Source: Acidobacteria bacterium Ga0077534 (GTDB lineage Bacteria; Acidobacteriota; Blastocatellia; Pyrinomonadales; Pyrinomonadaceae). From it: a stretch of 64,000 nucleotides of DNA. Location: assembly GCA_001464455.1 (NCBI GenBank), contig LNEI01000018.1, forward strand, positions 310,001 through 374,000, written 5' to 3'. Below the pieces are notes generated by a model that worked only from the letters and a program-made list of their open reading frames with translations, did no database searches and had not been told where the DNA came from. The number at the start of each line of letters is the position of its first letter. Positions within the stretch are counted from its first letter, which is position 1. The position numbers and the translations under genes are program-made. Below are positions 1 through 64,000 of the stretch, one piece after another.

Positions 1-990
1 CGGATCTACGAGTCCAACAGCTGGAGCGTCTTTCTGAAGCGTTCAGCCATCATCGGGACGAGTTTCGCAGCATCACTTATTTTGTTAATGGCTCCGTTTG
101 TCGTCGCGGCGGGCTTCGAGACATTCTTTGCGGCAGCGTTTGTTTACCCGGCTAAGTATTACAGCTACGGGCATCCGAACAGCTTCGGCATATTTTTCAT
201 CGACCTGCAAAAGGCTTTTACGGTCACTAATATTCCCGACATTATCGAACTCGGGCCCGTAGTCTTCCATGATTTTGTCGTTCCGCTTGCGTCGCCGGTC
301 GTTCTGCTTTGGTTTCTGTTCAAAAGGCGTTTGCTGGATTGGCAGATCTGGCAATATCCGGTTCTCGTCGCTCTCGTCGGAATGTTTTTGACGCTCAGCA
401 CAACGGCTCCGAATCAGTTTCGCCTCTTCCAGATCTCGGGGCCGTCGCTGATCGCACTGGTTTGGTTGTTCCAACGAGCGATCGACTCTAAGGCGATCAA
501 AAACAAGATAATGGCAGCAGTATCGGCGGTGGTCCTTCTGCTCGCCGCTGCGCAGGCGATACGTGTTCAGACCTATTGGCAAACCGTACCGCTCGACACG
601 CCTTCCGGCCACGTCGCCGCGATCGAATCGCCGCTCTCACGCCGCTACGAATGGCTGCTGAAAAATACCAAGCCCGGCGACTACATCTTCGAGGTCTACG
701 AGCCTTTCGTTTACCTGCCGCTCGGCCTGAAAAACCCGACCCGCTTTGGCCAGATATGGCCAAACGGCTATACGCGGCCGGAACAGATCGAAGAGGTCAT
801 CCGCGACCTGACAGCCAGGCCGCCGCAGTTTATCCTATGGGATAACGCCTATCTGCCGACCGGCAACCCGCGAGAAGAAGGCGACCACACCGGCCCGCTC
901 GCCGACTTCGTCCACGCAAACTATCGCCCCGTCGGCGAGATCTACGAAATGGACGGAAGGCCCGTGCAAGTCTGGGAAAAGATCGAATAA
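1..990 (+). CDS. C-terminal part of a membrane glycosyltransferase-like protein (5' truncated by window edge)
   Basis: The frame is open from base 1, so the gene begins outside the window and only about 329 codons are visible. The first 180 or so residues hold several hydrophobic membrane segments separated by short polar loops. A soluble C-terminal tail follows, with motifs such as PGDYIFEVYEP and PPQFILWDN. This arrangement is typical of the C-terminal half of PMT/ArnT-type (family 39-like) lipid-linked sugar transferases. The catalytic N-terminal loop is not visible, so the assignment is by architecture only. The next gene lies more than 450 bp away. Confidence 0.55.
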   Translation, partial: RIYESNSWSVFLKRSAIIGTSFAASLILLMAPFVVAAGFETFFAAAFVYPAKYYSYGHPNSFGIFFIDLQKAFTVTNIPDIIELGPVVFHDFVVPLASPVVLLWFLFKRRLLDWQIWQYPVLVALVGMFLTLSTTAPNQFRLFQISGPSLIALVWLFQRAIDSKAIKNKIMAAVSAVVLLLAAAQAIRVQTYWQTVPLDTPSGHVAAIESPLSRRYEWLLKNTKPGDYIFEVYEPFVYLPLGLKNPTRFGQIWPNGYTRPEQIEEVIRDLTARPPQFILWDNAYLPTGNPREEGDHTGPLADFVHANYRPVGEIYEMDGRPVQVWEKIE

Positions 991-1171
991 CATGTACTCG
1001 ATACGCAAGCCGCGAATTCAATTTGCGGCTTCCTTGCGGCTTCGCGGCTTTGCGGGAGACCGCCGTTTCCCTCCCGCCGCAGCCGCAAAGGGCGCAAAGG
1101 ATCCGCAAAGAAGCATCTCGAACACCAGGCACAGTAGTGCACCACAGCTTTTAAGAAAATCCCGTTTTAGC
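991..1171. other. Non-coding spacer with degenerate GC-rich palindromic remnants
   Basis: No supported gene. The stretch contains repeated cgcggctt/gcggcttc and gcaaagg words in both orientations (about 1008-1110), resembling decayed copies of dispersed repeats. The promoter and repeat unit that follow are listed separately. Confidence 0.4.
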
Positions 1172-1200
1172 TTGACTTTTTGCACTCCTCGTGCTATCTT
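1172..1200 (+). promoter_or_regulatory. Sigma-70-type promoter upstream of the synthetase gene
   Basis: TTGACT (1172-1177), a 17-bp spacer and TATCTT (1195-1200) give a good housekeeping match. It starts a leader of about 250 nt that contains the GTTCCAC hairpin unit. The promoter upstream of nadB (36044-36072) has the same 17-bp spacing and is followed by the same unit. Confidence 0.6.
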
Positions 1201-1300
1201 TGCGACAATGTTTCACGCTTTTACCCGCATTGATCTAGGAATATCCCGTAACGTCAGTTTGCTCCTACACTTACGCGAAAAGCCATGCGTCTTGACGGAG

Positions 1301-1406
1301 CGTTCCACTTCCGGTGTCGCGATTTTACAAGGTGGAACGATTTTTCTCGCTAACCACAATGCAGTCAATGAGTTACCCGTTCCACTTTCAGCACGGAAGT
1401 GGAACG
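1301..1406 (+). repeat. Leader repeat unit with alternating CGTTCCAC / GTGGAACG segments (copy A)
   Basis: Complementary segments occur at 1301-1310 (CGTTCCACTT), 1332-1339 (GTGGAACG, followed by ATTTTT), 1378-1387 (CGTTCCACTT) and 1397-1406 (AAGTGGAACG, followed by ATTTTA). Neighbouring segments can pair in mutually exclusive ways. Spacings of 46 nt from 1332 to 1378 and 19 nt from 1378 to 1397 are identical to those of copy B upstream of nadB (36207, 36253, 36272). The unit lies in the 5' leader of the synthetase gene. Confidence 0.65.
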
Positions 1407-1715
1407 ATTTTACGCGTTTAGTTCGTGGGACTTTATAGACGCATGAGGTAAAATCGATGGAAATGAACGACACAAACCTCCTAGAAGACCAACCCATCGC
1501 CTGGACCCCAACGCCCGAAGTCATCGAACGCGCGAGGCTGACCCAATTCATGAAACAAGTCGGCGTCTCGACCTGGGACGAGTTGTATGCGTATTCGATA
1601 AACGATGTCGAGAAGTTTACGGAAGAGGTTCTGAAGTTTCTCGACATAAAATTCGACCCGCCGTATGAGAAATTGCTCGATACGTCGGGCGGGATCGAGT
1701 TTCCGGTCTGGTTTC

Positions 1716-1868
1716 GGAGCGCGGACACTCCTGTCCGCATGAACGCCGCTTCGGCGTTCAAAGAAAATTTGGCAAATGAGCAACCTCGGCAGAAACAAGA
1801 CCTCGAAATTGCCCCATCTTCTCTCGCCGGAGGAACCGGCGATGCGGACAAGAGTGTCCGCTCTCCGT
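1716..1868. repeat. In-frame palindromic repeat insertion 1 in the synthetase gene
   Basis: The ends are inverted copies: GGAGCGCGGACACTCCTGTC at 1716 and its counterpart ending near 1866. Each end is itself a small palindrome (GCGGACA..TGTCCGC). It adds about 51 residues (from SADTPVRMN to DADKSVRS) between VWFR and the conserved [11 protein letters not shown] block, where family members have only a few residues. The internal core CGCCGGAGGAACCGGCG (about 1826-1842) also occurs in the intergenic element at 4253-4393. Confidence 0.7.
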
Positions 1869-2785
1869 CCGCCGGACTCAACATCACCGAAATGTGCCTC
1901 GACCGCTGGCAGACAGACGAGATGAAAGATCAACCGGCGGTGATTTGGGAAGCAGAGGAAGGACATGTGCGTAAACTCACTTACACTGAGCTCGAGGGCG
2001 ATGTCCGTCTATGTGCCGCAGGTTTGAGAAAGCACGGCTTTCGAAAAGGTGATGCAATCGGCATACATTTGCCGATGATGGCCGAGACGGTTACTAGCCT
2101 GCTAGCAATTAATCGAATCGGAGCAATAGCGGTTCCTGTTTTCAGCGGCTACGGCGTAGATGCGATTGCGAGTCGCCTCAATGCGGTAGGAGCCAAGGCC
2201 TTGTTCACGTGTGATGGCTTCCCACGACGGGGCAAAACGGTCAATGCGATTGAAGTCGCACAGGCGGCAATCAGTAACTGCCCATCGATTGAAAAAATTT
2301 TCGTAGTTGGAAGAAGCTATGCTGACAATTCCCCGGAACTCGATCCGACGAGCACGCACTTTGATAAGTTTTTTGACTGGACCCAAGGCCTAATTGGTGA
2401 AGGCTGGGAAGAAGCAAAGCAAAACGATGTCGAACCAACCTCCGCCGAAGACCCGCTCATTATCCTCTACACCTCCGGCACGACCGGCAAGCCGAAGGGG
2501 ATTGCTCATACGCACGCGAGTTTCCCGATCAAGGCGGCGCAGGATATGGCGTTTGGGACGGATGTCGGACGCGGTACGCGGATCTGTTGGTACACGGACA
2601 TCGGCTGGATGATGGGCCCTTGGCTGATCTATGGAGCTCTGATAAATGGCGCAACGATCTGCATTTACGACGGGGCCCCGGACTATCCGACGCCCGACCG
2701 CATGTGGGAATTCTGCGCGAAGCACAAGGTCGAGGTGCTGGGCATCTCCCCGACGCTTATCAGATCGCTCGCCGCTTCCGAGGAC

Positions 2786-2955
2786 GCAACCAACTCCCCT
2801 CCTTACGAAGGAGGGGTGGCACCCGCTTCGGGTGACGGGGTGGTTCTCTCGTCGCGCGGTGAATCAACTTCCGAGGAACCGAGCGAGTACGCGGAACCGC
2901 AGCCGGAGAACCACCCCGTCGGCGAAACGCCGCCACCCCTCCTTCGTAAGGAGAC
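2786..2955. repeat. Frameshifting palindromic repeat insertion 2 in the synthetase gene
   Basis: The element begins near CAACTCCCCTCC (2790) and ends with CCACCCCTCCTTCGTAAGGAG near 2953. The outer arms and the inner GGGGTGGTTCTC / GAGAACCACCCC arms are inverted copies. A second member lies at 25831-26039. The length that restores the protein alignment is 170 bp (2 modulo 3), and a GAC trinucleotide stands on both sides (2783-2785 and 2953-2955). That may be a target duplication or chance. Confidence 0.7.
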
Positions 2956-3515
2956 GATCTTTCATCACTCCGCATCTTCGCCTCAACCGGCGAGCCTTGG
3001 AATCCGGCGCCTTGGTGGTGGCTATTTGAGAAGGTTGGAAATTCGAAACTCCCGATCATCAACTACAGCGGCGGCACTGAGATCGCGGGTGGGATTTTGA
3101 TGGGCAATCCACTGCTGCCGATCAAGCCATGTTCGTTTCCGGCTCCGTGTCCGGGAATGGACGTCGATATTCTCGATGAGGAAGGCAATCCCGTCGGCCC
3201 CGGCAAGGTCGGTGAACTCGTCATTAAACAGCCCTGGATCGGTATGGCTCGCGGATTTTGGCAGGAGAAGGAACGTTATCTCGACACCTATTGGCGGCGG
3301 TTCAAGGACATCTGGGTCCACGGCGATTTTGCGATGCGTGACAAAGACGGCCACTGGTTCATCCTCGGCCGCTCCGACGACACGCTAAAAGTCGCCGGCA
3401 AACGCGTCGGCCCCGCCGAAGTCGAAAGTCTGCTAGTCGCCCATCCGCTCGTTACCGAAGCAGCAGTGATCGGCGTTCCGGATGAGGTTAAGGGAACTGC
3501 GATGGTTGCTTTTGT

Positions 3516-3594
3516 GGTAACGGGTGACAAGTTACAGGTAACAAGTGATGACGCCGACGACTCGTCGCTCGTCACCCGTCACTCGTCACTCGAA
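3516..3594. repeat. In-frame repeat insertion 3 in the synthetase gene
   Basis: A string of GTGACAAG-like words (3521-3550) is followed by the inverse words CGTCACCCGTCACTCGTCAC (about 3570-3590). It codes for [20 protein letters not shown], a low-complexity loop between AMVAFVV and [12 protein letters not shown] where homologues have a short linker. The boundaries are approximate. Confidence 0.55.
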
Positions 3595-3797
3595 ACAGAG
3601 CTGAAGGCTCTGGTTTCGCGCGACATGGGCAAACCCCTCGCCCCGTCGCGGATCCATTTCGTCTCCGCCCTGCCAAAGACCCGCAACGCCAAAGTAATGC
3701 GCCGCGTCATCCGCTCAGCATACCTCGGCGAAGATCCGGGCGACCTGTCCGCACTTGAAAATCCGGCGGCGGTTGACGAGATAAGAGAGGTCGGCAA

Positions 3798-4253
3798 ATG
3801 ACATCGATCTACTCCATCGGCCACGGGCGGCATCCTTTTCCCTACTTTCTCGAACTGCTGCAAAAGCACGAGATCGAGTTTGTGTGCGACGTTCGCGCTT
3901 TTGCACGGTCGCGGTGGCCGCAGTTTAATGGGGTGGTTTTGGCTTCTTTGCTGGAGGAAAGCGGTGTCGGCTACGAACATTTGCCGGAGACGGGCGGGAA
4001 GAACGATCCGAAGCCGGAAGACGTCGAGTGGGGTGTGGGCCGGATAATCGAGATCGCGTCGGATGTGCGGACGGTAATGATGTGTTCGGAATCGAAGCCG
4101 CTGACTGACCACAAGATCCCCCGTGCCAACTGCCACCGCGTCGGCATGCTCGCCCCGATGCTTCGCGAACGCGGGGTTTCTCGGATCGTTCACATCCTGC
4201 CGAACGGTGAGTCGATCGAATTTGACGAATCGTCGGTTCCTTCGATCTGGTAG
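3798..4253 (+). CDS. DUF488 family protein
   Basis: A 151-residue protein of the DUF488 family, whose molecular function is not established. Family hallmarks are visible: IYSIGHG at the N-terminus, a CDVR block followed by RSRWPQFN, the HLPETGG loop, the MCSESKP motif and a CHR triad (the CHRVGML block). The start codon overlaps the stop of the synthetase gene (ATGA), so the two were probably co-transcribed. The 3' end abuts a perfect inverted repeat that could stop transcription from both sides. Confidence 0.8.
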
Positions 4254-4393
4254 CCGGGAACGCAGGCGCCCTCGCCTGCAAGCGTTCCGCTTCGGGACGC
4301 TGACCTGCGTGGTGATTCTGCACGTTGAAGAATATATCGCGCTGCTACGCCGGAGGAACCGGCGTTGCAGGCGAGGGCGCCTGCGTTCCCGGC
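4253..4393. repeat. Perfect 29-bp inverted repeat element between convergent genes
   Basis: The left arm (4253-4281) and right arm (4365-4393) are exact reverse complements. Each contains a smaller palindrome (GCAGGCGCCCTCGCCTGC). The 83-bp interior includes CGCCGGAGGAACCGGCG, which is shared with insertion 1 in the synthetase gene. The element fills the gap between the convergent DUF488 and propeller genes and may act as a bidirectional terminator. Confidence 0.75.
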
Positions 4394-4397
4394 GACG

Positions 4398-6530
4398 TTA
4401 TCGCTTTACAACCTGTCTGGCGTTACCCGAATTTCTATTTACATCGAAAACCCGCAGCGTCACTACTTGCTCGCCGGTCGCAGTTCCAACGTCGATCGTG
4501 TAGCTTTCGGTCGGCGAATCCGAGATGCCGTCGTCCGCATAGACGGGCTTCCAGTCGCCGCCGTTGATGCTGTATTCGGCACGGACAAGATAGCTCGACT
4601 TGTCGGTCGCGGTGAAGGTCACGCGAGTGCCGCTGACCGTACCGGGCGTGACAGCGGGCGGCGTGTTATCGATGTCGATGGGTTCGGTCGTCATTTCGCC
4701 GGAAAGTGCGGTCGGAGCGGGATTCGAGGGCGAGTCCTTTGCCACTATTTTGAAAACGTATCGCCCGTCGGCGAGCGATTGGCCGTCGATCGAGAGGAAA
4801 TTTTCGCTGATAGCGGTTCTAAGCGGTTTGAAATCTGCTTCCCCAACCTCGCGGTACATCACGTCGTAGACAAGCTTGTCGCCATTGCGGTCCTCGGCCG
4901 TCCATTGCAGCGAAGTCGCTCCGCGTTGGTAGGCCCTTCGCGGCGGCACTACGACCACCGGAATTCCGAATTCAGCGGACGACATACCGGCGAGTTCAAT
5001 ATTGGGGTCGATCTGCACGGGCGGATTTGCTATCAGCCCGACATTTGTCGGCAAAACCTGTATCGAAAGTATCTCAGGAGCGATGTTTCGAGCAACAAAG
5101 GCCAGGTTAACTTCCGAAAGCGTCGACGCAGTCGGCTTTAGCGTCGCTCGCCACTGGAAATATCGGGCTTTTGGGCTAGCCACCTGGGCGCCTTTCGGGT
5201 CGGCGATGGCGGCACTCCAGCTGCTCCAGGTTTCATCAGGTTTCTCAGTATTCCCCGACCGTGTCTGGATTGCAACATTTCCAGCCGACCGCGACCATAT
5301 GCGGCCCCACGTTGCGGTTCCTTTAGCATCGAGCACGGCGGAATCGTATGTGCCCTCGCTCACCGCTTCGGGGCCGAACTTGAAGAGGTTTCCCTGGTTG
5401 CTCGATGTGGCGATCAGGCTTTTGCCGTCCGTGCGGATCGTCGATATCTGATTGGCATCAGTTTGCAGCACTAGAGTTTCGCTGCCGGTGTTTGAAACGT
5501 TGTAAATGCGGCCCTTGTCTGCGGTCCCGATCAGGACGCCATTCCCGGATTGGTGAGCGTAAAGCGAGAATGCAATGACCGTCGGCGATGCCCAGATAAT
5601 ATCGACAGAGCCATCCGGCAAAACGCGATAGACCGCGCTTTTAGCGGCGGAAAGATCGTAGCGGCTCTTTGTCGGCGTTTCGGGAACTGCCGGATTCGGC
5701 TTTTCGACCGAAACGGTTTTGCTCTCGGTCGTCGCGGCCGCCGCAGCTTCCGCTTCGGGCTTCGGTGCCGAAACCGATGCGGCAAGAGCGAGAACGTAAA
5801 CAGAACCGTCAGGCCCGACGGCGATCTCGTGGATCTCACGAAGCGACGAATCGAGCAGCCCGAAGGGCTTGCCGTCAGCTCCGAACCGCATGACGATCCC
5901 GTTCGAATCCGTTCCGGCGATCAGATTGCCCTGCCGGTCGACCGCGAGCGAGATTATGTGGTTTTCGCTGGTATCAAAAAGAATCGACGACGCGGGCGAG
6001 GCATTTGCGGCCCTTACCTTGAATATCTTGCCGCCTTCACCGGTCCCCACCGCGAGGCCATCGGCGAGAACTGCTAGTGACCAGATGTATTTCTCTTTCG
6101 GCTCAAAATACACGTCGGCTCTGCCGCTAGCATCGATGCGATAAACCTTACCGTCAGGCGATGTCGCGGCAAATAGTTCCCCGGACCGACCGACGGCGAG
6201 GGCTGAGACATTCAGTTCGGCGAGATCGGCAAACATCGCACCCTTTCCCGATGCGTCGACCTTAAAAACCTTGCCGTCGCCGCCCGTGCCGAGATAGACA
6301 TTACCCGACGCGTCAACAGCGCTCGACCATATGTACGGCTGTTCAGTTTTGAAGACTTCGGTCAGCTTTGGTGCGAGCGAGATCGTGCCGTTCTGGTCGA
6401 TCGAGACCCCGCGGGCATCGCCTTTGAGCACGTCGGCCCGAGAATTTACCGACCAAACAAGCGGCTCGGCGGCTGAAACAAGAATGTTTGAGATGAACAA
6501 TAGAAGGACTACCGAAAAGAAATTTTTCAT
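4398..6530 (-). CDS. Secreted beta-propeller (NHL/WD-like repeat) protein
   Basis: A 710-residue exported protein with an N-terminal signal peptide (MKNFFSVVLLLFISNILVSA). Residues from about 50 to 240 contain repeated blade motifs: GNVYLGTGGDGKVFKVD, GELFAATSPDGKVYRID, GLAVGTGEGGKIFKV and GNLIAGTDSNG. A low-complexity Ala/Glu/Lys linker follows, then more blades. The C-terminal third resembles Ig/fibronectin-like modules (PPAVTPGTVSG, SSYLVRAEYSINGGDWKPVY). It probably acts in the periplasm or at the cell surface. No catalytic motif is seen and the ligand is unknown. It stands alone, separated from ndh by a hairpin repeat. Confidence 0.7.
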   Translation of the reverse strand: MKNFFSVVLLLFISNILVSAAEPLVWSVNSRADVLKGDARGVSIDQNGTISLAPKLTEVFKTEQPYIWSSAVDASGNVYLGTGGDGKVFKVDASGKGAMFADLAELNVSALAVGRSGELFAATSPDGKVYRIDASGRADVYFEPKEKYIWSLAVLADGLAVGTGEGGKIFKVRAANASPASSILFDTSENHIISLAVDRQGNLIAGTDSNGIVMRFGADGKPFGLLDSSLREIHEIAVGPDGSVYVLALAASVSAPKPEAEAAAAATTESKTVSVEKPNPAVPETPTKSRYDLSAAKSAVYRVLPDGSVDIIWASPTVIAFSLYAHQSGNGVLIGTADKGRIYNVSNTGSETLVLQTDANQISTIRTDGKSLIATSSNQGNLFKFGPEAVSEGTYDSAVLDAKGTATWGRIWSRSAGNVAIQTRSGNTEKPDETWSSWSAAIADPKGAQVASPKARYFQWRATLKPTASTLSEVNLAFVARNIAPEILSIQVLPTNVGLIANPPVQIDPNIELAGMSSAEFGIPVVVVPPRRAYQRGATSLQWTAEDRNGDKLVYDVMYREVGEADFKPLRTAISENFLSIDGQSLADGRYVFKIVAKDSPSNPAPTALSGEMTTEPIDIDNTPPAVTPGTVSGTRVTFTATDKSSYLVRAEYSINGGDWKPVYADDGISDSPTESYTIDVGTATGEQVVTLRVFDVNRNSGNARQVVKR

Positions 6531-6587
6531 TGCGTATATCTACGTCGCCGCGGCGAATATTGATTCACGCAATGATAGCAAATTATG

Positions 6588-6660
6588 CAAAAGCCCGCGT
6601 GTGAGCAAGGGCGATACATTCAACGTTCGTGTTTCGCCCTTGCTTACGCGCGGGCTTTTG
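6588..6660 (-). repeat. AAGCCCGC-type inverted repeat, possible terminator after ndh
   Basis: Arms at 6588-6614 and 6634-6660 are near-perfect inverted copies enclosing about 19 nt. They carry the AAGCCCGC...AGCAAGGGC theme shared with 20389-20495, 28568-28599 and 58809-58835. The element lies just downstream of the end of ndh on the minus strand, where it can form a strong hairpin. Confidence 0.65.
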
Positions 6661-6668
6661 AAATTTCC

Positions 6669-8003
6669 TTACGCCGCCGTTTTCGAACCCTTTTTCGCCT
6701 TCTTCGATCCTTCGACACGAGCGGCCTGAAGAAATTCGACAGCGTCCTGCATCTCATCAGCATCGCCGGTGATCAGACGTGCGCTTCGTTCGCGGGTCAG
6801 GTATGCCCAGAACCACGAGAACATTACAGAAACGCGGTTTCGAAAGCCGATGAGGAAAAATACATGAAGAAACAGCCACATTAGCCAGGCGATAAAGCCC
6901 TTGAACTTCATCCCAGCCGCCTGTGCGATGGCCTTGCTGCGGCCAATGGTGGCCATCGTGCCCTTGTCCCAGTATTCAAAATTTGCTCGCTTTTTCCCTT
7001 TGATCTCAGCCAGGATATTGCTGGCCGTCAAGGTACCCATCTGCATCGCGGCGGGTGAAACACCGGGCACGGGCTCGCCGTTCGCCTGCACAAGCGAAGC
7101 CATGTCGCCGATCACGAAAATATTCGGATGATCCTTGAGCGAAAGGTCGGGTTCGACGAGCACGCGGCCAGCCTTGTCGAGTTCGACGCCAAGGGTCTTG
7201 CCGAGCGGCGAGGCTGCAACGCCGGTTGCCCAAAGCACTACATCGCAGTCGATCCAGTCCTCGCCGACCTTCACGCGGCCGGGTGCGATCTCCTTAACAA
7301 AACTATTCAATACGACATCGACGCCGATACTTTCGAGCTGACGCTTCGCGCTCTCCGAAAGGTCGCTCGCGAAAGTGCCCAAAACTCGATCAGAACCTTC
7401 GTAAAGCGTTACACGGGCCTTCCGAGTGTCGATCGCTTTGAAATCTTTTGCCAATGCCTGCCTCGCAATGTCGGCAATAGCACCCGCAAGTTCAACACCC
7501 GTCGGCCCGCCGCCGACTACCACGAAATTAAGGTCTCGCTGGCGACCTGTCAGATAAGCGTCGCGTTCGGCGAGTTCGAAGGCAAGCAGCACGCGGCGGC
7601 GTATCTCGACGGCGTCTTCCAGCGTTTTCAGGCCCGGAGCACACGTCTCCCATTCGTCATGCCCAAAATACGCATGTCTCGCCCCGCCGGCTACGATCAG
7701 AAAGTCGTATTCGACCCGCGCACCGTCGCCAAGCAATACTGCGCTAGCCTCCTTATCAAACCCGACCGCTTCACCGAGAATGACCTCGACATTCTTTGCA
7801 TTCGCAAGGATCCGCCGTATCGGCTGAGCGATCTCACCCGGCGAAAGCACCGCCGTCGCCACCTGATAAAGCAGCGGCTGAAAAACATGGTGGTTCTTGC
7901 GGTCGATCAGCGTAACCTGAACCGGCTTATTTCCGAGAGCCTTAGCCGCCCAAAGCCCGCCGAACCCGCCGCCTATGATCACTACTTTTGGTTTGTGGAT
8001 CAT
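6669..8003 (-). CDS. ndh: Type II NADH:quinone oxidoreductase (NDH-2)
   Basis: A 444-residue peripheral membrane flavoenzyme that passes electrons from NADH to quinone without pumping protons. FAD-binding GGGFGG lies at residues 11-16 and the NADH-binding GGGPTG at about 164-169. The YQVATAVLSPGEIAQPIR block near residue 46 and NIFVIGDMASL near 305 are typical of NDH-2. The C-terminal GFIAWLMWLFLHVFFLIGF segment fits the membrane-anchoring region. The tail is Lys/Ala-rich (GSKKAKKGSKTAA). The length is normal for the family. Confidence 0.93.
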   Translation of the reverse strand: MIHKPKVVIIGGGFGGLWAAKALGNKPVQVTLIDRKNHHVFQPLLYQVATAVLSPGEIAQPIRRILANAKNVEVILGEAVGFDKEASAVLLGDGARVEYDFLIVAGGARHAYFGHDEWETCAPGLKTLEDAVEIRRRVLLAFELAERDAYLTGRQRDLNFVVVGGGPTGVELAGAIADIARQALAKDFKAIDTRKARVTLYEGSDRVLGTFASDLSESAKRQLESIGVDVVLNSFVKEIAPGRVKVGEDWIDCDVVLWATGVAASPLGKTLGVELDKAGRVLVEPDLSLKDHPNIFVIGDMASLVQANGEPVPGVSPAAMQMGTLTASNILAEIKGKKRANFEYWDKGTMATIGRSKAIAQAAGMKFKGFIAWLMWLFLHVFFLIGFRNRVSVMFSWFWAYLTRERSARLITGDADEMQDAVEFLQAARVEGSKKAKKGSKTAA

Positions 8004-8054
8004 GATCTTAGCCTCAGTATGTAAGGCGAGGCGGACGATTCAAAAGTCTCTTTC

Positions 8055-8354
8055 CTAGTTCTGCTGCAGCCGATATCTAACCCGATCCGGATCTCGCCGG
8101 GTGTCGGCAACGGCGTGAACCAGGACGGTATCGTTTTCCAAGGTGTAATAGATCGCGTAGGGAAACCGGCTGGCAATTCTTCTATAGTAAATTTCGAAAT
8201 GAATCTCGTGAACACCTGCATAGAGAACGAGCGACCGAATGTCGGCAAAAATTGAAGTTTCAAAGTACTCGCCTAAACCTGGATATTGCTCTTCGTAGAA
8301 GAGATAGCCCTCGGCAATATCGTCAGATGCCGATTGTGTAACTACAATCGTCAT
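8055..8354 (-). CDS. ParE/RelE-superfamily toxin
   Basis: A 99-residue basic protein with the ParE-like layout: an N-terminal strand (MTIVVTQSASDDI), a helical hairpin (EGYLFYEEQYPGLGEYF) and the C-terminal strands RRIASRFPYAIYYTLENDTVLVHAV followed by TRRDPDRV. The family inhibits DNA gyrase or acts as an mRNA interferase. It overlaps the upstream antitoxin gene by 4 bp (ATGA), the classic antitoxin-first arrangement, and is probably co-transcribed and autoregulated with it. Confidence 0.82.
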   Translation of the reverse strand: MTIVVTQSASDDIAEGYLFYEEQYPGLGEYFETSIFADIRSLVLYAGVHEIHFEIYYRRIASRFPYAIYYTLENDTVLVHAVADTRRDPDRVRYRLQQN

Positions 8355-8587
8355 CTCCGTCCGGTTTTCTCGCGAATTCTCTTCTCTGCATCTTCGAGCG
8401 AGATAAATCGATCAGTGCCGTTCTTTAGATCCTCAGCCCTCTGCCGAAGCATCTTGCCGTGCCATTCGATAATCGGTACCGCCGCAGAGTTACGCGAGAG
8501 GTCGTCCATTATGCGGTCGATGACATCCATTTTCTCGGCGACTGTCATTCGTTCTAACGGCAATACCAATTCTGCATTCATAGCCAA
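8351..8587 (-). CDS. Antitoxin of the ParE-type module (addiction module component family)
   Basis: A 78-residue acidic/helical protein containing ERMTVAEKMDVIDRIMDDL and a C-terminal tail rich in charged residues (LEDAEKRIREKTGRR). This resembles the short putative addiction-module antitoxins found before ParE-like toxins. Its stop overlaps the toxin start. A DNA-binding motif is not obvious, so the family assignment rests mainly on size and context. Confidence 0.72.
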   Translation of the reverse strand: MAMNAELVLPLERMTVAEKMDVIDRIMDDLSRNSAAVPIIEWHGKMLRQRAEDLKNGTDRFISLEDAEKRIREKTGRR

Positions 8588-8600
8588 ATCTTAGCACAGA

Positions 8601-9620
8601 TCACGAGCCCACAAATCGCGAATATAGCGACCGCGCAGTCGAAATATCATCAGTTCCCTTCACTATTGCCCTGCCATCCGCAAAGATCGTCATTTCATGG
8701 CCGTTCGACAAAAATCGCACCAAATATTCATTCCGCTTTACGTCACCCAGCGGTTCGAGCTTGGCAGCCAAGCCTTCAAGGTCAATTAAAGTGCTTCTCG
8801 GCGGAGCGATCTGCACGGCGTCCCGCCCGCACATGACTGCCGAAAATTCCTGCGTCTCCGCGTCGAGGAATTCAAAGACGCGCTGTCCGCAGGCCTTGCA
8901 ATCAGGATTCGGGGCGCCAAGTTTGATTCGTTGGCGATCATTAGCCCAGACGTCGAACTGCATCAATGAACCATGAAGGTCACCAAAATTTCCCGTCAAC
9001 ATCTTCAACGCCTCGGCAACCTGTGTTGCAGAGACAGTCGCAATTATCGGCATGATCACCCCAGCTGTGTCGCAAGTCGGTGATGAGCCCGCATCGGGCA
9101 TCTCGTCAAAGATGCACCGCAAACAGGGCGTCTTGCCCGGAATGATCGTCATCGTCGTGCCGTAGCTCGACACCGCCGCGCCATAGATCCACGTCACAGC
9201 GTTCTTGACGCAGGCATCGTTTAGGAGATATCTGATTTGAAAATTATCGGTCCCATCGATCACGAGATCGCAGTCCTTTAAAAGAGACTCGACGTTGGAA
9301 TGATTCACGTCAGCAACGACGGCTTCAACGTCAATCTCAGAATTGATCTCGCCGATACGAGCCCGTGCAGCGATAGCCTTTGGTAAACGTTCAGTTGCGT
9401 CCGATTCGCTAAACAACGTCTGGCGCTGTAAATTTGTGAATTCCACGAAATCCCGATCAACGATCCTCAGAAACCCGACACCGGCCCGAGCAAGCATCTC
9501 AGCATGGGATGCCCCCAAAGCTCCGCACCCGACCAGCAAAACACGCGAGGCCAGGAGTTTCTCCTGGCCATCACGTCCGATCGATTTGAAGAGTATCTGT
9601 CGACTGTAGCGTTCGTTCAT
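8601..9620 (-). CDS. thiF: ThiF/MoeB-family adenylyltransferase (E1-like)
   Basis: Adenylates the C-terminal glycine of a ubiquitin-like sulfur carrier (ThiS or MoaD). The ATP-binding GCGALGASHAEMLARAGVG motif lies at about residues 32-50, followed by RIVDRDFVEFTNLQRQ. Two CxxC pairs (CLRC and CKAC) should bind the structural zinc. The C-terminal CGRDAVQI block and tail of about 70 residues match the ThiF type in Gram-positive bacteria rather than MoeB-rhodanese fusions. No thiS, thiG or moaD lies in the window, so ThiF versus MoeB remains open. It is followed closely by the toxin-antitoxin pair on the same strand. Confidence 0.75.
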   Translation of the reverse strand: MNERYSRQILFKSIGRDGQEKLLASRVLLVGCGALGASHAEMLARAGVGFLRIVDRDFVEFTNLQRQTLFSESDATERLPKAIAARARIGEINSEIDVEAVVADVNHSNVESLLKDCDLVIDGTDNFQIRYLLNDACVKNAVTWIYGAAVSSYGTTMTIIPGKTPCLRCIFDEMPDAGSSPTCDTAGVIMPIIATVSATQVAEALKMLTGNFGDLHGSLMQFDVWANDRQRIKLGAPNPDCKACGQRVFEFLDAETQEFSAVMCGRDAVQIAPPRSTLIDLEGLAAKLEPLGDVKRNEYLVRFLSNGHEMTIFADGRAIVKGTDDISTARSLYSRFVGS

Positions 9621-9642
9621 CTTCTAAGAAACCATCTTGACT

Positions 9643-10365
9643 CTAAATATCGAAAAGCCGTCGAACAAAGCTGCGTCTATCAGAGGTCAATTCGTCCTCA
9701 AGGATGCGGCCAAGCCTCGATGACCGCGGCGAGATATCTGCCTTCCAACGCTCTTCGCGCAAGCGGCTTCGTTCCAGATCGATCTCGTTTTGTTCCCGCT
9801 GACGTTTTAGATCCATGCCGCCCTTTCTAATAAAATCGACGATCGCCGGCAGTTCATCTGCATCAAACCATACGCCATGCTGTTTGCAAATATCGACGAT
9901 AACACCGGAAGCTTTGGCGAAATTGTTGCGGTTCATCAAATGTCCGCAATCAGGGCACGGAACGTAGTTTATCTTGGTCATCGACGGACCGCGATGCGTT
10001 CTGGAGTCGAGAAATGTCAGCACCGCCGACTGCCGCTCGAGATCAGCACAGATGGTCTCGAACATCTCGCCGTTTATCCAAAGCCCCTCGCACTTCTCGC
10101 ATCCGCGAAAACTAATGTCGTCAACTTCGAGGACAACAAGCCCCGCCCGGCATCGTGGACACTCACCCGCTGCCCCGCCAAAACCAACGTCAACCGGAGC
10201 GGCCATCGCCCCGCAATGGCCGCAGAATTTCGTACCAACGAACATCAGCCCGAGACATTTCGCGCAGCCCACGGTCTTGAGCCGTGTTTTGCAAAACTCA
10301 CAGATCGAGCGATCGCTCTCGACGGCGGCTCCGCAGTTCGGACAATTCAGGGCTTCAGCGCTCAT
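9643..10365 (-). CDS. Multi-zinc-ribbon protein (zf-TFIIB-like)
   Basis: A 240-residue cytoplasmic protein with seven CxxC-type knuckles, among them CPNC, CEFC, CAKC, CGHC, CPRC, CEKC and CPDC, spread over the first 150 residues. The CEKCEGLWINGEMFETI and HGVWFDADELPAIVDFIR segments match the TFIIB-like zinc-ribbon family, in which two ribbons are followed by a charged helix. The C-terminus is a long Arg/Glu-rich helix. The specific role is unknown. The start overlaps the end of aroDE by 4 bp, so it is part of that operon. Confidence 0.72.
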   Translation of the reverse strand: MSAEALNCPNCGAAVESDRSICEFCKTRLKTVGCAKCLGLMFVGTKFCGHCGAMAAPVDVGFGGAAGECPRCRAGLVVLEVDDISFRGCEKCEGLWINGEMFETICADLERQSAVLTFLDSRTHRGPSMTKINYVPCPDCGHLMNRNNFAKASGVIVDICKQHGVWFDADELPAIVDFIRKGGMDLKRQREQNEIDLERSRLREERWKADISPRSSRLGRILEDELTSDRRSFVRRLFDI

Positions 10366-11888
10366 TTATTAAGTTCCGCGAATCTCGCCAGTATGTCATT
10401 TCTCATCTGCGCAGCAGGAGCGGGCTTCCCGGTCCAGAGTTCGAACTGCTTCGCTCCCTGCGCAATGAGCATTTCCATACCGCCGATCGCAGGAATATTC
10501 GCCTTTTTTGCTTCCTGTATGATCGGCGTGTCGTAAGGCTTGGTCACGAGATCATAGACGAATTTTACACCTTTAAGCTCGTCCGCAGTAAATAAACTTT
10601 GGTCCGTACCGGACATTCCGATTGGCGTGGTATCAACGAGGATATCGGCCATTAACTTACCGTCTCGAACTTCGTCAATTTCAAATAACCGAACGCCGAA
10701 TTCCTCTGCAAACGGTCTCGCCTTGTCGACATTTCGGACAAAAACCTCGACATCCGCACCTTCCTGCTGTAGCGAATAAACGCACGCCCTCGCCGCTCCG
10801 CCCGCTCCAAAAACCGCGGCCTTTGCACCCTTCACCTCACCGAATCTGGATCTTAGCGGAGTGATGAATCCATGGGCGTCGGTGTTGTAGCCGGTCAGCC
10901 TGCCCTCATCGATCTTGACAGTGTTCACTGCCCCTATCCGTTCAGCGGTCGGGTCGATCGCGTCAAGGTGCTCCATTATCGTCTGTTTGTGCGGCATCGT
11001 GACCGAAAAGCCGCCAAAATTCAATTCGATCTCACGAGTTTGGGGCCGGACCATTCGATGCATAAAAGCACGGATGTCCTTGACCAAGAAAGGGATGAAA
11101 ACAGCGTTCACTCCCTCGGAAACAAATGCCGGGTTGTGCATGAAGGTCGATAGCGACTGAGAAACCGGATCGCCGAGAATGCCATAGACCTTTGTCGCCC
11201 GATCCAGTTCTTTGGCTCGATAGAGCTCAACAAGCTGCTTCGCTGTAACCTGTCCGGGAGCGGTTTCGCCGCCGGCATCGAGTGACGTGTATGTCAGGAA
11301 CGCACCATGAGCTGGCCCGAGAATACGCGTCCATTTACCCGCCTCGCCCATCGCAATGGGAATTATCTGCTTGCTAGCATCGCGGGCACGCTCGATGAGT
11401 TTCCATATCTCGATCGTGTCGGCAATATCGGTCGCAGTTATGGCGATCTTTACGATGTCAGGATCAAACGCCGCAGCAATGCCATCAAATAGGGCCGCAA
11501 GGTCGTCGGGAACACCTGCAAAGTCGTGATGCGAGATTATTCTGGGAATATGGTTTGTCTGGATCGCCACCGCCAACCGCGATTCCGCCTCGATATCTAT
11601 GACCGAGCGATCGAGCGGCTCTGCCATGACCTTTTCCCAGAATTTAAGCCGGTCAGTAAAGGTAAGTTCCCGCTGGCCGCCTTGCTCACGGGAGCGGAAG
11701 GTAAACACGACGGGCCGTTCAGAACCTGAGTCTCGCAGCCAACCAAGCAGAACATCGATCTCAGCTGGCGGCAGACAATCAAATCGCACCTCGACGATAT
11801 CCGCGACGAGTCGAGCGGCTACGATCTTCTCGATCATTTCGCGAGACGTTTCAGCACAGACGGACACGCATATCTTGCCCTGATTCAT
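10362..11888 (-). CDS. aroE: Bifunctional 3-dehydroquinate dehydratase / shikimate dehydrogenase (AroDE)
   Basis: A 508-residue fusion catalysing two successive steps of the shikimate pathway. Residues 1 to about 225 are a type I dehydroquinase: VEVRFD near 33, the catalytic His at 121 (ISHHDF) and the Schiff-base Lys at about 147 (DIVKIAI). From about 233 the shikimate dehydrogenase begins (GILGDPVSQSLS, then MPHKQTI and the NADPH site GAGGAARA). The ATG at 11888 is chosen because it overlaps the stop of the upstream gene (ATGA) and starts the conserved dehydroquinase strand; an open frame further upstream is only the shadow of that gene. aroA and aroK are 20 kb away. Confidence 0.92.
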   Translation of the reverse strand: MNQGKICVSVCAETSREMIEKIVAARLVADIVEVRFDCLPPAEIDVLLGWLRDSGSERPVVFTFRSREQGGQRELTFTDRLKFWEKVMAEPLDRSVIDIEAESRLAVAIQTNHIPRIISHHDFAGVPDDLAALFDGIAAAFDPDIVKIAITATDIADTIEIWKLIERARDASKQIIPIAMGEAGKWTRILGPAHGAFLTYTSLDAGGETAPGQVTAKQLVELYRAKELDRATKVYGILGDPVSQSLSTFMHNPAFVSEGVNAVFIPFLVKDIRAFMHRMVRPQTREIELNFGGFSVTMPHKQTIMEHLDAIDPTAERIGAVNTVKIDEGRLTGYNTDAHGFITPLRSRFGEVKGAKAAVFGAGGAARACVYSLQQEGADVEVFVRNVDKARPFAEEFGVRLFEIDEVRDGKLMADILVDTTPIGMSGTDQSLFTADELKGVKFVYDLVTKPYDTPIIQEAKKANIPAIGGMEMLIAQGAKQFELWTGKPAPAAQMRNDILARFAELNK

Positions 11889-12646
11889 TCTGTACTTCCC
11901 TTTTGATCCATCACGAAACTGATCGCCATCAGCAGGCAAACTATCACGCAGATCGATCCGGCGACCACAATAGCAGTATTCCCGCTCTGGTTGACCGCGA
12001 TAGCGGCAGCGGCCCAGGCGATCGCCAGCGGATAGAGAAAATTCCGCAACTTGAACCTGATCAACACCCCTAAACCCGCAGCAAGCATTATTGCTGCGAC
12101 GCCGATGGCGTTCCAGACCGTCGAAGAGATCTCGAGATTCTGCGACTTCAAGAGGATAGCAAAATTGACCAGCGTCGCCGCCGTTACCCAGCCTGCATAA
12201 ATACCGAAAACTGCGGTCGTAAACAACGCCCCGCCCTTGTCGTCCGAACGATGAAGCTGAAAAAGTATCGCTATCAAGGTCACGAGAAGGGCGAAAATTA
12301 GACCTAAACAAAATGCGAGTTGGTCATGGTGCCAAAAATAGATCCATGAGCAGTTCAAAACGCACGTAATGACGTATAGCGAGCGGACCGAACGAAATCT
12401 CACCAAATTGCGTGGAAGCAACTGATAAATACTGAATGAAATAAGCCCCAAATAAATAAGCGACCATATCGAAAACGCATATCCGGCTGGTGTCAATACG
12501 GTCGGATATCGGTCCGAGATAACCTCGGGCGTAACGCCGTTCACATATCCTGTCGCCGCTAGCCCGTTAAAGACTATCGTGCCGACCGTGGCAACCAGCA
12601 AGAGTATCGATCGCATCCGATCCTGAGCGTTTGGTGTTGATTCCAT
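11885..12646 (-). CDS. TspO/MBR-related tryptophan-rich membrane protein
   Basis: A 253-residue integral membrane protein with about seven hydrophobic segments. The PTVLTPAGYAFSIWSLIYLGL stretch is the signature of the TspO-related tryptophan-rich sensory proteins, longer relatives of the five-helix TspO tetrapyrrole-binding family. The start at 12646 (MESTPNAQ) is preferred over an upstream one because the extra N-terminal residues are not membrane-like. It is the first gene of an operon with aroDE and the zinc-ribbon gene. The ligand is unknown. Confidence 0.7.
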   Translation of the reverse strand: MESTPNAQDRMRSILLLVATVGTIVFNGLAATGYVNGVTPEVISDRYPTVLTPAGYAFSIWSLIYLGLISFSIYQLLPRNLVRFRSVRSLYVITCVLNCSWIYFWHHDQLAFCLGLIFALLVTLIAILFQLHRSDDKGGALFTTAVFGIYAGWVTAATLVNFAILLKSQNLEISSTVWNAIGVAAIMLAAGLGVLIRFKLRNFLYPLAIAWAAAAIAVNQSGNTAIVVAGSICVIVCLLMAISFVMDQKGSTE

Positions 12647-12811
12647 GAAGAGATTATCGCAGAATCTTTCGATAAATGTTGACCCGGCTGGGTTGCACTG
12701 TTCACGATTTCGTATGAAAATTGCGGAAATTGTAAGTTTTTGTAAACGGTTTTTGGTTCGAAACGGAAGAATAACAACCAAATCACTGCCTCGAGCGTCT
12801 TAACTTCGTCT

Positions 12812-12839
12812 TTGGCACCGAGTTTGCTTGAGATACAGT
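12812..12839 (+). promoter_or_regulatory. Possible sigma-70 promoter for the small Pro/Lys-rich peptide gene
   Basis: TTGGCA (12812-12817), a 16-bp spacer and TACAGT (12834-12839) stand about 60 bp upstream of the start codon. The match is moderate. A good ribosome site (AGGGG) precedes the gene. Confidence 0.3.
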
Positions 12840-12901
12840 GCGGACGCACTTTCCCGCTTTCCCCGGATGCGTGAATTTATAAGAAAAGGGGAATTAAAGT
12901 G

Positions 12902-13114
12902 ATGAGAGCAATGAAGAAAATATTATTCACAGTCGCAATGGTCGCCGGACTTTCTGTCGGCGTATTTGCACAGAAGGATGAAAAGAAACCGCCGCCGAAG
13001 CCAAGTCCGCCGGTCGTCAATCCGCAGCCGAAGCCGCCGCCGAAGGATAATGACAAGCCAAAGAAGCCTGCCTTTGCCTTTGTGATTGCTCGAAATGATG
13101 ACCAACTGGCCTAA
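12902..13114 (+). CDS. Small secreted proline/lysine-rich protein
   Basis: A 70-residue protein with a signal peptide (MKKILFTVAMVAGLSVGVFA) and a short mature part dominated by Pro and Lys (KKPPPKPSPP, KPPPKDNDKPKK). The ATG at 12902 follows an AGGGG ribosome site; a GTG three bases upstream is an alternative. No enzymatic fold is likely. It could be a cell-wall or polysaccharide-interacting peptide. It is followed by an intrinsic terminator, so it is a monocistronic unit. Confidence 0.65.
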   Translation: MRAMKKILFTVAMVAGLSVGVFAQKDEKKPPPKPSPPVVNPQPKPPPKDNDKPKKPAFAFVIARNDDQLA

Positions 13115-13137
13115 ACAGCACAAACAAGAAGTTTTAC

Positions 13138-13174
13138 GCGAAAGCAGCCTTCCAAAGGCTGCTCTCGCATTTTC
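13138..13174 (+). terminator. Intrinsic terminator after the Pro/Lys-rich peptide gene
   Basis: A long stem (GCGAAAGCAGCC paired with GGCTGCTCTCGC, one bulge) encloses a short loop and is followed by ATTTTC. Confidence 0.75.
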
Positions 13175-13184
13175 AATAGAGATT

Positions 13185-13216
13185 AAGAAAGGGCCCCAAA
13201 TAGGGAGCCCTTTCTT
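13185..13216 (-). terminator. Intrinsic terminator downstream of tRNA-Val
   Basis: Perfect 10-bp arms AAGAAAGGGC (13185-13194) and GCCCTTTCTT (13207-13216) enclose 12 nt. The position 12 bp beyond the tRNA 3' end on the minus strand suggests tRNA transcript termination or processing. Confidence 0.6.
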
Positions 13217-13228
13217 CAATCAACTTAA

Positions 13229-13303
13229 TGGTGCCGTCTACAAGATTTGAACTTGTGACCTATCGCGTGTGAAGCGAGTGCTCTACCACTGAGCTAAGAC
13301 GGC
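13229..13303 (-). tRNA. tRNA-Val (anticodon CAC), CCA encoded
   Basis: On the minus strand a full cloverleaf can be drawn. The acceptor stem is GCCGTCT/AGACGGC, the D arm is GCTC..GAGC, the anticodon loop is TTCACAC (anticodon CAC, codon GUG), and the T arm is ACAAG TTCAAAT CTTGT. Discriminator A and CCA are encoded. The anticodon stem closes with one mismatch at 27-43. Confidence 0.93.
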
Positions 13304-13325
13304 GGGATTCGCTGTTCATCCTTTA

Positions 13326-13805
13326 CTAGATCGACGGATCGTCAGCCTTGGCCGGTCGATTCTCATCGGTTCCCTTGATGGTGCTGAGATTCGAATCTGT
13401 GTAGAAATGACGGGTTCCGGTTGCGGATATTCCCTCGGGAACTTGTGGGTCGGCATTGACTGCGTAAGACGCCGGAGCACTCGACGATGCCTGGACAACG
13501 GTCATTTTGAAAATATAGCCATTAACGACCGGGCTCTCGCCCTTGAATTTCTCATCAAGACTGACCTTGGCGATCAGCTCGTCAAAAGTGCCGAAATTCC
13601 CCTTATTTCGGCTCGCATATTGTGCCTGAAACTTCCTGATCTGGTCAATAGATTGTGCGGCCGTCGTCTCATTTCCCGAACGAATAACCGCCTGCCATGC
13701 GATCGACCCAACACCGATCAGCAAACCGATGATCGCGATAACGATCATCAACTCAATAAGATTAAAGCCGCGTTGATCTTTCAAACGGAGTCGTAGATTT
13801 CTCAT
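13326..13805 (-). CDS. Type IV pilin / pseudopilin (PilA-like)
   Basis: A 159-residue prepilin with a short basic leader ending RG, then FNLIELMIVIAIIGLLIGVGSIAW. It has the cleavage site (G/F), Glu at mature position 5 and a hydrophobic N-terminal helix. The C-terminal domain is soluble and has no Cys pair. The family forms surface fibres for attachment and twitching, or the pseudopilus of a type II secretion system. It stands alone, with no pil assembly genes nearby. The 216-bp upstream region is AT-rich, and I see no clear sigma-54 site in it. Confidence 0.85.
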   Translation of the reverse strand: MRNLRLRLKDQRGFNLIELMIVIAIIGLLIGVGSIAWQAVIRSGNETTAAQSIDQIRKFQAQYASRNKGNFGTFDELIAKVSLDEKFKGESPVVNGYIFKMTVVQASSSAPASYAVNADPQVPEGISATGTRHFYTDSNLSTIKGTDENRPAKADDPSI

Positions 13806-14054
13806 AATTCAATTCAATTTCCTCACCGCTTTCAACACGAAAACGTTTGCCTTTAGTTTCAAAAGTTTAGTTTGTTTCTGAAGCAATTTCAACAATAGTC
13901 CGGAGTTCCGACCTCAGATCGCCAGCTCAAGTGGAATAACCCTCACTAGTCAGGAGCTCAGATCGCACTAAAGATTGCAACTTTTTTGTGCGACGGTTGT
14001 TTCTAATCGGGTAGAATAATAATGGCGATTTCGCTGAGGACAAGGGATTTACTG

Positions 14055-15053
14055 ATGAGAGACTGGTTTGTGACCGAAACGAGGCCGGCGGGCGACGGGT
14101 TTGCCGTTGATGTGGACGCGGTTGGCAGGATCGCCGAGTTGCAGAAGGCGATCGAGAATGTCATCCGCGGTAAATCTGAGACCGTAAAGCTCGCACTGGT
14201 CGGTTTGCTGGCGAAAGGACATCTTTTGATCGAAGACGTGCCGGGCATCGGCAAAACGACGCTGGCGAACTCGCTTTCGCGGGCTCTCGATCTCGACTTT
14301 CAGCGTATACAATTCACGTCTGATCTTCTCCCCTCCGATGTGATCGGGCTTTCGGTCTTTAATCAGCGAAGCGGCGATTTTGAATGGAAACCAGGGCCGA
14401 TCTTCGCGAACATTGTGCTCGCCGACGAGATCAATCGAGCTACGCCAAAGACCCAGTCGGCTCTTCTCGAAGCAATGGCCGAGGAACAGGTCACCGTCGA
14501 GGGGTTTTCCCGTTCGCTGCCGTCGCCGTTTGTCGTCATCGCCACACAGAATCCCTCGGAACATCACGGCACTTATCCGCTGCCAGAATCTCAGCTAGAC
14601 CGGTTTATGCTGCGGATACACATGGGTTATCCAACAGTCGCCGACGAACGGCAGATGCTGCGTGACCGCGAGACCGCGAATCCTATCTCGTCCTTAAAAC
14701 CGGTAATGTCGCGGGACGAGCTGATCGATCTGCAGGCATTGGTCGGAAGCGTGCGTTTTGACGAAGCTTTGGTTGAGTATCTACTTCAAATCGTTGACCT
14801 GACACGCCGGAGCGAGTCGCTCGAACTCGGCGTCAGCCCTCGCGGCTCGCTCGCCTTGTTCCGCTCAGCACAGGCAATGGCGGTCATCGAGGGCCGCGAT
14901 TACTGCATTGCCGACGACATAAAACGGCTCGTCCTTCCCTGTCTCGGCCATCGCGTGATCCTAAACTCAAGAACGTCGGCCCTAAGAAACCGAAACCGAG
15001 AGGTCCAGACAGTTCTGCAAGACATACTGCAAAAAGTGAGCGTACCGATCTGA
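14055..15053 (+). CDS. MoxR-type AAA+ ATPase
   Basis: A 332-residue MoxR-family chaperone-like ATPase. It has Walker A (DVPGIGKTT), Walker B (IVLADEINRATPKTQSALLEAM) and the sensor-1 motif (FVVIATQNP). The start at 14055 is chosen over 14022 because a TAGAAT -10-like box lies at 14012-14017, too close for the earlier ATG, and AAGGG stands 8 nt before 14055. The downstream DUF58 gene is the usual partner. Such pairs are thought to help mature secreted or membrane-bound (often VWA-domain) proteins. No VWA gene follows here. Confidence 0.88.
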   Translation: MRDWFVTETRPAGDGFAVDVDAVGRIAELQKAIENVIRGKSETVKLALVGLLAKGHLLIEDVPGIGKTTLANSLSRALDLDFQRIQFTSDLLPSDVIGLSVFNQRSGDFEWKPGPIFANIVLADEINRATPKTQSALLEAMAEEQVTVEGFSRSLPSPFVVIATQNPSEHHGTYPLPESQLDRFMLRIHMGYPTVADERQMLRDRETANPISSLKPVMSRDELIDLQALVGSVRFDEALVEYLLQIVDLTRRSESLELGVSPRGSLALFRSAQAMAVIEGRDYCIADDIKRLVLPCLGHRVILNSRTSALRNRNREVQTVLQDILQKVSVPI

Positions 15054-15186
15054 GGGAGTTTGGGAAGTCTGGGAAGTTTAGGAAGTCCAGGAAGTCTTGG
15101 CAGAACGCATTCTCTAATAACCTCTTAAACTTCCTAGACCTCCTAAACTTCCCGGACTTCCCGGACTTCCTAAACTTCCCAAACTC
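15054..15186. repeat. Hairpin built from 9-nt GGAAGTnnn units between moxR and DUF58
   Basis: Four or five direct units (GGAAGTCTG, GGAAGTTTA, GGAAGTCCA, GGAAGTCTT, from about 15062 to 15098) are followed by six inverse units (TTCCTAGAC, TCCTAAAC, TTCCCGGAC twice, TTCCTAAAC, TTCCCAAAC, 15130-15184). They fold into one long imperfect stem. It separates the two co-oriented genes and ends just before the DUF58 start. Confidence 0.7.
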
Positions 15187-15191
15187 GATCA

Positions 15192-16622
15192 ATGAATCTC
15201 AAGCTCGCAAGCCAACTCTTCAGTTTTCGTGATCTTCGCAACGCGATCCTTGGCGTGATTGTGGTTCTTGGCGGACTGGGGCTGTCAGGGTTGACGCTTT
15301 ATGCACATCAGATCGGTGATGTGGAGATGGCAGCGGTCGCGGCTTCGGCTTCGCTTGTTTTTGTTTTGCTCATCCTGATCTTCGTCGTACCGCCGCTCGC
15401 TCGGAATGCGGGACGTGAGGCTTCGCAGTTGAATCTGCCGTTCGAGTTCACGACCGGCGGAGCGATCTTGCTGGTTTTGCTGATGATCGTGGGCTTTTCG
15501 GCGTGGAACACGGGGAATAATCTACTCTTCCTCGTCCTCTCATTTCTGCTGGCGGCGATGGTCGTCGGATTTATTGCGGGCAGTTTGTGCTTGAAGAAGC
15601 TTGACGTGACGATGCGTTTTCCGGAAACGATCTTCGCCGGTGAAAAGACCCCGATCCTAGTAAGCATGCACAATCGCAAGCGCCTGATCCCGGCTTTCTC
15701 CGTCGTAGTTGAGGTTCGCGGCAAGGAACGTGAGCGGTCGATCGCGGCCGATCACCTTGACGCCATCTTCCCAAAATGGATCGCAAGGCGTCTCGGCCAG
15801 GCTCCGGTCGTGAGGCGAACCCTCGATCATTTCGTCCACGTCGCGGGCCGCGAATCGGTCGAGAAAAAGGCCGAGCATATCTTCCCCAATCGCGGACGGC
15901 TTTCGATCCGTGATTTCGAACTCTCGACCAAGTTCCCCTTCGGATTTTTCCGTCATCGCCGCCGTTTGCCCGCCCGCGAAGCCGAGCTGGTGGTATTTCC
16001 CAAGATCATCGACGTTTCCACCGAGATCGAAACCCTTCCGCTGGATGCGGGTGATCGTGTGTCGTCAAAACGCGGTTCCGGTCAGGACCTTCTTGCCCTG
16101 CGAGCGTATCAGCCGCAGGATGATCTCCGCCGCATCGACTGGAAAGCTACCGCCCGCACTCGTAATCTGACCGTTCGCGAATTCGCAGCAGACGACGAAA
16201 GCCGCATCACCGTGATCTTCGACCCCCGAGTCGAACCCGACGCTGCCGATATCCCCATCCGCGAAAAGATCTCCGCCGAACAAAGCGGCAAACCCGTCAT
16301 CGCCTCGCCGCAGTTCGAACACGGAGCGAGCCTCGCCGCTTCGCTTCTGTCGCATTTTGCAGCCGAAAACGCTCAGATCCGACTCGTTATCCCCAACGAA
16401 GATACCGACTTCGGCTCCGGCCGCCCTCATCTCTATGACGCATTGCGAAAACTCGCCCTGCTCGAGCCCGAGTTCGCCAACGCCACTTCAAAGGAACCAT
16501 CCCTAAACATCGAACGCATCCTAAACGATTCCGACGACAGCCACGTCCTCCTAGTAACCGCCAACGAACGCACCACCCTCTCGCCCGAATTGACGCAAAA
16601 ACTAAAGGTCATCCTCTTCTAA
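15192..16622 (+). CDS. DUF58 domain-containing membrane protein
   Basis: A 476-residue protein with N-terminal membrane helices (residues about 15-55 and 85-130), then a large soluble region. The DUF58 core is SKRGSGQDLLALRAYQPQDDLRRIDWKATARTRNLTVREF around residues 295-335. It is normally encoded next to MoxR, as here, and is inferred to work with it. The C-terminus (HVLLVTANERTTLSPELTQKL) resembles the VWA-like end of the family. The spacing to moxR is filled by the 9-nt-unit hairpin. Confidence 0.85.
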   Translation: MNLKLASQLFSFRDLRNAILGVIVVLGGLGLSGLTLYAHQIGDVEMAAVAASASLVFVLLILIFVVPPLARNAGREASQLNLPFEFTTGGAILLVLLMIVGFSAWNTGNNLLFLVLSFLLAAMVVGFIAGSLCLKKLDVTMRFPETIFAGEKTPILVSMHNRKRLIPAFSVVVEVRGKERERSIAADHLDAIFPKWIARRLGQAPVVRRTLDHFVHVAGRESVEKKAEHIFPNRGRLSIRDFELSTKFPFGFFRHRRRLPAREAELVVFPKIIDVSTEIETLPLDAGDRVSSKRGSGQDLLALRAYQPQDDLRRIDWKATARTRNLTVREFAADDESRITVIFDPRVEPDAADIPIREKISAEQSGKPVIASPQFEHGASLAASLLSHFAAENAQIRLVIPNEDTDFGSGRPHLYDALRKLALLEPEFANATSKEPSLNIERILNDSDDSHVLLVTANERTTLSPELTQKLKVILF

Positions 16623-16629
16623 GCCACCG

Positions 16630-17290
16630 CGTTCCACCGTTCCACCGTTCCACAAATCCGGAAATGGTATGAGTGGAACGATATGGTAAGACGGGAGATG
16701 ATAGGCGAAAGGTGAAGATCGTTCCATCGTTCCATCGTCAATCGCGTAGCGATGGAATGATTGTAGCCGTGGGTGATAACCCACGGAACGGGATCGTATT
16801 TGGAATGTTGTCGCGTCAGCGACGGATGAATGATCGCGGCGTGTTGTTTCGATCGTCGCTACGCGACGTGGACAATATCGACCACGGGTTCCGTGGGTTG
16901 TCACCCACGGCTACAATCACGGCATCGCTACGCGATGAAAGCCGTTCCACCCGTCCCCCCCCTGGAACGGATGGAACGGATGGAACGGTTGGAACAAACG
17001 AACCTCTTATGCCGCATAGCGGCACCCGAATTTAGCCGTGGGTTTCAACCCACGGTACGCGAATAATAATGACCTCGCGTCGCGTCGCGTCGCGACGAAT
17101 CGAATTAACCGTCAACATGCATGTTAGACCGTCGCTACGCGACGCCGGATCCTTTTTCATCGCCTATCCGTGGGCTTCACCCACGGCTAAATTCGATTGC
17201 CGCTCTGCGGCAAAGAATACCGTTCCACCTGTCCCGCCCCTGGAACGACTGGAACGGTGGAACGGATGGAACGGCGATTCGGTCGGAACC
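16630..17290. repeat. Field of stacked palindromic repeats (CGTTCCAC, CCGTGGGT, GTCGCTACGCGAC families)
   Basis: No supported gene lies between 16623 and 17519. Three tandem CGTTCCAC 8-mers stand at 16630-16653, with a complementary GTGGAACG at 16673-16680. At least four CCGTGGGT...ACCCACGG palindromes follow (near 16769, 16882, 17035 and 17169), along with several CGTCGCTACGCGACG palindromes and GGAACGGATGGAACGG runs (about 16966-16990 and 17241-17272). From 17364 to 17406 a CACAGAGG-type repeat fragment occurs. The remaining bases before the sigma gene hold only weak promoter-like sequence (TTGTCA at 17457). Confidence 0.7.
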
Positions 17291-17519
17291 ATTTTTTGAT
17301 CTCGAACGTATGCTCTGATGTTCCGGCGACTCCGGGTCTTTGCTCAGTGTTTGGAAACGATATTAAACACAGAGGCCGCTGAGGGCGGACACAGAGGGCA
17401 CGGAGGTTTTCGGGAACTTCGTTAGCGATTGAAAATTATTGGGTTTTAAGAGATTCTTGTCATATATCAGCCTCTCGCGGTGTATTTAGGTCGTGATGAG
17501 CATTTTACGATGCTGAAAA

Positions 17520-18095
17520 ATGAACGAGAGTACTAACATTCTTGTGGACATAATGTCCGAGCAAACAGCGACGGCCGCAGCCAGGGAGAAGATCGAGTTT
17601 GAGGAGGCGTTTGCCCTTCATCACCGGACCGTCTTTCGTGCGGCGAGGTCGGTCGTGCAGGATTCGGCTCTGGCCGAGGATATTACGCAGGAAACCTTTC
17701 TCCGGCTTTACAAGCATCAGGACTCGATCACGGACAGCGAAATGCTGCGGCCGTGGCTCATACGCGTGGCGATAAACGTCGCCAAGAACGCCATTCGCGG
17801 AAATGTTAGGGCGAACACGCGGGACGAAAATTACGTCAAAGAGACAGTTGAGTTATCCGTGGCGTCGGTCGAGATCGACTACGAAGAAAGTGCGGGCGTC
17901 AACGACATTTACAAGGCTCTGAACAAGATCAAAGAGCCGCTCAGAAGCTGCCTGATATTGAAACAGCAGGGACTCTCTTACAAAGAGATCGCACGGAGCC
18001 TTGAGCTCAACGAAACGAGCATCGGAACTTATGTTGCTCGGGCACGGCAGGAATTTTCCCGGTATTACGGAAAAATCGGGAAGGGTACGACATGA
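17520..18095 (+). CDS. ECF-type RNA polymerase sigma factor
   Basis: A 191-residue alternative sigma factor. Region 2 is visible at about residues 27-90 (FALHHRTVFRAARSVVQDSALAEDITQETFLRLYKH). Region 4 lies near the C-terminus (LKQQGLSYKEIARSLELNETSIGTYVARARQEF), a helix-turn-helix for the -35 element. An internal ATG at 17553 is an alternative start. The stop overlaps the start of a zinc-finger anti-sigma gene, so the pair is a membrane-signalled regulatory unit that probably controls its own operon. Confidence 0.9.
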   Translation: MNESTNILVDIMSEQTATAAAREKIEFEEAFALHHRTVFRAARSVVQDSALAEDITQETFLRLYKHQDSITDSEMLRPWLIRVAINVAKNAIRGNVRANTRDENYVKETVELSVASVEIDYEESAGVNDIYKALNKIKEPLRSCLILKQQGLSYKEIARSLELNETSIGTYVARARQEFSRYYGKIGKGTT

Positions 18096-18964
18096 AGGAC
18101 AATTGCTTAGACATCGGTATCATTCAGGCGTTTCTTGACAGCGAACTTTCGCTCGACGAAACCGCCCGCGTCTCGACACACATCGCTGATTGCGACTCGT
18201 GTGCGATGATGCTCGCCGAGGCTGAGGAAGAGTCCGCACTCGTCTTCCCTGTACTTGCACGCGAATTTGACACGCTCGTCCCGACACAGCGTCTGTGGAA
18301 CAAGATCAACGATTCGATCAAGATCGAAAAGGAACAACGGTCTGTCTGGGAAAAGGCCTGGGCTTTCATACGAGTTTCGCTCGGCAGCCCTTCGGTGGTG
18401 GCAGCGGCCAGTCTTTTGATCGTTTTTGGCTTGTTTGCAGGGCTCTGGGTAAACAGGTCTCGAACGATCGAGAACGCAAATACCACGATAGCCACGACTC
18501 AGAAGCCTACCCAGACCGCCGCTCCTTCCGTAATGCCTGCCGTCAGCCAGCCGATCGAGCCGGAAGAGGTAGAAACTGAAACAGCTGACATCACGCCGCG
18601 TCCAGAACGTGCAGTTTATCGTCCCGAAGTTCGTCGTCCGACGGCAACCGCACCGACTGCCGGTACTACAGCTAACGCACCGCTCGGCTTTATGCCCGGT
18701 GAAGAAAGCTATGTAAAGACCATCGCAACGCTCAAGCGAACGGTGGACGATCAGAAGTCCGGCGTTCTCGGCGTGTCCGAGCTGATCGCATACGAGCGAG
18801 ACATGGCCGTCGTGAATGACACGATCGACAAGATGCGTACCGAAGTTCGCCGTAACCCGAAAAACGACTCGGCCAAGCAGATCCTGTACGCTTCGTATCA
18901 AAGCAAGATCAATCTATTGAATTCGGTCGCTCAAAAAGAGGAGTTGGTCGCAAGTCTCAAATAA
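18092..18964 (+). CDS. Transmembrane anti-sigma factor with zinc finger (ZAS)
   Basis: A 290-residue protein with an N-terminal H-x3-C-x2-C zinc-binding motif (His30, Cys34, Cys37). A single membrane helix spans about residues 100-120 (SVVAAASLLIVFGLFAGLWV). The periplasmic domain is Thr/Pro/Ala-rich, then helical (KTIATLKRTVDDQK). It would hold the co-encoded sigma factor inactive at the membrane until an envelope signal releases it. It overlaps the sigma gene by 4 bp, and the next gene encodes a secreted DUF4097 protein. Confidence 0.88.
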   Translation: MKDNCLDIGIIQAFLDSELSLDETARVSTHIADCDSCAMMLAEAEEESALVFPVLAREFDTLVPTQRLWNKINDSIKIEKEQRSVWEKAWAFIRVSLGSPSVVAAASLLIVFGLFAGLWVNRSRTIENANTTIATTQKPTQTAAPSVMPAVSQPIEPEEVETETADITPRPERAVYRPEVRRPTATAPTAGTTANAPLGFMPGEESYVKTIATLKRTVDDQKSGVLGVSELIAYERDMAVVNDTIDKMRTEVRRNPKNDSAKQILYASYQSKINLLNSVAQKEELVASLK

Positions 18965-18989
18965 ATTACTCCCATTGTCAGCTCACTTA

Positions 18990-20054
18990 ATGAACAAGCT
19001 CATTGAAAACACGATACTCACCGCCGCTACGGTCCTTTTGACCGTATGCCCGGCTGTCGTTTTTTCACAGAGCTCGGCTCCGCCGTCAACGCCTAATGTC
19101 AAGGCCCCGCCATCCGCACCCGGAGTGGTCAGCCCGCGTGCCCCGATCACGCCACCGCGACGTCCGCTGACACGCTCACAGGAAACGACCGAAAGGTCGA
19201 TGAAGGTCGACTCGGCCATCAATCTTGAGTTCGCCTGCGTGATCGAAGGAAAGATCAAGGTAAACGGCTGGAACCGCAATGAGATCCGAGTTTTTGTCGC
19301 GGACGGCAGCAAATTCACGTTTCGCACCGCTCAGTCCAGCCCGAAAAGCGGAGAGCCGGTTTGGGTAAAGGTAGCAGGAAACGATCCGCAGCGAACCGGT
19401 TCGCAGAGCGAGTGCCTTTCGGGCAGCGAGATCGAGGTTGACGCTCCGGTGACATCGACGATAAGGGTTCGAGGGCGTGAGATATCGACCACAATAGATT
19501 CTGTGAAGAAGGCCGAGATTTCGTCGATCGGCGGCGACGTCTCGCTGCGTAACGTGACGGATGGAGTTTCGGTCAACTCAGGGCAAGGCGACATCACGGT
19601 CGAATCCTCGCAAGGGGCAATGCAGCTGAGCACCACGACCGGCAACATTCTGGTCTTCGACGCGGGCCCGAGCGAGATCGGCGATGCATTTAAGGCAAAT
19701 ACGAACAACGGAGCCGTTTCGCTCCAGGGCCTGCAATATCGTCAGGTCAATGTTGATTCTATCTCGGGCTCGGTCGGATACGAGGGCCCTATACTTCAGG
19801 GGGCGAGCTATAACCTGAGAACGTCACGAGGCTCGATCCGCCTGAGCGTGCCGAAAAATGCATCCTTTCAGATCTTCGGCACCTACGGATACGGTTATTT
19901 CACCGCAGAGATCCCCGTCGATATCACGACCGAAACCATTTCCGGCCCCGGTCCGATCAAAAGTATCGCGGGAACGGTCGGCAAGCCCGCCAAAGGCGAC
20001 GCCATCGTCAAGCTAACCACAGCCAACGGCAGCATTACCTTGAAAGCAATGTAG
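18990..20054 (+). CDS. Secreted DUF4097-like beta-helix protein
   Basis: About 354 residues with a signal peptide (MNKLIENTILTAATVLLTVCPAVVFS) and a Pro-rich linker. A repeat-rich beta domain follows, with turns such as GGDVSLRNVTDGVSVNSGQGDITVES, TTGNILVFDAG, NNGAVSLQG and TANGSITLKAM. This pattern matches the DUF4097 family, frequently found downstream of ECF/anti-sigma pairs. ATG at 18990 is preferred; a TTG at 18975 is possible. The role is unknown, perhaps envelope-associated as the output or sensor of the sigma system. Confidence 0.72.
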   Translation: MNKLIENTILTAATVLLTVCPAVVFSQSSAPPSTPNVKAPPSAPGVVSPRAPITPPRRPLTRSQETTERSMKVDSAINLEFACVIEGKIKVNGWNRNEIRVFVADGSKFTFRTAQSSPKSGEPVWVKVAGNDPQRTGSQSECLSGSEIEVDAPVTSTIRVRGREISTTIDSVKKAEISSIGGDVSLRNVTDGVSVNSGQGDITVESSQGAMQLSTTTGNILVFDAGPSEIGDAFKANTNNGAVSLQGLQYRQVNVDSISGSVGYEGPILQGASYNLRTSRGSIRLSVPKNASFQIFGTYGYGYFTAEIPVDITTETISGPGPIKSIAGTVGKPAKGDAIVKLTTANGSITLKAM

Positions 20055-20062
20055 CCAAAAGC

Positions 20063-20359
20063 CTATTGGTGCTCAAACCGACGGCCTGTACGGGCCTCGA
20101 ATTGATCCGTCATCGAAGGCATCTCGTCAGTTCCCTCGTCACGCGACATCCGTTCGACACGCCACATCGGGAAGAAATTATCGGTCATCCTAAGATGGAC
20201 CTCGCCCTCAGCGATCGACCTGCACCAGTCGTCAAAATAGCTCAGATCGATAGACCTAATCGTGATCCCTGCGGGCGAGATCTCATTCAAGACCCCAAGC
20301 AGCTTTTCCCGAGGACTGTGGAGCACCGCGACGACGACATCACCAGCTTCGATCTTCAT
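20063..20359 (-). CDS. Small conserved hypothetical protein
   Basis: A 98-residue protein beginning MKIEAGDVVVAVLHSPREK. I do not recognise a named domain. It has a strand-rich N-terminus with a possible SH3-like or small-barrel pattern (LLGVLNEISPAGITIRSIDLSYFDDW) and a polar C-terminus (RMSRDEGTDEMPSMTDQFEARTG). The frame is open upstream to 20524, but that part is made of the palindromic repeat (it reads QKPARSKGS), so ATG 20359 is preferred. It is convergent with the DUF4097 gene. Confidence 0.5.
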   Translation of the reverse strand: MKIEAGDVVVAVLHSPREKLLGVLNEISPAGITIRSIDLSYFDDWCRSIAEGEVHLRMTDNFFPMWRVERMSRDEGTDEMPSMTDQFEARTGRRFEHQ

Positions 20360-20388
20360 AGTTCCATTATCGACTAAACCGTTCTTTT

Positions 20389-20495
20389 GCAGAAGCCCGC
20401 ACGAAGTAAGGGCTCGCTCCCGCCATAGTCGACGTCCAATTCGATCTGTAACGGCCCCTACCGCATCGGAGCCCTTACTTCGTGCGGGCTTCTGC
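20389..20495. repeat. Perfect 27-bp inverted repeat, AAGCCCGC family
   Basis: The arms 20389-20415 and 20469-20495 are exact reverse complements (GCAGAAGCCCGCACGAAGTA...) enclosing 53 bp. It lies between the divergent hypothetical and sbcC-like genes. A nearly identical single arm is inserted in the DUF1697 gene at 58809-58835. Confidence 0.8.
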
Positions 20496-20511
20496 ATTAA
20501 ACTATTCGTGG

Positions 20512-23148
20512 ATGCACATCTCAAAGATCGAGCTTGAGAACATCAAATCTCACGTCTCCACGACAATCGAATTCTCTCGCGGAACGACCGCAATAACCGG
20601 AGCCAACGGGGCCGGAAAAACCACGGTCATCGAGGCGATCGCGTGGGTCTTGTTCGATCTGCTTGAGTATAAGAAAGAGGATTTTGTCCGTCGCGGAGCA
20701 AAGAAAGGCTCGGTCACGGTCACCTTTGAAAGCGGGCTAGACGAACGCGAGTACATCGTTTACCGCGACTCCGGCTCCGGCTATCACGTCATCGACCCGC
20801 GACTGCAGATGCGGATCGCGGATAAGAAAGAAGAGGTCTTTCGCTTCCTATGGCAGCACCTCGGCCTCGAACCGGGTACCGATCTAAAGTCGCTCTTCCG
20901 CCAGGCGATAGGCGTGCCGCAGGGAACCTTTACGGCGATCTTTCTCGAAGGCTCGACCGAACGCAAGGTAGCCTTCGACCGCCTGCTAAAGGTCGAGGAA
21001 TATCGCCAGGCGGCGGAAAAGCTTCGCGAGACCTCGCGGTATCTTGACGTCACGATCAGCGGAATCCGCGAAACCATCGCCCGTGCCGAAGGGGAGCTTT
21101 CGCGTTCGGAATCGGTCGAGGAAGAACATAAGAACATTACCGAGCAGATCGTCAGGCTCAGGAGCGAGGCGGAAAGCTCGTCTGTCGACCTTGCCGAACG
21201 CCAGTCGCGGGTCAAGGCCCTCGATGAAGAGGAAAAGCGGCTTTCGGGCCTGCAAACCGCCCTCGACCGCAGCCGTGCCGAACGAGAACGGGCAGATCTG
21301 CTGCACAAACAGCTAAGGATCGCACACGAACGAGCGACGATCGCGGCAGACAAGGTCGCAAAGGTCCGCGATGCCCACGAACGCCATCTCAAAACGCTCG
21401 CCCGCCAGACCGAGCTCGAACGCGAACGAACCCGCCGTGACACGCTCCGAGGCGAACTCGCTAGAACCACGACGGCGATGGCCAACGTGACCGCCGAAAA
21501 AACACGGCTCGATCGCGACCTCAAAAACATCCTGAATTCCCACGAAGAGATCACCGGGCTTCGGCCAAAGGCCGCAGAACAGGAACGGCTGGAGAAGGAG
21601 ATAGTCGCTCTACGCGAAAAAGTTACAAATTCCAAAAACGCCGACGAACGGATCTTGAGCATCAATTCCCAACTCGGAAGGATGCGAGAGCGTTATAAAC
21701 AGAATCAGCAAGACATTAAGGCCGCCGAAGCCGGGCTGATCGCCGCCGAAGCCCTGCCGTCGCTCGAAAAACGCGAGGGCGAGATCGTCTCGACGCTCGC
21801 GACACTTCGTGCAAACCTCGAACGAGACGAGAAGTTCCAGAGCGAGGTCAGAAATGGCCTGTGCCCGATCCTCTCGCAGCGATGCCTGAACCTGAACGAA
21901 GGCGAGACGCTCGAAAGCTATCTGTCGAGCCAGTTCCTCGACCTCAGATCTCAGATCTCAAAACTTGAGTCCGAACGAACTCAGGTTCAGGCTGAACTAA
22001 GAACAGCCCGCGAAGGCAAAACGCTCGCCGCGGCTCTCGAAAGCTATCGCAAACGCGAACAGGAACTACGCGACGAAGGTGCCGGTCTCAATGCCAAGAA
22101 GGCCGCACTCGAACAGCAGCAGAATGTCGCCGACAGCGAGCGAGGCATCGCCGAAGCCGAAGCAAAACTGCGTTCGCTCGCCGATCCTGCAGCCCGCATT
22201 CGGATACTCGAAAAAGAGTCGCTTCGTGAGCCCGAGATCCGTCACGGTTTGAGCGAAGTTGAAAAAAATCTGGAGCGTCTCACCAGCGACAAGAAACTGC
22301 TCGACGAGCAGCTCGAAGAGTTCAGTGAACTCGACGCCGAGTGGTCGCGTTTGATAACAGAACGCGACGAAACGGCTGAGGCTCACCGTGTTTTCATCGC
22401 AAACGAGGCCGAAGCGGGCTCACTGGAGCAAAGAAAGCTCGACTTCGACAACGCTTCGGCAGAACTCGCATCCAAGTCAGCGTTGGTCGAGCAAGCGGAA
22501 CGCGATCTGGCAGCCGCAGGGTCCGATTACGACGCCGAACGCCACAAGGCCGAGCGTGCCGAACTGCTCAACGTCGAACGCCGCACCGCCGAGATAAAGG
22601 CTACGCTCGAGGCGGCAAATCGACGCGAAGCCCAGCTAGCCGCCGACCTCGCGAGGTTTGCCGAGCTGCGTCGGTCGCTGGCTGGCGAGTTTCGCGAACG
22701 CGAACGGCTCGAAAAGGTAGCGGAAACGACTGCGTTCATTCGTGATACGCTAAAAGAAGCCGCCCCTCGTGTCGCCCGCAACTACGTTCACCACGTCTCG
22801 CTCGAAGCAAACCAGATGTTTCGCGAGATAACCGGCAACGGCGAGCGGACGCTGAAATGGGCCGAAGATTATTCGATCGTCCTCGAAGAAGACGGCTACG
22901 AACGGCCATTCGTCAGCCTGTCCGGCGGCGAGCAGATGTCCGCCGCTCTGTCCGTAAGGCTCGCGTTATTAAAGCAGCTTAGCGATATTCGCATCGCGTT
23001 CTTCGACGAGCCGACCACCAACATGGACGCCGAACGCCGCGAAAACTTCGCCGGACAGATCAGCCGCATCACGAACTTCGACCAGCTATTCGTGATCTCG
23101 CATGATGATACTTTTGATAGTTATGTCGATAATGTTTTGAGCTTATGA
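20512..23148 (+). CDS. sbcC: SbcC/Rad50-like SMC-family ATPase
   Basis: An 878-residue DNA-repair type ATPase. Walker A is GANGAGKT (30-37). Long coiled-coil arms rich in Glu/Arg run from about 180 to 760. The signature motif LSGGEQ is at about 803, Walker B (FFDEPTTNMD) at about 832 and the H-loop at ISHDD. At the apex the Cys residues are C451 and C458 (CPILSQRC), not the canonical CxxC zinc hook. The start at 20512 (MHISKIELENIKSH) is the conserved one; upstream codons fall in a palindromic repeat. No sbcD nuclease partner is adjacent. Confidence 0.85.
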   Translation: MHISKIELENIKSHVSTTIEFSRGTTAITGANGAGKTTVIEAIAWVLFDLLEYKKEDFVRRGAKKGSVTVTFESGLDEREYIVYRDSGSGYHVIDPRLQMRIADKKEEVFRFLWQHLGLEPGTDLKSLFRQAIGVPQGTFTAIFLEGSTERKVAFDRLLKVEEYRQAAEKLRETSRYLDVTISGIRETIARAEGELSRSESVEEEHKNITEQIVRLRSEAESSSVDLAERQSRVKALDEEEKRLSGLQTALDRSRAERERADLLHKQLRIAHERATIAADKVAKVRDAHERHLKTLARQTELERERTRRDTLRGELARTTTAMANVTAEKTRLDRDLKNILNSHEEITGLRPKAAEQERLEKEIVALREKVTNSKNADERILSINSQLGRMRERYKQNQQDIKAAEAGLIAAEALPSLEKREGEIVSTLATLRANLERDEKFQSEVRNGLCPILSQRCLNLNEGETLESYLSSQFLDLRSQISKLESERTQVQAELRTAREGKTLAAALESYRKREQELRDEGAGLNAKKAALEQQQNVADSERGIAEAEAKLRSLADPAARIRILEKESLREPEIRHGLSEVEKNLERLTSDKKLLDEQLEEFSELDAEWSRLITERDETAEAHRVFIANEAEAGSLEQRKLDFDNASAELASKSALVEQAERDLAAAGSDYDAERHKAERAELLNVERRTAEIKATLEAANRREAQLAADLARFAELRRSLAGEFRERERLEKVAETTAFIRDTLKEAAPRVARNYVHHVSLEANQMFREITGNGERTLKWAEDYSIVLEEDGYERPFVSLSGGEQMSAALSVRLALLKQLSDIRIAFFDEPTTNMDAERRENFAGQISRITNFDQLFVISHDDTFDSYVDNVLSL

Positions 23149-23150
23149 CT

Positions 23151-23209
23151 GGAGGGTGAGCATCCTGCTCGCCAGTGATAAATATGGGCGAGCAGGATGC
23201 TCACCCTCC
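23151..23209. repeat. Perfect 23-bp inverted repeat between sbcC and rnhA
   Basis: Arms 23151-23173 and 23187-23209 (GGAGGGTGAGCATCCTGCTC...) are exact reverse complements with a 13-nt loop. The stem begins 2 nt after the sbcC stop and ends 5 nt before the rnhA start, so it overlaps the place where the rnhA ribosome site should be. Confidence 0.8.
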
Positions 23210-23214
23210 AATTT

Positions 23215-23673
23215 ATGAAACAAGTAACAATAGTCTGCGACGGCTCGAGCCTGGGCAATGGGAAAGGCAATCCGCGTGCGGCGGCGGTGGCCGTGCTCGG
23301 CTTCAAAGGCTATTGGAAGGCCGTTGGCGAATATCTCGGAGCGGCGACTAATCAGCAAGCCGAGGTTGCGGCGGCGGCGATCGGGCTTGAGAATCTAAAA
23401 GAGCCGTGCAGCGTAACCGTGATGTCCGATTCACGTTATGTCGTCGAGACAATGGGCGGCACGTGGAAGCGAAAGACCAACCACGACTGGTGGCGACGCC
23501 TCGACAACGCCGCGGCGAAGCATAAGATCACCTGGAAATGGGTCAAAGGCCACGACGGCCACATCGTCCAGGAAGTCGCCGATTCGATGGCGAGAAAAAT
23601 GGCCGAACTGGGCTACGTCGACGAAGAAATGCTCGACGAGGCGGTTCTGGAGATCGGTACGGCGGAGATCTAA
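23215..23673 (+). CDS. rnhA: Ribonuclease HI
   Basis: A 152-residue enzyme that cuts the RNA strand of RNA-DNA hybrids. The DEDD metal-binding set is visible as D9 (VCDGSS), E50 (NQQAE), D72 (SDSRYV) and D123 (VADSMA). The SRYVVETM and WKWVKGHDGH blocks are typical of RNase HI. ATG 23215 is the start that gives the normal N-terminus. No conventional ribosome site precedes it, because the region is the right arm of a perfect inverted repeat. Confidence 0.92.
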   Translation: MKQVTIVCDGSSLGNGKGNPRAAAVAVLGFKGYWKAVGEYLGAATNQQAEVAAAAIGLENLKEPCSVTVMSDSRYVVETMGGTWKRKTNHDWWRRLDNAAAKHKITWKWVKGHDGHIVQEVADSMARKMAELGYVDEEMLDEAVLEIGTAEI

Positions 23674-23689
23674 CCGCGAAAAAGGGAAA

Positions 23690-23796
23690 TTAACCACAGA
23701 TGAACTCAGATAGACACAGATCAAGAAAGGATGCGGTAACGTACGGGACGTCAATCCCGTCTTTTTCCGTGTCCATCCGTGTCCATCTGTGGTTAA
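23690..23796. repeat. CCACAGATG-type inverted repeat overlapping the propeller gene start
   Basis: TTAACCACAGATG (23690-23702) and CATCTGTGGTTAA (23784-23796) are exact inverted copies. Between them are GACACAGATC and GTGTCCATCC words and an internal palindrome, ACGGGACGTCAATCCCGT. The next gene's likely start codons all fall inside this element. Confidence 0.65.
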
Positions 23797-25760
23797 AACT
23801 CTTCCTTCTGCCCTTCTGCGTCTCTGCGGTAATACTCCTGCTAACAACCATCGCGACAACTGCCCAAATGCGTCAGGGCAATGGCTGGGTTTGGCAGAAT
23901 CCTTCGCCGCAGGGCAATCCGCTTTACTCGATCCACTTCGCACCGGATAAGGAGATCGGCTATTCGGTCGGGTCTGACAATACGGTTTTGCGGACCGTCG
24001 ATGGCGGATTTAAATGGGTGCGGCAGGATATTCCGTTTTCTGACGTGGCGTTTTCGTCGGTTTTTGTGAAGGACAAGAATGTCGCCTTCGTCGTTGGGGC
24101 CCGGGCGTCGATATTCATGACCGAGAACGGCGGCAAAGACTGGAAACGCATCACTACCGACGTAAAGGACCATTTTTCCTCGATCGAGTTCACGGGCGGC
24201 GATCAAAAGGCCGGTTGGATAACGGGGACCTACGGCCGAATAATGCGTACCGACGACGGCGGCCTGACGTGGCGTTCGCAGACGTCGGGGACCTCGGAAC
24301 AGCTTCTAAACATTGAGGCAATCGATGCGATGCGTGCCGTCGCGGTCGGCTTGGGCGGCGTTGTTTTGGCGACGGCCGACGGCGGCGAGACGTGGAAAGC
24401 ATCCGATCCGTGCTCGGGCTCGCTTATCTCCGATGTTTCATTTATCAGCGAAACGACGGTCGTCGCGGCCGGCTTTGCGGGGTGCATGGTTCGCAGCGAG
24501 GACGGCGGCGTTACGTGGACTCCGGTTAGCATCTTCAGCCGGGCCGACCTGCTCTCGGTTTCCTTTGCCGACGATGCGAACGGGCTGATGACCGATGCCA
24601 ACGGCATGGTCTGGGTTTCGGGCGACGGCGGGCGGACCTGGCTTCCCTTCAACGTTCGCACCAATCCGAAACTCGTAAACGTCCATTTCGCCGACAAATT
24701 CACCGGCTGGGCGGTCGGGGAGAACGGTTTGATCGTCAGAACTGACGACGGCGGGTTTAGCTGGCAGCGTCTGAGCGAGGGCGGGCGTGAAGATGTGAAC
24801 GATCTGGTCTTTCTCGATGACGAGATCGGCGTAGCGGTCGGTTCACGCGGCAAGATCTGGCTCACAAACGACGCCGGACGCGAGTGGATCGCGACCTTTT
24901 CCGGCACGCTCTCCAATCTGAACTCGACGTTCTTCTTCGACGGCCAACGCGGCTGGGCGGTCGGCGACAGCGGAACCGTCCTGCGAACCGTTAACGGCGG
25001 TGCGAGCTGGGGCAAGGGCATTTCGGGCGTCACGGAAGACCTCCTGTCCGTCAATTTCGTCTCCGATCGCATCGGTTTTGCCGTCGGGTCGACCGGCACG
25101 ATCCTGCGGACTGACACGGGCGGTGCGTATTGGCAGAAAATGGAGTCGGGCACGAAGCTTTGGCTCGAGGACGTCAAGTTTTTCGACGATAAGACCGGCG
25201 TGGCGGTCGGCAACAAGGGCACGATCCTGAGAACCGTCGACGGAGCCGCGACTTGGACGCAGATAAAGACCGGCGTCAAGGAAAATCTTTACTCGCTGAG
25301 CTTTTACGACGAGAAGAATGGCTTCGCCGTGGGTTCGGCGGGGATCACGCTTCGGACGAGCGACGGCGGGTTGACGTGGCAGGATCAGGAATCGGCGTCG
25401 AGGTTTAATCTTTTCGCGGTGCAGGCTTTCGGAACCGCCGCGGCGATCGCGGTGGGTGAGTTGGGAACGGTCCTGGTTACCGAAGACGCCGGCAAAACGT
25501 GGGCGATACAGCCGAGCATCACCAGCAAAGTCCTGCAAACACTCGCCTATCGCGGCGGAAACAAGCTGTGGGTCGGCGGCCGAGGCGGTGCGATGATAAA
25601 ACGAACAGAATCGCTGTCGCCCCGAACACAAACCATCCCCAAAGGCCCGCCGATCCTAAAAAACGCCGCCCCACGCGTCCGCCCAAAGGCCCGCGTGCCC
25701 CTGATAACCGTGACCGACGACGGCGATATCCCGTTCGCCGTTCCCGTCAAGAAGCCGTGA
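23700..25760 (+). CDS. Secreted Asp-box (BNR/Ycf48-like) propeller protein
   Basis: Up to 686 residues, made of about thirteen tandem blades with the DGG.TW or similar Asp-box motif and the AVG..G.I.RT strand. Examples are TVDGGFKWVRQD, TENGGKDWKR, TDDGGLTWRS, NGGASWGK and DGAATWTQ. This resembles the Ycf48/photosystem assembly factor-like family, which in non-phototrophs is a secreted protein of unknown role. The signal peptide is LFLLPFCVSAVILLLTTIATTAQ. The true start is uncertain: ATG 23700 and GTG 23769 both lie inside an inverted repeat, so about the first 30 residues may be repeat-encoded. Confidence 0.75.
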   Translation: MNSDRHRSRKDAVTYGTSIPSFSVSIRVHLWLKLFLLPFCVSAVILLLTTIATTAQMRQGNGWVWQNPSPQGNPLYSIHFAPDKEIGYSVGSDNTVLRTVDGGFKWVRQDIPFSDVAFSSVFVKDKNVAFVVGARASIFMTENGGKDWKRITTDVKDHFSSIEFTGGDQKAGWITGTYGRIMRTDDGGLTWRSQTSGTSEQLLNIEAIDAMRAVAVGLGGVVLATADGGETWKASDPCSGSLISDVSFISETTVVAAGFAGCMVRSEDGGVTWTPVSIFSRADLLSVSFADDANGLMTDANGMVWVSGDGGRTWLPFNVRTNPKLVNVHFADKFTGWAVGENGLIVRTDDGGFSWQRLSEGGREDVNDLVFLDDEIGVAVGSRGKIWLTNDAGREWIATFSGTLSNLNSTFFFDGQRGWAVGDSGTVLRTVNGGASWGKGISGVTEDLLSVNFVSDRIGFAVGSTGTILRTDTGGAYWQKMESGTKLWLEDVKFFDDKTGVAVGNKGTILRTVDGAATWTQIKTGVKENLYSLSFYDEKNGFAVGSAGITLRTSDGGLTWQDQESASRFNLFAVQAFGTAAAIAVGELGTVLVTEDAGKTWAIQPSITSKVLQTLAYRGGNKLWVGGRGGAMIKRTESLSPRTQTIPKGPPILKNAAPRVRPKARVPLITVTDDGDIPFAVPVKKP

Positions 25761-25830
25761 TGTGTAGTAATGCTTGGAATGCGGGCGAGCGATAAGCGGC
25801 TCTCTGAAAATTTCTTGGACGCATCGCATC

Positions 25831-26039
25831 AACTCCCCTTCTGGACCGCGAGGGGTGCCCGCATCGGGCGGGGTGGTTGAGACGTTTAGGTACCGCGAAC
25901 AATCACACTCACCGCGAATTTCTTGGACGCAAAGCGACAACGCCACGACACCTACATACAGCTGAACCGCCCAATCCCCATCCCCTCAACCACCCCGTCA
26001 GCCGAAGCGGCTGCCACCCCTCCTGTCCAGGAGGGGAAC
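25831..26039. repeat. ACTCCCC...GGGGTGG palindromic element (second copy of the family inserted in the synthetase gene)
   Basis: The left arm AACTCCCCTTCTGGAC and its GGGGTGGTTGAG end (25831-25881) match, inverted, CTCAACCACCCCGTCAGC to CAGGAGGGGAAC (25985-26039). The interior has no gene. AATTTCTTGGACGCA occurs twice, just outside the left arm (about 25809) and inside the interior (about 25918). No gene is supported between 25761 and 26060. Confidence 0.7.
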
Positions 26040-26060
26040 CGACGCCGTGATCGCGGGGTT

Positions 26061-26927
26061 TCAAAACTGCAAAACGACCGAGATCCACTCGCCCGAGCGT
26101 TCGATCGCGAATGGTTCTATCGCCCTTGCCTTGAGTTCGGTTTCGATCAGCGGCTGCTGCTCGGCGAGGATGCCGGAAAGTATGAGGGTCGAGCGTGTTT
26201 TTGCCAGCAGCAGGTCAAGTATCGGCACGATGACATCGATGGTGAGGTTGGCGAAGACGAGATCGTAGACCGGAGCATCGGCGGCGAGCGGGCCTTCGGC
26301 AAATTCGATCCAATCTGTCTCATTCAGGACGGCATTTTCGCGGGCGATCTTTACGGAATCGACGTCAGTGTCGCAAGCGTAGATCGTTTTTGCCCCGAGT
26401 TTCGCGGCCGCGATGGCGAGGATGCCAGTACCGGTCCCCACGTCGAGCACCGTTTGGCCCGGGCGATACATTTCGCCGCAGGCTTTGAGGCAAAGCTTCG
26501 TCGTATCGTGGGTTCCGGTGCCGAATGCCATGTTCGGCTCGATGCGGATGACGATCTTGTCGGTCTCGGTGACAGTTTCCCACGGCGGGGCGATGATAAA
26601 GCGGCCTATCTCGGTCGCCTTCCAATGCTTTTTCCACTCGGCGAGCCAGTCCTGGTCAGCGACCTCATAAACACTGACGTCGCTGATCACATCCACACCA
26701 AATCCGTACACCGACAGAGCGTTTTCCATTGCCGCCATGACCTGTTCGGCCGCGATCTCGTGCGAAAAATAGCCCTTCACAACCGTCTCGGCGTCAGGCA
26801 AGCGTTTGCCGAGCAGATCTATCTCCGTCCCGTCCGCTCCCGCCTGGTCCAGAGCGAATTCGACCGCCTCAGTCGCTGCGGAACTGACCGTTACGGCCGC
26901 CGCGTACCATTTTTTAGTTGTATCCAT
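26061..26927 (-). CDS. prmA: Ribosomal protein L11 methyltransferase
   Basis: A 288-residue S-adenosylmethionine enzyme that trimethylates ribosomal protein L11. An N-terminal L11-recognition domain (to about 110) is followed by the WKATEIGRFIIAPPWE linker. The MTase core is IEPNMAFGTGTHDTTKLCL, then VLDVGTGTGILAIAAAKLGA, and the catalytic-region motif VFANLTIDVIVP. The length is normal. It is transcribed away from the small membrane-protein gene and preceded by no operon partner. Confidence 0.93.
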   Translation of the reverse strand: MDTTKKWYAAAVTVSSAATEAVEFALDQAGADGTEIDLLGKRLPDAETVVKGYFSHEIAAEQVMAAMENALSVYGFGVDVISDVSVYEVADQDWLAEWKKHWKATEIGRFIIAPPWETVTETDKIVIRIEPNMAFGTGTHDTTKLCLKACGEMYRPGQTVLDVGTGTGILAIAAAKLGAKTIYACDTDVDSVKIARENAVLNETDWIEFAEGPLAADAPVYDLVFANLTIDVIVPILDLLLAKTRSTLILSGILAEQQPLIETELKARAIEPFAIERSGEWISVVLQF

Positions 26928-27019
26928 CAGTAAGATCTACCGTTATGCAATCTGGCGAACAACCGCCGCCCCGGTCCCTATGCCAAGATTATCGCAGTAA
27001 ACGTGCAAATAGGAGAATT

Positions 27020-27142
27020 ATGGAAGGTCCACTTCGCGGAATCATCGCCGGAATCGCCGCATGGAAGCTCGGCGGCGGCTGTTTGTCGACGATCGTCATC
27101 TTTTTGATCGTGTTTTATCTGCTCGGGTTCGTCCGCTGCTAG
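27020..27142 (+). CDS. 40-residue single-span membrane protein
   Basis: A very short gene (MEGPLRGIIAGIAAWKLGGG, then CLSTIVIFLIVFYLLGFVRC) with AGGAGA 5-6 nt before the ATG, a strong ribosome site. The C-terminal half is a membrane helix ending in Cys, and the N-terminal half is Gly/Ala-rich. The function is unknown. A good ribosome site and a clean stop make it a plausible real gene. It is followed directly by the 21-bp tandem array. Confidence 0.6.
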   Translation: MEGPLRGIIAGIAAWKLGGGCLSTIVIFLIVFYLLGFVRC

Positions 27143-27182
27143 GTTTAGGCACACAATTTTGATTCAACCTACTGATGTGAGA

Positions 27183-27592
27183 CCTTGGGGCAACTCGCTG
27201 AGGCTTTGGGCAGCTTTCTGGGGCCTCAACCCGCAGGAGTGAGGACAATTTTCCGAGGGTTTTGGCCAACTTGGCCGGGAGTTTGGTCTACTTTTCTGGG
27301 AGTTTAAAGAACTTTGCCGGGAGTTTCCCCAATTTTGCTGGGAGTTTGGGCTACTTTGCCGGGAGTTTCCCCAACTTTGCTGGGAGTTTGGGCTACTTTG
27401 CTGGGAGTTTCCCCAACTTGGCTGGGAGTTTAAAGAACTTTGCCGGGAGTTTCCCTAACTTTGCTGGGAGTTTCGGCTACTATGCCGGGAGTTTCCCCAA
27501 CTTTGCTGGGAGTTTGGGCTACTTGGCCGGGAGTTTCCCCAACTTTGCTGGGAGTTTGGGCTACTTGGGCGGGAGTTTGGGCAAGTTCATGG
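27183..27592. repeat. 21-bp tandem repeat array (15 clean units plus degenerate leading units)
   Basis: GGGAGTTT recurs exactly every 21 bp from 27277 to 27571 (15 occurrences). Units alternate mainly between GGGAGTTTCCCCAACTTTGC and GGGAGTTTGGGCTACTTTGC types, giving a 42-bp super-period. Weaker units extend upstream to about 27183. Because 21 is a multiple of three the plus strand stays open and would read as FAGSFPN/LAGSLGY heptapeptides. That frame starts with TTG, has no ribosome site and runs antisense into era, so it is treated as non-coding. Confidence 0.8.
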
Positions 27593-27620
27593 GGAAAAAC
27601 CGCATTCTAACTACGAACAC

Positions 27621-28520
27621 CTACTCCCTGATCCCGATCTCGTCGAGATCGCGCTCACGGTTGCGCCAATCCTCGACGACTTTGACGAATAATTTGAGAA
27701 ACACCTTCTTGCCGAGCAGATTTTCGATGTCATGACGGGCCTTTGTGCCGATATCCTTGATCCGGGCGCCCATTTTGCCGATAACGATCTTTTTCTGCGA
27801 CGCCCTTTCGACATAGATCGCACAGAAGATGGTCGTCAACTCGGGGTCGGTCTCGTCAAAGACCTCGGTTATCACGGCGGTGACGTACGGGATCTCTTCG
27901 CCGGTCGTCTGCAGGATCTTTTCGCGGACCAACTCGGAGACGATGCTCCTCAGCGGCTGGTCGGTCATCTCGTCTTCGCTAAAGATCGCCTCGCCCGTCG
28001 GCAGATGCTTCACGATCTGATCGAGCAAGGTGTCGATCGCCTCGCCCTTGAGCGCGGAAACCGGAATGATCTCGGCAAAGCCGTACTCGTTCGAATAAAG
28101 TTCGATGAGCGGCAGCAGATTTCCCTTCTCTTTGATCTTATCGACCTTGTTAAGGACGAGGATCGCGGGCTTTTCCGACTGCTTGACGAGCTCCAGCACA
28201 AAGCGGTCGCCGTTTCCCGTCGAAACGCTCGCGTCACGCATCAGCACCAGCAGATCGACCGACAGGATCGCGTCGTGAACAGCCGCCATCATCCGCCTGT
28301 TGAGCAAATGTCCCGGCTTGTGGACGCCCGGCGTGTCCACAAAAACGATCTGCCCGTCGTCCCGGGTCACAATTCCCTGAATGCGGTGCCGCGTCGTCTG
28401 CGGTTTATTCGAAACCGCCGCGATCTTTTCACCGACCAGACGGTTCAGCAGCGTGGATTTCCCGGCATTCGGCCGGCCAATGAGCGCGACGTAGCCGCTT
28501 TTGTAGTCGTTATCTGACAT
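27621..28520 (-). CDS. era: GTPase Era
   Basis: A 299-residue GTPase that binds 16S rRNA and assists 30S subunit assembly. G1 is GRPNAGKST (15-23), the DTPGVHKPGH motif is G3, NKVDK is G4 and SALKGE is G5. The C-terminal KH domain is visible (KIVIGKMGARIKDIGTKARHDIENLL). The length is standard. Downstream of its stop lies the 21-bp tandem array, and upstream a hairpin separates it from the TPR gene. Confidence 0.95.
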   Translation of the reverse strand: MSDNDYKSGYVALIGRPNAGKSTLLNRLVGEKIAAVSNKPQTTRHRIQGIVTRDDGQIVFVDTPGVHKPGHLLNRRMMAAVHDAILSVDLLVLMRDASVSTGNGDRFVLELVKQSEKPAILVLNKVDKIKEKGNLLPLIELYSNEYGFAEIIPVSALKGEAIDTLLDQIVKHLPTGEAIFSEDEMTDQPLRSIVSELVREKILQTTGEEIPYVTAVITEVFDETDPELTTIFCAIYVERASQKKIVIGKMGARIKDIGTKARHDIENLLGKKVFLKLFVKVVEDWRNRERDLDEIGIRE

Positions 28521-28567
28521 TGATTAGAAGTTAACAGAGTTTGATCGGAATGTGGAACGCATGAAGA

Positions 28568-28599
28568 AGCCCGCACGAAGCAACGGCTCCGTGCGGGCT
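28568..28599 (-). terminator. Hairpin terminator (AAGCCCGC family) after the TPR gene
   Basis: AGCCCGCACG (28568-28577) and CGTGCGGGCT (28590-28599) pair perfectly with a 12-nt loop. On the minus strand it is followed by TTCTTC, as expected for termination of the TPR gene before era. It is a short member of the same repeat family as 20389-20495. Confidence 0.6.
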
Positions 28600-28634
28600 G
28601 TAAATTTTGCGAGAAGAACTCCGGGCGACCCCGT

Positions 28635-30431
28635 CTACTGCTTGATGAGCCTCGCCTTTGCGTCCAGCGCCTCTTTGAATCCACCGCCGCGGACATCCTC
28701 GAGCTTGATCGCCAGGTCGTAGAGCTGGATCGCCGAGCCATTGTCGTTGCTGTGCTCGTATATGCGGCCAAGCGCAACGTAGGTGAGCGAGAGCAACGCC
28801 CTGTCCGTCGTCGGCCCGGCATTCTTCAAAACCTCTACGTAGGCGTTCTTCGCGGCCAGCAGCTTCTTTGCCTGCTCTTCGGGGTCCTGGATCGCCACCG
28901 CTTCGAGCCCTGCGACGCGGCCGATGTTGAAGTGGATACGCGGCTCTTTCGGGTTTGCCGCCAGCAACTGCCTGAGATCGGCATTTGCCTTGGCGTAATC
29001 TTTTGCGTTGATCAGGTTCTGGATCGCCAAGAGCTTCGTGGTCACCGGATTCTCCGCCGTCATCAGGCGGTCGTCAGGATTATTCTTGCGCTCCTCCCGA
29101 GCGGCGAGTGCACGCTTGCGAGCGTCAGCGGTGGAAGCGAGGCGGTTAGATTCCTTTGCGGGGTCAAATGCCGCGAGCATGTCCTTCATCGAAGCGGCGA
29201 TATCGAAACCAGAATCCTCGATCCCCTTCAACTGCTCGGCAAAATAGAATGAAAGAACCGCACCCTTCTCGTAATCCTCGTACAGCCGCTGCAGCGACTC
29301 GTCGGCGAGCGAACGCTTGTAGGCTTCGAGTTCCTCGGAAAGCTTTCTTTTCTCAGTGTCATCCTTAAGCGTCGTTATCTTTTCGCGAGATAGGTCCGTC
29401 GCGATCCGCAGCCGGGCATACTCAGCCTGTTTGATATCGGCCGCCGCCACGAGTGAACGCGTCACCGCGAGAAATACATCCGGCGTTATCGAGGGATCGA
29501 CCTTTCTTCTCTCATCGAGAGCGGGTTTCGCCCAGGCTCTCACCGGCGCAAGCTCTCTGGCATTTGCGAGAACCAGCGGATCGATGACAAATTGCAGAAA
29601 AGCACGCCGAACCTCCGAGAATGAGAGATCCGTATCGGGCGGAACGATCGCGTAGTAGTCATCGCGAATGTTTACAAAGTTGATGGTCTGTCTCGCCGCT
29701 AGTTTTTCGGGCACGAGGAAGAATCGCCGTTCGTTCTCACGCGTTTCGATCTTCTGGATCGGGGCTCCTTTGCCGGCTTTTTGTGCCTGGGTAACTATCT
29801 TCTCCGCGTAAACCAGCCGCGGGCGGGTGTTGAGATAGCCGAGCAGATCGCTGACCATCTCGCGGGCCGAACGCCTGAGAACAGCGTCCGAATCCGCCTG
29901 GTACTGCTTCGCGATCGTGTCGAGTCGCGGGCCGATCGACGATTTGCGATAAAACTCGCGTACGAGCGGAGCAAAATCCAGCACATCGAGCAGCGGCCCC
30001 GGCAGATCGTTCGTGATTACGGGATCGTTAAGCTCCGGAACGGGCGTTAGCGTGTATGCCATCGACATAAACGGAGCGATCAGCTCGGCGTCAGTCGCGT
30101 TTGGCCGGGTTCGCTTGTACTGTGAGACAAAAAGCGAGATCTTGCGTCGGAGCTCAACGTCCTGCGGGACGGAATCCTTGAGGAGCTGGTCCTTCAGCAG
30201 CTGCTCGCGAAACTCGGCGCCTCTTGCCGAAAGCGGCGTGTTGATCACCTTCTCTTCAACGCCCGCAGCATTTCTCTGCGTCGCCATCTCGAGCGCCGAC
30301 AAAACTACTATCAAACGCTTGTCCGGCTCGATCCGAACACCGTAATTCAACAGGTCGAAACTAGCGGGAACCTGACCAAAGGCCCCAACAGCCAAGAACA
30401 AAACTAGTACCAGCGAAAAGAAACGAAACAT
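28635..30431 (-). CDS. Secreted TPR-containing protein
   Basis: A 598-residue exported protein with a signal peptide (MFRFFSLVLVLFLAVGAFGQ). The long middle is helical and of unknown type. The C-terminal third holds tetratricopeptide-like helices (NAKDYAKANADLRQLLAANPKEPRIHFNIGRV, YVALGRIYEHSNDNGSAIQLYDLAIKLE). ATG 30431 is chosen because it begins the signal peptide. No enzymatic motif is recognised. TPR regions usually mediate protein contacts. It is monocistronic by position. Confidence 0.65.
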   Translation of the reverse strand: MFRFFSLVLVLFLAVGAFGQVPASFDLLNYGVRIEPDKRLIVVLSALEMATQRNAAGVEEKVINTPLSARGAEFREQLLKDQLLKDSVPQDVELRRKISLFVSQYKRTRPNATDAELIAPFMSMAYTLTPVPELNDPVITNDLPGPLLDVLDFAPLVREFYRKSSIGPRLDTIAKQYQADSDAVLRRSAREMVSDLLGYLNTRPRLVYAEKIVTQAQKAGKGAPIQKIETRENERRFFLVPEKLAARQTINFVNIRDDYYAIVPPDTDLSFSEVRRAFLQFVIDPLVLANARELAPVRAWAKPALDERRKVDPSITPDVFLAVTRSLVAAADIKQAEYARLRIATDLSREKITTLKDDTEKRKLSEELEAYKRSLADESLQRLYEDYEKGAVLSFYFAEQLKGIEDSGFDIAASMKDMLAAFDPAKESNRLASTADARKRALAAREERKNNPDDRLMTAENPVTTKLLAIQNLINAKDYAKANADLRQLLAANPKEPRIHFNIGRVAGLEAVAIQDPEEQAKKLLAAKNAYVEVLKNAGPTTDRALLSLTYVALGRIYEHSNDNGSAIQLYDLAIKLEDVRGGGFKEALDAKARLIKQ

Positions 30432-30632
30432 CACAATTCCAATCCTAACGTATTTCAATCTAAAAAGATGAGCGCCGCACGCCGATAGATGCCCTGAATG
30501 TCAGAACCGCCTGCGTTGGCGGGGCGGCTGGCGACGGCGATACAGGAAGTCCTGACTCTTTCTAAAACGAGAAAGGACGGAGAAACAAAATGTCTATTTC
30601 CCCATCCTTTCTTAAATTTCGTCAGCGAAGCT

Positions 30633-30980
30633 CTAGTTATAGCTGGCGAGAGCCGACGGTTCGTCGTCAAAGGTGTCGAATACCGTCAGAAGCTTTGTGA
30701 TCGCGAGCAGATCCTGGATCTTCTGCGTGAGGCTGAGAAGCTTAAGCACTCCGCCCTCTTTCTTGACCGCCGTAAAGCTCGATACGAGTTCGCCGATGCC
30801 GCTCGAATCAATGTAGCCGACGCCGCCCAAGTTGAGCAGGATCTTGTTCTTGCCCTCGCCAAGCAGGCGTCGGATCGTGTTACGAAGTGCAACGCTGCCT
30901 TCGCCAATGGTTACTTTCCCTACCAGATCAAGAATCGTAACGTCGCCGGCCTGGCGTTCAGTTATAGTGATATCAGCCAT
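30633..30980 (-). CDS. STAS-domain anti-sigma factor antagonist (RsbV/SpoIIAA-like)
   Basis: A 115-residue STAS protein. The phosphorylatable Ser lies in [11 protein letters not shown] at about residue 59. The N-terminus ([16 protein letters not shown]) and C-terminal helix ([17 protein letters not shown]) fit the family. In partner-switching the unphosphorylated form binds the RsbW-like kinase and frees a sigma factor or other target. It lies 88 bp downstream of the RsbW-like gene, same strand. Confidence 0.87.
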
Positions 30981-31067
30981 TTTTCTCTCCTCGTGTCCTT
31001 AAGTTAATTGCGATAGCAAAATTTTAGTCTAATAACGCGGATAATGTCTATGTAAACATCCGAAACA

Positions 31068-31469
31068 TTATCTCTTTTTCAACATTTTGACTTTCAGGCC
31101 GCCATCGGCCGGATTTTCCCACTCGACCTCATCCATAAACGACCGCATGAAAAGGATGCCGCGGCCGTTTGCCTTGAGCAAATTTTCAGCATCGGTAGGA
31201 TCAGGAATGTCCTCTACCGAAAATCCGGTGCCGAAATCCCGGACCGTTATCTCAAACCCGTCGGGTTTGTCATGCAGCGTCAAATGAACCGTCTTCGATT
31301 CATCAAATTTGTTCCCGTGTTTCACGGCATTGGCGACCGATTCGCGGATCGCGAGGTCGACAGCAAATGTGATCTCATCACTGCAGCCGCAACTCTTAGC
31401 GTACTCGTCAGCCATCATTGCTGCTTCGTCAACCGATTCGATACGGCTTGGCAACTCTATTTGTCGCAT
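31068..31469 (-). CDS. RsbW-like serine kinase / anti-sigma factor (HATPase fold)
   Basis: A 133-residue GHKL ATPase. The N box is RESVANAVKHGNKFD, the G1 box VRDFGTGFSVED and the G2 box ANGRGILFMRSFMDEVEW. It is short, as expected for an RsbW/SpoIIAB-type kinase without extra domains. Together with the neighbouring STAS protein it forms a partner-switching module. Neither the target sigma factor nor a PP2C phosphatase gene is in the window. Confidence 0.87.
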   Translation of the reverse strand: MRQIELPSRIESVDEAAMMADEYAKSCGCSDEITFAVDLAIRESVANAVKHGNKFDESKTVHLTLHDKPDGFEITVRDFGTGFSVEDIPDPTDAENLLKANGRGILFMRSFMDEVEWENPADGGLKVKMLKKR

Positions 31470-31548
31470 AGCGAAATCAAGATATGTCTTGTAAGTTATA
31501 GGTTTACGGCATTGGCTGTCAAGACTTGAGGCTCATATTGAGGATTAG

Positions 31549-32850
31549 ATGTCGATTATCACAGTAAAACAGGCAAAATCGATCGCGGGCGTTGTCGAGC
31601 TGCCCGGGGATAAGTCCATCTCCCACCGTGCGGCAATGTTCGCAGCGATCGCCAACGGGACGACGCGGATCGAAAATTTCGCAACAAGTGCCGACTGCTC
31701 ATCCACACTCGGCTGTCTGGCCGGTTTGGGCGTTAGATTCACACGCGACGGCAACACCGTCACGGTCGAAGGCGTCGGAAAGCGAGGTTTTCATGCACCA
31801 TCCGAACAACTCGACTGTGGCAATAGCGGCACGACGATGCGGCTTATTTCCGGCATTCTCGCCGGGCAGGCTTTTGATTCCACGCTCGTGGGTGATGATT
31901 CGCTGCAGAGCCGTCCGATGAAGAGGATCATCGAACCACTCGGCCTGATGGGTTCGGTCATCCACTCGCACGAGGGCAAAGCTCCGCTCACTATCCACGG
32001 CAAAACGCCCTTGACCGCAATTAATTATCAGCCGCCGGTCGCATCTGCCCAGATAAAATCCTGCGTTTTGCTCGCCGGCCTGCACGCCGACGGGGTCACG
32101 TCGGTGATCGAGCCGGTTCAGACACGAGATCATACTGAGCGGATGCTGACGTGGTTTGGTGTCGAGGTAGCCATTGGCGAGACCGAAAGCGGCAAACACA
32201 TATCCGTCGCAGGTACGGACGAACTGTCCGCCCGCGATCTGATCGTTCCGTCAGATATTTCGTCGGCCGCGTTTTTCATGGTTGCCGCAGCGTGTCTGCC
32301 CGGTTCATCCGTGACGATGCCAAACGTCGGGCTAAATCCCTCGCGCCGCGGCGTGCTCGACGCTATGCTCGCACTGGGCGCCGATATCGAGGTCGCCGAT
32401 TCCGCAGAAAACAGTAACGAACCCATCGCGACCATCACAACCAACGGCGGCATTAGACACAGAGGTGAGCGAAATGTCCTTCGCGGAGACATAATCGCAA
32501 ACCTGATCGACGAGGTGCCGATCCTTGCGATCCTGGGAACGCAGCTCGAAGGCGGGCTTGAGATCCGCGATGCGTCGGAACTTCGCGTCAAAGAATCGGA
32601 TCGGATCGCAACCGTCGTAAATAATCTCAGGAAAATGGGGGCAATGGTCGAGGAATTTCCGGACGGCCTACACGTCTCTCGCTCAGAGCTGCACGGGGCT
32701 GAGATCGAATCGCATCACGACCACCGCATCGCGATGGCTTTCGCCGTAGCCGGGCTTCTTGCGAGCGGCGAAACGACCATCCACGGAGCAGAAGCCGCCG
32801 ACGTTTCGTTCCCCGGCTTTTTCGAAACGCTCCGATCTGTCGTATCTTAG
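31549..32850 (+). CDS. aroA: 3-phosphoshikimate 1-carboxyvinyltransferase (EPSP synthase)
   Basis: A 433-residue enzyme that joins shikimate-3-phosphate and phosphoenolpyruvate. Diagnostic motifs are LPGDKSISHRA near residue 17, DCGNSGTTMRL near 90, RPMKRIIEPL, the RVKESDRI block and the C-terminal DHRIAMAFAVAG. The length is normal. It is followed by aroK on the same strand about 110 bp later, so the two consecutive-step enzymes are probably co-expressed. aroDE lies 20 kb upstream. Confidence 0.95.
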   Translation: MSIITVKQAKSIAGVVELPGDKSISHRAAMFAAIANGTTRIENFATSADCSSTLGCLAGLGVRFTRDGNTVTVEGVGKRGFHAPSEQLDCGNSGTTMRLISGILAGQAFDSTLVGDDSLQSRPMKRIIEPLGLMGSVIHSHEGKAPLTIHGKTPLTAINYQPPVASAQIKSCVLLAGLHADGVTSVIEPVQTRDHTERMLTWFGVEVAIGETESGKHISVAGTDELSARDLIVPSDISSAAFFMVAAACLPGSSVTMPNVGLNPSRRGVLDAMLALGADIEVADSAENSNEPIATITTNGGIRHRGERNVLRGDIIANLIDEVPILAILGTQLEGGLEIRDASELRVKESDRIATVVNNLRKMGAMVEEFPDGLHVSRSELHGAEIESHHDHRIAMAFAVAGLLASGETTIHGAEAADVSFPGFFETLRSVVS

Positions 32851-32960
32851 CAAACAAGTCAGAACCACCTGCGTAAGCGGGTGGCTTGAACTCTCGGATC
32901 GGAGCAGTCGGACCGGAAATTACGACTTTCGCCCTGTTGCAGACACTTCTGACAGACCAA

Positions 32961-33476
32961 ATGAACAACGGTGCACGAATAGCTTTGACGGGTTTTATGG
33001 GCGTTGGGAAATCCAGCGTAGCCCGGCATCTGTCGCACATGCTCAAATGCCGCCGCGTCGATCTCGATCACGTAATAGAGGTTCGAGAGCGCCGACGGAT
33101 CGTCGAGATAATCGATGCCGACGGCATCGACCGCTACCGCGAGATCGAAACGCACTATCTCGAGCACGTACTAGCCGAACCTTCCACACAGATCCTGTCG
33201 CTCGGCGGTGGAACGTGGACCGTGGAGCAGAACCGCGAGATGCTGAAGGCAAGCTCCTACACCACCGTCTGGCTCGAGGCTACCTTTGAGCATTGCTGGA
33301 TGAATATCTCGCATTCAAAGAAGGACCGGCCGCTCGCCAGAAATAAGCAAGCTGCCCTGAAGCTCTTCGAAGAAAGGCAAAAGGTCTACTGCCTTGCCGA
33401 CTGGCATGTCATCATCCGCCCCGACTACAGCTCCTACGACGTCGCCGCCAAGATAGCGGATGAAATATTTTCCTGA
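32961..33476 (+). CDS. aroK: Shikimate kinase
   Basis: A 171-residue kinase that phosphorylates shikimate, the step before AroA. It has the P-loop GFMGVGKSS, a shikimate-contact region DLDHVIE and the LGGGTW motif. ATG 32961 is chosen because it leads directly into the beta strand before the P-loop; an upstream frame opening adds 25 unlikely residues. The lid region (RPLARN) is present. Confidence 0.9.
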   Translation: MNNGARIALTGFMGVGKSSVARHLSHMLKCRRVDLDHVIEVRERRRIVEIIDADGIDRYREIETHYLEHVLAEPSTQILSLGGGTWTVEQNREMLKASSYTTVWLEATFEHCWMNISHSKKDRPLARNKQAALKLFEERQKVYCLADWHVIIRPDYSSYDVAAKIADEIFS

Positions 33477-33649
33477 ATTCGCGATTTTCCTATTGCCAAA
33501 AACCAGCGGCGCAATCAATAATTACATCACTAAATAATTTAGTACGGCCTGCGGTATTAATGGCCGAATTCTGTTAATTAGAACGAGCGCAACTGATGCG
33601 CCCGACAAGTTGTAAACCAAAATAATATACCGATCTTTCGGGAGGAAAA

Positions 33650-34144
33650 ATGAAAGTTAAAGTTTTTACAGTTCTAACTTTGGCCTGTGCCCTGTTCATG
33701 ATGGCGTGCGGCAAGAGCGATGCCGATCTGCAGAAAGCGGCCATGGATAAGCTTACCGCTGAAAAGGTAACCGGCGTGACGGTTGCCGTCAAAGACGGTG
33801 TGGCTACACTCAGCGGCGAAGTCGCTGACGCCACTGTCAAGGGTAAGGCAGAGGCCGCTGTCAAAAGCGTGGAAGGGATCAAATCGGTCGATGTTGCCAA
33901 GCTGACAACCAAACCACTGCCAACCCCGCCGCCGCCGTCACCTGACAAAATGATCGAAGGCACGGTAAACGAAGCTATCAAGAAGCTCGGCCTTACTGGA
34001 GCCAACATTACCGTTACAGTTAGCGGCGGTGTGATCACCCTAACTGGCGATGTCGCAAAAGCTGACCTGACCAAGGTCATGCAAGCGGCGAACGAAGCGA
34101 AAGGTAATGCTACAAAGGTCGAAAACAAGCTAACCGTCAAATAG
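33650..34144 (+). CDS. Lipoprotein with two BON domains
   Basis: A 164-residue exported protein with a lipobox (MMAC, Cys at about 20). Two BON-like modules follow, each with the V.DGV.TLSG strand pattern (VAVKDGVATLSGEVAD, ITVTVSGGVITLTGDV), joined by a Pro-rich hinge (PLPTPPPPSPD). BON domains bind phospholipid surfaces, so a periplasmic membrane-stability role is inferred. The GGGAGG ribosome site is strong. A LysM protein gene follows 20 bp later. Confidence 0.82.
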   Translation: MKVKVFTVLTLACALFMMACGKSDADLQKAAMDKLTAEKVTGVTVAVKDGVATLSGEVADATVKGKAEAAVKSVEGIKSVDVAKLTTKPLPTPPPPSPDKMIEGTVNEAIKKLGLTGANITVTVSGGVITLTGDVAKADLTKVMQAANEAKGNATKVENKLTVK

Positions 34145-34163
34145 GCTAGGGTAGGAGGAAACA

Positions 34164-34538
34164 ATGTCACTACAAGAAAAATATTTAACACTTCTAGAAC
34201 TCGCCAATGCCAACGGAACCAGCTATGAGCTGAGCGAAGGCGACGGAGTTCTGCACGTCAATGGGTCGGCTCCAAGCGAAGAGGCAAAAGCCGAACTGTG
34301 GGCCGAATACGAACGTCTCGATCCGGAATACCGCGCGGGCGATCTCATCCTGAACATCACGACAGGAGCGGGCGATGCCGGCGGCGGTGCGAATACCTAC
34401 ACCGTCGAGTCAGGCGACAGCCTCTCGAAGATCGGCTCCCAATACGGCATCCCCTGGAAAGCCATCTGGGACGCCAACCGCGACATCCTCAAGGATCCGG
34501 ATAAAATTTACCCGGGCCAGGAACTGAAGATTCCCTAA
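34164..34538 (+). CDS. LysM domain-containing protein
   Basis: A 124-residue protein with an N-terminal helical region (ELANANGTSYELSEGDGVLHVNG) and a C-terminal LysM (YTVESGDSLSKIGSQYG...WDANRDILKDPDKIYPGQELKIP). LysM binds N-acetylglucosamine polymers such as peptidoglycan. No signal peptide is visible. The BON-plus-LysM layout resembles YgaU/LysM-BON proteins split over two genes. The operon ends at a strong terminator. Confidence 0.85.
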   Translation: MSLQEKYLTLLELANANGTSYELSEGDGVLHVNGSAPSEEAKAELWAEYERLDPEYRAGDLILNITTGAGDAGGGANTYTVESGDSLSKIGSQYGIPWKAIWDANRDILKDPDKIYPGQELKIP

Positions 34539-34561
34539 ACGGAACTTTTTCCCGCATCGCG

Positions 34562-34612
34562 AATGCACTCTGGATAGATCATTTTCACGGTCTTTCCAGA
34601 GTGCATTTTCCT
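34562..34612 (+). terminator. Intrinsic terminator after the BON-LysM operon
   Basis: Perfect 13-bp arms AATGCACTCTGGA (34562-34574) and TCCAGAGTGCATT (34595-34607) are followed by TTCCTTTCT. The convergent arsR-like gene ends 25 bp further on. Confidence 0.8.
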
Positions 34613-34636
34613 TTCTGCAAGGGTCTGAAAACAGGC

Positions 34637-34960
34637 TCATGAGTCAAGATCACGCTTCAGATCAGTCAAGATCTCGACCGACGGCGACGCATATTTGTTG
34701 ATCCATCGGTCGTAGATCTCGCGGATCGGGACGGCGTCGAGGTAGTTCCAGCGGTATTTCCCTTCTTTTTTTACGATCACGAGCCCTGCTTTTTCTAGGA
34801 CGCCGAGGTGCTGCATTACGGTGCAGCGGTCGAGTTCGGCGAAATGAGCGCAGATGTCGCCGGTCGTTTTTCGTTCATCCTTTAACAGGTCAAGTATCTC
34901 GCGGCGGCGGCTGTCCGCTAGCGCCTTGTAAACGAGATCGGGATTTTTTTCTCTTGACAT
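34637..34960 (-). CDS. ArsR-family winged-helix transcription regulator
   Basis: A 107-residue repressor-type protein. The winged helix is visible as LADSRRREILDLLKDERKTTGDICAHFAELDRCTVMQHLGVLEKAGLVIVKKEGKYRWNYL. No metal-binding ELCVCDL motif is present, so it is not a metal sensor. It belongs to the group of regulators paired with SRPBCC (AHSA1) proteins, and such a gene diverges from it here. A perfect 18-bp palindrome covers the start codon edge and suggests autoregulation. Confidence 0.85.
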   Translation of the reverse strand: MSREKNPDLVYKALADSRRREILDLLKDERKTTGDICAHFAELDRCTVMQHLGVLEKAGLVIVKKEGKYRWNYLDAVPIREIYDRWINKYASPSVEILTDLKRDLDS

Positions 34961-34977
34961 GTTATAAAATTATAACA
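34960..34977. promoter_or_regulatory. Palindromic operator overlapping the arsR-like promoter
   Basis: TGTTATAA-AA-TTATAACA is a perfect inverted repeat touching the start codon. On the minus strand it contains TATAAT about 8 nt before the ATG, so the transcript may be leaderless and directly blocked by a protein bound at the palindrome. Confidence 0.6.
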
Positions 34978-35144
34978 TATACTCAGCGCTCGGCAAATCA
35001 ATGTGAAAAGAATGTCGTGAATACAAAAATCTGATCTTCTCTGTGGTCTCCGTGTCTTACCTCAGTGCTCTCAGTGTTAAATACTTTCTTAACCCAGAGG
35101 CCGCTGAGCTAAGACACAGAGGTCTCAGAGCAAAAGGAGCAATT

Positions 35145-35651
35145 ATGGAACTAAAATTCAAAGTACAAACAAAGATCCAAAAACCGGTCGCCGAGGTTTT
35201 CGATGCGGTCTATACCCCCTCGAAACTCAGCGGCTATTTCACTAACGGCGGGGCTAGTGGTCCGCTTGATGAGGGTACGACGGTCGAGTGGGCGTTCGCG
35301 GACAACCCCGGCGACGATCAGCTTAAGTTCCCCGTGACCGTAAAAAAGATGGTCAAAAACGAACTGATCGTTCTCGGCTGGGAAGGCGCAAAGGGTCTCG
35401 AAACACGTGTCGAAATGTCATTCACGCCGGACGGTGACGACACTATCGTCGGGATCAGCGAAACCGGCTGGAGAGAAACTCAGGACGACCTCAACAGCAG
35501 CTACATGAACTGCATGGGCTGGTCACACATGATCTCCGCCCTCAAAGCATACACCGAATACGGGATCGACCTTAGAAAAGGTGCCTACACAGGGCTTTAC
35601 AAATCCTCAGAACATCACTCAACAACCGAGGAGATAAGAGCTCGGTCATGA
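35145..35651 (+). CDS. SRPBCC (AHSA1-like) domain protein
   Basis: A 168-residue START-like fold protein (MELKFKVQTKIQKPVAEVFDAVYTPSKLSGYFTN..., with LGWEGAKGLETRVEMSFTP). Such proteins bind hydrophobic ligands in a helix-grip pocket; the ligand is unknown. AAGGAG precedes the ATG at 35145. It diverges from the ArsR-family gene, which probably controls it. An imperfect inverted CACAGAGG-type repeat occupies 35038-35130 of the upstream region. Confidence 0.8.
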   Translation: MELKFKVQTKIQKPVAEVFDAVYTPSKLSGYFTNGGASGPLDEGTTVEWAFADNPGDDQLKFPVTVKKMVKNELIVLGWEGAKGLETRVEMSFTPDGDDTIVGISETGWRETQDDLNSSYMNCMGWSHMISALKAYTEYGIDLRKGAYTGLYKSSEHHSTTEEIRARS

Positions 35652-36043
35652 GTAGGGCATCAGTTTGAGAACACCTCTACCTAATACTCAGCGAACTCTG
35701 CGTCTGCCCTCTGGGAACTCTGCGAGAAATGTCCTCGTAACGCCGCAAACGACCGCACCCCGCAGGGTACGCCGAGCAGGGCCTGAGATCGCGGAAACGA
35801 CCTGGCTATGGGTAGTGGGCTACTTTTACATTCTTCGCCGTGAAGCGGCGAAAGACAATAGCCAGGTGCGGAGCTTCTGGTTGTCGGAAACCAAGGTGCT
35901 AGTGCGGTGAAGCCGCACCAGCCTTATCTTGCCGCACCTTCGACGCGGCGAGTTCATATCGCATCTGACCAGAAGCTTCGCATCGAGCTGTCTTCTCTGG
36001 CCGCTCTGCTGCCTGATCTTTTCAAAATGATCTACTCCCAGAC
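35652..36043. other. Gene-free spacer
   Basis: No gene is supported. Short open frames here lack ribosome sites. The stretch holds small palindromes such as CTTCGCCGTGAAGCGGCGAAAG (about 35836) and GGTGAAGCCGCACC (about 35907), plus GACCAGAAGCTTCGC words in both orientations. The promoter and leader repeat that follow are listed separately. Confidence 0.4.
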
Positions 36044-36072
36044 TTGACAGTGTGTTGCATCTGTGTTACGAT
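36044..36072 (+). promoter_or_regulatory. Sigma-70-type promoter upstream of nadB
   Basis: TTGACA (36044-36049), a 17-bp spacer and TACGAT (36067-36072). The -35 is a perfect consensus. The leader to nadB is about 360 nt and contains the GTTCCAC repeat unit. Confidence 0.65.
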
Positions 36073-36173
36073 TCTTCAGTAATGCAAATGCTCAATTTCT
36101 TTTCCCGCCTACGCAGGATGGCAACCGATTGCAAGTCGTCTATGAATGGACTCGCTCCCAAAGCGTCAACCTC

Positions 36174-36394
36174 AAGTGGAACGGAACAAGGTATGTATTC
36201 TTACAAGTGGAACGATTTTTCGCCACAACCCATATTATTTGCAACAGTTAACCGTTCCACTTTCAGCACGCAAGTGGAACGAGCTCAAGCGGGACGATCG
36301 CTTTTGTAAATTTTGCAAGCGAGACGATCTTTTGCCGTAACCTACAATGACTGCAACGGTTAGGCCGTCTCACTTTCAGCAGCGAAGTGATACG
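36174..36394 (+). repeat. Leader repeat unit with alternating GTGGAACG / CGTTCCAC segments (copies B and C)
   Basis: Copy B has AAGTGGAACG (36174), GTGGAACG (36207), CGTTCCACTT (36253) and AAGTGGAACG (36272). Copy C is diverged: GCGAGACG (36319), CGTCTCACTT (36366) and AAGTGATACG (36385). The spacings 46 or 47 nt and 19 nt are kept in all copies, including copy A at 1301-1406. In copy C, changes on one side are matched by changes on the other (GG/CC to AG/CT type), as expected if base pairing is selected. Confidence 0.7.
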
Positions 36395-36439
36395 GTTGAG
36401 GATAGTGATAATTCGCCCAATTTTGTTAGAATCTCGTTG

Positions 36440-38005
36440 ATGTCCTTGAAAACAGACTTTATCGTTATCGGTAGCGGAGTTGCAGGATTGAGGGCTTCGA
36501 TCGAATTGGCTTCGACCGGGGCACGTGTTTCGGTTCTGACTAAAGACAAAGCCAGCGAATCTAATACGGAGTACGCCCAAGGCGGCGTCGCAGTCGTTCT
36601 GTCCGAGGACGATAATGCCGAACTTCACGAGGATGACACACTCGTCGCAGGAGCCGGGCTTTGCGACAAGCGAGCCGTCGAAACACTTGTAACTGAAGGC
36701 ACGGGCTACATAAAACAGCTTATCGAATGGGGCACCGAATTTGACCGCGAAGGCGGTAAGTTGATGATGGGCCAGGAGGCGGCGCACTCTCGCCGACGCA
36801 TCCTGCATGCTCACGGAGATTCGACCGGAGCCGAGTTTGTTCGTTCATTGATCGCTCGTGCTGGGCAGGAAAAAGCGATAAACCTCACGCCGTTTGCAAA
36901 TACAGAAGGCCTTATCGTGAGCGATGGCCGCTGTGTGGGTGTACGATTTCTCGACCCGATACTTCGAGCCCCGCGTGAGATCTACGCGAAGGGCGTGATC
37001 ATGTGCACCGGCGGGGCAGGCCAACTCTATTTGCACACGACCAACCCGCCCGTCGCGACTGGCGATGGGATGGCGATGGCATACTTTGCCGGGGCCGAGA
37101 TGGCCGATATGGAGTTCGTTCAGTTTCATCCGACGGCCCTGAGCATCGAAAACGCCCCGCGTTTCCTCCTGACCGAAGCCATGCGAGGCGAAGGTGGCCA
37201 GCTCAAAAACAAGTATGGAGAACGCTTCATGCCGCGATACGACGAACGCATGGAACTCGCGCCGCGTGACATCGTCTCCCGCTCGATCGTCGCCGAAATG
37301 CGGCGGACCGGTACGCGAAGCGTCTATCTCGACATGACGGCGATGGACGAGGAGTTTCTAAAACATCGGTTCCCGAAGATCTACGAAACCTGTCTCGCTT
37401 ACGGCCTGAACATCGCGAAAGACATGCTTCCCGTCTCGCCGGCCTCGCATTACTGCATGGGCGGCATCCGCACGGATCTATGGGGCCGCAGTTCGGTTCC
37501 GGGACTTTATGCGGCTGGCGAGGTGACCTGTACCGGAGTTCACGGAGCGAATCGCCTCGCGTCGAATTCACTGCTCGAAGGGCTCGTATTCGGAGCACGG
37601 GCCGGAAAGGCGGCCGCGGAAGACAGTCTCAAAGTTCGAGTCTCAGATGTAAGATCCGAGGCATCTCGACTGGAATCGATAAATGCCGAAGCGGGCATCG
37701 CGACGGCCGTTCGCAAACGTATCAAACGAGTGATGTGGGAACGCGTGGGTATTCTGCGAGACCGTGATTCACTTAAACGCGCCTTGAAAGAGTTCACGCA
37801 GATCGCTTCAGGAAATCTTGGAACGTCGTCGCGAAATTTTGTCACACTGGCACAACTGGTCGCCACCGCAGCACTTTGGCGGGAGGAATCGCGGGGCGGA
37901 CACTATCGCACGGACTTTCCTGAGCAGGATGAAAAATGGCGCGTCCACTCCATACAGAAACTTGGAGAACAGATTTATGGAGCAGGCTCTATCAGCCAAA
38001 ACTGA
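36440..38005 (+). CDS. nadB: L-aspartate oxidase
   Basis: A 521-residue flavoenzyme that oxidises aspartate to iminoaspartate, the first step of NAD synthesis from aspartate. The FAD motif is VIGSGVAGLRAS at the N-terminus. EYAQGGVAVVLS, RRRILHAHGDSTGAE, ADMEFVQFHPTA and the HYCMGGIRTD block are NadB/SdhA hallmarks. ATG 36440 begins this domain; codons upstream to 36347 belong to the leader. It is followed 46 bp later by an acyl-CoA ligase gene. nadA and nadC are not in the window. Confidence 0.93.
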   Translation: MSLKTDFIVIGSGVAGLRASIELASTGARVSVLTKDKASESNTEYAQGGVAVVLSEDDNAELHEDDTLVAGAGLCDKRAVETLVTEGTGYIKQLIEWGTEFDREGGKLMMGQEAAHSRRRILHAHGDSTGAEFVRSLIARAGQEKAINLTPFANTEGLIVSDGRCVGVRFLDPILRAPREIYAKGVIMCTGGAGQLYLHTTNPPVATGDGMAMAYFAGAEMADMEFVQFHPTALSIENAPRFLLTEAMRGEGGQLKNKYGERFMPRYDERMELAPRDIVSRSIVAEMRRTGTRSVYLDMTAMDEEFLKHRFPKIYETCLAYGLNIAKDMLPVSPASHYCMGGIRTDLWGRSSVPGLYAAGEVTCTGVHGANRLASNSLLEGLVFGARAGKAAAEDSLKVRVSDVRSEASRLESINAEAGIATAVRKRIKRVMWERVGILRDRDSLKRALKEFTQIASGNLGTSSRNFVTLAQLVATAALWREESRGGHYRTDFPEQDEKWRVHSIQKLGEQIYGAGSISQN

Positions 38006-38051
38006 AAATGGTTTACAATAGGGATTCCCAAAATCTATATCGAAGGTGTCT

Positions 38052-39656
38052 ATGCAAGGAACCGCGACAGTTTTAAATCTCGCGTCGATCGTGACGCATC
38101 ACGCTCGCCTGCGGCCGGACCGTGAAGCGATCGTTTGGAACAACGTCCGAATAACCTACGCCGAACTCGACAAGCTCTCTAACCGCGTCGCCAACGCTCT
38201 GGTTAAGATGGGGATCGGGCATGGTGACAAGGTCGCATTGAACTGCGTTAATGTGCCGTACTTCCCGATCTTGTATTACGGCATCATAAAAGCAGGAGCG
38301 GCGGTCGTACCGATATGTGTCCTGTTCACTCCGGATGAGATCGAATATCACCTGCGGGATTCCGACGCTAAAGCCGTTTTCGTCTTCGAAGGGACACCCG
38401 AGTTGCCGATGGGCAGGTATACGAAGGAAGCGTTTGATCGGGTAGACTCTTGCGAACATCTCGTCGTTCTAACAGCCGATATGATGGGTGCGTCGCCGAT
38501 AGAGGGTCATAAGACGCTCACCCAGATCACATTCGATCAGTCTGAAACCTTCGAAACATTTCCGACTAGTCCTGACGACACATGCGCGATCCTCTACACC
38601 TCGGGCACTACCGGCCAGCCGAAGGGAGCTGAGCTTTCGCACATGAACATTCTGTTCAATGCACAGGCGGCTTGGTCTTTGCACTTTTCTTCGGTCGATT
38701 TTACTCGCGAAGACCAGCAAACCGTGCTCATCACGCTTCCTTTGTTTCACACAACCGGACAGACCGCGCAGATGAATGCTCAGATATTTGCCGGCAATCG
38801 CGTCGTTTTGCTTCCGCGTTTCGATGCCGCGAGTGTCCTCAACACTTTTCGTGACGAGAAGATCAACTTCTGGACTGGTGTGCCGACAATGTACTGGGCT
38901 CTGCTCAAGCACGTCGAAGAAAGCGGCATCGATGTCGCTCCGTTTGCCGCGTCGCTGAAGGTCGTAAGCTCAGGTGGCGCCCCGATGCCGGTTGAGGTGA
39001 TGAAGCAGTTCGAAGAGAAGTTCGGTGTACGCATACTTGAAGGCTACGGGCTTTCGGAAACTTCGCCGATCGCGACTTTCAATCATCCCGAAGTACCTTC
39101 TCGGGCGGGAACCGTCGGCCAGCCGCTCTACGGCATTGAGGTCAAGTGCGTCGACGACGACGATAACGAAGTGCCACGCGGCGAACGGGGGGAAGTCGTA
39201 ATACGCGGGCACAACGTCATGAAAGGCTACTACAAACGCCCCGAAGCCACCGCCGAAGCTTTTAAGAACGGTTGGTTCCACACCGGCGACATCGGCACGA
39301 TGGACGATGATGGCTTCCTCTCGATCGTCGACCGTAAGAAAGATATGATCCTGCGCGGCGGTTACAACGTTTACCCGCGCCAACTCGAGGAGGTTATCAT
39401 CACTCACGAGGCTGTCTCATTATGCGCTGTTATCGGCGTTCCTGACGAGCGACTGGGGGAGGAAGTGAAGGCGTTCGTCGTACTGAAACAGGGATACGAG
39501 CTTGCGGAAACTGATCTTATCGAATGGTGCAAAGCTCGGATCGCTGCGAACAAGTATCCGCGTCATGTCGAAATTCGAAGCGAGCTTCCAGTCGGGAACA
39601 CCGGTAAGATCTTCAAACGGGCGTTAAAGGAAGAAGTCGCTCGAGAGGCTCATTAG
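38052..39656 (+). CDS. Long-chain fatty acid/acyl-CoA ligase (AMP-forming)
   Basis: A 534-residue adenylate-forming enzyme. ATP-binding YTSGTTGQPKGAELSH lies near residue 183, followed by GYGLSETSP and the hinge and C-terminal motifs DRKKDMILRGGYNVYPRQLEEV. The catalytic Lys is in GNTGKIFKR near the C-terminus. The substrate is not predictable; a medium or long-chain acid is likely. ATG 38052 has GAAGG a few bases upstream. It is probably co-transcribed with nadB and the cytochrome c gene. Confidence 0.88.
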   Translation: MQGTATVLNLASIVTHHARLRPDREAIVWNNVRITYAELDKLSNRVANALVKMGIGHGDKVALNCVNVPYFPILYYGIIKAGAAVVPICVLFTPDEIEYHLRDSDAKAVFVFEGTPELPMGRYTKEAFDRVDSCEHLVVLTADMMGASPIEGHKTLTQITFDQSETFETFPTSPDDTCAILYTSGTTGQPKGAELSHMNILFNAQAAWSLHFSSVDFTREDQQTVLITLPLFHTTGQTAQMNAQIFAGNRVVLLPRFDAASVLNTFRDEKINFWTGVPTMYWALLKHVEESGIDVAPFAASLKVVSSGGAPMPVEVMKQFEEKFGVRILEGYGLSETSPIATFNHPEVPSRAGTVGQPLYGIEVKCVDDDDNEVPRGERGEVVIRGHNVMKGYYKRPEATAEAFKNGWFHTGDIGTMDDDGFLSIVDRKKDMILRGGYNVYPRQLEEVIITHEAVSLCAVIGVPDERLGEEVKAFVVLKQGYELAETDLIEWCKARIAANKYPRHVEIRSELPVGNTGKIFKRALKEEVAREAH

Positions 39657-39675
39657 TTCCAGGTATTCCCAAAGG

Positions 39676-40050
39676 ATGTTTATAAAAAAGATCGTTTTAG
39701 TGTTTTTCATCTCTGTTTTTGGACTCTTTGCAGGCTTGACGGCGTGTTCCGATTCGAAACCTCAGCGCTATGTCATCGCGGACAGCAAAACCTACGAGGC
39801 CTCGCTCTTTCGGCAAAATTGTTCCATTTGCCACGGCCCCGAAGCTGAAGGCAAAACGCTCGGGGATGGCCGGATCATCCCCAATCTTCGTCAAGGTGCC
39901 TTCAAATACAAGACCGACGAACAGATCTACAGCCACATCGCCGACGGCGGCAACGGCATGATCCCGTTCCGCAAAATGCTAACCCCGCGTGAAATAAACA
40001 TGCTCGTCCAGTTCGTTCAAAAGGACTTGAGAGGCGGACAAAGCCAGTAG
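39676..40050 (+). CDS. Class I cytochrome c lipoprotein
   Basis: A 124-residue exported haem protein. The lipobox is LTAC (Cys about 24). The haem-binding motif CSICH is at about 49-53 and the distal Met is likely in GNGMIPFRKML. The fold resembles single-haem c-type cytochromes that shuttle electrons to oxidases. It follows the acyl-CoA ligase gene by 19 bp. Confidence 0.87.
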   Translation: MFIKKIVLVFFISVFGLFAGLTACSDSKPQRYVIADSKTYEASLFRQNCSICHGPEAEGKTLGDGRIIPNLRQGAFKYKTDEQIYSHIADGGNGMIPFRKMLTPREINMLVQFVQKDLRGGQSQ

Positions 40051-40126
40051 CGATCGCGGTCGTGCTAAGAACGCGAGAATGAAGGTTCCTCTTACACTCA
40101 AGGTTCTTACATAGTATTATCGAACT

Positions 40127-41020
40127 ATGAAAATACTGATCACCGGAGCCAGCGGCCTAATCGGCAAAGAACTGCAAAAATCCTTTCGAGCAAAGGGATA
40201 TGAGCTTCTGCTCGCTTCGCGCAAACCGGCAACTGACCCGCTCCATGTTCAGTGGTCGATCGAAGATGGATTTTCGAAACCCGAAGAACTCGAGGGCGTA
40301 GACGTCGTCGTCCATCTTGCAGGTGAGAGTGTCAACGGCCTGCGTTGGACCGATGATAAGAAGAAGGCGATCCGAGACAGCCGTGTCCTGGGCACACGTA
40401 ACGTTGTTGATGAGATCTCGAAGCTCAAACAGAAACCAAAGGTTCTCGTTGCCGCCTCGGCCATCGGCTTCTACGGTGAACGCGGTGACGAAGAGTTGAC
40501 AGAATCAAGTTCTATCGGCCAAGGATTTCTCTCCGACGTTTCCAAGGAGTGGGAAGCCGAATCGCGAAGGGCGGAGGACGCCGGGATCCGGACCGTTCTT
40601 CTGCGCACAGGAATCGTCCTATCGAAGGACGGTGGAGCCTTGGCGTCGATGCTGCTTCCCTTCAAGATGGGCGTCGGCGGCGTGGTTGGGAGTGGTAAGC
40701 AGTGGATGAGCTGGATCTCGCTGGATGACGAGGTTGCGATCATCAACTATGTCATCGAAAACGAGAACATCCGTGGCGCCGTGAACGCAGTGTCTCCGAA
40801 TCCTGTAACCAACGAACAGTTCACAAAAACCCTCGGCGAGGTCCTTTATCGGCCAACATTCCTACCGCTCCCGGAGTTTGCTGTGAGCATGCTTTTTGGC
40901 GAAATGGGTGATGCGTTGCTTCTCGCGAGTACGAAAGTGATGCCGAAACGGCTTGAGGATGCGGGGTTTGAGTTTAAGTATCCTGATTTGAAGCCCGCGA
41001 TCGAGCACGCGGTGGAATAA
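40127..41020 (+). CDS. TIGR01777-family NAD-dependent epimerase-like protein
   Basis: A 297-residue short-chain dehydrogenase-like protein. The nucleotide-binding motif ITGASGLIGKEL is N-terminal. VVHLAGESVNGLRW, AASAIGFYGERGDE and the SWISLDDEV block are hallmarks of the YfcH/SulA-like group. The C-terminal DUF1731-type region is present (LPLPEFAVSMLFGEMGDALLLAS). The reaction is unknown. Confidence 0.88.
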   Translation: MKILITGASGLIGKELQKSFRAKGYELLLASRKPATDPLHVQWSIEDGFSKPEELEGVDVVVHLAGESVNGLRWTDDKKKAIRDSRVLGTRNVVDEISKLKQKPKVLVAASAIGFYGERGDEELTESSSIGQGFLSDVSKEWEAESRRAEDAGIRTVLLRTGIVLSKDGGALASMLLPFKMGVGGVVGSGKQWMSWISLDDEVAIINYVIENENIRGAVNAVSPNPVTNEQFTKTLGEVLYRPTFLPLPEFAVSMLFGEMGDALLLASTKVMPKRLEDAGFEFKYPDLKPAIEHAVE

Positions 41021-41040
41021 TCGCGACATGTCTACCGTAC

Positions 41041-41220
41041 ATGAGGATTTTCTGTCACATATTAGTTGTAGTTGGTGTTTTTTCCTTCGTAGCGGCGGCT
41101 ATCAATTTGTTCCTCGGTCACTCGATCTCGGCGCAAATAGTTACGGGCCTCGTGGGCTTCTGGTTGGGACTAACAGGTCTACTTCTAGTAAAGCTTTTTA
41201 AGAAGTCGGAGAGGGTATAG
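41041..41220 (+). CDS. Putative 59-residue two-span membrane protein
   Basis: MRIFCHILVVVGVFSFVAAA starts a short frame with two hydrophobic segments (about 4-25 and 34-52) and a basic tail (KLFKKSERV). It ends at 41220, overlapping the 3' end of the convergent cyclase gene by 23 bp. No clear ribosome site is visible, so this is tentative, but the pattern of two membrane helices with a basic tail is not what random sequence usually gives. Confidence 0.4.
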   Translation: MRIFCHILVVVGVFSFVAAAINLFLGHSISAQIVTGLVGFWLGLTGLLLVKLFKKSERV

Positions 41221-41926
41221 TAAATAAAATTGGACGACTAGGCGCAGCATCAGTCTCGAAGGGTGCGATCTGTAGATTGAGAAGATATTCACCATCCGCG
41301 ACCTCGTTTGGCACGTAGATCAACTCGGTCACCGTGCTACGTATCCGGGTATCGACTCCAACGGCACGACTTCCGCTCTCGACATTCCAAAAGATCCGGT
41401 GGTTTTCGAGTTTGCCTTCATCGAACATGCGGTCGATGGATGGCAGATCCACCAACAGATGTTTGAACCCGCAATCAACAATGTACCGCATAGCTTCGGC
41501 GGTAAAATATGGCGGGATGTTATTGCCATCGTAGTTTCTCGACAGCTTGGTTTCGTTATTGGGCAATGTACGGATAATTAATGCATCCGAACCGCTCGCG
41601 ATGCCTGCTTTTGTAAGCTCGTGGAGATCGATCACAAACTCATGACCACTCGATGATGGTTCGACCGATATCAAGACGGCCCGCATTATAACGTCCTGTA
41701 GACAGTCACGAACTGAGATCCGATCGTCCGTGATATGACCAACGCACTCGGTGTGCGTGCCGTTGCAATGCGGGATGAATGTGTACTGCTCGAAATTAAC
41801 GCTCGATCCGTCCCGCGTATCGCCCAGTGGCGTCGCAATCGCAACGTCGACACCGAAGGCATTCGGCTGTGGCCCACGGAAATCCAATGGTATCGAAAGG
41901 TCGGCGATCATTTCGTAACTGCTCAT
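41198..41926 (-). CDS. Cyclase-family hydrolase, candidate kynurenine formamidase
   Basis: A 242-residue protein of the metal-dependent cyclase family (PF04199 type) that includes bacterial kynurenine formamidase KynB. The metal-binding region is HCNGTHTECVGH, a variant of the usual HxGTHxDxPxH. It sits 3' of kmo with a 4-bp overlap (ATGA), so N-formylkynurenine hydrolysis is a good guess. The substitution of the usual DxP by ECVG leaves the substrate open. Confidence 0.65.
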   Translation of the reverse strand: MSSYEMIADLSIPLDFRGPQPNAFGVDVAIATPLGDTRDGSSVNFEQYTFIPHCNGTHTECVGHITDDRISVRDCLQDVIMRAVLISVEPSSSGHEFVIDLHELTKAGIASGSDALIIRTLPNNETKLSRNYDGNNIPPYFTAEAMRYIVDCGFKHLLVDLPSIDRMFDEGKLENHRIFWNVESGSRAVGVDTRIRSTVTELIYVPNEVADGEYLLNLQIAPFETDAAPSRPILFTIPSPTS

Positions 41927-43281
41927 AGATCTTTGACAATTGAAAAGACTTCCGACAGGTCGAGATCGCTAACATTATCCACTTGAGAGCAGAGTCGCAT
42001 AAGTAATGCATCCTGTGCGTTCCCCTTTTCCTTAGCGACCGAGTAGGGCATATCTTCACGGAAGGTAACCATGGAATATTTTGAGAAATAATCAGGATAT
42101 GTCTGCTCGAGTTTGGTCTCTAGTTCCCTTTTCTTTACGAAGACAGGATCGGCGACAGCGTCGCGCATTTCGTAGAAATTTTCCTCCGCCATGTCGGCGA
42201 TAGCGTCGGTGTTAACCTTTCGCAGTTCGCCGTATTTTTCATAAACCGACTCCCAGTTAATGCTTGACCCAGTCGCTATTGCTCCCGGTTCCGACAAGAG
42301 TGAGGCGAGCACGCGAACGTCTTCGAAGGCACAGTTCATCCCCTGCCCATAGAACGGTACAATCGCGTGGGCCGAATCGCCGAGCAAAAGAGCGTTGCCG
42401 CTGGCATTCCAGGGAAAACACTTCACCGTACCAAGATTCCCCGTCGGGTTGGCAAAGAAATCCTCGACAAGCGTCGGCATGAGTTTCGTCGCATCTGGAA
42501 ATTCTCGATGGAAAAATTCGGCAACAGATCGTTCGTCAGTCAAACGGGAAAATGCAGCACCGCCTTCGTCTTGTGGCTTGTGCGCGAGAAATAATGTGCA
42601 GGTGAAGCTGCCGTCAAAATTTGGCAGGGCAATCATCATAAATTTATCTCGCGGCCAGATATGGAGGGCGTTTTTTTCAAGTTGGAAACTGCCGTCGACA
42701 CCCGTCGGGATATGCAGTTCTTTATAGCCATGCTCGAGCCAAATTTGCGAGAAATCAAAACGCTCGACCCCGCCGTGCAGCATCGCGTTTCTCACCGCCG
42801 AACCTGCTCCATCCGTCGCTATGACAGTGTCGCTTTTGACTCGGACGCCATTTGAGAATTTAGCCTCACCGCTGGCGCAATCAAAATACACACATCGTTG
42901 GTTGAAATGGAATGTCACACCGTCGTACTTGTCGGCTTCGTTCATCAGGGCGATGTTCAATCCGGCACGCGAGACAGAATTAATATATTCACCTTGCCGT
43001 CCACTGTAAGGCAAGAGTTTGGTTTCGCCGCTGACAGTATGGATCATCCGCCCCCGCATCGGCACCGCCTCGGCGAGCATATATTTGTCCATGCCGATCT
43101 CTCGTAAGGCGGCGATGCCACGATCAGAGAGCGCCAGGTTTATCGAGCGTCCGGCAGCGACCTCCTGGAGACGCATATCGCCACGAGCCTCGTAGACGTC
43201 AACCGCAAGGCCGCGCTTGGCAAGATAGATCGAGAGTAGCGAGCCGGCAAGGCCGGCCCCGATGATGACGATTCTGGACAT
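41923..43281 (-). CDS. kmo: Kynurenine 3-monooxygenase
   Basis: A 452-residue FAD-dependent hydroxylase that converts kynurenine to 3-hydroxykynurenine. It has the FAD motif IIGAGLAGSLLS at the N-terminus, the EVAAGRSINLALSDRG block and the second FAD motif LLGDSAHAIVPFYGQGMNC near residue 310, which is highly characteristic of KMO. Its start lies 3 bp after the formate dehydrogenase stop and its stop overlaps the cyclase gene, so all three are one transcript. Confidence 0.93.
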   Translation of the reverse strand: MSRIVIIGAGLAGSLLSIYLAKRGLAVDVYEARGDMRLQEVAAGRSINLALSDRGIAALREIGMDKYMLAEAVPMRGRMIHTVSGETKLLPYSGRQGEYINSVSRAGLNIALMNEADKYDGVTFHFNQRCVYFDCASGEAKFSNGVRVKSDTVIATDGAGSAVRNAMLHGGVERFDFSQIWLEHGYKELHIPTGVDGSFQLEKNALHIWPRDKFMMIALPNFDGSFTCTLFLAHKPQDEGGAAFSRLTDERSVAEFFHREFPDATKLMPTLVEDFFANPTGNLGTVKCFPWNASGNALLLGDSAHAIVPFYGQGMNCAFEDVRVLASLLSEPGAIATGSSINWESVYEKYGELRKVNTDAIADMAEENFYEMRDAVADPVFVKKRELETKLEQTYPDYFSKYSMVTFREDMPYSVAKEKGNAQDALLMRLCSQVDNVSDLDLSEVFSIVKDL

Positions 43282-43284
43282 AAG

Positions 43285-45966
43285 TTAATACGATTCTATC
43301 AGTTTTTCGATACGGACAGCCGTGACCTTGAATTCCGGTGCCTGTGTAAAGCGGTCTCGGGTCGGCCCCGTTGCGTAATTGAGGAACACCGCCGGGTCGT
43401 GGAATGAAGCGAATAGCTCCCCAGTTTTCACCTTGTTAGTGATCTCTACCGGCAAGACTGCCTCGCCGTAATTACTGAGCAGCCTGACCTTCTCGCCGTT
43501 TGCGATCGAAAGCCGTTCCGAATCTGCCTTTGACATCTGCAGTAAATCCGTCGGCCGCAGTTTCCTGTTCGGAGTACGAATCGTCATCGTGCCGGCATTA
43601 AACTGCTCAAGCACACGGCCCGTGGTCAGCATAAATGGGAAATCGTCCGTCACGACCTCTTTCGTCGGCCGGAATCTTATTCTCTTCAATGCCGCCTTGA
43701 CGCCGTTAGAGAACGAGTCGCCATGCAAGACCTCGGTACCGGGGTGATCGATGTCTGGACACGGCCATTGGATACCGGCCTTTTCGATCCGCTCGTAAGT
43801 AATGCCGTATCCCGGAGGCCACACGGCCCGAACCTCGTTCCAGACCTCTTCGGCCGTCTTGAACTCAAAATCCTTTTCAAAGCCCATCGCCGCCGCGAGG
43901 TCGCAGATGATCTCTAGGTCGGACTTTGCGTTACCGCGTGGGCTCACCGCCGCACGGACACGCTGAACACGCCGCTCGCCGTTCATGAACGTTCCGTCTT
44001 TTTCGAACGACGTCGTCGCCGGGAAAAATACGTGGCCGAAGTTCTTCGCGGTCTCGTTCATAAAGAAGTCCTGGATAATGACGAGGTCCATGTTGCCAAA
44101 GGCTTTGGCCGTCTCGTGGGTGTTGGCGTTCGACAAGAAAACGTCGTAGCCGATCGTCCACAATGCCTTGAGTTTGCCGTCGCGGGCGGCGTCGATCATC
44201 TGCAGTTGATTGAGCCCCGCCTTGGTGGGCACGGGCTGCTTCCAGACGCTTTCAAATAGTTCGCGGCCAGATTCGATCGTCACTGAGCCGGTAAGGATGC
44301 CCGGATCGCAGCCCATATGTGCGGAGCCCTGCACGTTATTCTGCCCTCGGAGCGGATTTACGCCGGCTCCGTGCTTGCCGATATTTCCGGTCAACAAGGC
44401 GAGGTTGACGATCGACATCACACCCTCAGTTCCCTGCAGATGCTCGGTCATGCCGAGCCCGTGCATCGCCATCGACGGCGTGTTCATCGAGTAGATGCGT
44501 GCCGCCTTGCGTATAAGTACCGCGTCCACGCCGCATCTTTCGGCCACGGCCTCGGGTGAGTAGTCGGCGACGAATTCGCGAAATTCATCGAACTCGGTGA
44601 CGCGAGTCCGGATAAATTCCGGGTCGGTCAAGCCTTCGTCGATGATCGTGTAGGCAAGGGCGTTGAACATCAAAATGTTCGTACCGGGCCGCAGCTGCAG
44701 ATGGACGTCGGCGTATTTCGTTAGCTCGGTCTTTCTCGGATCAATGACGATCAACTTCGTTCCTTTCTTGAGAACCGCCTGCTTGATGCGTGCACCGGGG
44801 ATCGGGTGATTTTCAGTCGGGTTTGCACCGCAAAGGAAAATAGTTTTCGCCTTTTCGATGTCGTCGAACGAATTAGTCATCGCACCCGTGCCGATCATGA
44901 TCTTCATCGCTGCGGCTGACGGCGTATGGCAGACGCGTGCACAACAATCGACGTTGTTCGTACCCAGAACGACGCGAGTAAATTTCTGCGCGAGATAATT
45001 CTCCTCGTTAGTGGCCCTCGCGGAGCCGAGCACGGCGATTGCGTCGCGGCCAAATTCGCTGTCGATCGCCTTCAGTTTCTCAGCCGTAAATGCGATCGCC
45101 TCTTCCCAGGAGACGACCTGCCATTCGCCATTTTCGCGGATCATCGGTTCGGTCACGCGATCGTTCGCGTCGACAAAATCATATGCGTAACGCCCCTTGA
45201 CGCAGAGATGTCCGTAATTGACCGGAGCGTCCATCACCGGTTTGACCTGCACGACGTGGTCATCGCGGACGCCGACATTCATCTCGCAGCCCGTTCCGCA
45301 GTAAGGACAGGTCGTCTTGGTCCAGGTGGTTGGAAACCCGCGTTCGATGACCGTCTTGTCTTCAAGTGCACCGGTCGGACACGCGTCGGAGCAGGCTCCG
45401 CACGACACGCAAGTGCTGTCGCCAAAGGCTCCGAATGAGTCCGGCAATATCTGCGATTCCTCGCCCCGCCCGAGCACATGCCATACGAACTGCCCCTGCA
45501 CATCGGTGCAAATGCGGACACACGCATAACAATTAATGCATCGCGACATATCGACGTTGATGTATGTGTGCGATGAGTCGGCAGCGATCGTATCATCGCC
45601 GTGAAAATCCTCAGACTTCAGGCCGTACTGTGAGGCAAGTTTGTGAAAGGGTTTATCGGGAAAAGCTTCGAACGCTTCCGCCGGATAGTTGCCGGCCAGC
45701 ATTCGTAGGTTCCAGGTTCGACCGACCTCAGTTAATGCTCCGTGCGTCTCGACTTCCATTGCTTCTGAAAGGAGGGTTTTGCAAGAGACAGCCTCATTAG
45801 AACTGCCTTTTATCTCAACCAAGCACATCCGGCAAGCCCCCACAGGAGCGAGACGATCGTCGTTGCACAGGGTAGGAATATCGATTCCCAACTGCTTGGC
45901 CGCTGCAAGCACAGTGATGCCCTCCGCAAACTCGCCCTGGTGCCCATTGATACTTGCCCGAATCAT
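43285..45966 (-). CDS. fdhF: Formate dehydrogenase, molybdopterin catalytic subunit with fused ferredoxin domains
   Basis: An 893-residue enzyme oxidising formate to CO2. A [2Fe-2S] domain (Cys34, 45, 48, 62) leads, then two [4Fe-4S] ferredoxin clusters (Cys143/146/149/153 and 186/189/192/196), then the Mo-domain cluster (Cys220, 223, 227, 255). The active-site segment is NVDCCARVCHTPS with Cys346 where E. coli FdhF has selenocysteine. It ends in a molybdopterin-dinucleotide domain. No diaphorase (FdsB-like) subunit gene is adjacent. Placed just before kmo and the formamidase candidate, it could oxidise formate from N-formylkynurenine. Confidence 0.9.
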   Translation of the reverse strand: MIRASINGHQGEFAEGITVLAAAKQLGIDIPTLCNDDRLAPVGACRMCLVEIKGSSNEAVSCKTLLSEAMEVETHGALTEVGRTWNLRMLAGNYPAEAFEAFPDKPFHKLASQYGLKSEDFHGDDTIAADSSHTYINVDMSRCINCYACVRICTDVQGQFVWHVLGRGEESQILPDSFGAFGDSTCVSCGACSDACPTGALEDKTVIERGFPTTWTKTTCPYCGTGCEMNVGVRDDHVVQVKPVMDAPVNYGHLCVKGRYAYDFVDANDRVTEPMIRENGEWQVVSWEEAIAFTAEKLKAIDSEFGRDAIAVLGSARATNEENYLAQKFTRVVLGTNNVDCCARVCHTPSAAAMKIMIGTGAMTNSFDDIEKAKTIFLCGANPTENHPIPGARIKQAVLKKGTKLIVIDPRKTELTKYADVHLQLRPGTNILMFNALAYTIIDEGLTDPEFIRTRVTEFDEFREFVADYSPEAVAERCGVDAVLIRKAARIYSMNTPSMAMHGLGMTEHLQGTEGVMSIVNLALLTGNIGKHGAGVNPLRGQNNVQGSAHMGCDPGILTGSVTIESGRELFESVWKQPVPTKAGLNQLQMIDAARDGKLKALWTIGYDVFLSNANTHETAKAFGNMDLVIIQDFFMNETAKNFGHVFFPATTSFEKDGTFMNGERRVQRVRAAVSPRGNAKSDLEIICDLAAAMGFEKDFEFKTAEEVWNEVRAVWPPGYGITYERIEKAGIQWPCPDIDHPGTEVLHGDSFSNGVKAALKRIRFRPTKEVVTDDFPFMLTTGRVLEQFNAGTMTIRTPNRKLRPTDLLQMSKADSERLSIANGEKVRLLSNYGEAVLPVEITNKVKTGELFASFHDPAVFLNYATGPTRDRFTQAPEFKVTAVRIEKLIESY

Positions 45967-46065
45967 CGGATTTACTATCTACCTTCTACAACAACCTCTG
46001 TGTGACGCTTATCACAACAGATAATGGGGACGATCTGGAATATGGTTCCGGCGTTTTGATCGGTC

Positions 46066-46977
46066 TCAAACAAAGGCCCAGATAGCCTTTTCTAGTTCAT
46101 ATAGATCCAGACTAACCGCGTCAGGACGTAGCCGAAGCGCATATCTCCGAAGATCAGCCGTCTCATAAAGCATAGTGAGCATCATCAGCCGGCGACGCAT
46201 CTCTTCATCCATCTCGTTATCAGCATAGCCGTATGCCCGGAAAAACTCGCGCTGGAGTTCGCCTTCGCCCTGCAGGATCAATACGCCGATCGCGAGCAGA
46301 TCATACTCGCGCCACCCGACCCGAGAATCAGCAAAATCGAACAATCCCGAAACCGAGGCCTGTCCATCAAATCGTAAATTCCCAAAATGTACATCACCGT
46401 GCAGAAACACTGAAGGATCCAAAGGGATCAGCGGCAGCGAGTCGGCAATATACCGTGGTAGTTGCTCGATGATCTTCGAATTTACACCATGACCGATCTG
46501 ACGCTCGATGAAGGTCGATGCCCGCTCCTCAACAAATCCCGCCCAGTCAGACACGAAACCGTCCGTCGGATGCTCATGCAGCCGTTTCAGCCCCGTCGCG
46601 AGTTGCGAAACGATCGATACACGTTCGTCGCGAGCAAGGGCGAGAAACTCCGGTCGCGTCATCTCACGCCCTTGGATCCGCGTCATCAAAAGATGATCGA
46701 GTCCGTCGTGTTTGCCGGAGAAAACGATCTTGGGAGTCTGAAACTGGGTTAGCCCGATCGCAAACTCAAGCGAACGACTTTCCCGTTCGAAACAATTCCT
46801 CTCTGGCCGATAGATCTTCAATACGAGATCCTCACCGACGAAGAAAACTACATGATCGGTACCGCCGGCCCTTTCTAGCTCGCTATCGTTGAGACCATTC
46901 TCTTCGCAGATCGCCCTGGCGACTTCAAACCATTCCGGGTCGCAGTAGTTCGCCTCAAAGTCCCTCAAGCCAGACAC
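46066..46977 (-). CDS. Aminoglycoside phosphotransferase (APH)-family kinase, substrate unknown
   Basis: A 303-residue protein kinase-like fold. The phosphate-binding strand DHVVFFVGEDLVLKIYRPE has the ATP-site Lys. The catalytic loop is FLHGDVHFGNLRFD and the metal site is GLFDFADSRVG. It overlaps the kynU gene by 13 bp and lies before the formate dehydrogenase gene, so it belongs to the kynurenine operon by position. Resistance is only one use of this family; a small-molecule kinase is equally likely. Confidence 0.8.
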   Translation of the reverse strand: MSGLRDFEANYCDPEWFEVARAICEENGLNDSELERAGGTDHVVFFVGEDLVLKIYRPERNCFERESRSLEFAIGLTQFQTPKIVFSGKHDGLDHLLMTRIQGREMTRPEFLALARDERVSIVSQLATGLKRLHEHPTDGFVSDWAGFVEERASTFIERQIGHGVNSKIIEQLPRYIADSLPLIPLDPSVFLHGDVHFGNLRFDGQASVSGLFDFADSRVGWREYDLLAIGVLILQGEGELQREFFRAYGYADNEMDEEMRRRLMMLTMLYETADLRRYALRLRPDAVSLDLYELEKAIWAFV

Positions 46978-48242
46978 TCCTTCAGGATCACAGAAAAGCG
47001 ATGAACATCATTAAACGAATTATAGAGCGGTGTCGGGGCGACGCGGATCACGTCGGGCTCACGCCAATCAGACACAACGCCGCGTTCAGACAGTTTTTGA
47101 TGCAAGGAGCGATCACCGCCACGAACTCGGATCGATAGCTGACAGCCACGCTGAGCGGGATCGCGCGGCGTGATCACTTCGATACGATCGTCGCCGATAC
47201 CGTCGATCAGTGATTCGAGATAGCCGGTCAGTTTTACGGATTTACCGCGAAGAGCGCTCATCGTCGCTTCGTCAAATATCTCAAGCGATGCCCGAAGAGC
47301 AGCCATTTGCAGGATCGGGGGGTTTGAAAGCTGCCAGCCTTCGGCTCCAGGCAGACAATCGAATTCGGGGCCCATCAAAAAGCGGGTTTGCTTGTTATTG
47401 CCCCACCACCCCGCGAACCGCGGAAGTTCGAACGCATGCAAATGCCGCTCGTGAACAAACGCTCCAGCGACAGCTCCGGGCCCGCCGTTGAGATATTTAT
47501 ATGAGCACCAAACCGCAAAATCGACATCCCAATCATGCAACCTAAGCGCCAAATTCCCCGCCGCGTGAGCGCAATCAAAACCCACGACACAGCCCTTTTC
47601 ACGCCCCTTAGCAGTAATTGCAGCCATGTCGAAAGCTTGGCCGGTGTAATAATTCACACCGCCAAGCATGATCAGGGCAATTGATTCACCTTCGCGGTCT
47701 ATTTTGTCGACCACATCTTCGGTTCGCAGGGTCGACTCACCTTCGCGGGGTGTAAGTTCGACGAGCCAGTTTCGGTCGCCCTTGTGCCACTTGATCTGTG
47801 AATCGACCGCATATTGGTCCGACGGAAAGGCTCCTTTCTCGATGACAATCTTGTAACGTTCGAGCGTCGGCCGATAAAACGATACCATCATCAGGTGCAA
47901 GTTCACCGTTAGGGCATTCATTACGACCGTTTCGGACGGCAATGCCCCGACTAAACGAGCCATCGGCTCGGTCAAAAACTCGTGATAAGGCAGCCACGGA
48001 TTCCTGGCATGCAAATGCCCTTCGACCGCCAGACGCGACCAGTCGTCAAGTTCCTGCTCTACGTATTCACGCGCCTTTTTCGGCATCAGGCCCAGTGAAT
48101 TACCGGTAAAGTAAAGCGGGCGCTGATCGCCCTCGATTTCGGGAAAATGAAAACGATCGCGGAAAGACGCTAATGGATCGGCAATGTCCATCGCCTCTGC
48201 GTTCGGAAACTCACTACCAGATCGAACCTGCTGAGAAATCAT
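46965..48242 (-). CDS. kynU: Kynureninase
   Basis: A 425-residue PLP enzyme that cleaves kynurenine or 3-hydroxykynurenine to (3-hydroxy)anthranilate and alanine. The PLP Lys is at about 249 (WCSYKYLNGGPG), with FDCAHAAGNLAL (Asp223) before it. The N-terminal YFTGNSLGLMPK and the YRPTLERYKIVIEKGAFPSD block match the family. It is the first gene of the probable operon kynU, kinase, fdhF, kmo, formamidase candidate. Confidence 0.94.
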   Translation of the reverse strand: MISQQVRSGSEFPNAEAMDIADPLASFRDRFHFPEIEGDQRPLYFTGNSLGLMPKKAREYVEQELDDWSRLAVEGHLHARNPWLPYHEFLTEPMARLVGALPSETVVMNALTVNLHLMMVSFYRPTLERYKIVIEKGAFPSDQYAVDSQIKWHKGDRNWLVELTPREGESTLRTEDVVDKIDREGESIALIMLGGVNYYTGQAFDMAAITAKGREKGCVVGFDCAHAAGNLALRLHDWDVDFAVWCSYKYLNGGPGAVAGAFVHERHLHAFELPRFAGWWGNNKQTRFLMGPEFDCLPGAEGWQLSNPPILQMAALRASLEIFDEATMSALRGKSVKLTGYLESLIDGIGDDRIEVITPRDPAQRGCQLSIRVRGGDRSLHQKLSERGVVSDWREPDVIRVAPTPLYNSFNDVHRFSVILKECLA

Positions 48243-48287
48243 ATTATTTCGTGAGACCTATCCTGCCCGATTTTACGCCTTAGTATA

Positions 48288-48315
48288 TTGAGACGGAAGT
48301 CTCGCAAATTAATAA
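48288..48315 (+). promoter_or_regulatory. Possible promoter for the small secreted protein
   Basis: TTGAGA (48288-48293), a 16-bp spacer and TAATAA (48310-48315) precede an AGAGG ribosome site. This is a modest match. Confidence 0.35.
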
Positions 48316-48331
48316 CTATCAAGAGGTAATC

Positions 48332-48679
48332 ATGAAAAAAATTCTACTCACTTTCTCCTCGCTGGCACTTACGGTTTCTATGTTTGCTTTTACGGTAAAC
48401 GCGAACACAAAGACTCGACTCTCGATGGAAGTTCCGTTCGCCTTCAGCATCGGCGATACGGTCGTCGTACCGGGTGAATACTCGGTCGAAGTTACACGCG
48501 ATCAGTCGGGCGGAGCGACAGTCGGACTAGTCGACAGCAAAGGCAAACGGATCGCCCTTGCTGTCGGACGAATTGCCGCCAACAATCGCCGAACGCAAGG
48601 TGATATCGTATTCCGCAAGAACGGCCCAGAGCTCGTTCTCAGTGGAATCGTTCTTCGTGATCACGTGATCAACCTCTAG
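48332..48679 (+). CDS. Small secreted beta-rich protein
   Basis: A 115-residue exported protein: MKKILLTFSSLALTVSMFAFTVNA signal peptide, then a beta-rich domain (MEVPFAFSIGDTVVVPGEYSVEV, GGATVGLVDSKGKR, IVFRKNGPELVLSGIVL). Family members with the FxFxxGxxxxPAGxY-like core are widespread in Acidobacteria, but I know no function. AGAGG precedes the ATG, and a hairpin terminator follows. It lies between the kynurenine operon and the decarboxylase gene but on the opposite strand. Confidence 0.65.
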   Translation: MKKILLTFSSLALTVSMFAFTVNANTKTRLSMEVPFAFSIGDTVVVPGEYSVEVTRDQSGGATVGLVDSKGKRIALAVGRIAANNRRTQGDIVFRKNGPELVLSGIVLRDHVINL

Positions 48680-48702
48680 GTGCGTGTTTGGTCAATTTAA
48701 CT

Positions 48703-48737
48703 GCCGGAGCGGACTCAGGCTCGTTCCGGCTTCTTCT
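48703..48737 (+). terminator. Intrinsic terminator after the small secreted protein gene
   Basis: GCCGGA (48703-48708) pairs with TCCGGC (48725-48730) and is followed by TTCTTCT. The convergent decarboxylase gene ends at 48736. Confidence 0.55.
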
Positions 48738-49755
48738 AACCTCTGAATCTCGATCGCTCCAACCCCAGCCACTTCAACGCAGCTCCGTTTAACAGCATTT
48801 CTCTGATCGAGTCGTCAACATCCAGTGAATCGATAAGCTTCCCCGGTTCTGCTTCCCCGAGTGGGAACGGATAGTCGCTACCCATCGCGATCTGGTCGGA
48901 GCCGACGAGGTCAATGAGATATTCCAAGCTCGATCGTTCGTGAACAAGTGAGTCGAAGTACATGCTTTTCAAATACTTACGCGGGCGGTGCTGATTGTCA
49001 GTGAAAAGATCAGGGCGAACGTTGAAACCATGTTCGATGCGGCCTATGGTTGCCGGAAAAGCTCCGCCGCCATGAGCGAACATTATCCGCAGATCTGGCA
49101 GGCGTTCCAGCGTTGCCGAAAAGATCAACGAACAAATGGCACGCGAAACCTCGGCCGGCATGCCGACGAGCCACGGGAGCCAGTATTTTTGCATGTCTTT
49201 TTCGCCGGCCATATCCCATGGATGAACAAAGACGGCCATGCCGAGGCGTTCGCAGGCGGCGAAGACGTCGAAAAACTGCGGCTCGCCGAGGTTGAGTTGA
49301 TTGACGTTAGTTCCGATTTGAACACCGGCGAGGCCGAGTTGTTTGCAGCGTTCAAGTTCGCGGATGGCAAGATCGGTGTCCTGCATGGGCAGCGTTCCGA
49401 GACCGAGGAAGCGAAGCGGAAACTCATTTACGACATCGGCGATGTGATCATTTAAAAATCGTGCGATCTCCGCTCCGTCATCCGGCTTCGTCCAATAGTT
49501 GAGCATAACCGGCACGGTTGAAAGCACCTGAACACCAACACCGGTTGCGTCCATTTCTTCGATACGGACGGCCGGATCCCAACAATTTTCTTCGATATCA
49601 CGAAACTGTACGCCGTCGTCCCTAACCATTCGGGCGCAGCATGGTTTGTAATGATCGAGCTTGATGAACCCGCCATAGCCAAAGCTGTCCTTCCACGAAG
49701 GGACATCTCGCGGCAGAATGTGTGTGTGGACATCGATCTTGAACACTTTCATCAT
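48736..49755 (-). CDS. 2-amino-3-carboxymuconate-6-semialdehyde decarboxylase-like amidohydrolase (ACMSD)
   Basis: A 339-residue metal-dependent decarboxylase of the amidohydrolase superfamily. Metal motif HTH is in KIDVHTHILP at the N-terminus. HPWDMAG, FAHGGGAFPATIGRIEHG and the GSDYPFPLGE block are ACMSD-type. The enzyme would divert the product of 3-hydroxyanthranilate dioxygenase away from quinolinate towards 2-aminomuconate. The ATG pair at 49755/49752 is chosen as the start because it begins the first strand and a purine-rich GGTGA precedes it. Confidence 0.87.
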   Translation of the reverse strand: MMKVFKIDVHTHILPRDVPSWKDSFGYGGFIKLDHYKPCCARMVRDDGVQFRDIEENCWDPAVRIEEMDATGVGVQVLSTVPVMLNYWTKPDDGAEIARFLNDHIADVVNEFPLRFLGLGTLPMQDTDLAIRELERCKQLGLAGVQIGTNVNQLNLGEPQFFDVFAACERLGMAVFVHPWDMAGEKDMQKYWLPWLVGMPAEVSRAICSLIFSATLERLPDLRIMFAHGGGAFPATIGRIEHGFNVRPDLFTDNQHRPRKYLKSMYFDSLVHERSSLEYLIDLVGSDQIAMGSDYPFPLGEAEPGKLIDSLDVDDSIREMLLNGAALKWLGLERSRFRG

Positions 49756-49795
49756 TTTGTCACCGAAGAACACGCTTCCAAAATTGACCACCCAC

Positions 49796-49830
49796 AAAAA
49801 AGCCGGGAACAGCGAAAGCTCGTTCCCGGC
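49796..49830 (-). terminator. Intrinsic terminator after the sortilin-like gene
   Basis: On the minus strand GCCGGGAAC pairs with GTTCCCGGC (9 bp perfect, extended by an inner AGC/GCT) and is followed by TTTTTTG. It is 22 bp beyond the gene's end. Confidence 0.85.
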
Positions 49831-49852
49831 GATCACAATTCACACGATCTTT

Positions 49853-52800
49853 CTATTGATCGTCGTGGTCCATTTCGCCGGGCGGACGGGCTGCACCTGG
49901 ACCGGCGGCTCCTGGCGGAGGCTGTATCATCGGTATCTTCGCCTCGATGATCATGTTGTTCAATGCAGCGAGATCCTCAGTTATGAGTTTCCTTACTTCG
50001 TCGGCAGCAGCGGGAATGCGTGTACTCAGAATATCGATCTGAGCAAGCTCCCACCTAGTCGGCGCACCAGAGGCGTTTTCGATCGCCCCGAGGACCAAGG
50101 CCGCACGCTGATTCAGCGGCTGTGGCAGTTCTACCAGCGGTGGGCCTGCTTGGCTGATATTGCTCACCAGCGAGGGCGGCGTTCCCCAGTTCTCGTACGC
50201 CTTATCGATCTTCTTGAGAAGTTCCTCGCCAGCGGCGCGAATATTCTGCGGAATGCCCGAACCCGGACGACGCCAAGCCTCAAGAGCGTTGTTAACGTTT
50301 GTCCTTAGAGCGACGATCTGCTGTTGAGCCTGAGTGCCCCTCATGACGATCGGCATCATCTTCATCAGAGCAGCCTTCTTCTTCGCCCTATCTTCCGCTG
50401 AGAAGCTGACACGGGGATCGTCTATGACCTGAAATGTCTTGGACATTTCCTTGTCTCCTAGTTTGATCTTGACAGTGTACGTGCCCGGGTCAACGCGGAA
50501 ACCCAGATTCGCGATGCCACCACCGCCAAAGCCGCCGCCGCCGAAGCCGCCGCCACCCGGGCCGGCTCCCGGTCCAGCACCCGGAGGACGCTGACGCATA
50601 TCCCAAACCCAGCGATTTAGGCCCTTGTTGGCGATACATTGGTTACCGCCTCCGCCTCCGCCGAAGCCGCCAAAGCCTCCGCCGCCACCGCCGCCGCCCG
50701 GCCCACCACCGCCAGGGCCGCCGGCACCGGGAGTCGGAGCGGGCTGTGGACGCGTGCAATTTTGCGTACGCAACGTCTGCCCGTTAGCATCCTGAACTGT
50801 GATCGTAACGACCTGTCGGTCGACAAGCGGTTCTTTCAGATAGAAATTGATCATCGCGCCGTTCGGCGGATTCTGGCCGTAGAACATTTTGTCGGACGTT
50901 AAGGGCTTGTTGCTCCAAGTCCGCCACATCACAGAACGTCGCGGGTCAAACAAATGGATATCACTGCCGAGAACCGTGTCATTCATCTGCTCGAGGGCCG
51001 TAATATCGTCCATGATCCAGATCGAACGTCCGTGGGTTGCGAGAATAAGGTCATTCTCGCGAGGATGTATGAGAATGTCATCGACCGGAACCGTCGGCAG
51101 ATTCATATGGAACTTCGTCCAGTTTCCGCCGCGATCGTATGAGACATACATGCCGTACTCGGTCCCTACAAAAAGCAGGTTCGTGTTGCGGTGATGTTCG
51201 CGAATAACGCTGACGATACCGTTGTTCTGGGGCAGGTTCGAAACGATCGACTTCCACGATTCGCCAAAGTCGGTCGTCGAATAAACGTAGACCTTAAAAT
51301 CGCCATTTCGATGCCCGTCAAATGTCACAAGAGCCGAACCTTCGCTCGCCCGCGAGGCGACGACCCTGCTAACGTAAGTCCCTTTCGGCAAACCGGGAAC
51401 TTTATCCACCACGTTCTTCCACGTCTGCCCGTCCCGCGAGATCTGGAGGTTGCCGTCATCGGTTCCTGCCCATATCACATTCTTATTCAGCGGTGATTCT
51501 GAAACAGTAGTAATAGCCGGGTACTGCTGAACGCCATCATGACGCGAACGCGTAAATCTATCCGGAACCTTGCCCATGATCGGCAGCGTGTTTCGGTCGA
51601 CGTTGGTCGTCAGATCAGGACTGATCTTTACCCAATTGTCTCCGCGGTCATTTGATTTGAACAGAAAGTTGCCGCCGTAATAGATCGTATTCGAGTCGTA
51701 TGCCGAGATCACAATTGGCGAGTTCCACTGGAACCGATATCGCTTTTCGCCTTCTTCTTCACGCGGGCGTATCTGCTTATTTTCACCGGTCCGCACGTTG
51801 CGACGGTAAAGATTTCCGTCCTGCGATTCTCCATAAACAATGTCGGGGTCGTTCGGATCGGGCTGCGCAAAAAATCCGTCGCCGCCGCCGATCGTGTACC
51901 AATCGCTGTTAGAGATCCCCTGAGGATTGGTTGTCATGCTGGGCCCGCACCACGTATTGTTGTCCTGCAATCCGCCGCAAACCTTGTAGGGCAAACTATT
52001 ATCAACACCGACTTCGTAGAATGTCCCAAGAGGCACCGTGTTCGAATAATCCCAAGTGCGGCCGCGGTCAAAGCTGATGTTTATACCGCCGTCGTTGCCC
52101 TGAATAATGTGATTTGAATCGTTCGGATTGATCCAAATGCCGTGCGTGTCCGCGTGTGGGGCACGCGAGAAATTACCCGTCCACGTCCGGCCGCCATCCT
52201 CGGAATATTGCATCGCTACACCGGCGAGCCACAGACGCTGATCGTTATTCGGATCTACCTTCAGCTTAGAAAAATACATTGGACGCGGAACAGCCGCGAT
52301 CTCCGCCATCTTGGTCCAAGTCTCACCCTTATCGATGGAACGGTACACGCCGCCGTTCGCGTGCTCGACGGTTACGTAGACGATGTTCGTGTTGCGTTGA
52401 TAAACGGCGATGGAAATTCTTCCTGTTTCCAAAAGCGTCTCCGGGCGAGGCGTCGGGGCATTTTCGGTGTTGTAGGGCATTCCGCGGGTAACCATTGACC
52501 AGGTCTCGCCACCGTCGACACTCTTGTACAAAGCACTGTGAGCTCCGCTTCCGTTGAATCCAAAAACCGTTCGGCGTCGCTGATACATTGCCGCGTAAAG
52601 GATGGTTGGACTCTCGTGATCGACGATCAGCTCGGTCGCACCGGTGTCATCGTTGACCTTGAGTACATGTGCCCATGTCTTGCCGCCATCTGTCGTCTTG
52701 TAAACTCCGCGATCTGGTGAGGCTCCCCAGAGATTACCGGTCGCCGCAACCCAAACAATGTCTGGATTGGTCGGGTGTATGACAACCCGAGCGATCGCCA

Positions 52801-53266
52801 TCGTCTTTTCGAGGCCCATGTTCTTCCAAGTCTTTCCAGCATCCATCGACTTGTAAACCCCATTGCCCCACGACGAACTTTGCCTGTTGTTCGACTCGCC
52901 CGAACCGGCCCAAACGATCGACGGATTTGACGGAGCGACGGCGACATCACCGACGGTAGGAACAGCTTCTTTGTCAAAAAGCGTTTCCCACGTCGTTCCG
53001 CCGTTTGTGGATTTCAGGATGCCAGCAGCGGCCATAGCAGCGTAGATGACCTTTGTGTCCTGAATAGGAACCTCGATGTCATTTACACGCCCGCCCATCG
53101 TCGCCGGGCCGATCTCGCGAAACCGCAGGCTCTGGATCGCCGTTTCGAAAGGCTTACCGGTAGAAGCTGGCGATGCGGCGGGTCTCGCCTGTGCCGCAAC
53201 AAAGGTTACGGACAGCGATAGTAGAATTGCGGAAAAGCAAATGGTAAGAAGCTCACGAGGTCTCAT
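49853..53266 (-). CDS. Large secreted sortilin/VPS10-like Asp-box protein
   Basis: A 1137-residue exported protein with signal peptide MRPRELLTICFSAILLSLSVTFVAAQ. Up to about residue 780 it shows many Asp-box repeats (STNGGTTWE, SMDAGKTWKN, TTDGGKTWAH, SVDGGETWSM, SIDKGETWTK, SEDGGRTWTG, RGDNWVKI), typical of sortilin-like propellers. A Gly-rich stretch follows at about 845-925 (runs of GGG with F and P), interrupting a domain that ends in a beta-rich part (FRVDPGTYTVKIKLGDKEMSK). The family is often annotated as glycosyl hydrolase without enzymatic proof. Its ligand is unknown. It is monocistronic and ends in a strong terminator. Confidence 0.8.
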   Translation of the reverse strand: MRPRELLTICFSAILLSLSVTFVAAQARPAASPASTGKPFETAIQSLRFREIGPATMGGRVNDIEVPIQDTKVIYAAMAAAGILKSTNGGTTWETLFDKEAVPTVGDVAVAPSNPSIVWAGSGESNNRQSSSWGNGVYKSMDAGKTWKNMGLEKTMAIARVVIHPTNPDIVWVAATGNLWGASPDRGVYKTTDGGKTWAHVLKVNDDTGATELIVDHESPTILYAAMYQRRRTVFGFNGSGAHSALYKSVDGGETWSMVTRGMPYNTENAPTPRPETLLETGRISIAVYQRNTNIVYVTVEHANGGVYRSIDKGETWTKMAEIAAVPRPMYFSKLKVDPNNDQRLWLAGVAMQYSEDGGRTWTGNFSRAPHADTHGIWINPNDSNHIIQGNDGGINISFDRGRTWDYSNTVPLGTFYEVGVDNSLPYKVCGGLQDNNTWCGPSMTTNPQGISNSDWYTIGGGDGFFAQPDPNDPDIVYGESQDGNLYRRNVRTGENKQIRPREEEGEKRYRFQWNSPIVISAYDSNTIYYGGNFLFKSNDRGDNWVKISPDLTTNVDRNTLPIMGKVPDRFTRSRHDGVQQYPAITTVSESPLNKNVIWAGTDDGNLQISRDGQTWKNVVDKVPGLPKGTYVSRVVASRASEGSALVTFDGHRNGDFKVYVYSTTDFGESWKSIVSNLPQNNGIVSVIREHHRNTNLLFVGTEYGMYVSYDRGGNWTKFHMNLPTVPVDDILIHPRENDLILATHGRSIWIMDDITALEQMNDTVLGSDIHLFDPRRSVMWRTWSNKPLTSDKMFYGQNPPNGAMINFYLKEPLVDRQVVTITVQDANGQTLRTQNCTRPQPAPTPGAGGPGGGGPGGGGGGGGFGGFGGGGGGNQCIANKGLNRWVWDMRQRPPGAGPGAGPGGGGFGGGGFGGGGIANLGFRVDPGTYTVKIKLGDKEMSKTFQVIDDPRVSFSAEDRAKKKAALMKMMPIVMRGTQAQQQIVALRTNVNNALEAWRRPGSGIPQNIRAAGEELLKKIDKAYENWGTPPSLVSNISQAGPPLVELPQPLNQRAALVLGAIENASGAPTRWELAQIDILSTRIPAAADEVRKLITEDLAALNNMIIEAKIPMIQPPPGAAGPGAARPPGEMDHDDQ

Positions 53267-53563
53267 AATTCTGATCCTTATCGAGTAAATTTTTTGCTGG
53301 TTGACTAAATATCGAAAACCGGTTGTCTGGTTTGGATTGCATCAAGATAGGACAGTTGACCCCATTTGGCAACCGATTCCAGACTGCGCGGCCAAAGTTT
53401 ACAAATATTTACAAAACTATTGCACATTATTCACCACTACTCGATGCACCGTCCTTTGATTCAAGAAAATCTCGGTGTTACGCTAAGGGCACTTTCACTC
53501 AAATTAGAATGCTCAAAAGCCGGCCTGAACTGCTGCATCGGCCAGCTGGATCGTAAATCACGT

Positions 53564-56041
53564 ATGACTTTCCTAAGATTCTGTCTTCTGATCACCTTTG
53601 TAGCTACCGCAAGCCTTCTCAATGTTGGCCAAACCGAGCGGCGCCCGCTAAAGCTGGATGATCTCTTTAAAATAAAGAACGTTAGTGATCCCCAAGTATC
53701 GCCCGATGGACAGTGGGTCGCATACGTTGTATCAACGACCGACATTAAGGCCGACAAATCAGATTCAGACATATGGATGGTTAGTTACGACGGGAAGACG
53801 AATCGCCAGATAACTTTTTCAAGTGAGAGCGAGAGCTCTCCCAAATGGAGCCCGGATGGAAAGTATCTTTCGTTTACCTCTTCGCGGCCTGGACCGGCCC
53901 GCGGCGGACAGATATGGCTGCTTGACCGAAACGGCGGCGAGGCTCGTCAGTTGACTGACCTCAAGGGTGGCCTCCAGGGATATGAATGGTCTCCCGACTC
54001 AAAGCGGATCGCGCTGGTCATGCGAGATGCTGACCCCGATGAACCGTCCGCTCCCGGAGCCACGCCGAAGCCTCCGAAGCCGATCGTCATCGACCGATAT
54101 CGTTTCAAGCAGGACGTGCAAGGGTATATGACCTCAACCAGATCTTCGTACGTTTATCTTTTCGACATCGCTGCCAAAAAGCTTGACCGGCTTACCAAAG
54201 GCAAAGTTGACGAGTCGAATCCAGTCTGGTCGCCTGACGGCAGCCGCATCGCCTTTACCAGCAACCGTGCTGCCGACCCGGACCGCGAGCCCGGGCTTCA
54301 GATCTATGTTGCCGATGCAAAACCGGGCTCTACCGAAAAACAAGTAACGCCGCTGACAAGCCGCGGAAGCCGGCCTGTTTGGGGCCCTGATGGGCGATCT
54401 CTGATGTTCCTTGAATCGGATGACAAACGATACGGGGCTTACAACATGACCCATCTAACGACGGTCGCCGCTGATGGCAGTTCTCTGCCGGTCCGTGTTC
54501 AGGCGGCTGAGGAACTCGACCGCGGCGTTTCCAACCCTGTCTTCAGTTCGGACGGCAAAGAAGTCCTATTCCTGGTTACTGACGACCGTTCGGTTTACCC
54601 GGCAAAGGCCCCTTTGTCAGGTGGAAAAGCAGAACGTCTTATTAAGCGTCATATTGTGGTTTCCGGATGGGACGAAATGAAAGGCCGAATTGCGGTTGTT
54701 TCGGGAGCCGATGATAGAGCAAATGAGATCCATGCCTTCGAGAATGGCGATCTGAGAAAGCTTACATCGCATAACGATGAGCTATTTGCCGAACTTAGCT
54801 TACCGCCAACCGAACGCGTCGAATTCAAAAGCAAAGACGGCACCGATGTGCACGGCCTGCTGACGTACCCACACGGCTACGTGAAGGGCACTAAAGTCCC
54901 ATTCCTTTTGCGAATACATGGCGGCCCGAATGCTCAGGACCAGCACTCATTCGCCGCAGAACGGCACCTTTTCGCGGCAAACGGCTATGCCGTGCTAGCA
55001 GTAAACTACCGCGGCAGCTCGGGCCGCGGCCAAAAGTTCTCGCGTGCGATCTTTGCTGACTGGGGTAATTATGAGGTTCAAGACCTGCTAGCGGGCGTTG
55101 ATCACGTGGTAAGAATGGGCGTTGCAGACCCTGAAAAGCTCGGCGTCGGCGGATGGAGTTATGGCGGCATTTTAACTAACTATCTGATTGCCTCGGACAA
55201 TAGATTTAAGGCAGGGACCAGCGGTGCGGGAACGTCGTTCACGGTTTCGTACTACGGCAGCGACCAGTACATAATCCAATACGACAACGAGATCGGCCCT
55301 CCTTGGGAACCGAGATCCTGGGAGACCTACCAGAAGGTCTCGTATCCGTTTCTAAACGCAAACCGCATCAAAACACCGACATTATTCCTCGGCGGCGAGC
55401 GGGATTTCAACGTACCGATCTCCGGCAGCGAACAAATGTACCAGGCTTTAAAAAGCCTCGGTATCGATACGCAATTGATCGTCTATCCAAACGAGTTTCA
55501 CGGACTGACACGCCCGAGCAACGTTCGCGATCGGTACGAACGATATCTTGCGTGGTACGCCAAGTACGTCCTTAAGAAAGCACCCGAAACAGCTTCCCCG
55601 CTTGCCGCGTGGGAGGGAACATGGGCAGGAAAACTGACCAACCTGCCAGCCCAGCCTGGAGCCGCTCCGGTCGATGTCCAGATGGAGATCGGGGCTTTCC
55701 CAACAAGCAATAATTCGTGCACGACATTCCGCACAACATACTCGGAAGCTGGAAGCGTGAAAAGCGTCAAGGATTACAAACTGTGTCGCGGCGGCTCGAA
55801 AGACGAAGTTTATATTGATGAGGGCAGCGGCCTGAAATTGACGTCAAAGGTATTTGGCGATGCTCTGATAACGCCATTCAAATCGGACGAGATTCTATTA
55901 GTTTCAACCAAACGGCTTCGTGGCGAGGTTCTTGAAGAAGAGATACTGACCGTTGACGACAAACCGGCGGTAAAGGGAGTCCAAACTATGCAGCCAAAGG
56001 GGATACAGAAGATCGAGCTTAGGCGGACCCCGAAAAAGTAG
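53564..56041 (+). CDS. Secreted S9-family peptidase (prolyl oligopeptidase/acylaminoacyl-peptidase-like) with an extra C-terminal domain
   Basis: An 825-residue exported serine peptidase. A signal peptide (FLRFCLLITFVATASLLNVG) is followed by a propeller of TolB-like blades (SPKWSPDGKYLSFTSSR, NPVWSPDGSRIAFTSN). The alpha/beta hydrolase domain holds the triad: Ser532 (GGWSYGG), Asp614 (GERDF) and His646 (FHGLTRP). ATG 53564 begins the signal peptide; upstream codons are not membrane-like. From about residue 680 an extra 145-residue domain (AWEGTWAGKL ... KIELRRTPKK) follows the peptidase end. About 297 bp separate it from the divergent sortilin-like gene. Confidence 0.85.
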   Translation: MTFLRFCLLITFVATASLLNVGQTERRPLKLDDLFKIKNVSDPQVSPDGQWVAYVVSTTDIKADKSDSDIWMVSYDGKTNRQITFSSESESSPKWSPDGKYLSFTSSRPGPARGGQIWLLDRNGGEARQLTDLKGGLQGYEWSPDSKRIALVMRDADPDEPSAPGATPKPPKPIVIDRYRFKQDVQGYMTSTRSSYVYLFDIAAKKLDRLTKGKVDESNPVWSPDGSRIAFTSNRAADPDREPGLQIYVADAKPGSTEKQVTPLTSRGSRPVWGPDGRSLMFLESDDKRYGAYNMTHLTTVAADGSSLPVRVQAAEELDRGVSNPVFSSDGKEVLFLVTDDRSVYPAKAPLSGGKAERLIKRHIVVSGWDEMKGRIAVVSGADDRANEIHAFENGDLRKLTSHNDELFAELSLPPTERVEFKSKDGTDVHGLLTYPHGYVKGTKVPFLLRIHGGPNAQDQHSFAAERHLFAANGYAVLAVNYRGSSGRGQKFSRAIFADWGNYEVQDLLAGVDHVVRMGVADPEKLGVGGWSYGGILTNYLIASDNRFKAGTSGAGTSFTVSYYGSDQYIIQYDNEIGPPWEPRSWETYQKVSYPFLNANRIKTPTLFLGGERDFNVPISGSEQMYQALKSLGIDTQLIVYPNEFHGLTRPSNVRDRYERYLAWYAKYVLKKAPETASPLAAWEGTWAGKLTNLPAQPGAAPVDVQMEIGAFPTSNNSCTTFRTTYSEAGSVKSVKDYKLCRGGSKDEVYIDEGSGLKLTSKVFGDALITPFKSDEILLVSTKRLRGEVLEEEILTVDDKPAVKGVQTMQPKGIQKIELRRTPKK

Positions 56042-56071
56042 GCTGTATAAAACCAAGAAAGTACTGCTCCA

Positions 56072-56254
56072 TCAGTGAGCCGCATTTTCGGCTGCTTCGT
56101 TCCTTTTCCGCTCTCGAAACGAACGCCTGAGTTCCAGAGCCTCTTCCTCACCTATAGCCTTTGCCTTCATAAGCGAGAGACTTAGTCTTCTCAGTTGCTC
56201 CATTTGTTTCAGGCGTCGAGCTATTGCAGATGGCGACATGTCAACTCTCTTCAT
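56072..56254 (-). CDS. Small helical protein encoded next to the nucleotidyltransferase gene
   Basis: A 60-residue, strongly charged, probably helical protein (SPSAIARRLKQMEQLRRLSLSLMKAK...). No domain is recognised. It starts inside the end of the nucleotidyltransferase gene (overlap 14 bp), so the two are translationally linked on the same strand. Confidence 0.55.
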   Translation of the reverse strand: MKRVDMSPSAIARRLKQMEQLRRLSLSLMKAKAIGEEEALELRRSFRERKRNEAAENAAH

Positions 56255-56699
56255 TTGTTAACCTATCAATGTCAATTAGATCTTTAGGCCGGCCTGCGAG
56301 TTCTTTCATACGAATGAGTCCTTCTCGCGACACTATCGATAACGGATTACCGTTCCATTCAACCGTCTTTTTGGATAACCATACGTCCTCGACCTGCGGA
56401 GTTACGAGCAGGAAATCCAACGGCAGAACCTCGCCATCATCGTCGATCTTAGACACGCGGCGAATCTCGACAGCTCGCTCTTTGAAGGACATATCAAGGC
56501 CATGAATGTCGAACCCGAATTCCTTTACGATCTCGAACGAACCGTCAAGCGATTCGGGCCGGATCAGGATATCAATATCGAATGTTGCTCTCGGGAATCC
56601 TAGTATCGTTAGAGCCAATCCCCCACAGACTGCGTACTCGATCTCGTTTGCCTCAAGCGACTCGGTAACGTTTGCTAGTTCAGTAAGAAGATCGGACAT
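56241..56699 (-). CDS. Nucleotidyltransferase-fold protein (AbiEii/DUF6036-like)
   Basis: A 152-residue protein with the start of a polymerase-beta-type fold: a GGLAL motif (YAVCGGLALTILGFPRATFDIDILI) in which the metal-binding DIDIL pair is typical. Then LDFLLVTPQVEDVW, and a C-terminal ELAGRPKDLIDIDRL. Members are often toxin-like partners in two-gene modules. The short overlapping downstream gene is the candidate partner, but no enzymatic role is shown here. Confidence 0.7.
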   Translation of the reverse strand: MSDLLTELANVTESLEANEIEYAVCGGLALTILGFPRATFDIDILIRPESLDGSFEIVKEFGFDIHGLDMSFKERAVEIRRVSKIDDDGEVLPLDFLLVTPQVEDVWLSKKTVEWNGNPLSIVSREGLIRMKELAGRPKDLIDIDRLTNEES

Positions 56700-56709
56700 A
56701 ACTCAACTG

Positions 56710-57234
56710 CTAGTTTATCACAGGCGGTGATTGCATTTGTGTTCCGCAAGATCTGCATGTTCGCAGATCTTCGCTTTCGTAAAATCTTTTGAAAACACCC
56801 TGAAACTGCGTGGTGATATCCGTCAACTGAAAATACTCTTCGTAAAGCTTCTCATTACAGTTCTCGCAAAACCACAATAGCCCATCGAGTTCTCCCTCGC
56901 GTCTTTTCCTTTCGATCACGAGACCGACCGTATTCGCTCCGCGGATCGGGTTGTGAGGAATTCGCGGCGGCAGCAGGAACATCTCACCCTCGCGGATCAC
57001 AACCTCAACCGCCTTACCGGCCTCCTGTACCTGTACCGTGATATCGCCCTCGAGCTGGTAAAACAGCTCTTCGCCCTCGTCCCAATGATAATCTTTACGC
57101 GAATTCGGTCCGCCGACAACCATCACGATAAAGTCATCGTCGTCATAAACACATTGATTTCCAACCGGCGGCTTGAGAAGGTGCCGATGGTCATCGATCC
57201 ATTGCTTAAAATTAAAGGGTGCTCTGACAGGCAT
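56710..57234 (-). CDS. nbaC: 3-hydroxyanthranilate 3,4-dioxygenase
   Basis: A 174-residue cupin dioxygenase that opens the ring of 3-hydroxyanthranilate. The iron-binding set is H50 and E56 (YHWDEGEELFYQL) and H94 (PPRIPHNP). Two CxxC pairs (C123/C126 and C160/C163) form the rubredoxin-like iron site found in bacterial enzymes. ATG 57234 (MPVRAPFNFKQWI) is the start; an earlier frame opening adds 21 atypical residues. It is 10 bp from the nucleotidyltransferase gene, separate from the kynU cluster. Confidence 0.92.
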   Translation of the reverse strand: MPVRAPFNFKQWIDDHRHLLKPPVGNQCVYDDDDFIVMVVGGPNSRKDYHWDEGEELFYQLEGDITVQVQEAGKAVEVVIREGEMFLLPPRIPHNPIRGANTVGLVIERKRREGELDGLLWFCENCNEKLYEEYFQLTDITTQFQGVFKRFYESEDLRTCRSCGTQMQSPPVIN

Positions 57235-57361
57235 AATTGTGATATAAACCTCTCTATCGAATTTATCATACCCCGACTTTCGTTTTGGCCGGTCCACTTT
57301 ATTGCGGCATCGCCCCAGGAATTATTTCAATTTCAGAAACTAAATCTTAGGAGGGAACAGA

Positions 57362-58423
57362 ATGAACATCGACGAAAATAAACTCAACGAATTGCTAGGA
57401 AGATTCGTTGGCGATCTAGGGGCGACGCTGCACGCCGGATCCATCGTTATTGGCGAGAAACTTGGCCTCTACAAAGCCATGGCGACGCCGAATGAACGGA
57501 TCACCGCCGCCGAGTTGGCAAGCCGAACAGGAACGAACGAGCGATACATCCGCGAATGGCTGAATGCAAATGCTGCGAGCGGCTACGTCCAGTATGACGA
57601 AGAAGCGGACAGCTATTACATGACCGACGAACAGGTGCTCGTGATGACGAACGAAGATAATCCGGCATACCTGCCGGGAGCATTTATTCTCGCGACGTCA
57701 GCCTTGAGAGCGATCCCCCAATTGACGGATCGGTTCAAGACGGGCGACGGGTTTGGCTGGCACGAGCATCATGAAGACCTTTTCCGCGGAACCGAATTAT
57801 TTTTCCGCCCCGGATACATAGCGAATCTACTCAACTCCTGGATCCCGGCACTCGATGGCGTCGAAGAGAAACTTAAGTCCGGTGCATCGGTCGCCGATGT
57901 CGGCTGTGGTCTCGGAGCCTCAACGATACTGATGGCAAAGGCATTTCCGCAGTCGGAGTTTGTCGGGTTTGACTATCACGCCGGTTCGATCGACAAGGCT
58001 CGCGACCGGGCAAAAGAGGCAGGGGTCGGTGACAATATTCGCTTTGAGGTCGCAGCATCAAAAGATTTCCCGGGCTCGGATTATGACCTCGTTGCATTTT
58101 TCGACTGCCTGCACGACATGGGCGACCCCGTCGGAGCGGCGGGCCATGTCAGGTCGGCACTCAAGGACGACGGAACGTGGATGATCGTAGAACCATTTGC
58201 AAATGACACATTTGCCGAAAATCACAATCCCGTCGGCCGTGTCTACTACTCGGCCTCGACTATGATTTGCACACCGGCCTCGCGTTCGCAGGAAGTCGGC
58301 CTGGGTCTAGGGGCTCAGGCTGGTGAAAAGCGTTTACGAGAAGTGGCGGAAGCTGGCGGATTCACGAAGTTCCGCCGCGCGACAGAGACGCCATTTAATC
58401 TGGTTCTTGAAGCACGACCGTAA
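57362..58423 (+). CDS. Class I SAM-dependent methyltransferase with winged-helix N-terminal domain
   Basis: A 353-residue protein. The N-terminal winged helix-like domain (ITAAELASRTGTNERYIREWLNANAASGYV) is typical of O-methyltransferase-like and related enzymes. The SAM site is ADVGCGLGASTILMAKAFP near residue 178, with the acidic FVGFDYH that follows. AGGAGG precedes the ATG. The substrate is not predictable. It diverges from the dioxygenase gene. Confidence 0.83.
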   Translation: MNIDENKLNELLGRFVGDLGATLHAGSIVIGEKLGLYKAMATPNERITAAELASRTGTNERYIREWLNANAASGYVQYDEEADSYYMTDEQVLVMTNEDNPAYLPGAFILATSALRAIPQLTDRFKTGDGFGWHEHHEDLFRGTELFFRPGYIANLLNSWIPALDGVEEKLKSGASVADVGCGLGASTILMAKAFPQSEFVGFDYHAGSIDKARDRAKEAGVGDNIRFEVAASKDFPGSDYDLVAFFDCLHDMGDPVGAAGHVRSALKDDGTWMIVEPFANDTFAENHNPVGRVYYSASTMICTPASRSQEVGLGLGAQAGEKRLREVAEAGGFTKFRRATETPFNLVLEARP

Positions 58424-58426
58424 TAC

Positions 58427-58987
58427 CTATAAGGTGGCGAGTTTTTCAGTCGTCCGCCAATTGCGGCCGGTCACCGAAAGCTTTAGCTTTTTCTCTAAAA
58501 AGCTCTTTCCCAGCAAGCTGTCAATGACGCCTTTCGGTAGATGGCAATAGAGTTCACGGCCGATCACCGCGTAGCGTTCGCCGTCCGGAGCGGCCGCTAG
58601 AAGTTGATCGAGCTTTTCTGCGGGCATGTCTTCCTTCAGAAAAAGCACGTGCATTTCTTTGTGGCTTTCGAACTGGCCGGCGAAAGGATTTTTAGCGAGA
58701 ATGTCCGTGATCGCGGACTGTTCGCGGATCATGACGGGGATCTGTTTGTTGAAGTGGCTTTCGATCGCTTGTTCGATGGTAGAAACGAGGGTTGATTCGG
58801 TGGCGAGAGAGCCCTTACTGCGTGCGGGCTTCTGCACGGGATCTGAATCGAACGCGATGTTGCCGCTGTTGATGTAGGTAACGACATTTTCGAAGCCGCA
58901 TTCCTCGAGCACGGCTTTGAGCTCCGCCATTTTGATCATGGTGTTGCCTCCGACGTTGATTCCACGGAGCAGGGCGATGTAACGCAT
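58427..58987 (-). CDS. DUF1697 family protein with an in-frame repeat insertion
   Basis: A 186-residue DUF1697 protein: MRYIALLRGINVGGNTMIKM, EECGFENVVTYINSGNIAF, then ESHFNKQIPVMIRE and LPKGVIDSLLGKSFLEKKL. Residues PVQKPARSKGSLATEST (after NIAFDSD) are encoded by a 27-bp arm of the AAGCCCGC repeat (58809-58835) and its margin, in frame. ATG 58987 is the family start. The function is unknown. Confidence 0.8.
   Translation of the reverse strand: MRYIALLRGINVGGNTMIKMAELKAVLEECGFENVVTYINSGNIAFDSDPVQKPARSKGSLATESTLVSTIEQAIESHFNKQIPVMIREQSAITDILAKNPFAGQFESHKEMHVLFLKEDMPAEKLDQLLAAAPDGERYAVIGRELYCHLPKGVIDSLLGKSFLEKKLKLSVTGRNWRTTEKLATL
58809..58835 (-). repeat. Intragenic single arm of the AAGCCCGC repeat family
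   Basis: 26 of 27 bases match the right arm of the perfect inverted repeat at 20469-20495. The partner arm is absent. It codes QKPARSKGS in the DUF1697 gene. Confidence 0.75.
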
Positions 58988-59095
58988 AATCAAAAGCAAA
59001 AACGGGGAAAAGTGAAAGGGTGGAAAAGGATGATCATTGCAATACAACAACTTTTTCACTTTTGTACTCTTTCACGTTTCCCCTCTGCATCGTTC

Positions 59096-60139
59096 CTAGA
59101 GAGTGCTGATATCGATCACAAATCGATAGCGAACGTCTGCCTTGATCGTGCGCTCGTACGCCGCTTCGATCTCGGTGATAGGGATCAACTCGATGTCGGA
59201 CGTAATATTGTTTGCCGCGCAATAATCGAGCATTTCCTGGGTTTCCTTTATACCGCCGATGCTCGAGCCAGCAAGGGTCCTGTTGTTTCCGGCCAGCGAA
59301 AACGCTTTTGCAGAGATGGGATTCTCAGGCAATCCGACCAAAACCATCGCCCCGTCGATATCGAGCAGATTTAGGTACATATCCATCTCATGATCGGCGG
59401 AAACGCAGTCGAGAATGAAATTAAAAGTACCCGCAAGCGGCCTTAGATTCGCACGGTCGGTAGTGACGACAAAATGATGGGCACCAAGCTTCAAAGCGTC
59501 TTCGCGTTTGGAAGGAGAGGTGCTCAAAACCGTTACTTCGGCTCCCATCGAGACGGCGAGCTTGACGCCCATGTGCCCGAGCCCGCCAAGGCCGAGTATC
59601 GCGACTTTGCTGCCCGGGCCGATATTATATTTGCGAAGCGGCGAATAGGTAGTGATCCCTGCACACAGCAGCGGAGCGACCGCTGCGAGCGGCTGATCCT
59701 CGGCGATCTTCAGCGCATACGCTTCATCAACGACATGATGTTTTGAATACCCACCGAAGGTCATCGTCTCTTTGTCCATTTCGGTGCCGTTGTAGGTCGC
59801 TGCGGTATGGACCTTGCAGAACTGCTCCTGATCGGCCTTGCACGCCGAACACTCGCGGCACGAATCGACAAAACAACCAACTCCGGCGAGATCGCCGAGT
59901 TTGAACTTAGTTACGCCGCTCCCGACCTTCGACACACGGCCGACGATCTCGTGGCCCGGAACCATCGGGTAGGTCGAATTTCCCCATTCGCCCTTCGCCT
60001 GGTGAATGTCCGAATGGCACACACCGCAAAACTGCACATCGATCAAAATGTCATTTTCGCCGAGATTACGGCGTTCGAAATTAAACGGCACAAACTTAGC
60101 CGACTCGTCATGGGTTGCATAACCCCTTGTTTCTATCAT
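59096..60139 (-). CDS. Zinc-dependent alcohol dehydrogenase (YahK/cinnamyl-type)
   Basis: A 347-residue NAD(P)-dependent dehydrogenase. The catalytic zinc ligands are in VCHSDIHQ and PGHEIVGRV; the structural zinc Cys set is CRECSACKADQEQFC. The coenzyme motif is GLGGLGHMG near residue 180. The YahK-like group reduces aldehydes broadly. It is 13 bp downstream of the RidA-like gene, so they are co-transcribed. Confidence 0.9.
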   Translation of the reverse strand: MIETRGYATHDESAKFVPFNFERRNLGENDILIDVQFCGVCHSDIHQAKGEWGNSTYPMVPGHEIVGRVSKVGSGVTKFKLGDLAGVGCFVDSCRECSACKADQEQFCKVHTAATYNGTEMDKETMTFGGYSKHHVVDEAYALKIAEDQPLAAVAPLLCAGITTYSPLRKYNIGPGSKVAILGLGGLGHMGVKLAVSMGAEVTVLSTSPSKREDALKLGAHHFVVTTDRANLRPLAGTFNFILDCVSADHEMDMYLNLLDIDGAMVLVGLPENPISAKAFSLAGNNRTLAGSSIGGIKETQEMLDYCAANNITSDIELIPITEIEAAYERTIKADVRYRFVIDISTL

Positions 60140-60152
60140 TTGTTTTTCCTCT

Positions 60153-60572
60153 TCATTCTATGGTTGCGATCACCTTCAACTCGATCGCGATCGGCGTCGG
60201 CAGAGAACTGATCTCGACGGTCGTTCGACAAGGCTGATTATCGGCAAAATACTCGGCGTAAATGCGGTTGTAAGTTGCGAAATCTGCCCTCATATTCGTC
60301 AAAAAGACGGTCACATCAACGATCCTATCCCACGACGAACCTGAGTCCTCAACGATGTACCGCACATTCTGAAACACCGACCGACACTGCGTCTCGATAT
60401 CATATGAGACGATCTCACCGCTCTCGTTCAACTCAACGCCGGGAATCTTTTTCGTCCCTCGTTCCCTCGGTCCGACTCCGGACAAAAAAAGCAAATTGCC
60501 CACACGCCGAGCATGCGGGTAAAGGCCGACCGGCTCGGGGGCTTTTGAGGAATTAAGCGGTTGAATCTCCAT
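60153..60572 (-). CDS. RidA/YjgF-family protein, candidate 2-aminomuconate deaminase
   Basis: A 139-residue Rid-fold protein. LYPHARRVGNLLFLSGVGPRE, TQCRSVFQNVRYIVEDSG and CRTTVEISSLPTPIAIELKVIA carry the substrate-carboxylate Arg and other family residues. Longer Rid members with this LLFLSGVGPR pattern include 2-aminomuconate deaminase, which would continue the route after ACMSD. Given the other kynurenine genes within 20 kb this is plausible, but general enamine deaminase activity is the alternative. Confidence 0.78.
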   Translation of the reverse strand: MEIQPLNSSKAPEPVGLYPHARRVGNLLFLSGVGPRERGTKKIPGVELNESGEIVSYDIETQCRSVFQNVRYIVEDSGSSWDRIVDVTVFLTNMRADFATYNRIYAEYFADNQPCRTTVEISSLPTPIAIELKVIATIE

Positions 60573-60721
60573 TTGGTGCTCGACTGCGGAATAAAAGTCA
60601 GTTTATCAAGAATCTAGCTAATTGGAAGAACCGCCGCCGCGTGAATCTATTTCGGCGTGGACGAACGAAAACCAAATTGGCAGTTCAAACAGGTATAATG
60701 TCGTTAAGGGGAAACATCTAT

Positions 60722-61402
60722 ATGTTAGTTTTTGGAAAGATAATGCTGGGAATGCTTGCCATCGTGGCCATCGGATGCGGCGTGGCGAGTTCTGGCAAAA
60801 CTACCGATCTTCGCGACATCGCTCCAGTCGAGACCGAGACCGCCGCTCAGAAGGGTATGCAGACGGCAGTATTTGCGGGCGGGTGTTTCTGGGGCGTCGA
60901 GGCTGTTTTTGAGCATGTCAAAGGGGTCGTCGATGTTAAGAGCGGGTACGCGGGCGGCGATGCCGGGAGCGCGAACTACGATAAGGTGAGTGCCGGCGAG
61001 ACTGACCATGCTGAGGTGGTCGAGGTAGTTTACGACCCGACGAAGGTGACATATACGCAGTTGCTGACGATCTTTTTCTCTGTAGCTCACGATCCGACGC
61101 AGCTGAACCGACAGGGGCCCGACGTCGGGCGGCACTATCGCTCAGCGATCTTCTATGCAGACGAAGAGCAGAAGAAAACGGCCGCCGCCTACATCGAGGC
61201 TATCGACCGTTCAAAGGCTCTTCCGAAACCGGTAGTCACCGAGGTCGTTCCGCTGGTCAAATTCTTCGCCGCCGAGGGCTACCATCAGGACTATATGAAA
61301 AAGAATCCGACTCAGCCTTACATCGTTGCTCACGACCGGCCCAAACTTGAGGACCTGAAAAAGCGTTTTCCTGAGTTCTACGTTCAGAAATACTTCCGCT
61401 AG
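60722..61402 (+). CDS. msrA: Peptide methionine sulfoxide reductase MsrA, lipoprotein form
   Basis: A 226-residue enzyme that reduces methionine-S-sulfoxide. The catalytic Cys is in GGCFWG (about Cys55), followed by VEAVFEHVKGVVDVKSGYAGG and HYRSAIFY. The N-terminus is a lipoprotein-type signal (LGMLAIVAIGC), so it works outside the cytoplasm. ATG 60722 is preferred because TATAAT at 60694-60699 would put transcription start after the earlier ATG codons. No resolving Cys is seen at the C-terminus. Confidence 0.88.
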   Translation: MLVFGKIMLGMLAIVAIGCGVASSGKTTDLRDIAPVETETAAQKGMQTAVFAGGCFWGVEAVFEHVKGVVDVKSGYAGGDAGSANYDKVSAGETDHAEVVEVVYDPTKVTYTQLLTIFFSVAHDPTQLNRQGPDVGRHYRSAIFYADEEQKKTAAAYIEAIDRSKALPKPVVTEVVPLVKFFAAEGYHQDYMKKNPTQPYIVAHDRPKLEDLKKRFPEFYVQKYFR

Positions 61403-61980
61403 AGCCTCTTAAGCGAGCGAAGTATCTTTTCCGTATCGGCGAGCGAGATCATCGCCATGTCGGGATCATCTTTTTCCTCGCTGCCGTAAAAGCCGATGTA
61501 ATGAAAGGCGGTCTTGCCGGCATTGAACCATTCGGTCATCACATAATTCTTCAGCTTCTGCCCGTCGGTGTCCGGGTCCTTTGGCTCGTAGTAAAGATGG
61601 ATCTTACCAAGTGAAGACGTTATCGTCTTAGCCCCGTCATACATCAGATCACCTAGGCCGTCGAATCCTGCTTCGAGCGCAAAACGCTGGGTCTTGCCAT
61701 TTTCAAGCTTTCGCGAATAGACCACGATGAATTCCCGCTCATGAATGGCGACGCCGCGGCCCAGCTTCGAATGCACTTTCTCAACCTTAAACCCGGTCGG
61801 AAGCCACGTCGGCAAGGCGATGGCCGTTACCTTCTTCGCCGCAAGCAACTGATCCATTTGTGCCTTTGACACGCCGGGGAAACTCGCCCCTCCGGCCTTC
61901 GAACCGCCCGCCTGGGCTGCTGCGGAAGCCGCAAAGACAAGTGTCAATAGAAATAGTAGAAGAGACTTTTTAGTTGTCAT
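61399..61980 (-). CDS. Secreted hypothetical protein
   Basis: A 193-residue exported protein (signal peptide KKSLLLFLLTLVFAASAAAQ, then a Gly-rich linker). The mature domain, with PTWLPTGFKVEKVHSK, EFIVVYSRKLENGKTQRF and FDGLGDLMYDGAKTITS, is not recognised. ATG 61980 shares its first base with the last base of the pepT stop, so it is expressed with that peptidase gene. It is convergent with msrA (4-bp overlap). Confidence 0.6.
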   Translation of the reverse strand: MTTKKSLLLFLLTLVFAASAAAQAGGSKAGGASFPGVSKAQMDQLLAAKKVTAIALPTWLPTGFKVEKVHSKLGRGVAIHEREFIVVYSRKLENGKTQRFALEAGFDGLGDLMYDGAKTITSSLGKIHLYYEPKDPDTDGQKLKNYVMTEWFNAGKTAFHYIGFYGSEEKDDPDMAMISLADTEKILRSLKRL

Positions 61981-63299
61981 TATTTTGATTCGGCCCATAT
62001 CTGCACTAAGTGTACGAGCATTTCAGTCGATTTTTCGAGCCCCTTCCGCGAGTTCCACTCTAGTTTTCCGTGGAAATTATGCCCGCCTGTAAAAATGTTC
62101 GGGGTCGGCAGGCCACGAGCCGTTAAACGGGAACCATCAGTTCCGCCGCGGATCGGTTTCATTTTTGGCGTTACACCAGCACGCTGAGCGGCTTTCCGGG
62201 CGTTTTCGACAAGTTGCGGATGTTTTTTCAGCTCTTCTTTCATGTTCAGATAGCCAAGGCGAACTTCCATTTCGCCCCCGACTTTCGGAAACTTTTTCTT
62301 CGTTTCCTCGAGCATCGCACGGATCATTTTCTCCTGTTCATCGACACCTGACATATCAAAATTGCGTAGCAGTACACGCACGACCGACGTTTCAATATCA
62401 AGCGTAGAGTTGTACGGATGCACAAACCCGTCGCGGCCTGCCGTTGTTTCGGGCCTCGGAATTTTCGGATCATTGAATCGTGAAAGAAAATCCGCTGCGG
62501 CAAACGAAGAGTTGACCAAGATGTCCTTAGCATAGCCCGGATGCGTGGACATTCCGCGAAATGTTATCGTCGCGGTCTTGGCGGTCCAGGTCTCGTCCGA
62601 GATCTCGCCGAGTTCGCCGCCATCGACCGTGTATGCGTATTTCGCACCCCAGCCTTCGATATCAAAAAGCTCCATCGGCCCGCCAACCTCCTCATCCGGT
62701 GTGAAGGCGATCGCGATGTTTCCGTGCTTGAGCTGCGGATTCTGCTTTAGGGTATCGATCATCGCCATCAGCTCAGCGATCCCGGACTTGTCGTCCGAAC
62801 CAAGCAGCGTCGTACCGTCAGCGGTAATTATGTCGTCACCGATCAACTCTTTTAGCGCCGGATTCTTTTCCACCGTGATGACCTGCGTTTTATCGTTCGG
62901 CAAAACGATGTCGCCGCCCTGATAATTCTTATGAATGATCGCGTTAACGTTCGCTCCGCTCACTGCAGGAGAGGTGTCCATGTGAGCAAGAAAACCGATC
63001 GTCGGCGCTTTGGAATTGTCCGGCAGATTCCCCACGACCAGCCCGTAAACAATACCCTCTTTGCTGATACGAACGTTCTGTACCCCAAGCGCCTTCAGTT
63101 CACTCTCCAGCAACCTCGCCAGCACCAACTGCTTCTCCGTGCTAGGAAACTTGCCAGCCTCCTCAGCCGATTGCGTGTCGATCTTGATATACCGTAAGAA
63201 TCGGTCCATCGCAGACTCGGTCGGAGCTTTCTGCTGAGCCATGCCCGCGATCGCCAGGGTAAAAAGAAAGGTCAAACTTAGTAATATTTTCATAACCAT
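61980..63299 (-). CDS. pepT: Exported tripeptide aminopeptidase-like M20B peptidase
   Basis: A 439-residue zinc peptidase. Metal ligands are visible in LAHMDTSP (H106, D108), LLGSDDKSG (D170), DEEVGG (E203/E204), TVDGGELGE and TGGHNFHG. RGGTDGSRLTARGLPTPNIFTGGHN is the strongly conserved PepT block near the C-terminus. Unlike the cytoplasmic enzyme, it has an N-terminal signal peptide (MKILLSLTFLFTLAIAGMAQQ), pointing to the periplasm. It is followed by the secreted hypothetical gene. Confidence 0.9.
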   Translation of the reverse strand: MVMKILLSLTFLFTLAIAGMAQQKAPTESAMDRFLRYIKIDTQSAEEAGKFPSTEKQLVLARLLESELKALGVQNVRISKEGIVYGLVVGNLPDNSKAPTIGFLAHMDTSPAVSGANVNAIIHKNYQGGDIVLPNDKTQVITVEKNPALKELIGDDIITADGTTLLGSDDKSGIAELMAMIDTLKQNPQLKHGNIAIAFTPDEEVGGPMELFDIEGWGAKYAYTVDGGELGEISDETWTAKTATITFRGMSTHPGYAKDILVNSSFAAADFLSRFNDPKIPRPETTAGRDGFVHPYNSTLDIETSVVRVLLRNFDMSGVDEQEKMIRAMLEETKKKFPKVGGEMEVRLGYLNMKEELKKHPQLVENARKAAQRAGVTPKMKPIRGGTDGSRLTARGLPTPNIFTGGHNFHGKLEWNSRKGLEKSTEMLVHLVQIWAESK

Positions 63300-63336
63300 T
63301 TAGTGTTGCGCAGTGACGTTTCGGATGCTTGCAATG

Positions 63337-64000
63337 TTAGTTTTGAGAAGTCTCAAGTGAGAATTCGTTGATCTGCGGATAGCCGTTTGCTACGGGTATC
63401 GTTCGCGATTCGTCGGTTCCTCGTAGGTTGAAGAGGATGTTTCCCGTGCCTCGCTCTCTGATGTAAAACTGAAACGCTCCTTTTTGACCAAATCCTGAAA
63501 GAGCGTGATCGTTCGCAAGATCAGGCAGGCGCACCCGGAATTTTCCGTCCTCGCCTACCTCAACAGCGTCGATCCTCGTAGGGCCGATCAGGCAATCAGC
63601 AATTCCAAAAAATTCACATTTCCAGTTAGCCCAGTACTCGACCGTCAGCCGCGCATCTTTCCTCGGCAGCATTTCAGGCGATGTGATCACGCCTCGATAC
63701 TCGATGGGCCGTGAACGCCTTAGCCGCACCCGCAAAACACGCCCGTTTTTCTCGACTTCCGGGACGTCAAACGTCTGTGTCCGGCAGCGTGAACCACGAA
63801 TTATGATCTTCAACGTCCTGGCCGCCATTCCATCCCGAACGGTCGGGATCTCGTACATATCAAAGCGGGCGTCAGTTTTAACAAACCCGCTGTATCCGCC
63901 AAATTGCCCCGTTATCAGATACTCAACCGACATCTCACCGGGCGAACACGAGCCGCCCATTTGCAGGATATACGGCTTCGGCGACTGGCCGTATGAGATA
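63337..64000 (-). CDS. C-terminal part of a probable secreted protein (5' truncated by window edge)
   Basis: The frame is open through the window edge (visible residues begin ISYGQSPKPYILQMGG), so only the last 220 residues are seen. The segment is beta-rich (VEYLITGQFGGYSGFVKTDARFDMYEIP, ARTLKIIIRGSRC, GRVLRVRLRRSRPIEYRGVITS). This pattern suggests carboxypeptidase-regulatory-like or Ig-like surface domains, but I cannot name the family. The C-terminus ends SLETSQN. Confidence 0.5.
   Translation of the reverse strand, partial: ISYGQSPKPYILQMGGSCSPGEMSVEYLITGQFGGYSGFVKTDARFDMYEIPTVRDGMAARTLKIIIRGSRCRTQTFDVPEVEKNGRVLRVRLRRSRPIEYRGVITSPEMLPRKDARLTVEYWANWKCEFFGIADCLIGPTRIDAVEVGEDGKFRVRLPDLANDHALSGFGQKGAFQFYIRERGTGNILFNLRGTDESRTIPVANGYPQINEFSLETSQN

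Follow-up and report, generated by a model that had tools for sequence, protein, structure and literature searches.

A dispersed family of four-arm structured repeats, seen so far in one genus of Acidobacteria, with two units upstream of nadB

The window analysed here is a 64,000-nucleotide stretch of contig LNEI01000018.1 (positions 310,001 to 374,000) from Acidobacteria bacterium Ga0077534, hereafter G000. It contains three units of one repeat family, whose coordinates are collected in Table 1. Two of them, modules B and C, stand in tandem upstream of nadB and on its strand, ending 43 nt before the gene; the third, copy A, lies at about 1.3 kb, before an AMP-binding (acs-like) gene. A module of the family has four arms in the order 0(-), 1(+), 2(-), 3(+) around a core and spans about 125 nt. 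The sequence-only reading had reported the tandem units before nadB, with GCGAGACG/CGTCTCAC paired at 7 of 8 positions, AAGTGATACG/CGTCTCACTT paired at 9 of 10, and a constant spacing, and each of these details is confirmed: the step from arm 2 to arm 3 is 19 nt in modules B and C alike. The interval that it singled out begins at 36044, inside the promoter-like box at 36043-36072. Folded alone, copy B forms the arm 2-arm 3 hairpin and scores above shuffled sequences (z -3.37); copy C alone does not exceed its shuffles (z -0.40). Because arm 0 of module B is direct rather than inverted, this module has no hairpin between arms 0 and 1.

Table 1. Positions in the window of the three repeat units and of the features around them.
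Feature	Position	Strand	Remarks
Promoter-like box of copy A	1171..1200	+	CTTGAC-18-TATCTT
Arm 0 of copy A	1301..1310	+	CGTTCCACTT; inverted; pairs with arm 1
Copy A, single W module	1327..1409	+	covariance-model E 6.0e-15
Copy A, arms 1, 2 and 3	1330-1339, 1378-1387, 1397-1406	+	
Promoter-like box, nadB-side locus	36043..36072	+	CTTGAC-18-TACGAT
Arm 0 of module B	36174..36183	+	AAGTGGAACG; direct
Module B, type W	36202..36284	+	covariance-model E 3.4e-17
Module B, arms 1, 2 and 3	36205-36214, 36253-36262, 36272-36281	+	core between arms 1 and 2; loop TCAGCANNN between arms 2 and 3
Arm 0 of module C	36287..36296	+	AAGCGGGACG; direct
Module C, type S	36314..36397	+	covariance-model E 2.1e-16
Module C, arms 1, 2 and 3	36317-36326, 36366-36375, 36385-36394	+	core between arms 1 and 2; loop between arms 2 and 3
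Extended -10-like box of nadB	36424..36432	+	TGTTAGAAT; 8 nt before the ATG at 36440, 3' of both modules
nadB CDS	36440..38005	+	L-aspartate oxidase by name; FAD_binding_2; start by homology; outside the element

The -10-like box of nadB recurs in relatives: by eye, TGNTANANT is found 8-10 nt before the nadB ATG in 13 of 14 aligned genomes, and the strict form TTTGNTA in 8 of 14. Because this box lies between the units and the ATG, a transcript that begins from it would not include them. The longest open reading frame of nadB opens inside module C, at 36347, while homology places the start at 36440; automatic annotation may therefore swallow the module (36347-36439).

The pattern of the arm 2-arm 3 hairpin occurs at 33 sites in the 4.2-Mb genome, compared with a single site for a reversed control pattern; the 33 include at least one chance hit in other sequence, at C18:191697. 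A covariance model built on 30 copies, with units counted at E <= 1e-10, identifies 36 units (the training copies and six more) at 22 loci, namely 14 tandem pairs and 8 singles, and both nadB-side units and copy A are among them. The units before nadB are thus repeated in this genome far beyond chance. Two arm types occur in G000, W (GTGGAACG/CGTTCCAC) and S (GTGAGACG/CGTCTCAC), which share a fixed frame, GT..CA/TG..AC, and vary at the two central bases. Most units have an arm 0 upstream, mostly inverted and in some cases direct, the nadB copy being among the latter. Rfam returned nothing at threshold, and below it scattered low-scoring matches alone. A search of open-access journal literature found no paper on the repeat family. 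In a phage collection, 60 stretches carried the S hairpin pattern, none of them with two of three further filter features.

Most loci in G000 carry a promoter-like box. A search of the 200 nt upstream of each locus for CTTGAC-N-TANNNT, with at most one deviation, finds it in 18 of 22 loci and in 7 of 190 flank pieces, and 12 of 22 loci, but none of the 190 background pieces, contain a boxA-like sequence that departs from GATCTTTGAAAAT at two positions or fewer; both patterns were derived from these same loci, so that the figures measure enrichment and do not amount to a blind test. A similar promoter and a boxA, GATATTTGAAAAC, are found in the rRNA leader of G000. The likeness to rRNA and other boxA-bearing untranslated transcripts lies in this succession of a promoter and then a boxA, close to that of the genome's own rRNA leader; the repeat elements differ in being short, dispersed and variable, and in containing no rRNA. 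The nadB copy and its sister on contig C11 have the promoter-like box and no good boxA, and the box itself is missing at L006 and L007, which are duplicated copies, and at L023. In seven other genomes a boxA-like site is present within 3/14 mismatches at 30 of 43 loci, compared with 4 of 94 background pieces (G004 2/2, G008 2/2, G031 5/8, G111 5/5, G096 4/4, G006 at least 11/18, G104 1/4); G104 mostly lacks it, with 3 to 7 mismatches. The 18 copies in G006 can be aligned from the promoter as far as arm 3, beyond which their similarity ends; in order, the aligned part holds boxA, a core, hairpin 0-1, another core and hairpin 2-3. No conserved terminator was recognised by eye. At the G006 loci L130-L147 an inverted repeat with an operator-like look, GTTGCG(T)...ACGCAAC, surrounds the -35 box, and in the other genomes many of the family's promoters also contain GTTGCA/TGCAAC words.

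The sequence-only reading took the units for a nadB leader under the control of NAD or tryptophan. On that account they would form a cis-acting riboswitch or attenuator in the leader of nadB (and of acs), sensing NAD or a related signal. Their position upstream of nadB, on its strand and downstream of a promoter-like box, agrees with such a role, as does the existence of alternative pairings, and the called downstream neighbour has the same orientation at 11 of 19 loci in G000. The remaining 8 of 19 are opposite, however, and across all genomes the downstream gene points in the same direction at 22 of 40 loci and in the opposite direction at 18 of 40, counts that depend on in-house ORF calling and on element limits set by hand. 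The neighbours are also functionally unrelated: among the 75 proteins scanned, out of 81 listed neighbours, the commonest Pfam family accounts for two. NadB is present in all 21 genomes of the genus that were searched, and the sequence upstream of nadB in 20 relatives, 18 of them readable (L079 and L085 are out of register, owing to contig ends or a partial match), showed no unit, nor did the models match at nadB in the scans of relatives, class or phylum.

No unit position is clearly shared between species. msrA adjoins a unit in both G000 and G006, though not on the same side; a C-terminal domain next to a unit has matches in G000 and G004, at different distances; and one G000 reading frame that overlaps units has a weak match in G004.

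The closest known regulator to compare is the NAD+-I (nadA motif) riboswitch, outlined in PMC7297122 as two similar tandem stem-loop domains with a conserved ACANCCCC bulge, found in Acidobacteria with an NAD biosynthesis gene. Two similar tandem units, the phylum and a nearby NAD biosynthesis gene are common to both. Rather than keeping to the 5' UTR of NAD biosynthesis genes across species, the repeat family adjoins many unrelated genes in mixed orientation and is absent from nadB in relatives. The Rfam model of NAD+-I finds nothing in the window at the gathering threshold, nor in 35950-36500 at E <= 5, and other Rfam riboswitches likewise gave no match at threshold. By eye, copy B has ACAACCCA (7/8) in place of the bulge, while copy C and the consensus are without it. 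We therefore rejected a nadB riboswitch on the evidence of orientation, synteny and the -10-like box downstream of the units, and rate any cis-regulatory leader of this kind as highly improbable; neither the leader assignment nor the proposed NAD or tryptophan control is upheld. That the units happen to adjoin nadB and other genes is the best explanation of their positions.

Arm pairing was examined in 104 modules from eight genomes, counted from 157 model matches after removal of duplicate loci, opposite-strand shadows, one partial match and matches weaker than about E 2e-8 (including seven in G102, G108, G110 and G008); from some genomes the set takes part of the listed copies, for example 6 of 18 in G096, 4 of 10 in G104 and 10 of 24 in G111. 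Of the 104, 97 have complementary central dinucleotides in arms 1 and 2, and 96 in arms 2 and 3, and an arm 0 with intact frame complements arm 1 in 65 of 82 cases. Five classes of arm 2 dinucleotide make up the 104: CT (50), TC (40), CC (11), GC (2) and AC (1). In those seven weaker, more distant units, judged by eye, the dinucleotides of arms 2 and 3 are complementary in six, and arm 1 matches arm 2 in two; hairpin 2-3 is accordingly the steadiest part of the module.

The sequence-only reading had named independent variation of paired positions as what would refute it, and this was tested. The 30-copy alignment shows covariation at two column pairs only, which change together, and copies within one genome are related, so that such counts are not independent. 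Across genomes further covarying pairs and arm types appear, and in the cross-genome alignments the standard pairs lie above all 500 column shuffles. Paired positions thus did not vary independently among the 104 modules, and the claim of a conserved, covarying base-paired structure stands. The compensatory change ascribed to copy C needs one correction. Its pairing is kept, but its arms represent one of the two arm types found throughout the genome (GTGGAACG/GTGAGACG) and not a change peculiar to that copy. For the inner stem P2, adjacent to the core, within-species comparison in four genomes gave no covariation.

The arms allow two folds. In a 40-module alignment, with modules picked mostly for an inverted arm 0, hairpins 0-1 and 2-3 have 93.1% of cells paired, against 86.5% when shuffled and no more than 43.3% when slid, with both-sided changes at 10 of 20 pairs; the nested alternative, arms 0-3 enclosing 1-2, has 92.2% of cells paired and both-sided changes at 7 of 20 pairs. 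Folding alone places 19 of these 40 modules in the two-hairpin fold and 14 in the nested fold, and the mean energies, -36.4 and -34.7 kcal/mol respectively, make the two nearly isoenergetic. Mismatches do not favour either strand, with G.U and A.C counts of 19 and 9 in one alignment and 17 and 23 in another. The pair statistics are compatible with RNA helices or with a DNA cruciform, and it is from the promoter and boxA that we infer RNA helices.

Alternatively, the arms could form arrays of sites recognised by a DNA-binding protein that has at least two specificities. The hardly variable arm frame would suit such sites, and so would the occurrence of arm 0 in both orientations, with the same change in direct and in inverted arms. 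Stem extensions outside the frame also change on both sides, however, and what the codes GC and CC preserve is complementarity, not a single fixed site. There are also intermediates with one lagging arm: at loci in G111, arms 0, 1 and 2 now read GTGCCA/TGGCAC and arm 3 remains TGGAAC. We regard the binding-site reading as improbable.

Adjacent modules differ in their dinucleotide code in 34 of 34 cases from five genomes (G000 14, G031 12, G111 5, G096 2, G004 1). The tandem order in G000 is W-S at eight loci and S-W at six, and the presence of both orders makes simple inheritance of one dimer less likely. All neighbours were unlike in 1 of 200,000 permutations of the types in G000, a figure that is not a clean probability because the copies are related. 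Three-module loci of G031 have the order GTCCCA, GTTCCA, GTCTCA.

The repeat family is seen so far in a single genus of Acidobacteria and is patchy within it. The first model matched 3 of 29 relatives (G004, G006 and G008). A second, built from 61 units and used at E <= 0.001, found the family in 11 of 162 genomes of the class, our own included, all of them in one of 53 genera and three (G102, G108 and G110) with weak matches only; the phylum scan gave 5 of 396 genomes, from one of 210 genera. Dispersed palindromes with GTCTCACTTT...AAAGTGAGACA and GGTGAGACACAAA words were also seen at L172 and L179, in the Acidobacteria MAGs JAJEFG and JAJDVI. No boxA or promoter of the nadB-side family was seen with them, and they are possibly an unrelated repeat.

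Copies in G031 are 80-95% alike over 150-800 bp. In G000, window positions 35811-36281 match a stretch of contig C11 (L026:1054-1524) over 471 bp at 89.4% identity, and the similarity ends exactly at arm 3 of module B. This near-copy begins in a palindrome-rich region, with an inverted repeat at 35844-35881/35968-36005. Together with the unrelated flanks, it suggests that the family spread by duplication or mobility. Spread in the manner of a SINE, by reverse transcriptase, was considered and rejected, as RVT_1 has no match in G000; 4 of 14 genomes have it, three of the four without strong units.

Multiple dispersed copies, patchy occurrence within the genus, unrelated flanks and a near-copy that stops at an arm would also fit a REP/BIME- or MITE-like DNA repeat scattered through the genome, in which the hairpins act as DNA, in cruciform or single-stranded form, for a transposase and the promoter is incidental or serves mobility. 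The pair statistics allow DNA pairing, E. coli BIMEs likewise pair unlike palindrome types, and the likeness to REP/BIME elements with their RAYT extends to short dispersed intergenic palindromes and to Y1 genes in the genome. Y1 transposases have ten matches in G000, one of them on contig C12, roughly 0.5 kb from a tandemly duplicated pair of units. Ten other genomes of relatives have 7-21 Y1 genes each, however, seven of the ten without strong units, and one of the 75 neighbour proteins is a Y1 transposase. The number of Y1 genes does not track the repeat family in these relatives and is not distinguishing evidence on a cognate mover. Unsystematic inspection of a number of copies gave no sign of a target-site duplication, and REPs are not known to carry a promoter and boxA of their own. 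The four-arm module of about 125 nt, the promoter with boxA and the lack of a consistent Y1 neighbour set the family apart from REP/BIME elements, and we consider a DNA repeat of this type unlikely.

With some reserve, we favour reading the units as parts of structured RNA genes that are built of four-arm modules, are transcribed independently and form a dispersed family specific to the lineage; an arm code would avert mispairing between neighbours. The RNA genes are probably non-coding. The typical locus, which holds no recognised protein gene, would consist of its own promoter, a boxA of the rRNA type (an antiterminator site) and one to three modules. Transcription would start from the promoter-like box, on its strand, and boxA would keep RNA polymerase going through an untranslated, hairpin-rich transcript. 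Each module would fold into two hairpins, 0-1 and 2-3, or partly into the nested form, with the central two bases of the arms serving as a pairing code by which it folds with itself and not with its neighbour; where codes are unlike, a module's arm 1 would be kept from pairing with arm 2 of the module that follows. As to cellular role, we think that a selfish or RNA-decoy function is more likely than control of the next gene. A fuller version is tentative and, on balance, doubtful: mobile, self-transcribed RNA genes whose two-base code insulates tandem modules, each switching between near-isoenergetic folds, under selection for unlike neighbours.

BOX and similar small interspersed structured repeats come closest to the family in the way they work. 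The pneumococcal elements BOX, RUP and SPRITE are summarised in PMC3049150 as modular, hairpin-forming, intergenic and multi-copy, confined to close relatives, in some cases transcribed and thought to be parasitic. Compared by description, the nadB-side family is likewise a modular hairpin repeat, multi-copy, lineage-restricted and variable in position. It differs from them in the promoter-like box that most copies own, in the boxA that many have, and in the unlike complementary arm codes of neighbouring modules; the abstract on BOX (PMC3049150) mentions no such code. Dispersed structured repeats are already known; what would set this one apart is a promoter of its own, an antiterminator site and unlike codes in neighbours. 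If this reading is true, the family would be a natural example of tandem orthogonal RNA folding domains, and intermediates with one lagging arm open the order of compensatory changes to study. The nadB locus also serves as a warning, as two units before a metabolic gene can imitate a tandem riboswitch.

At L300 (G031 C10) an insert of about 400 bp lies in the arm 0-arm 1 loop of a W module, with a short CTTAAAGTGTTC-like direct repeat at both ends. In G000, C12:88959-90392 (L041) is a tandem duplication of about 660 bp, 93.5% identical, with one W module per copy, in which 10 of 17 core positions differ, compared with 34 of 644 positions elsewhere. This duplicate prompted the idea of a hypervariable guide or spacer in the core, which was set aside because the nadB/C11 duplicate retains its central core and the cores in G006 are conserved. 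A near-perfect inner palindrome in one copy of the C12 duplicate may be a sign of template switching.
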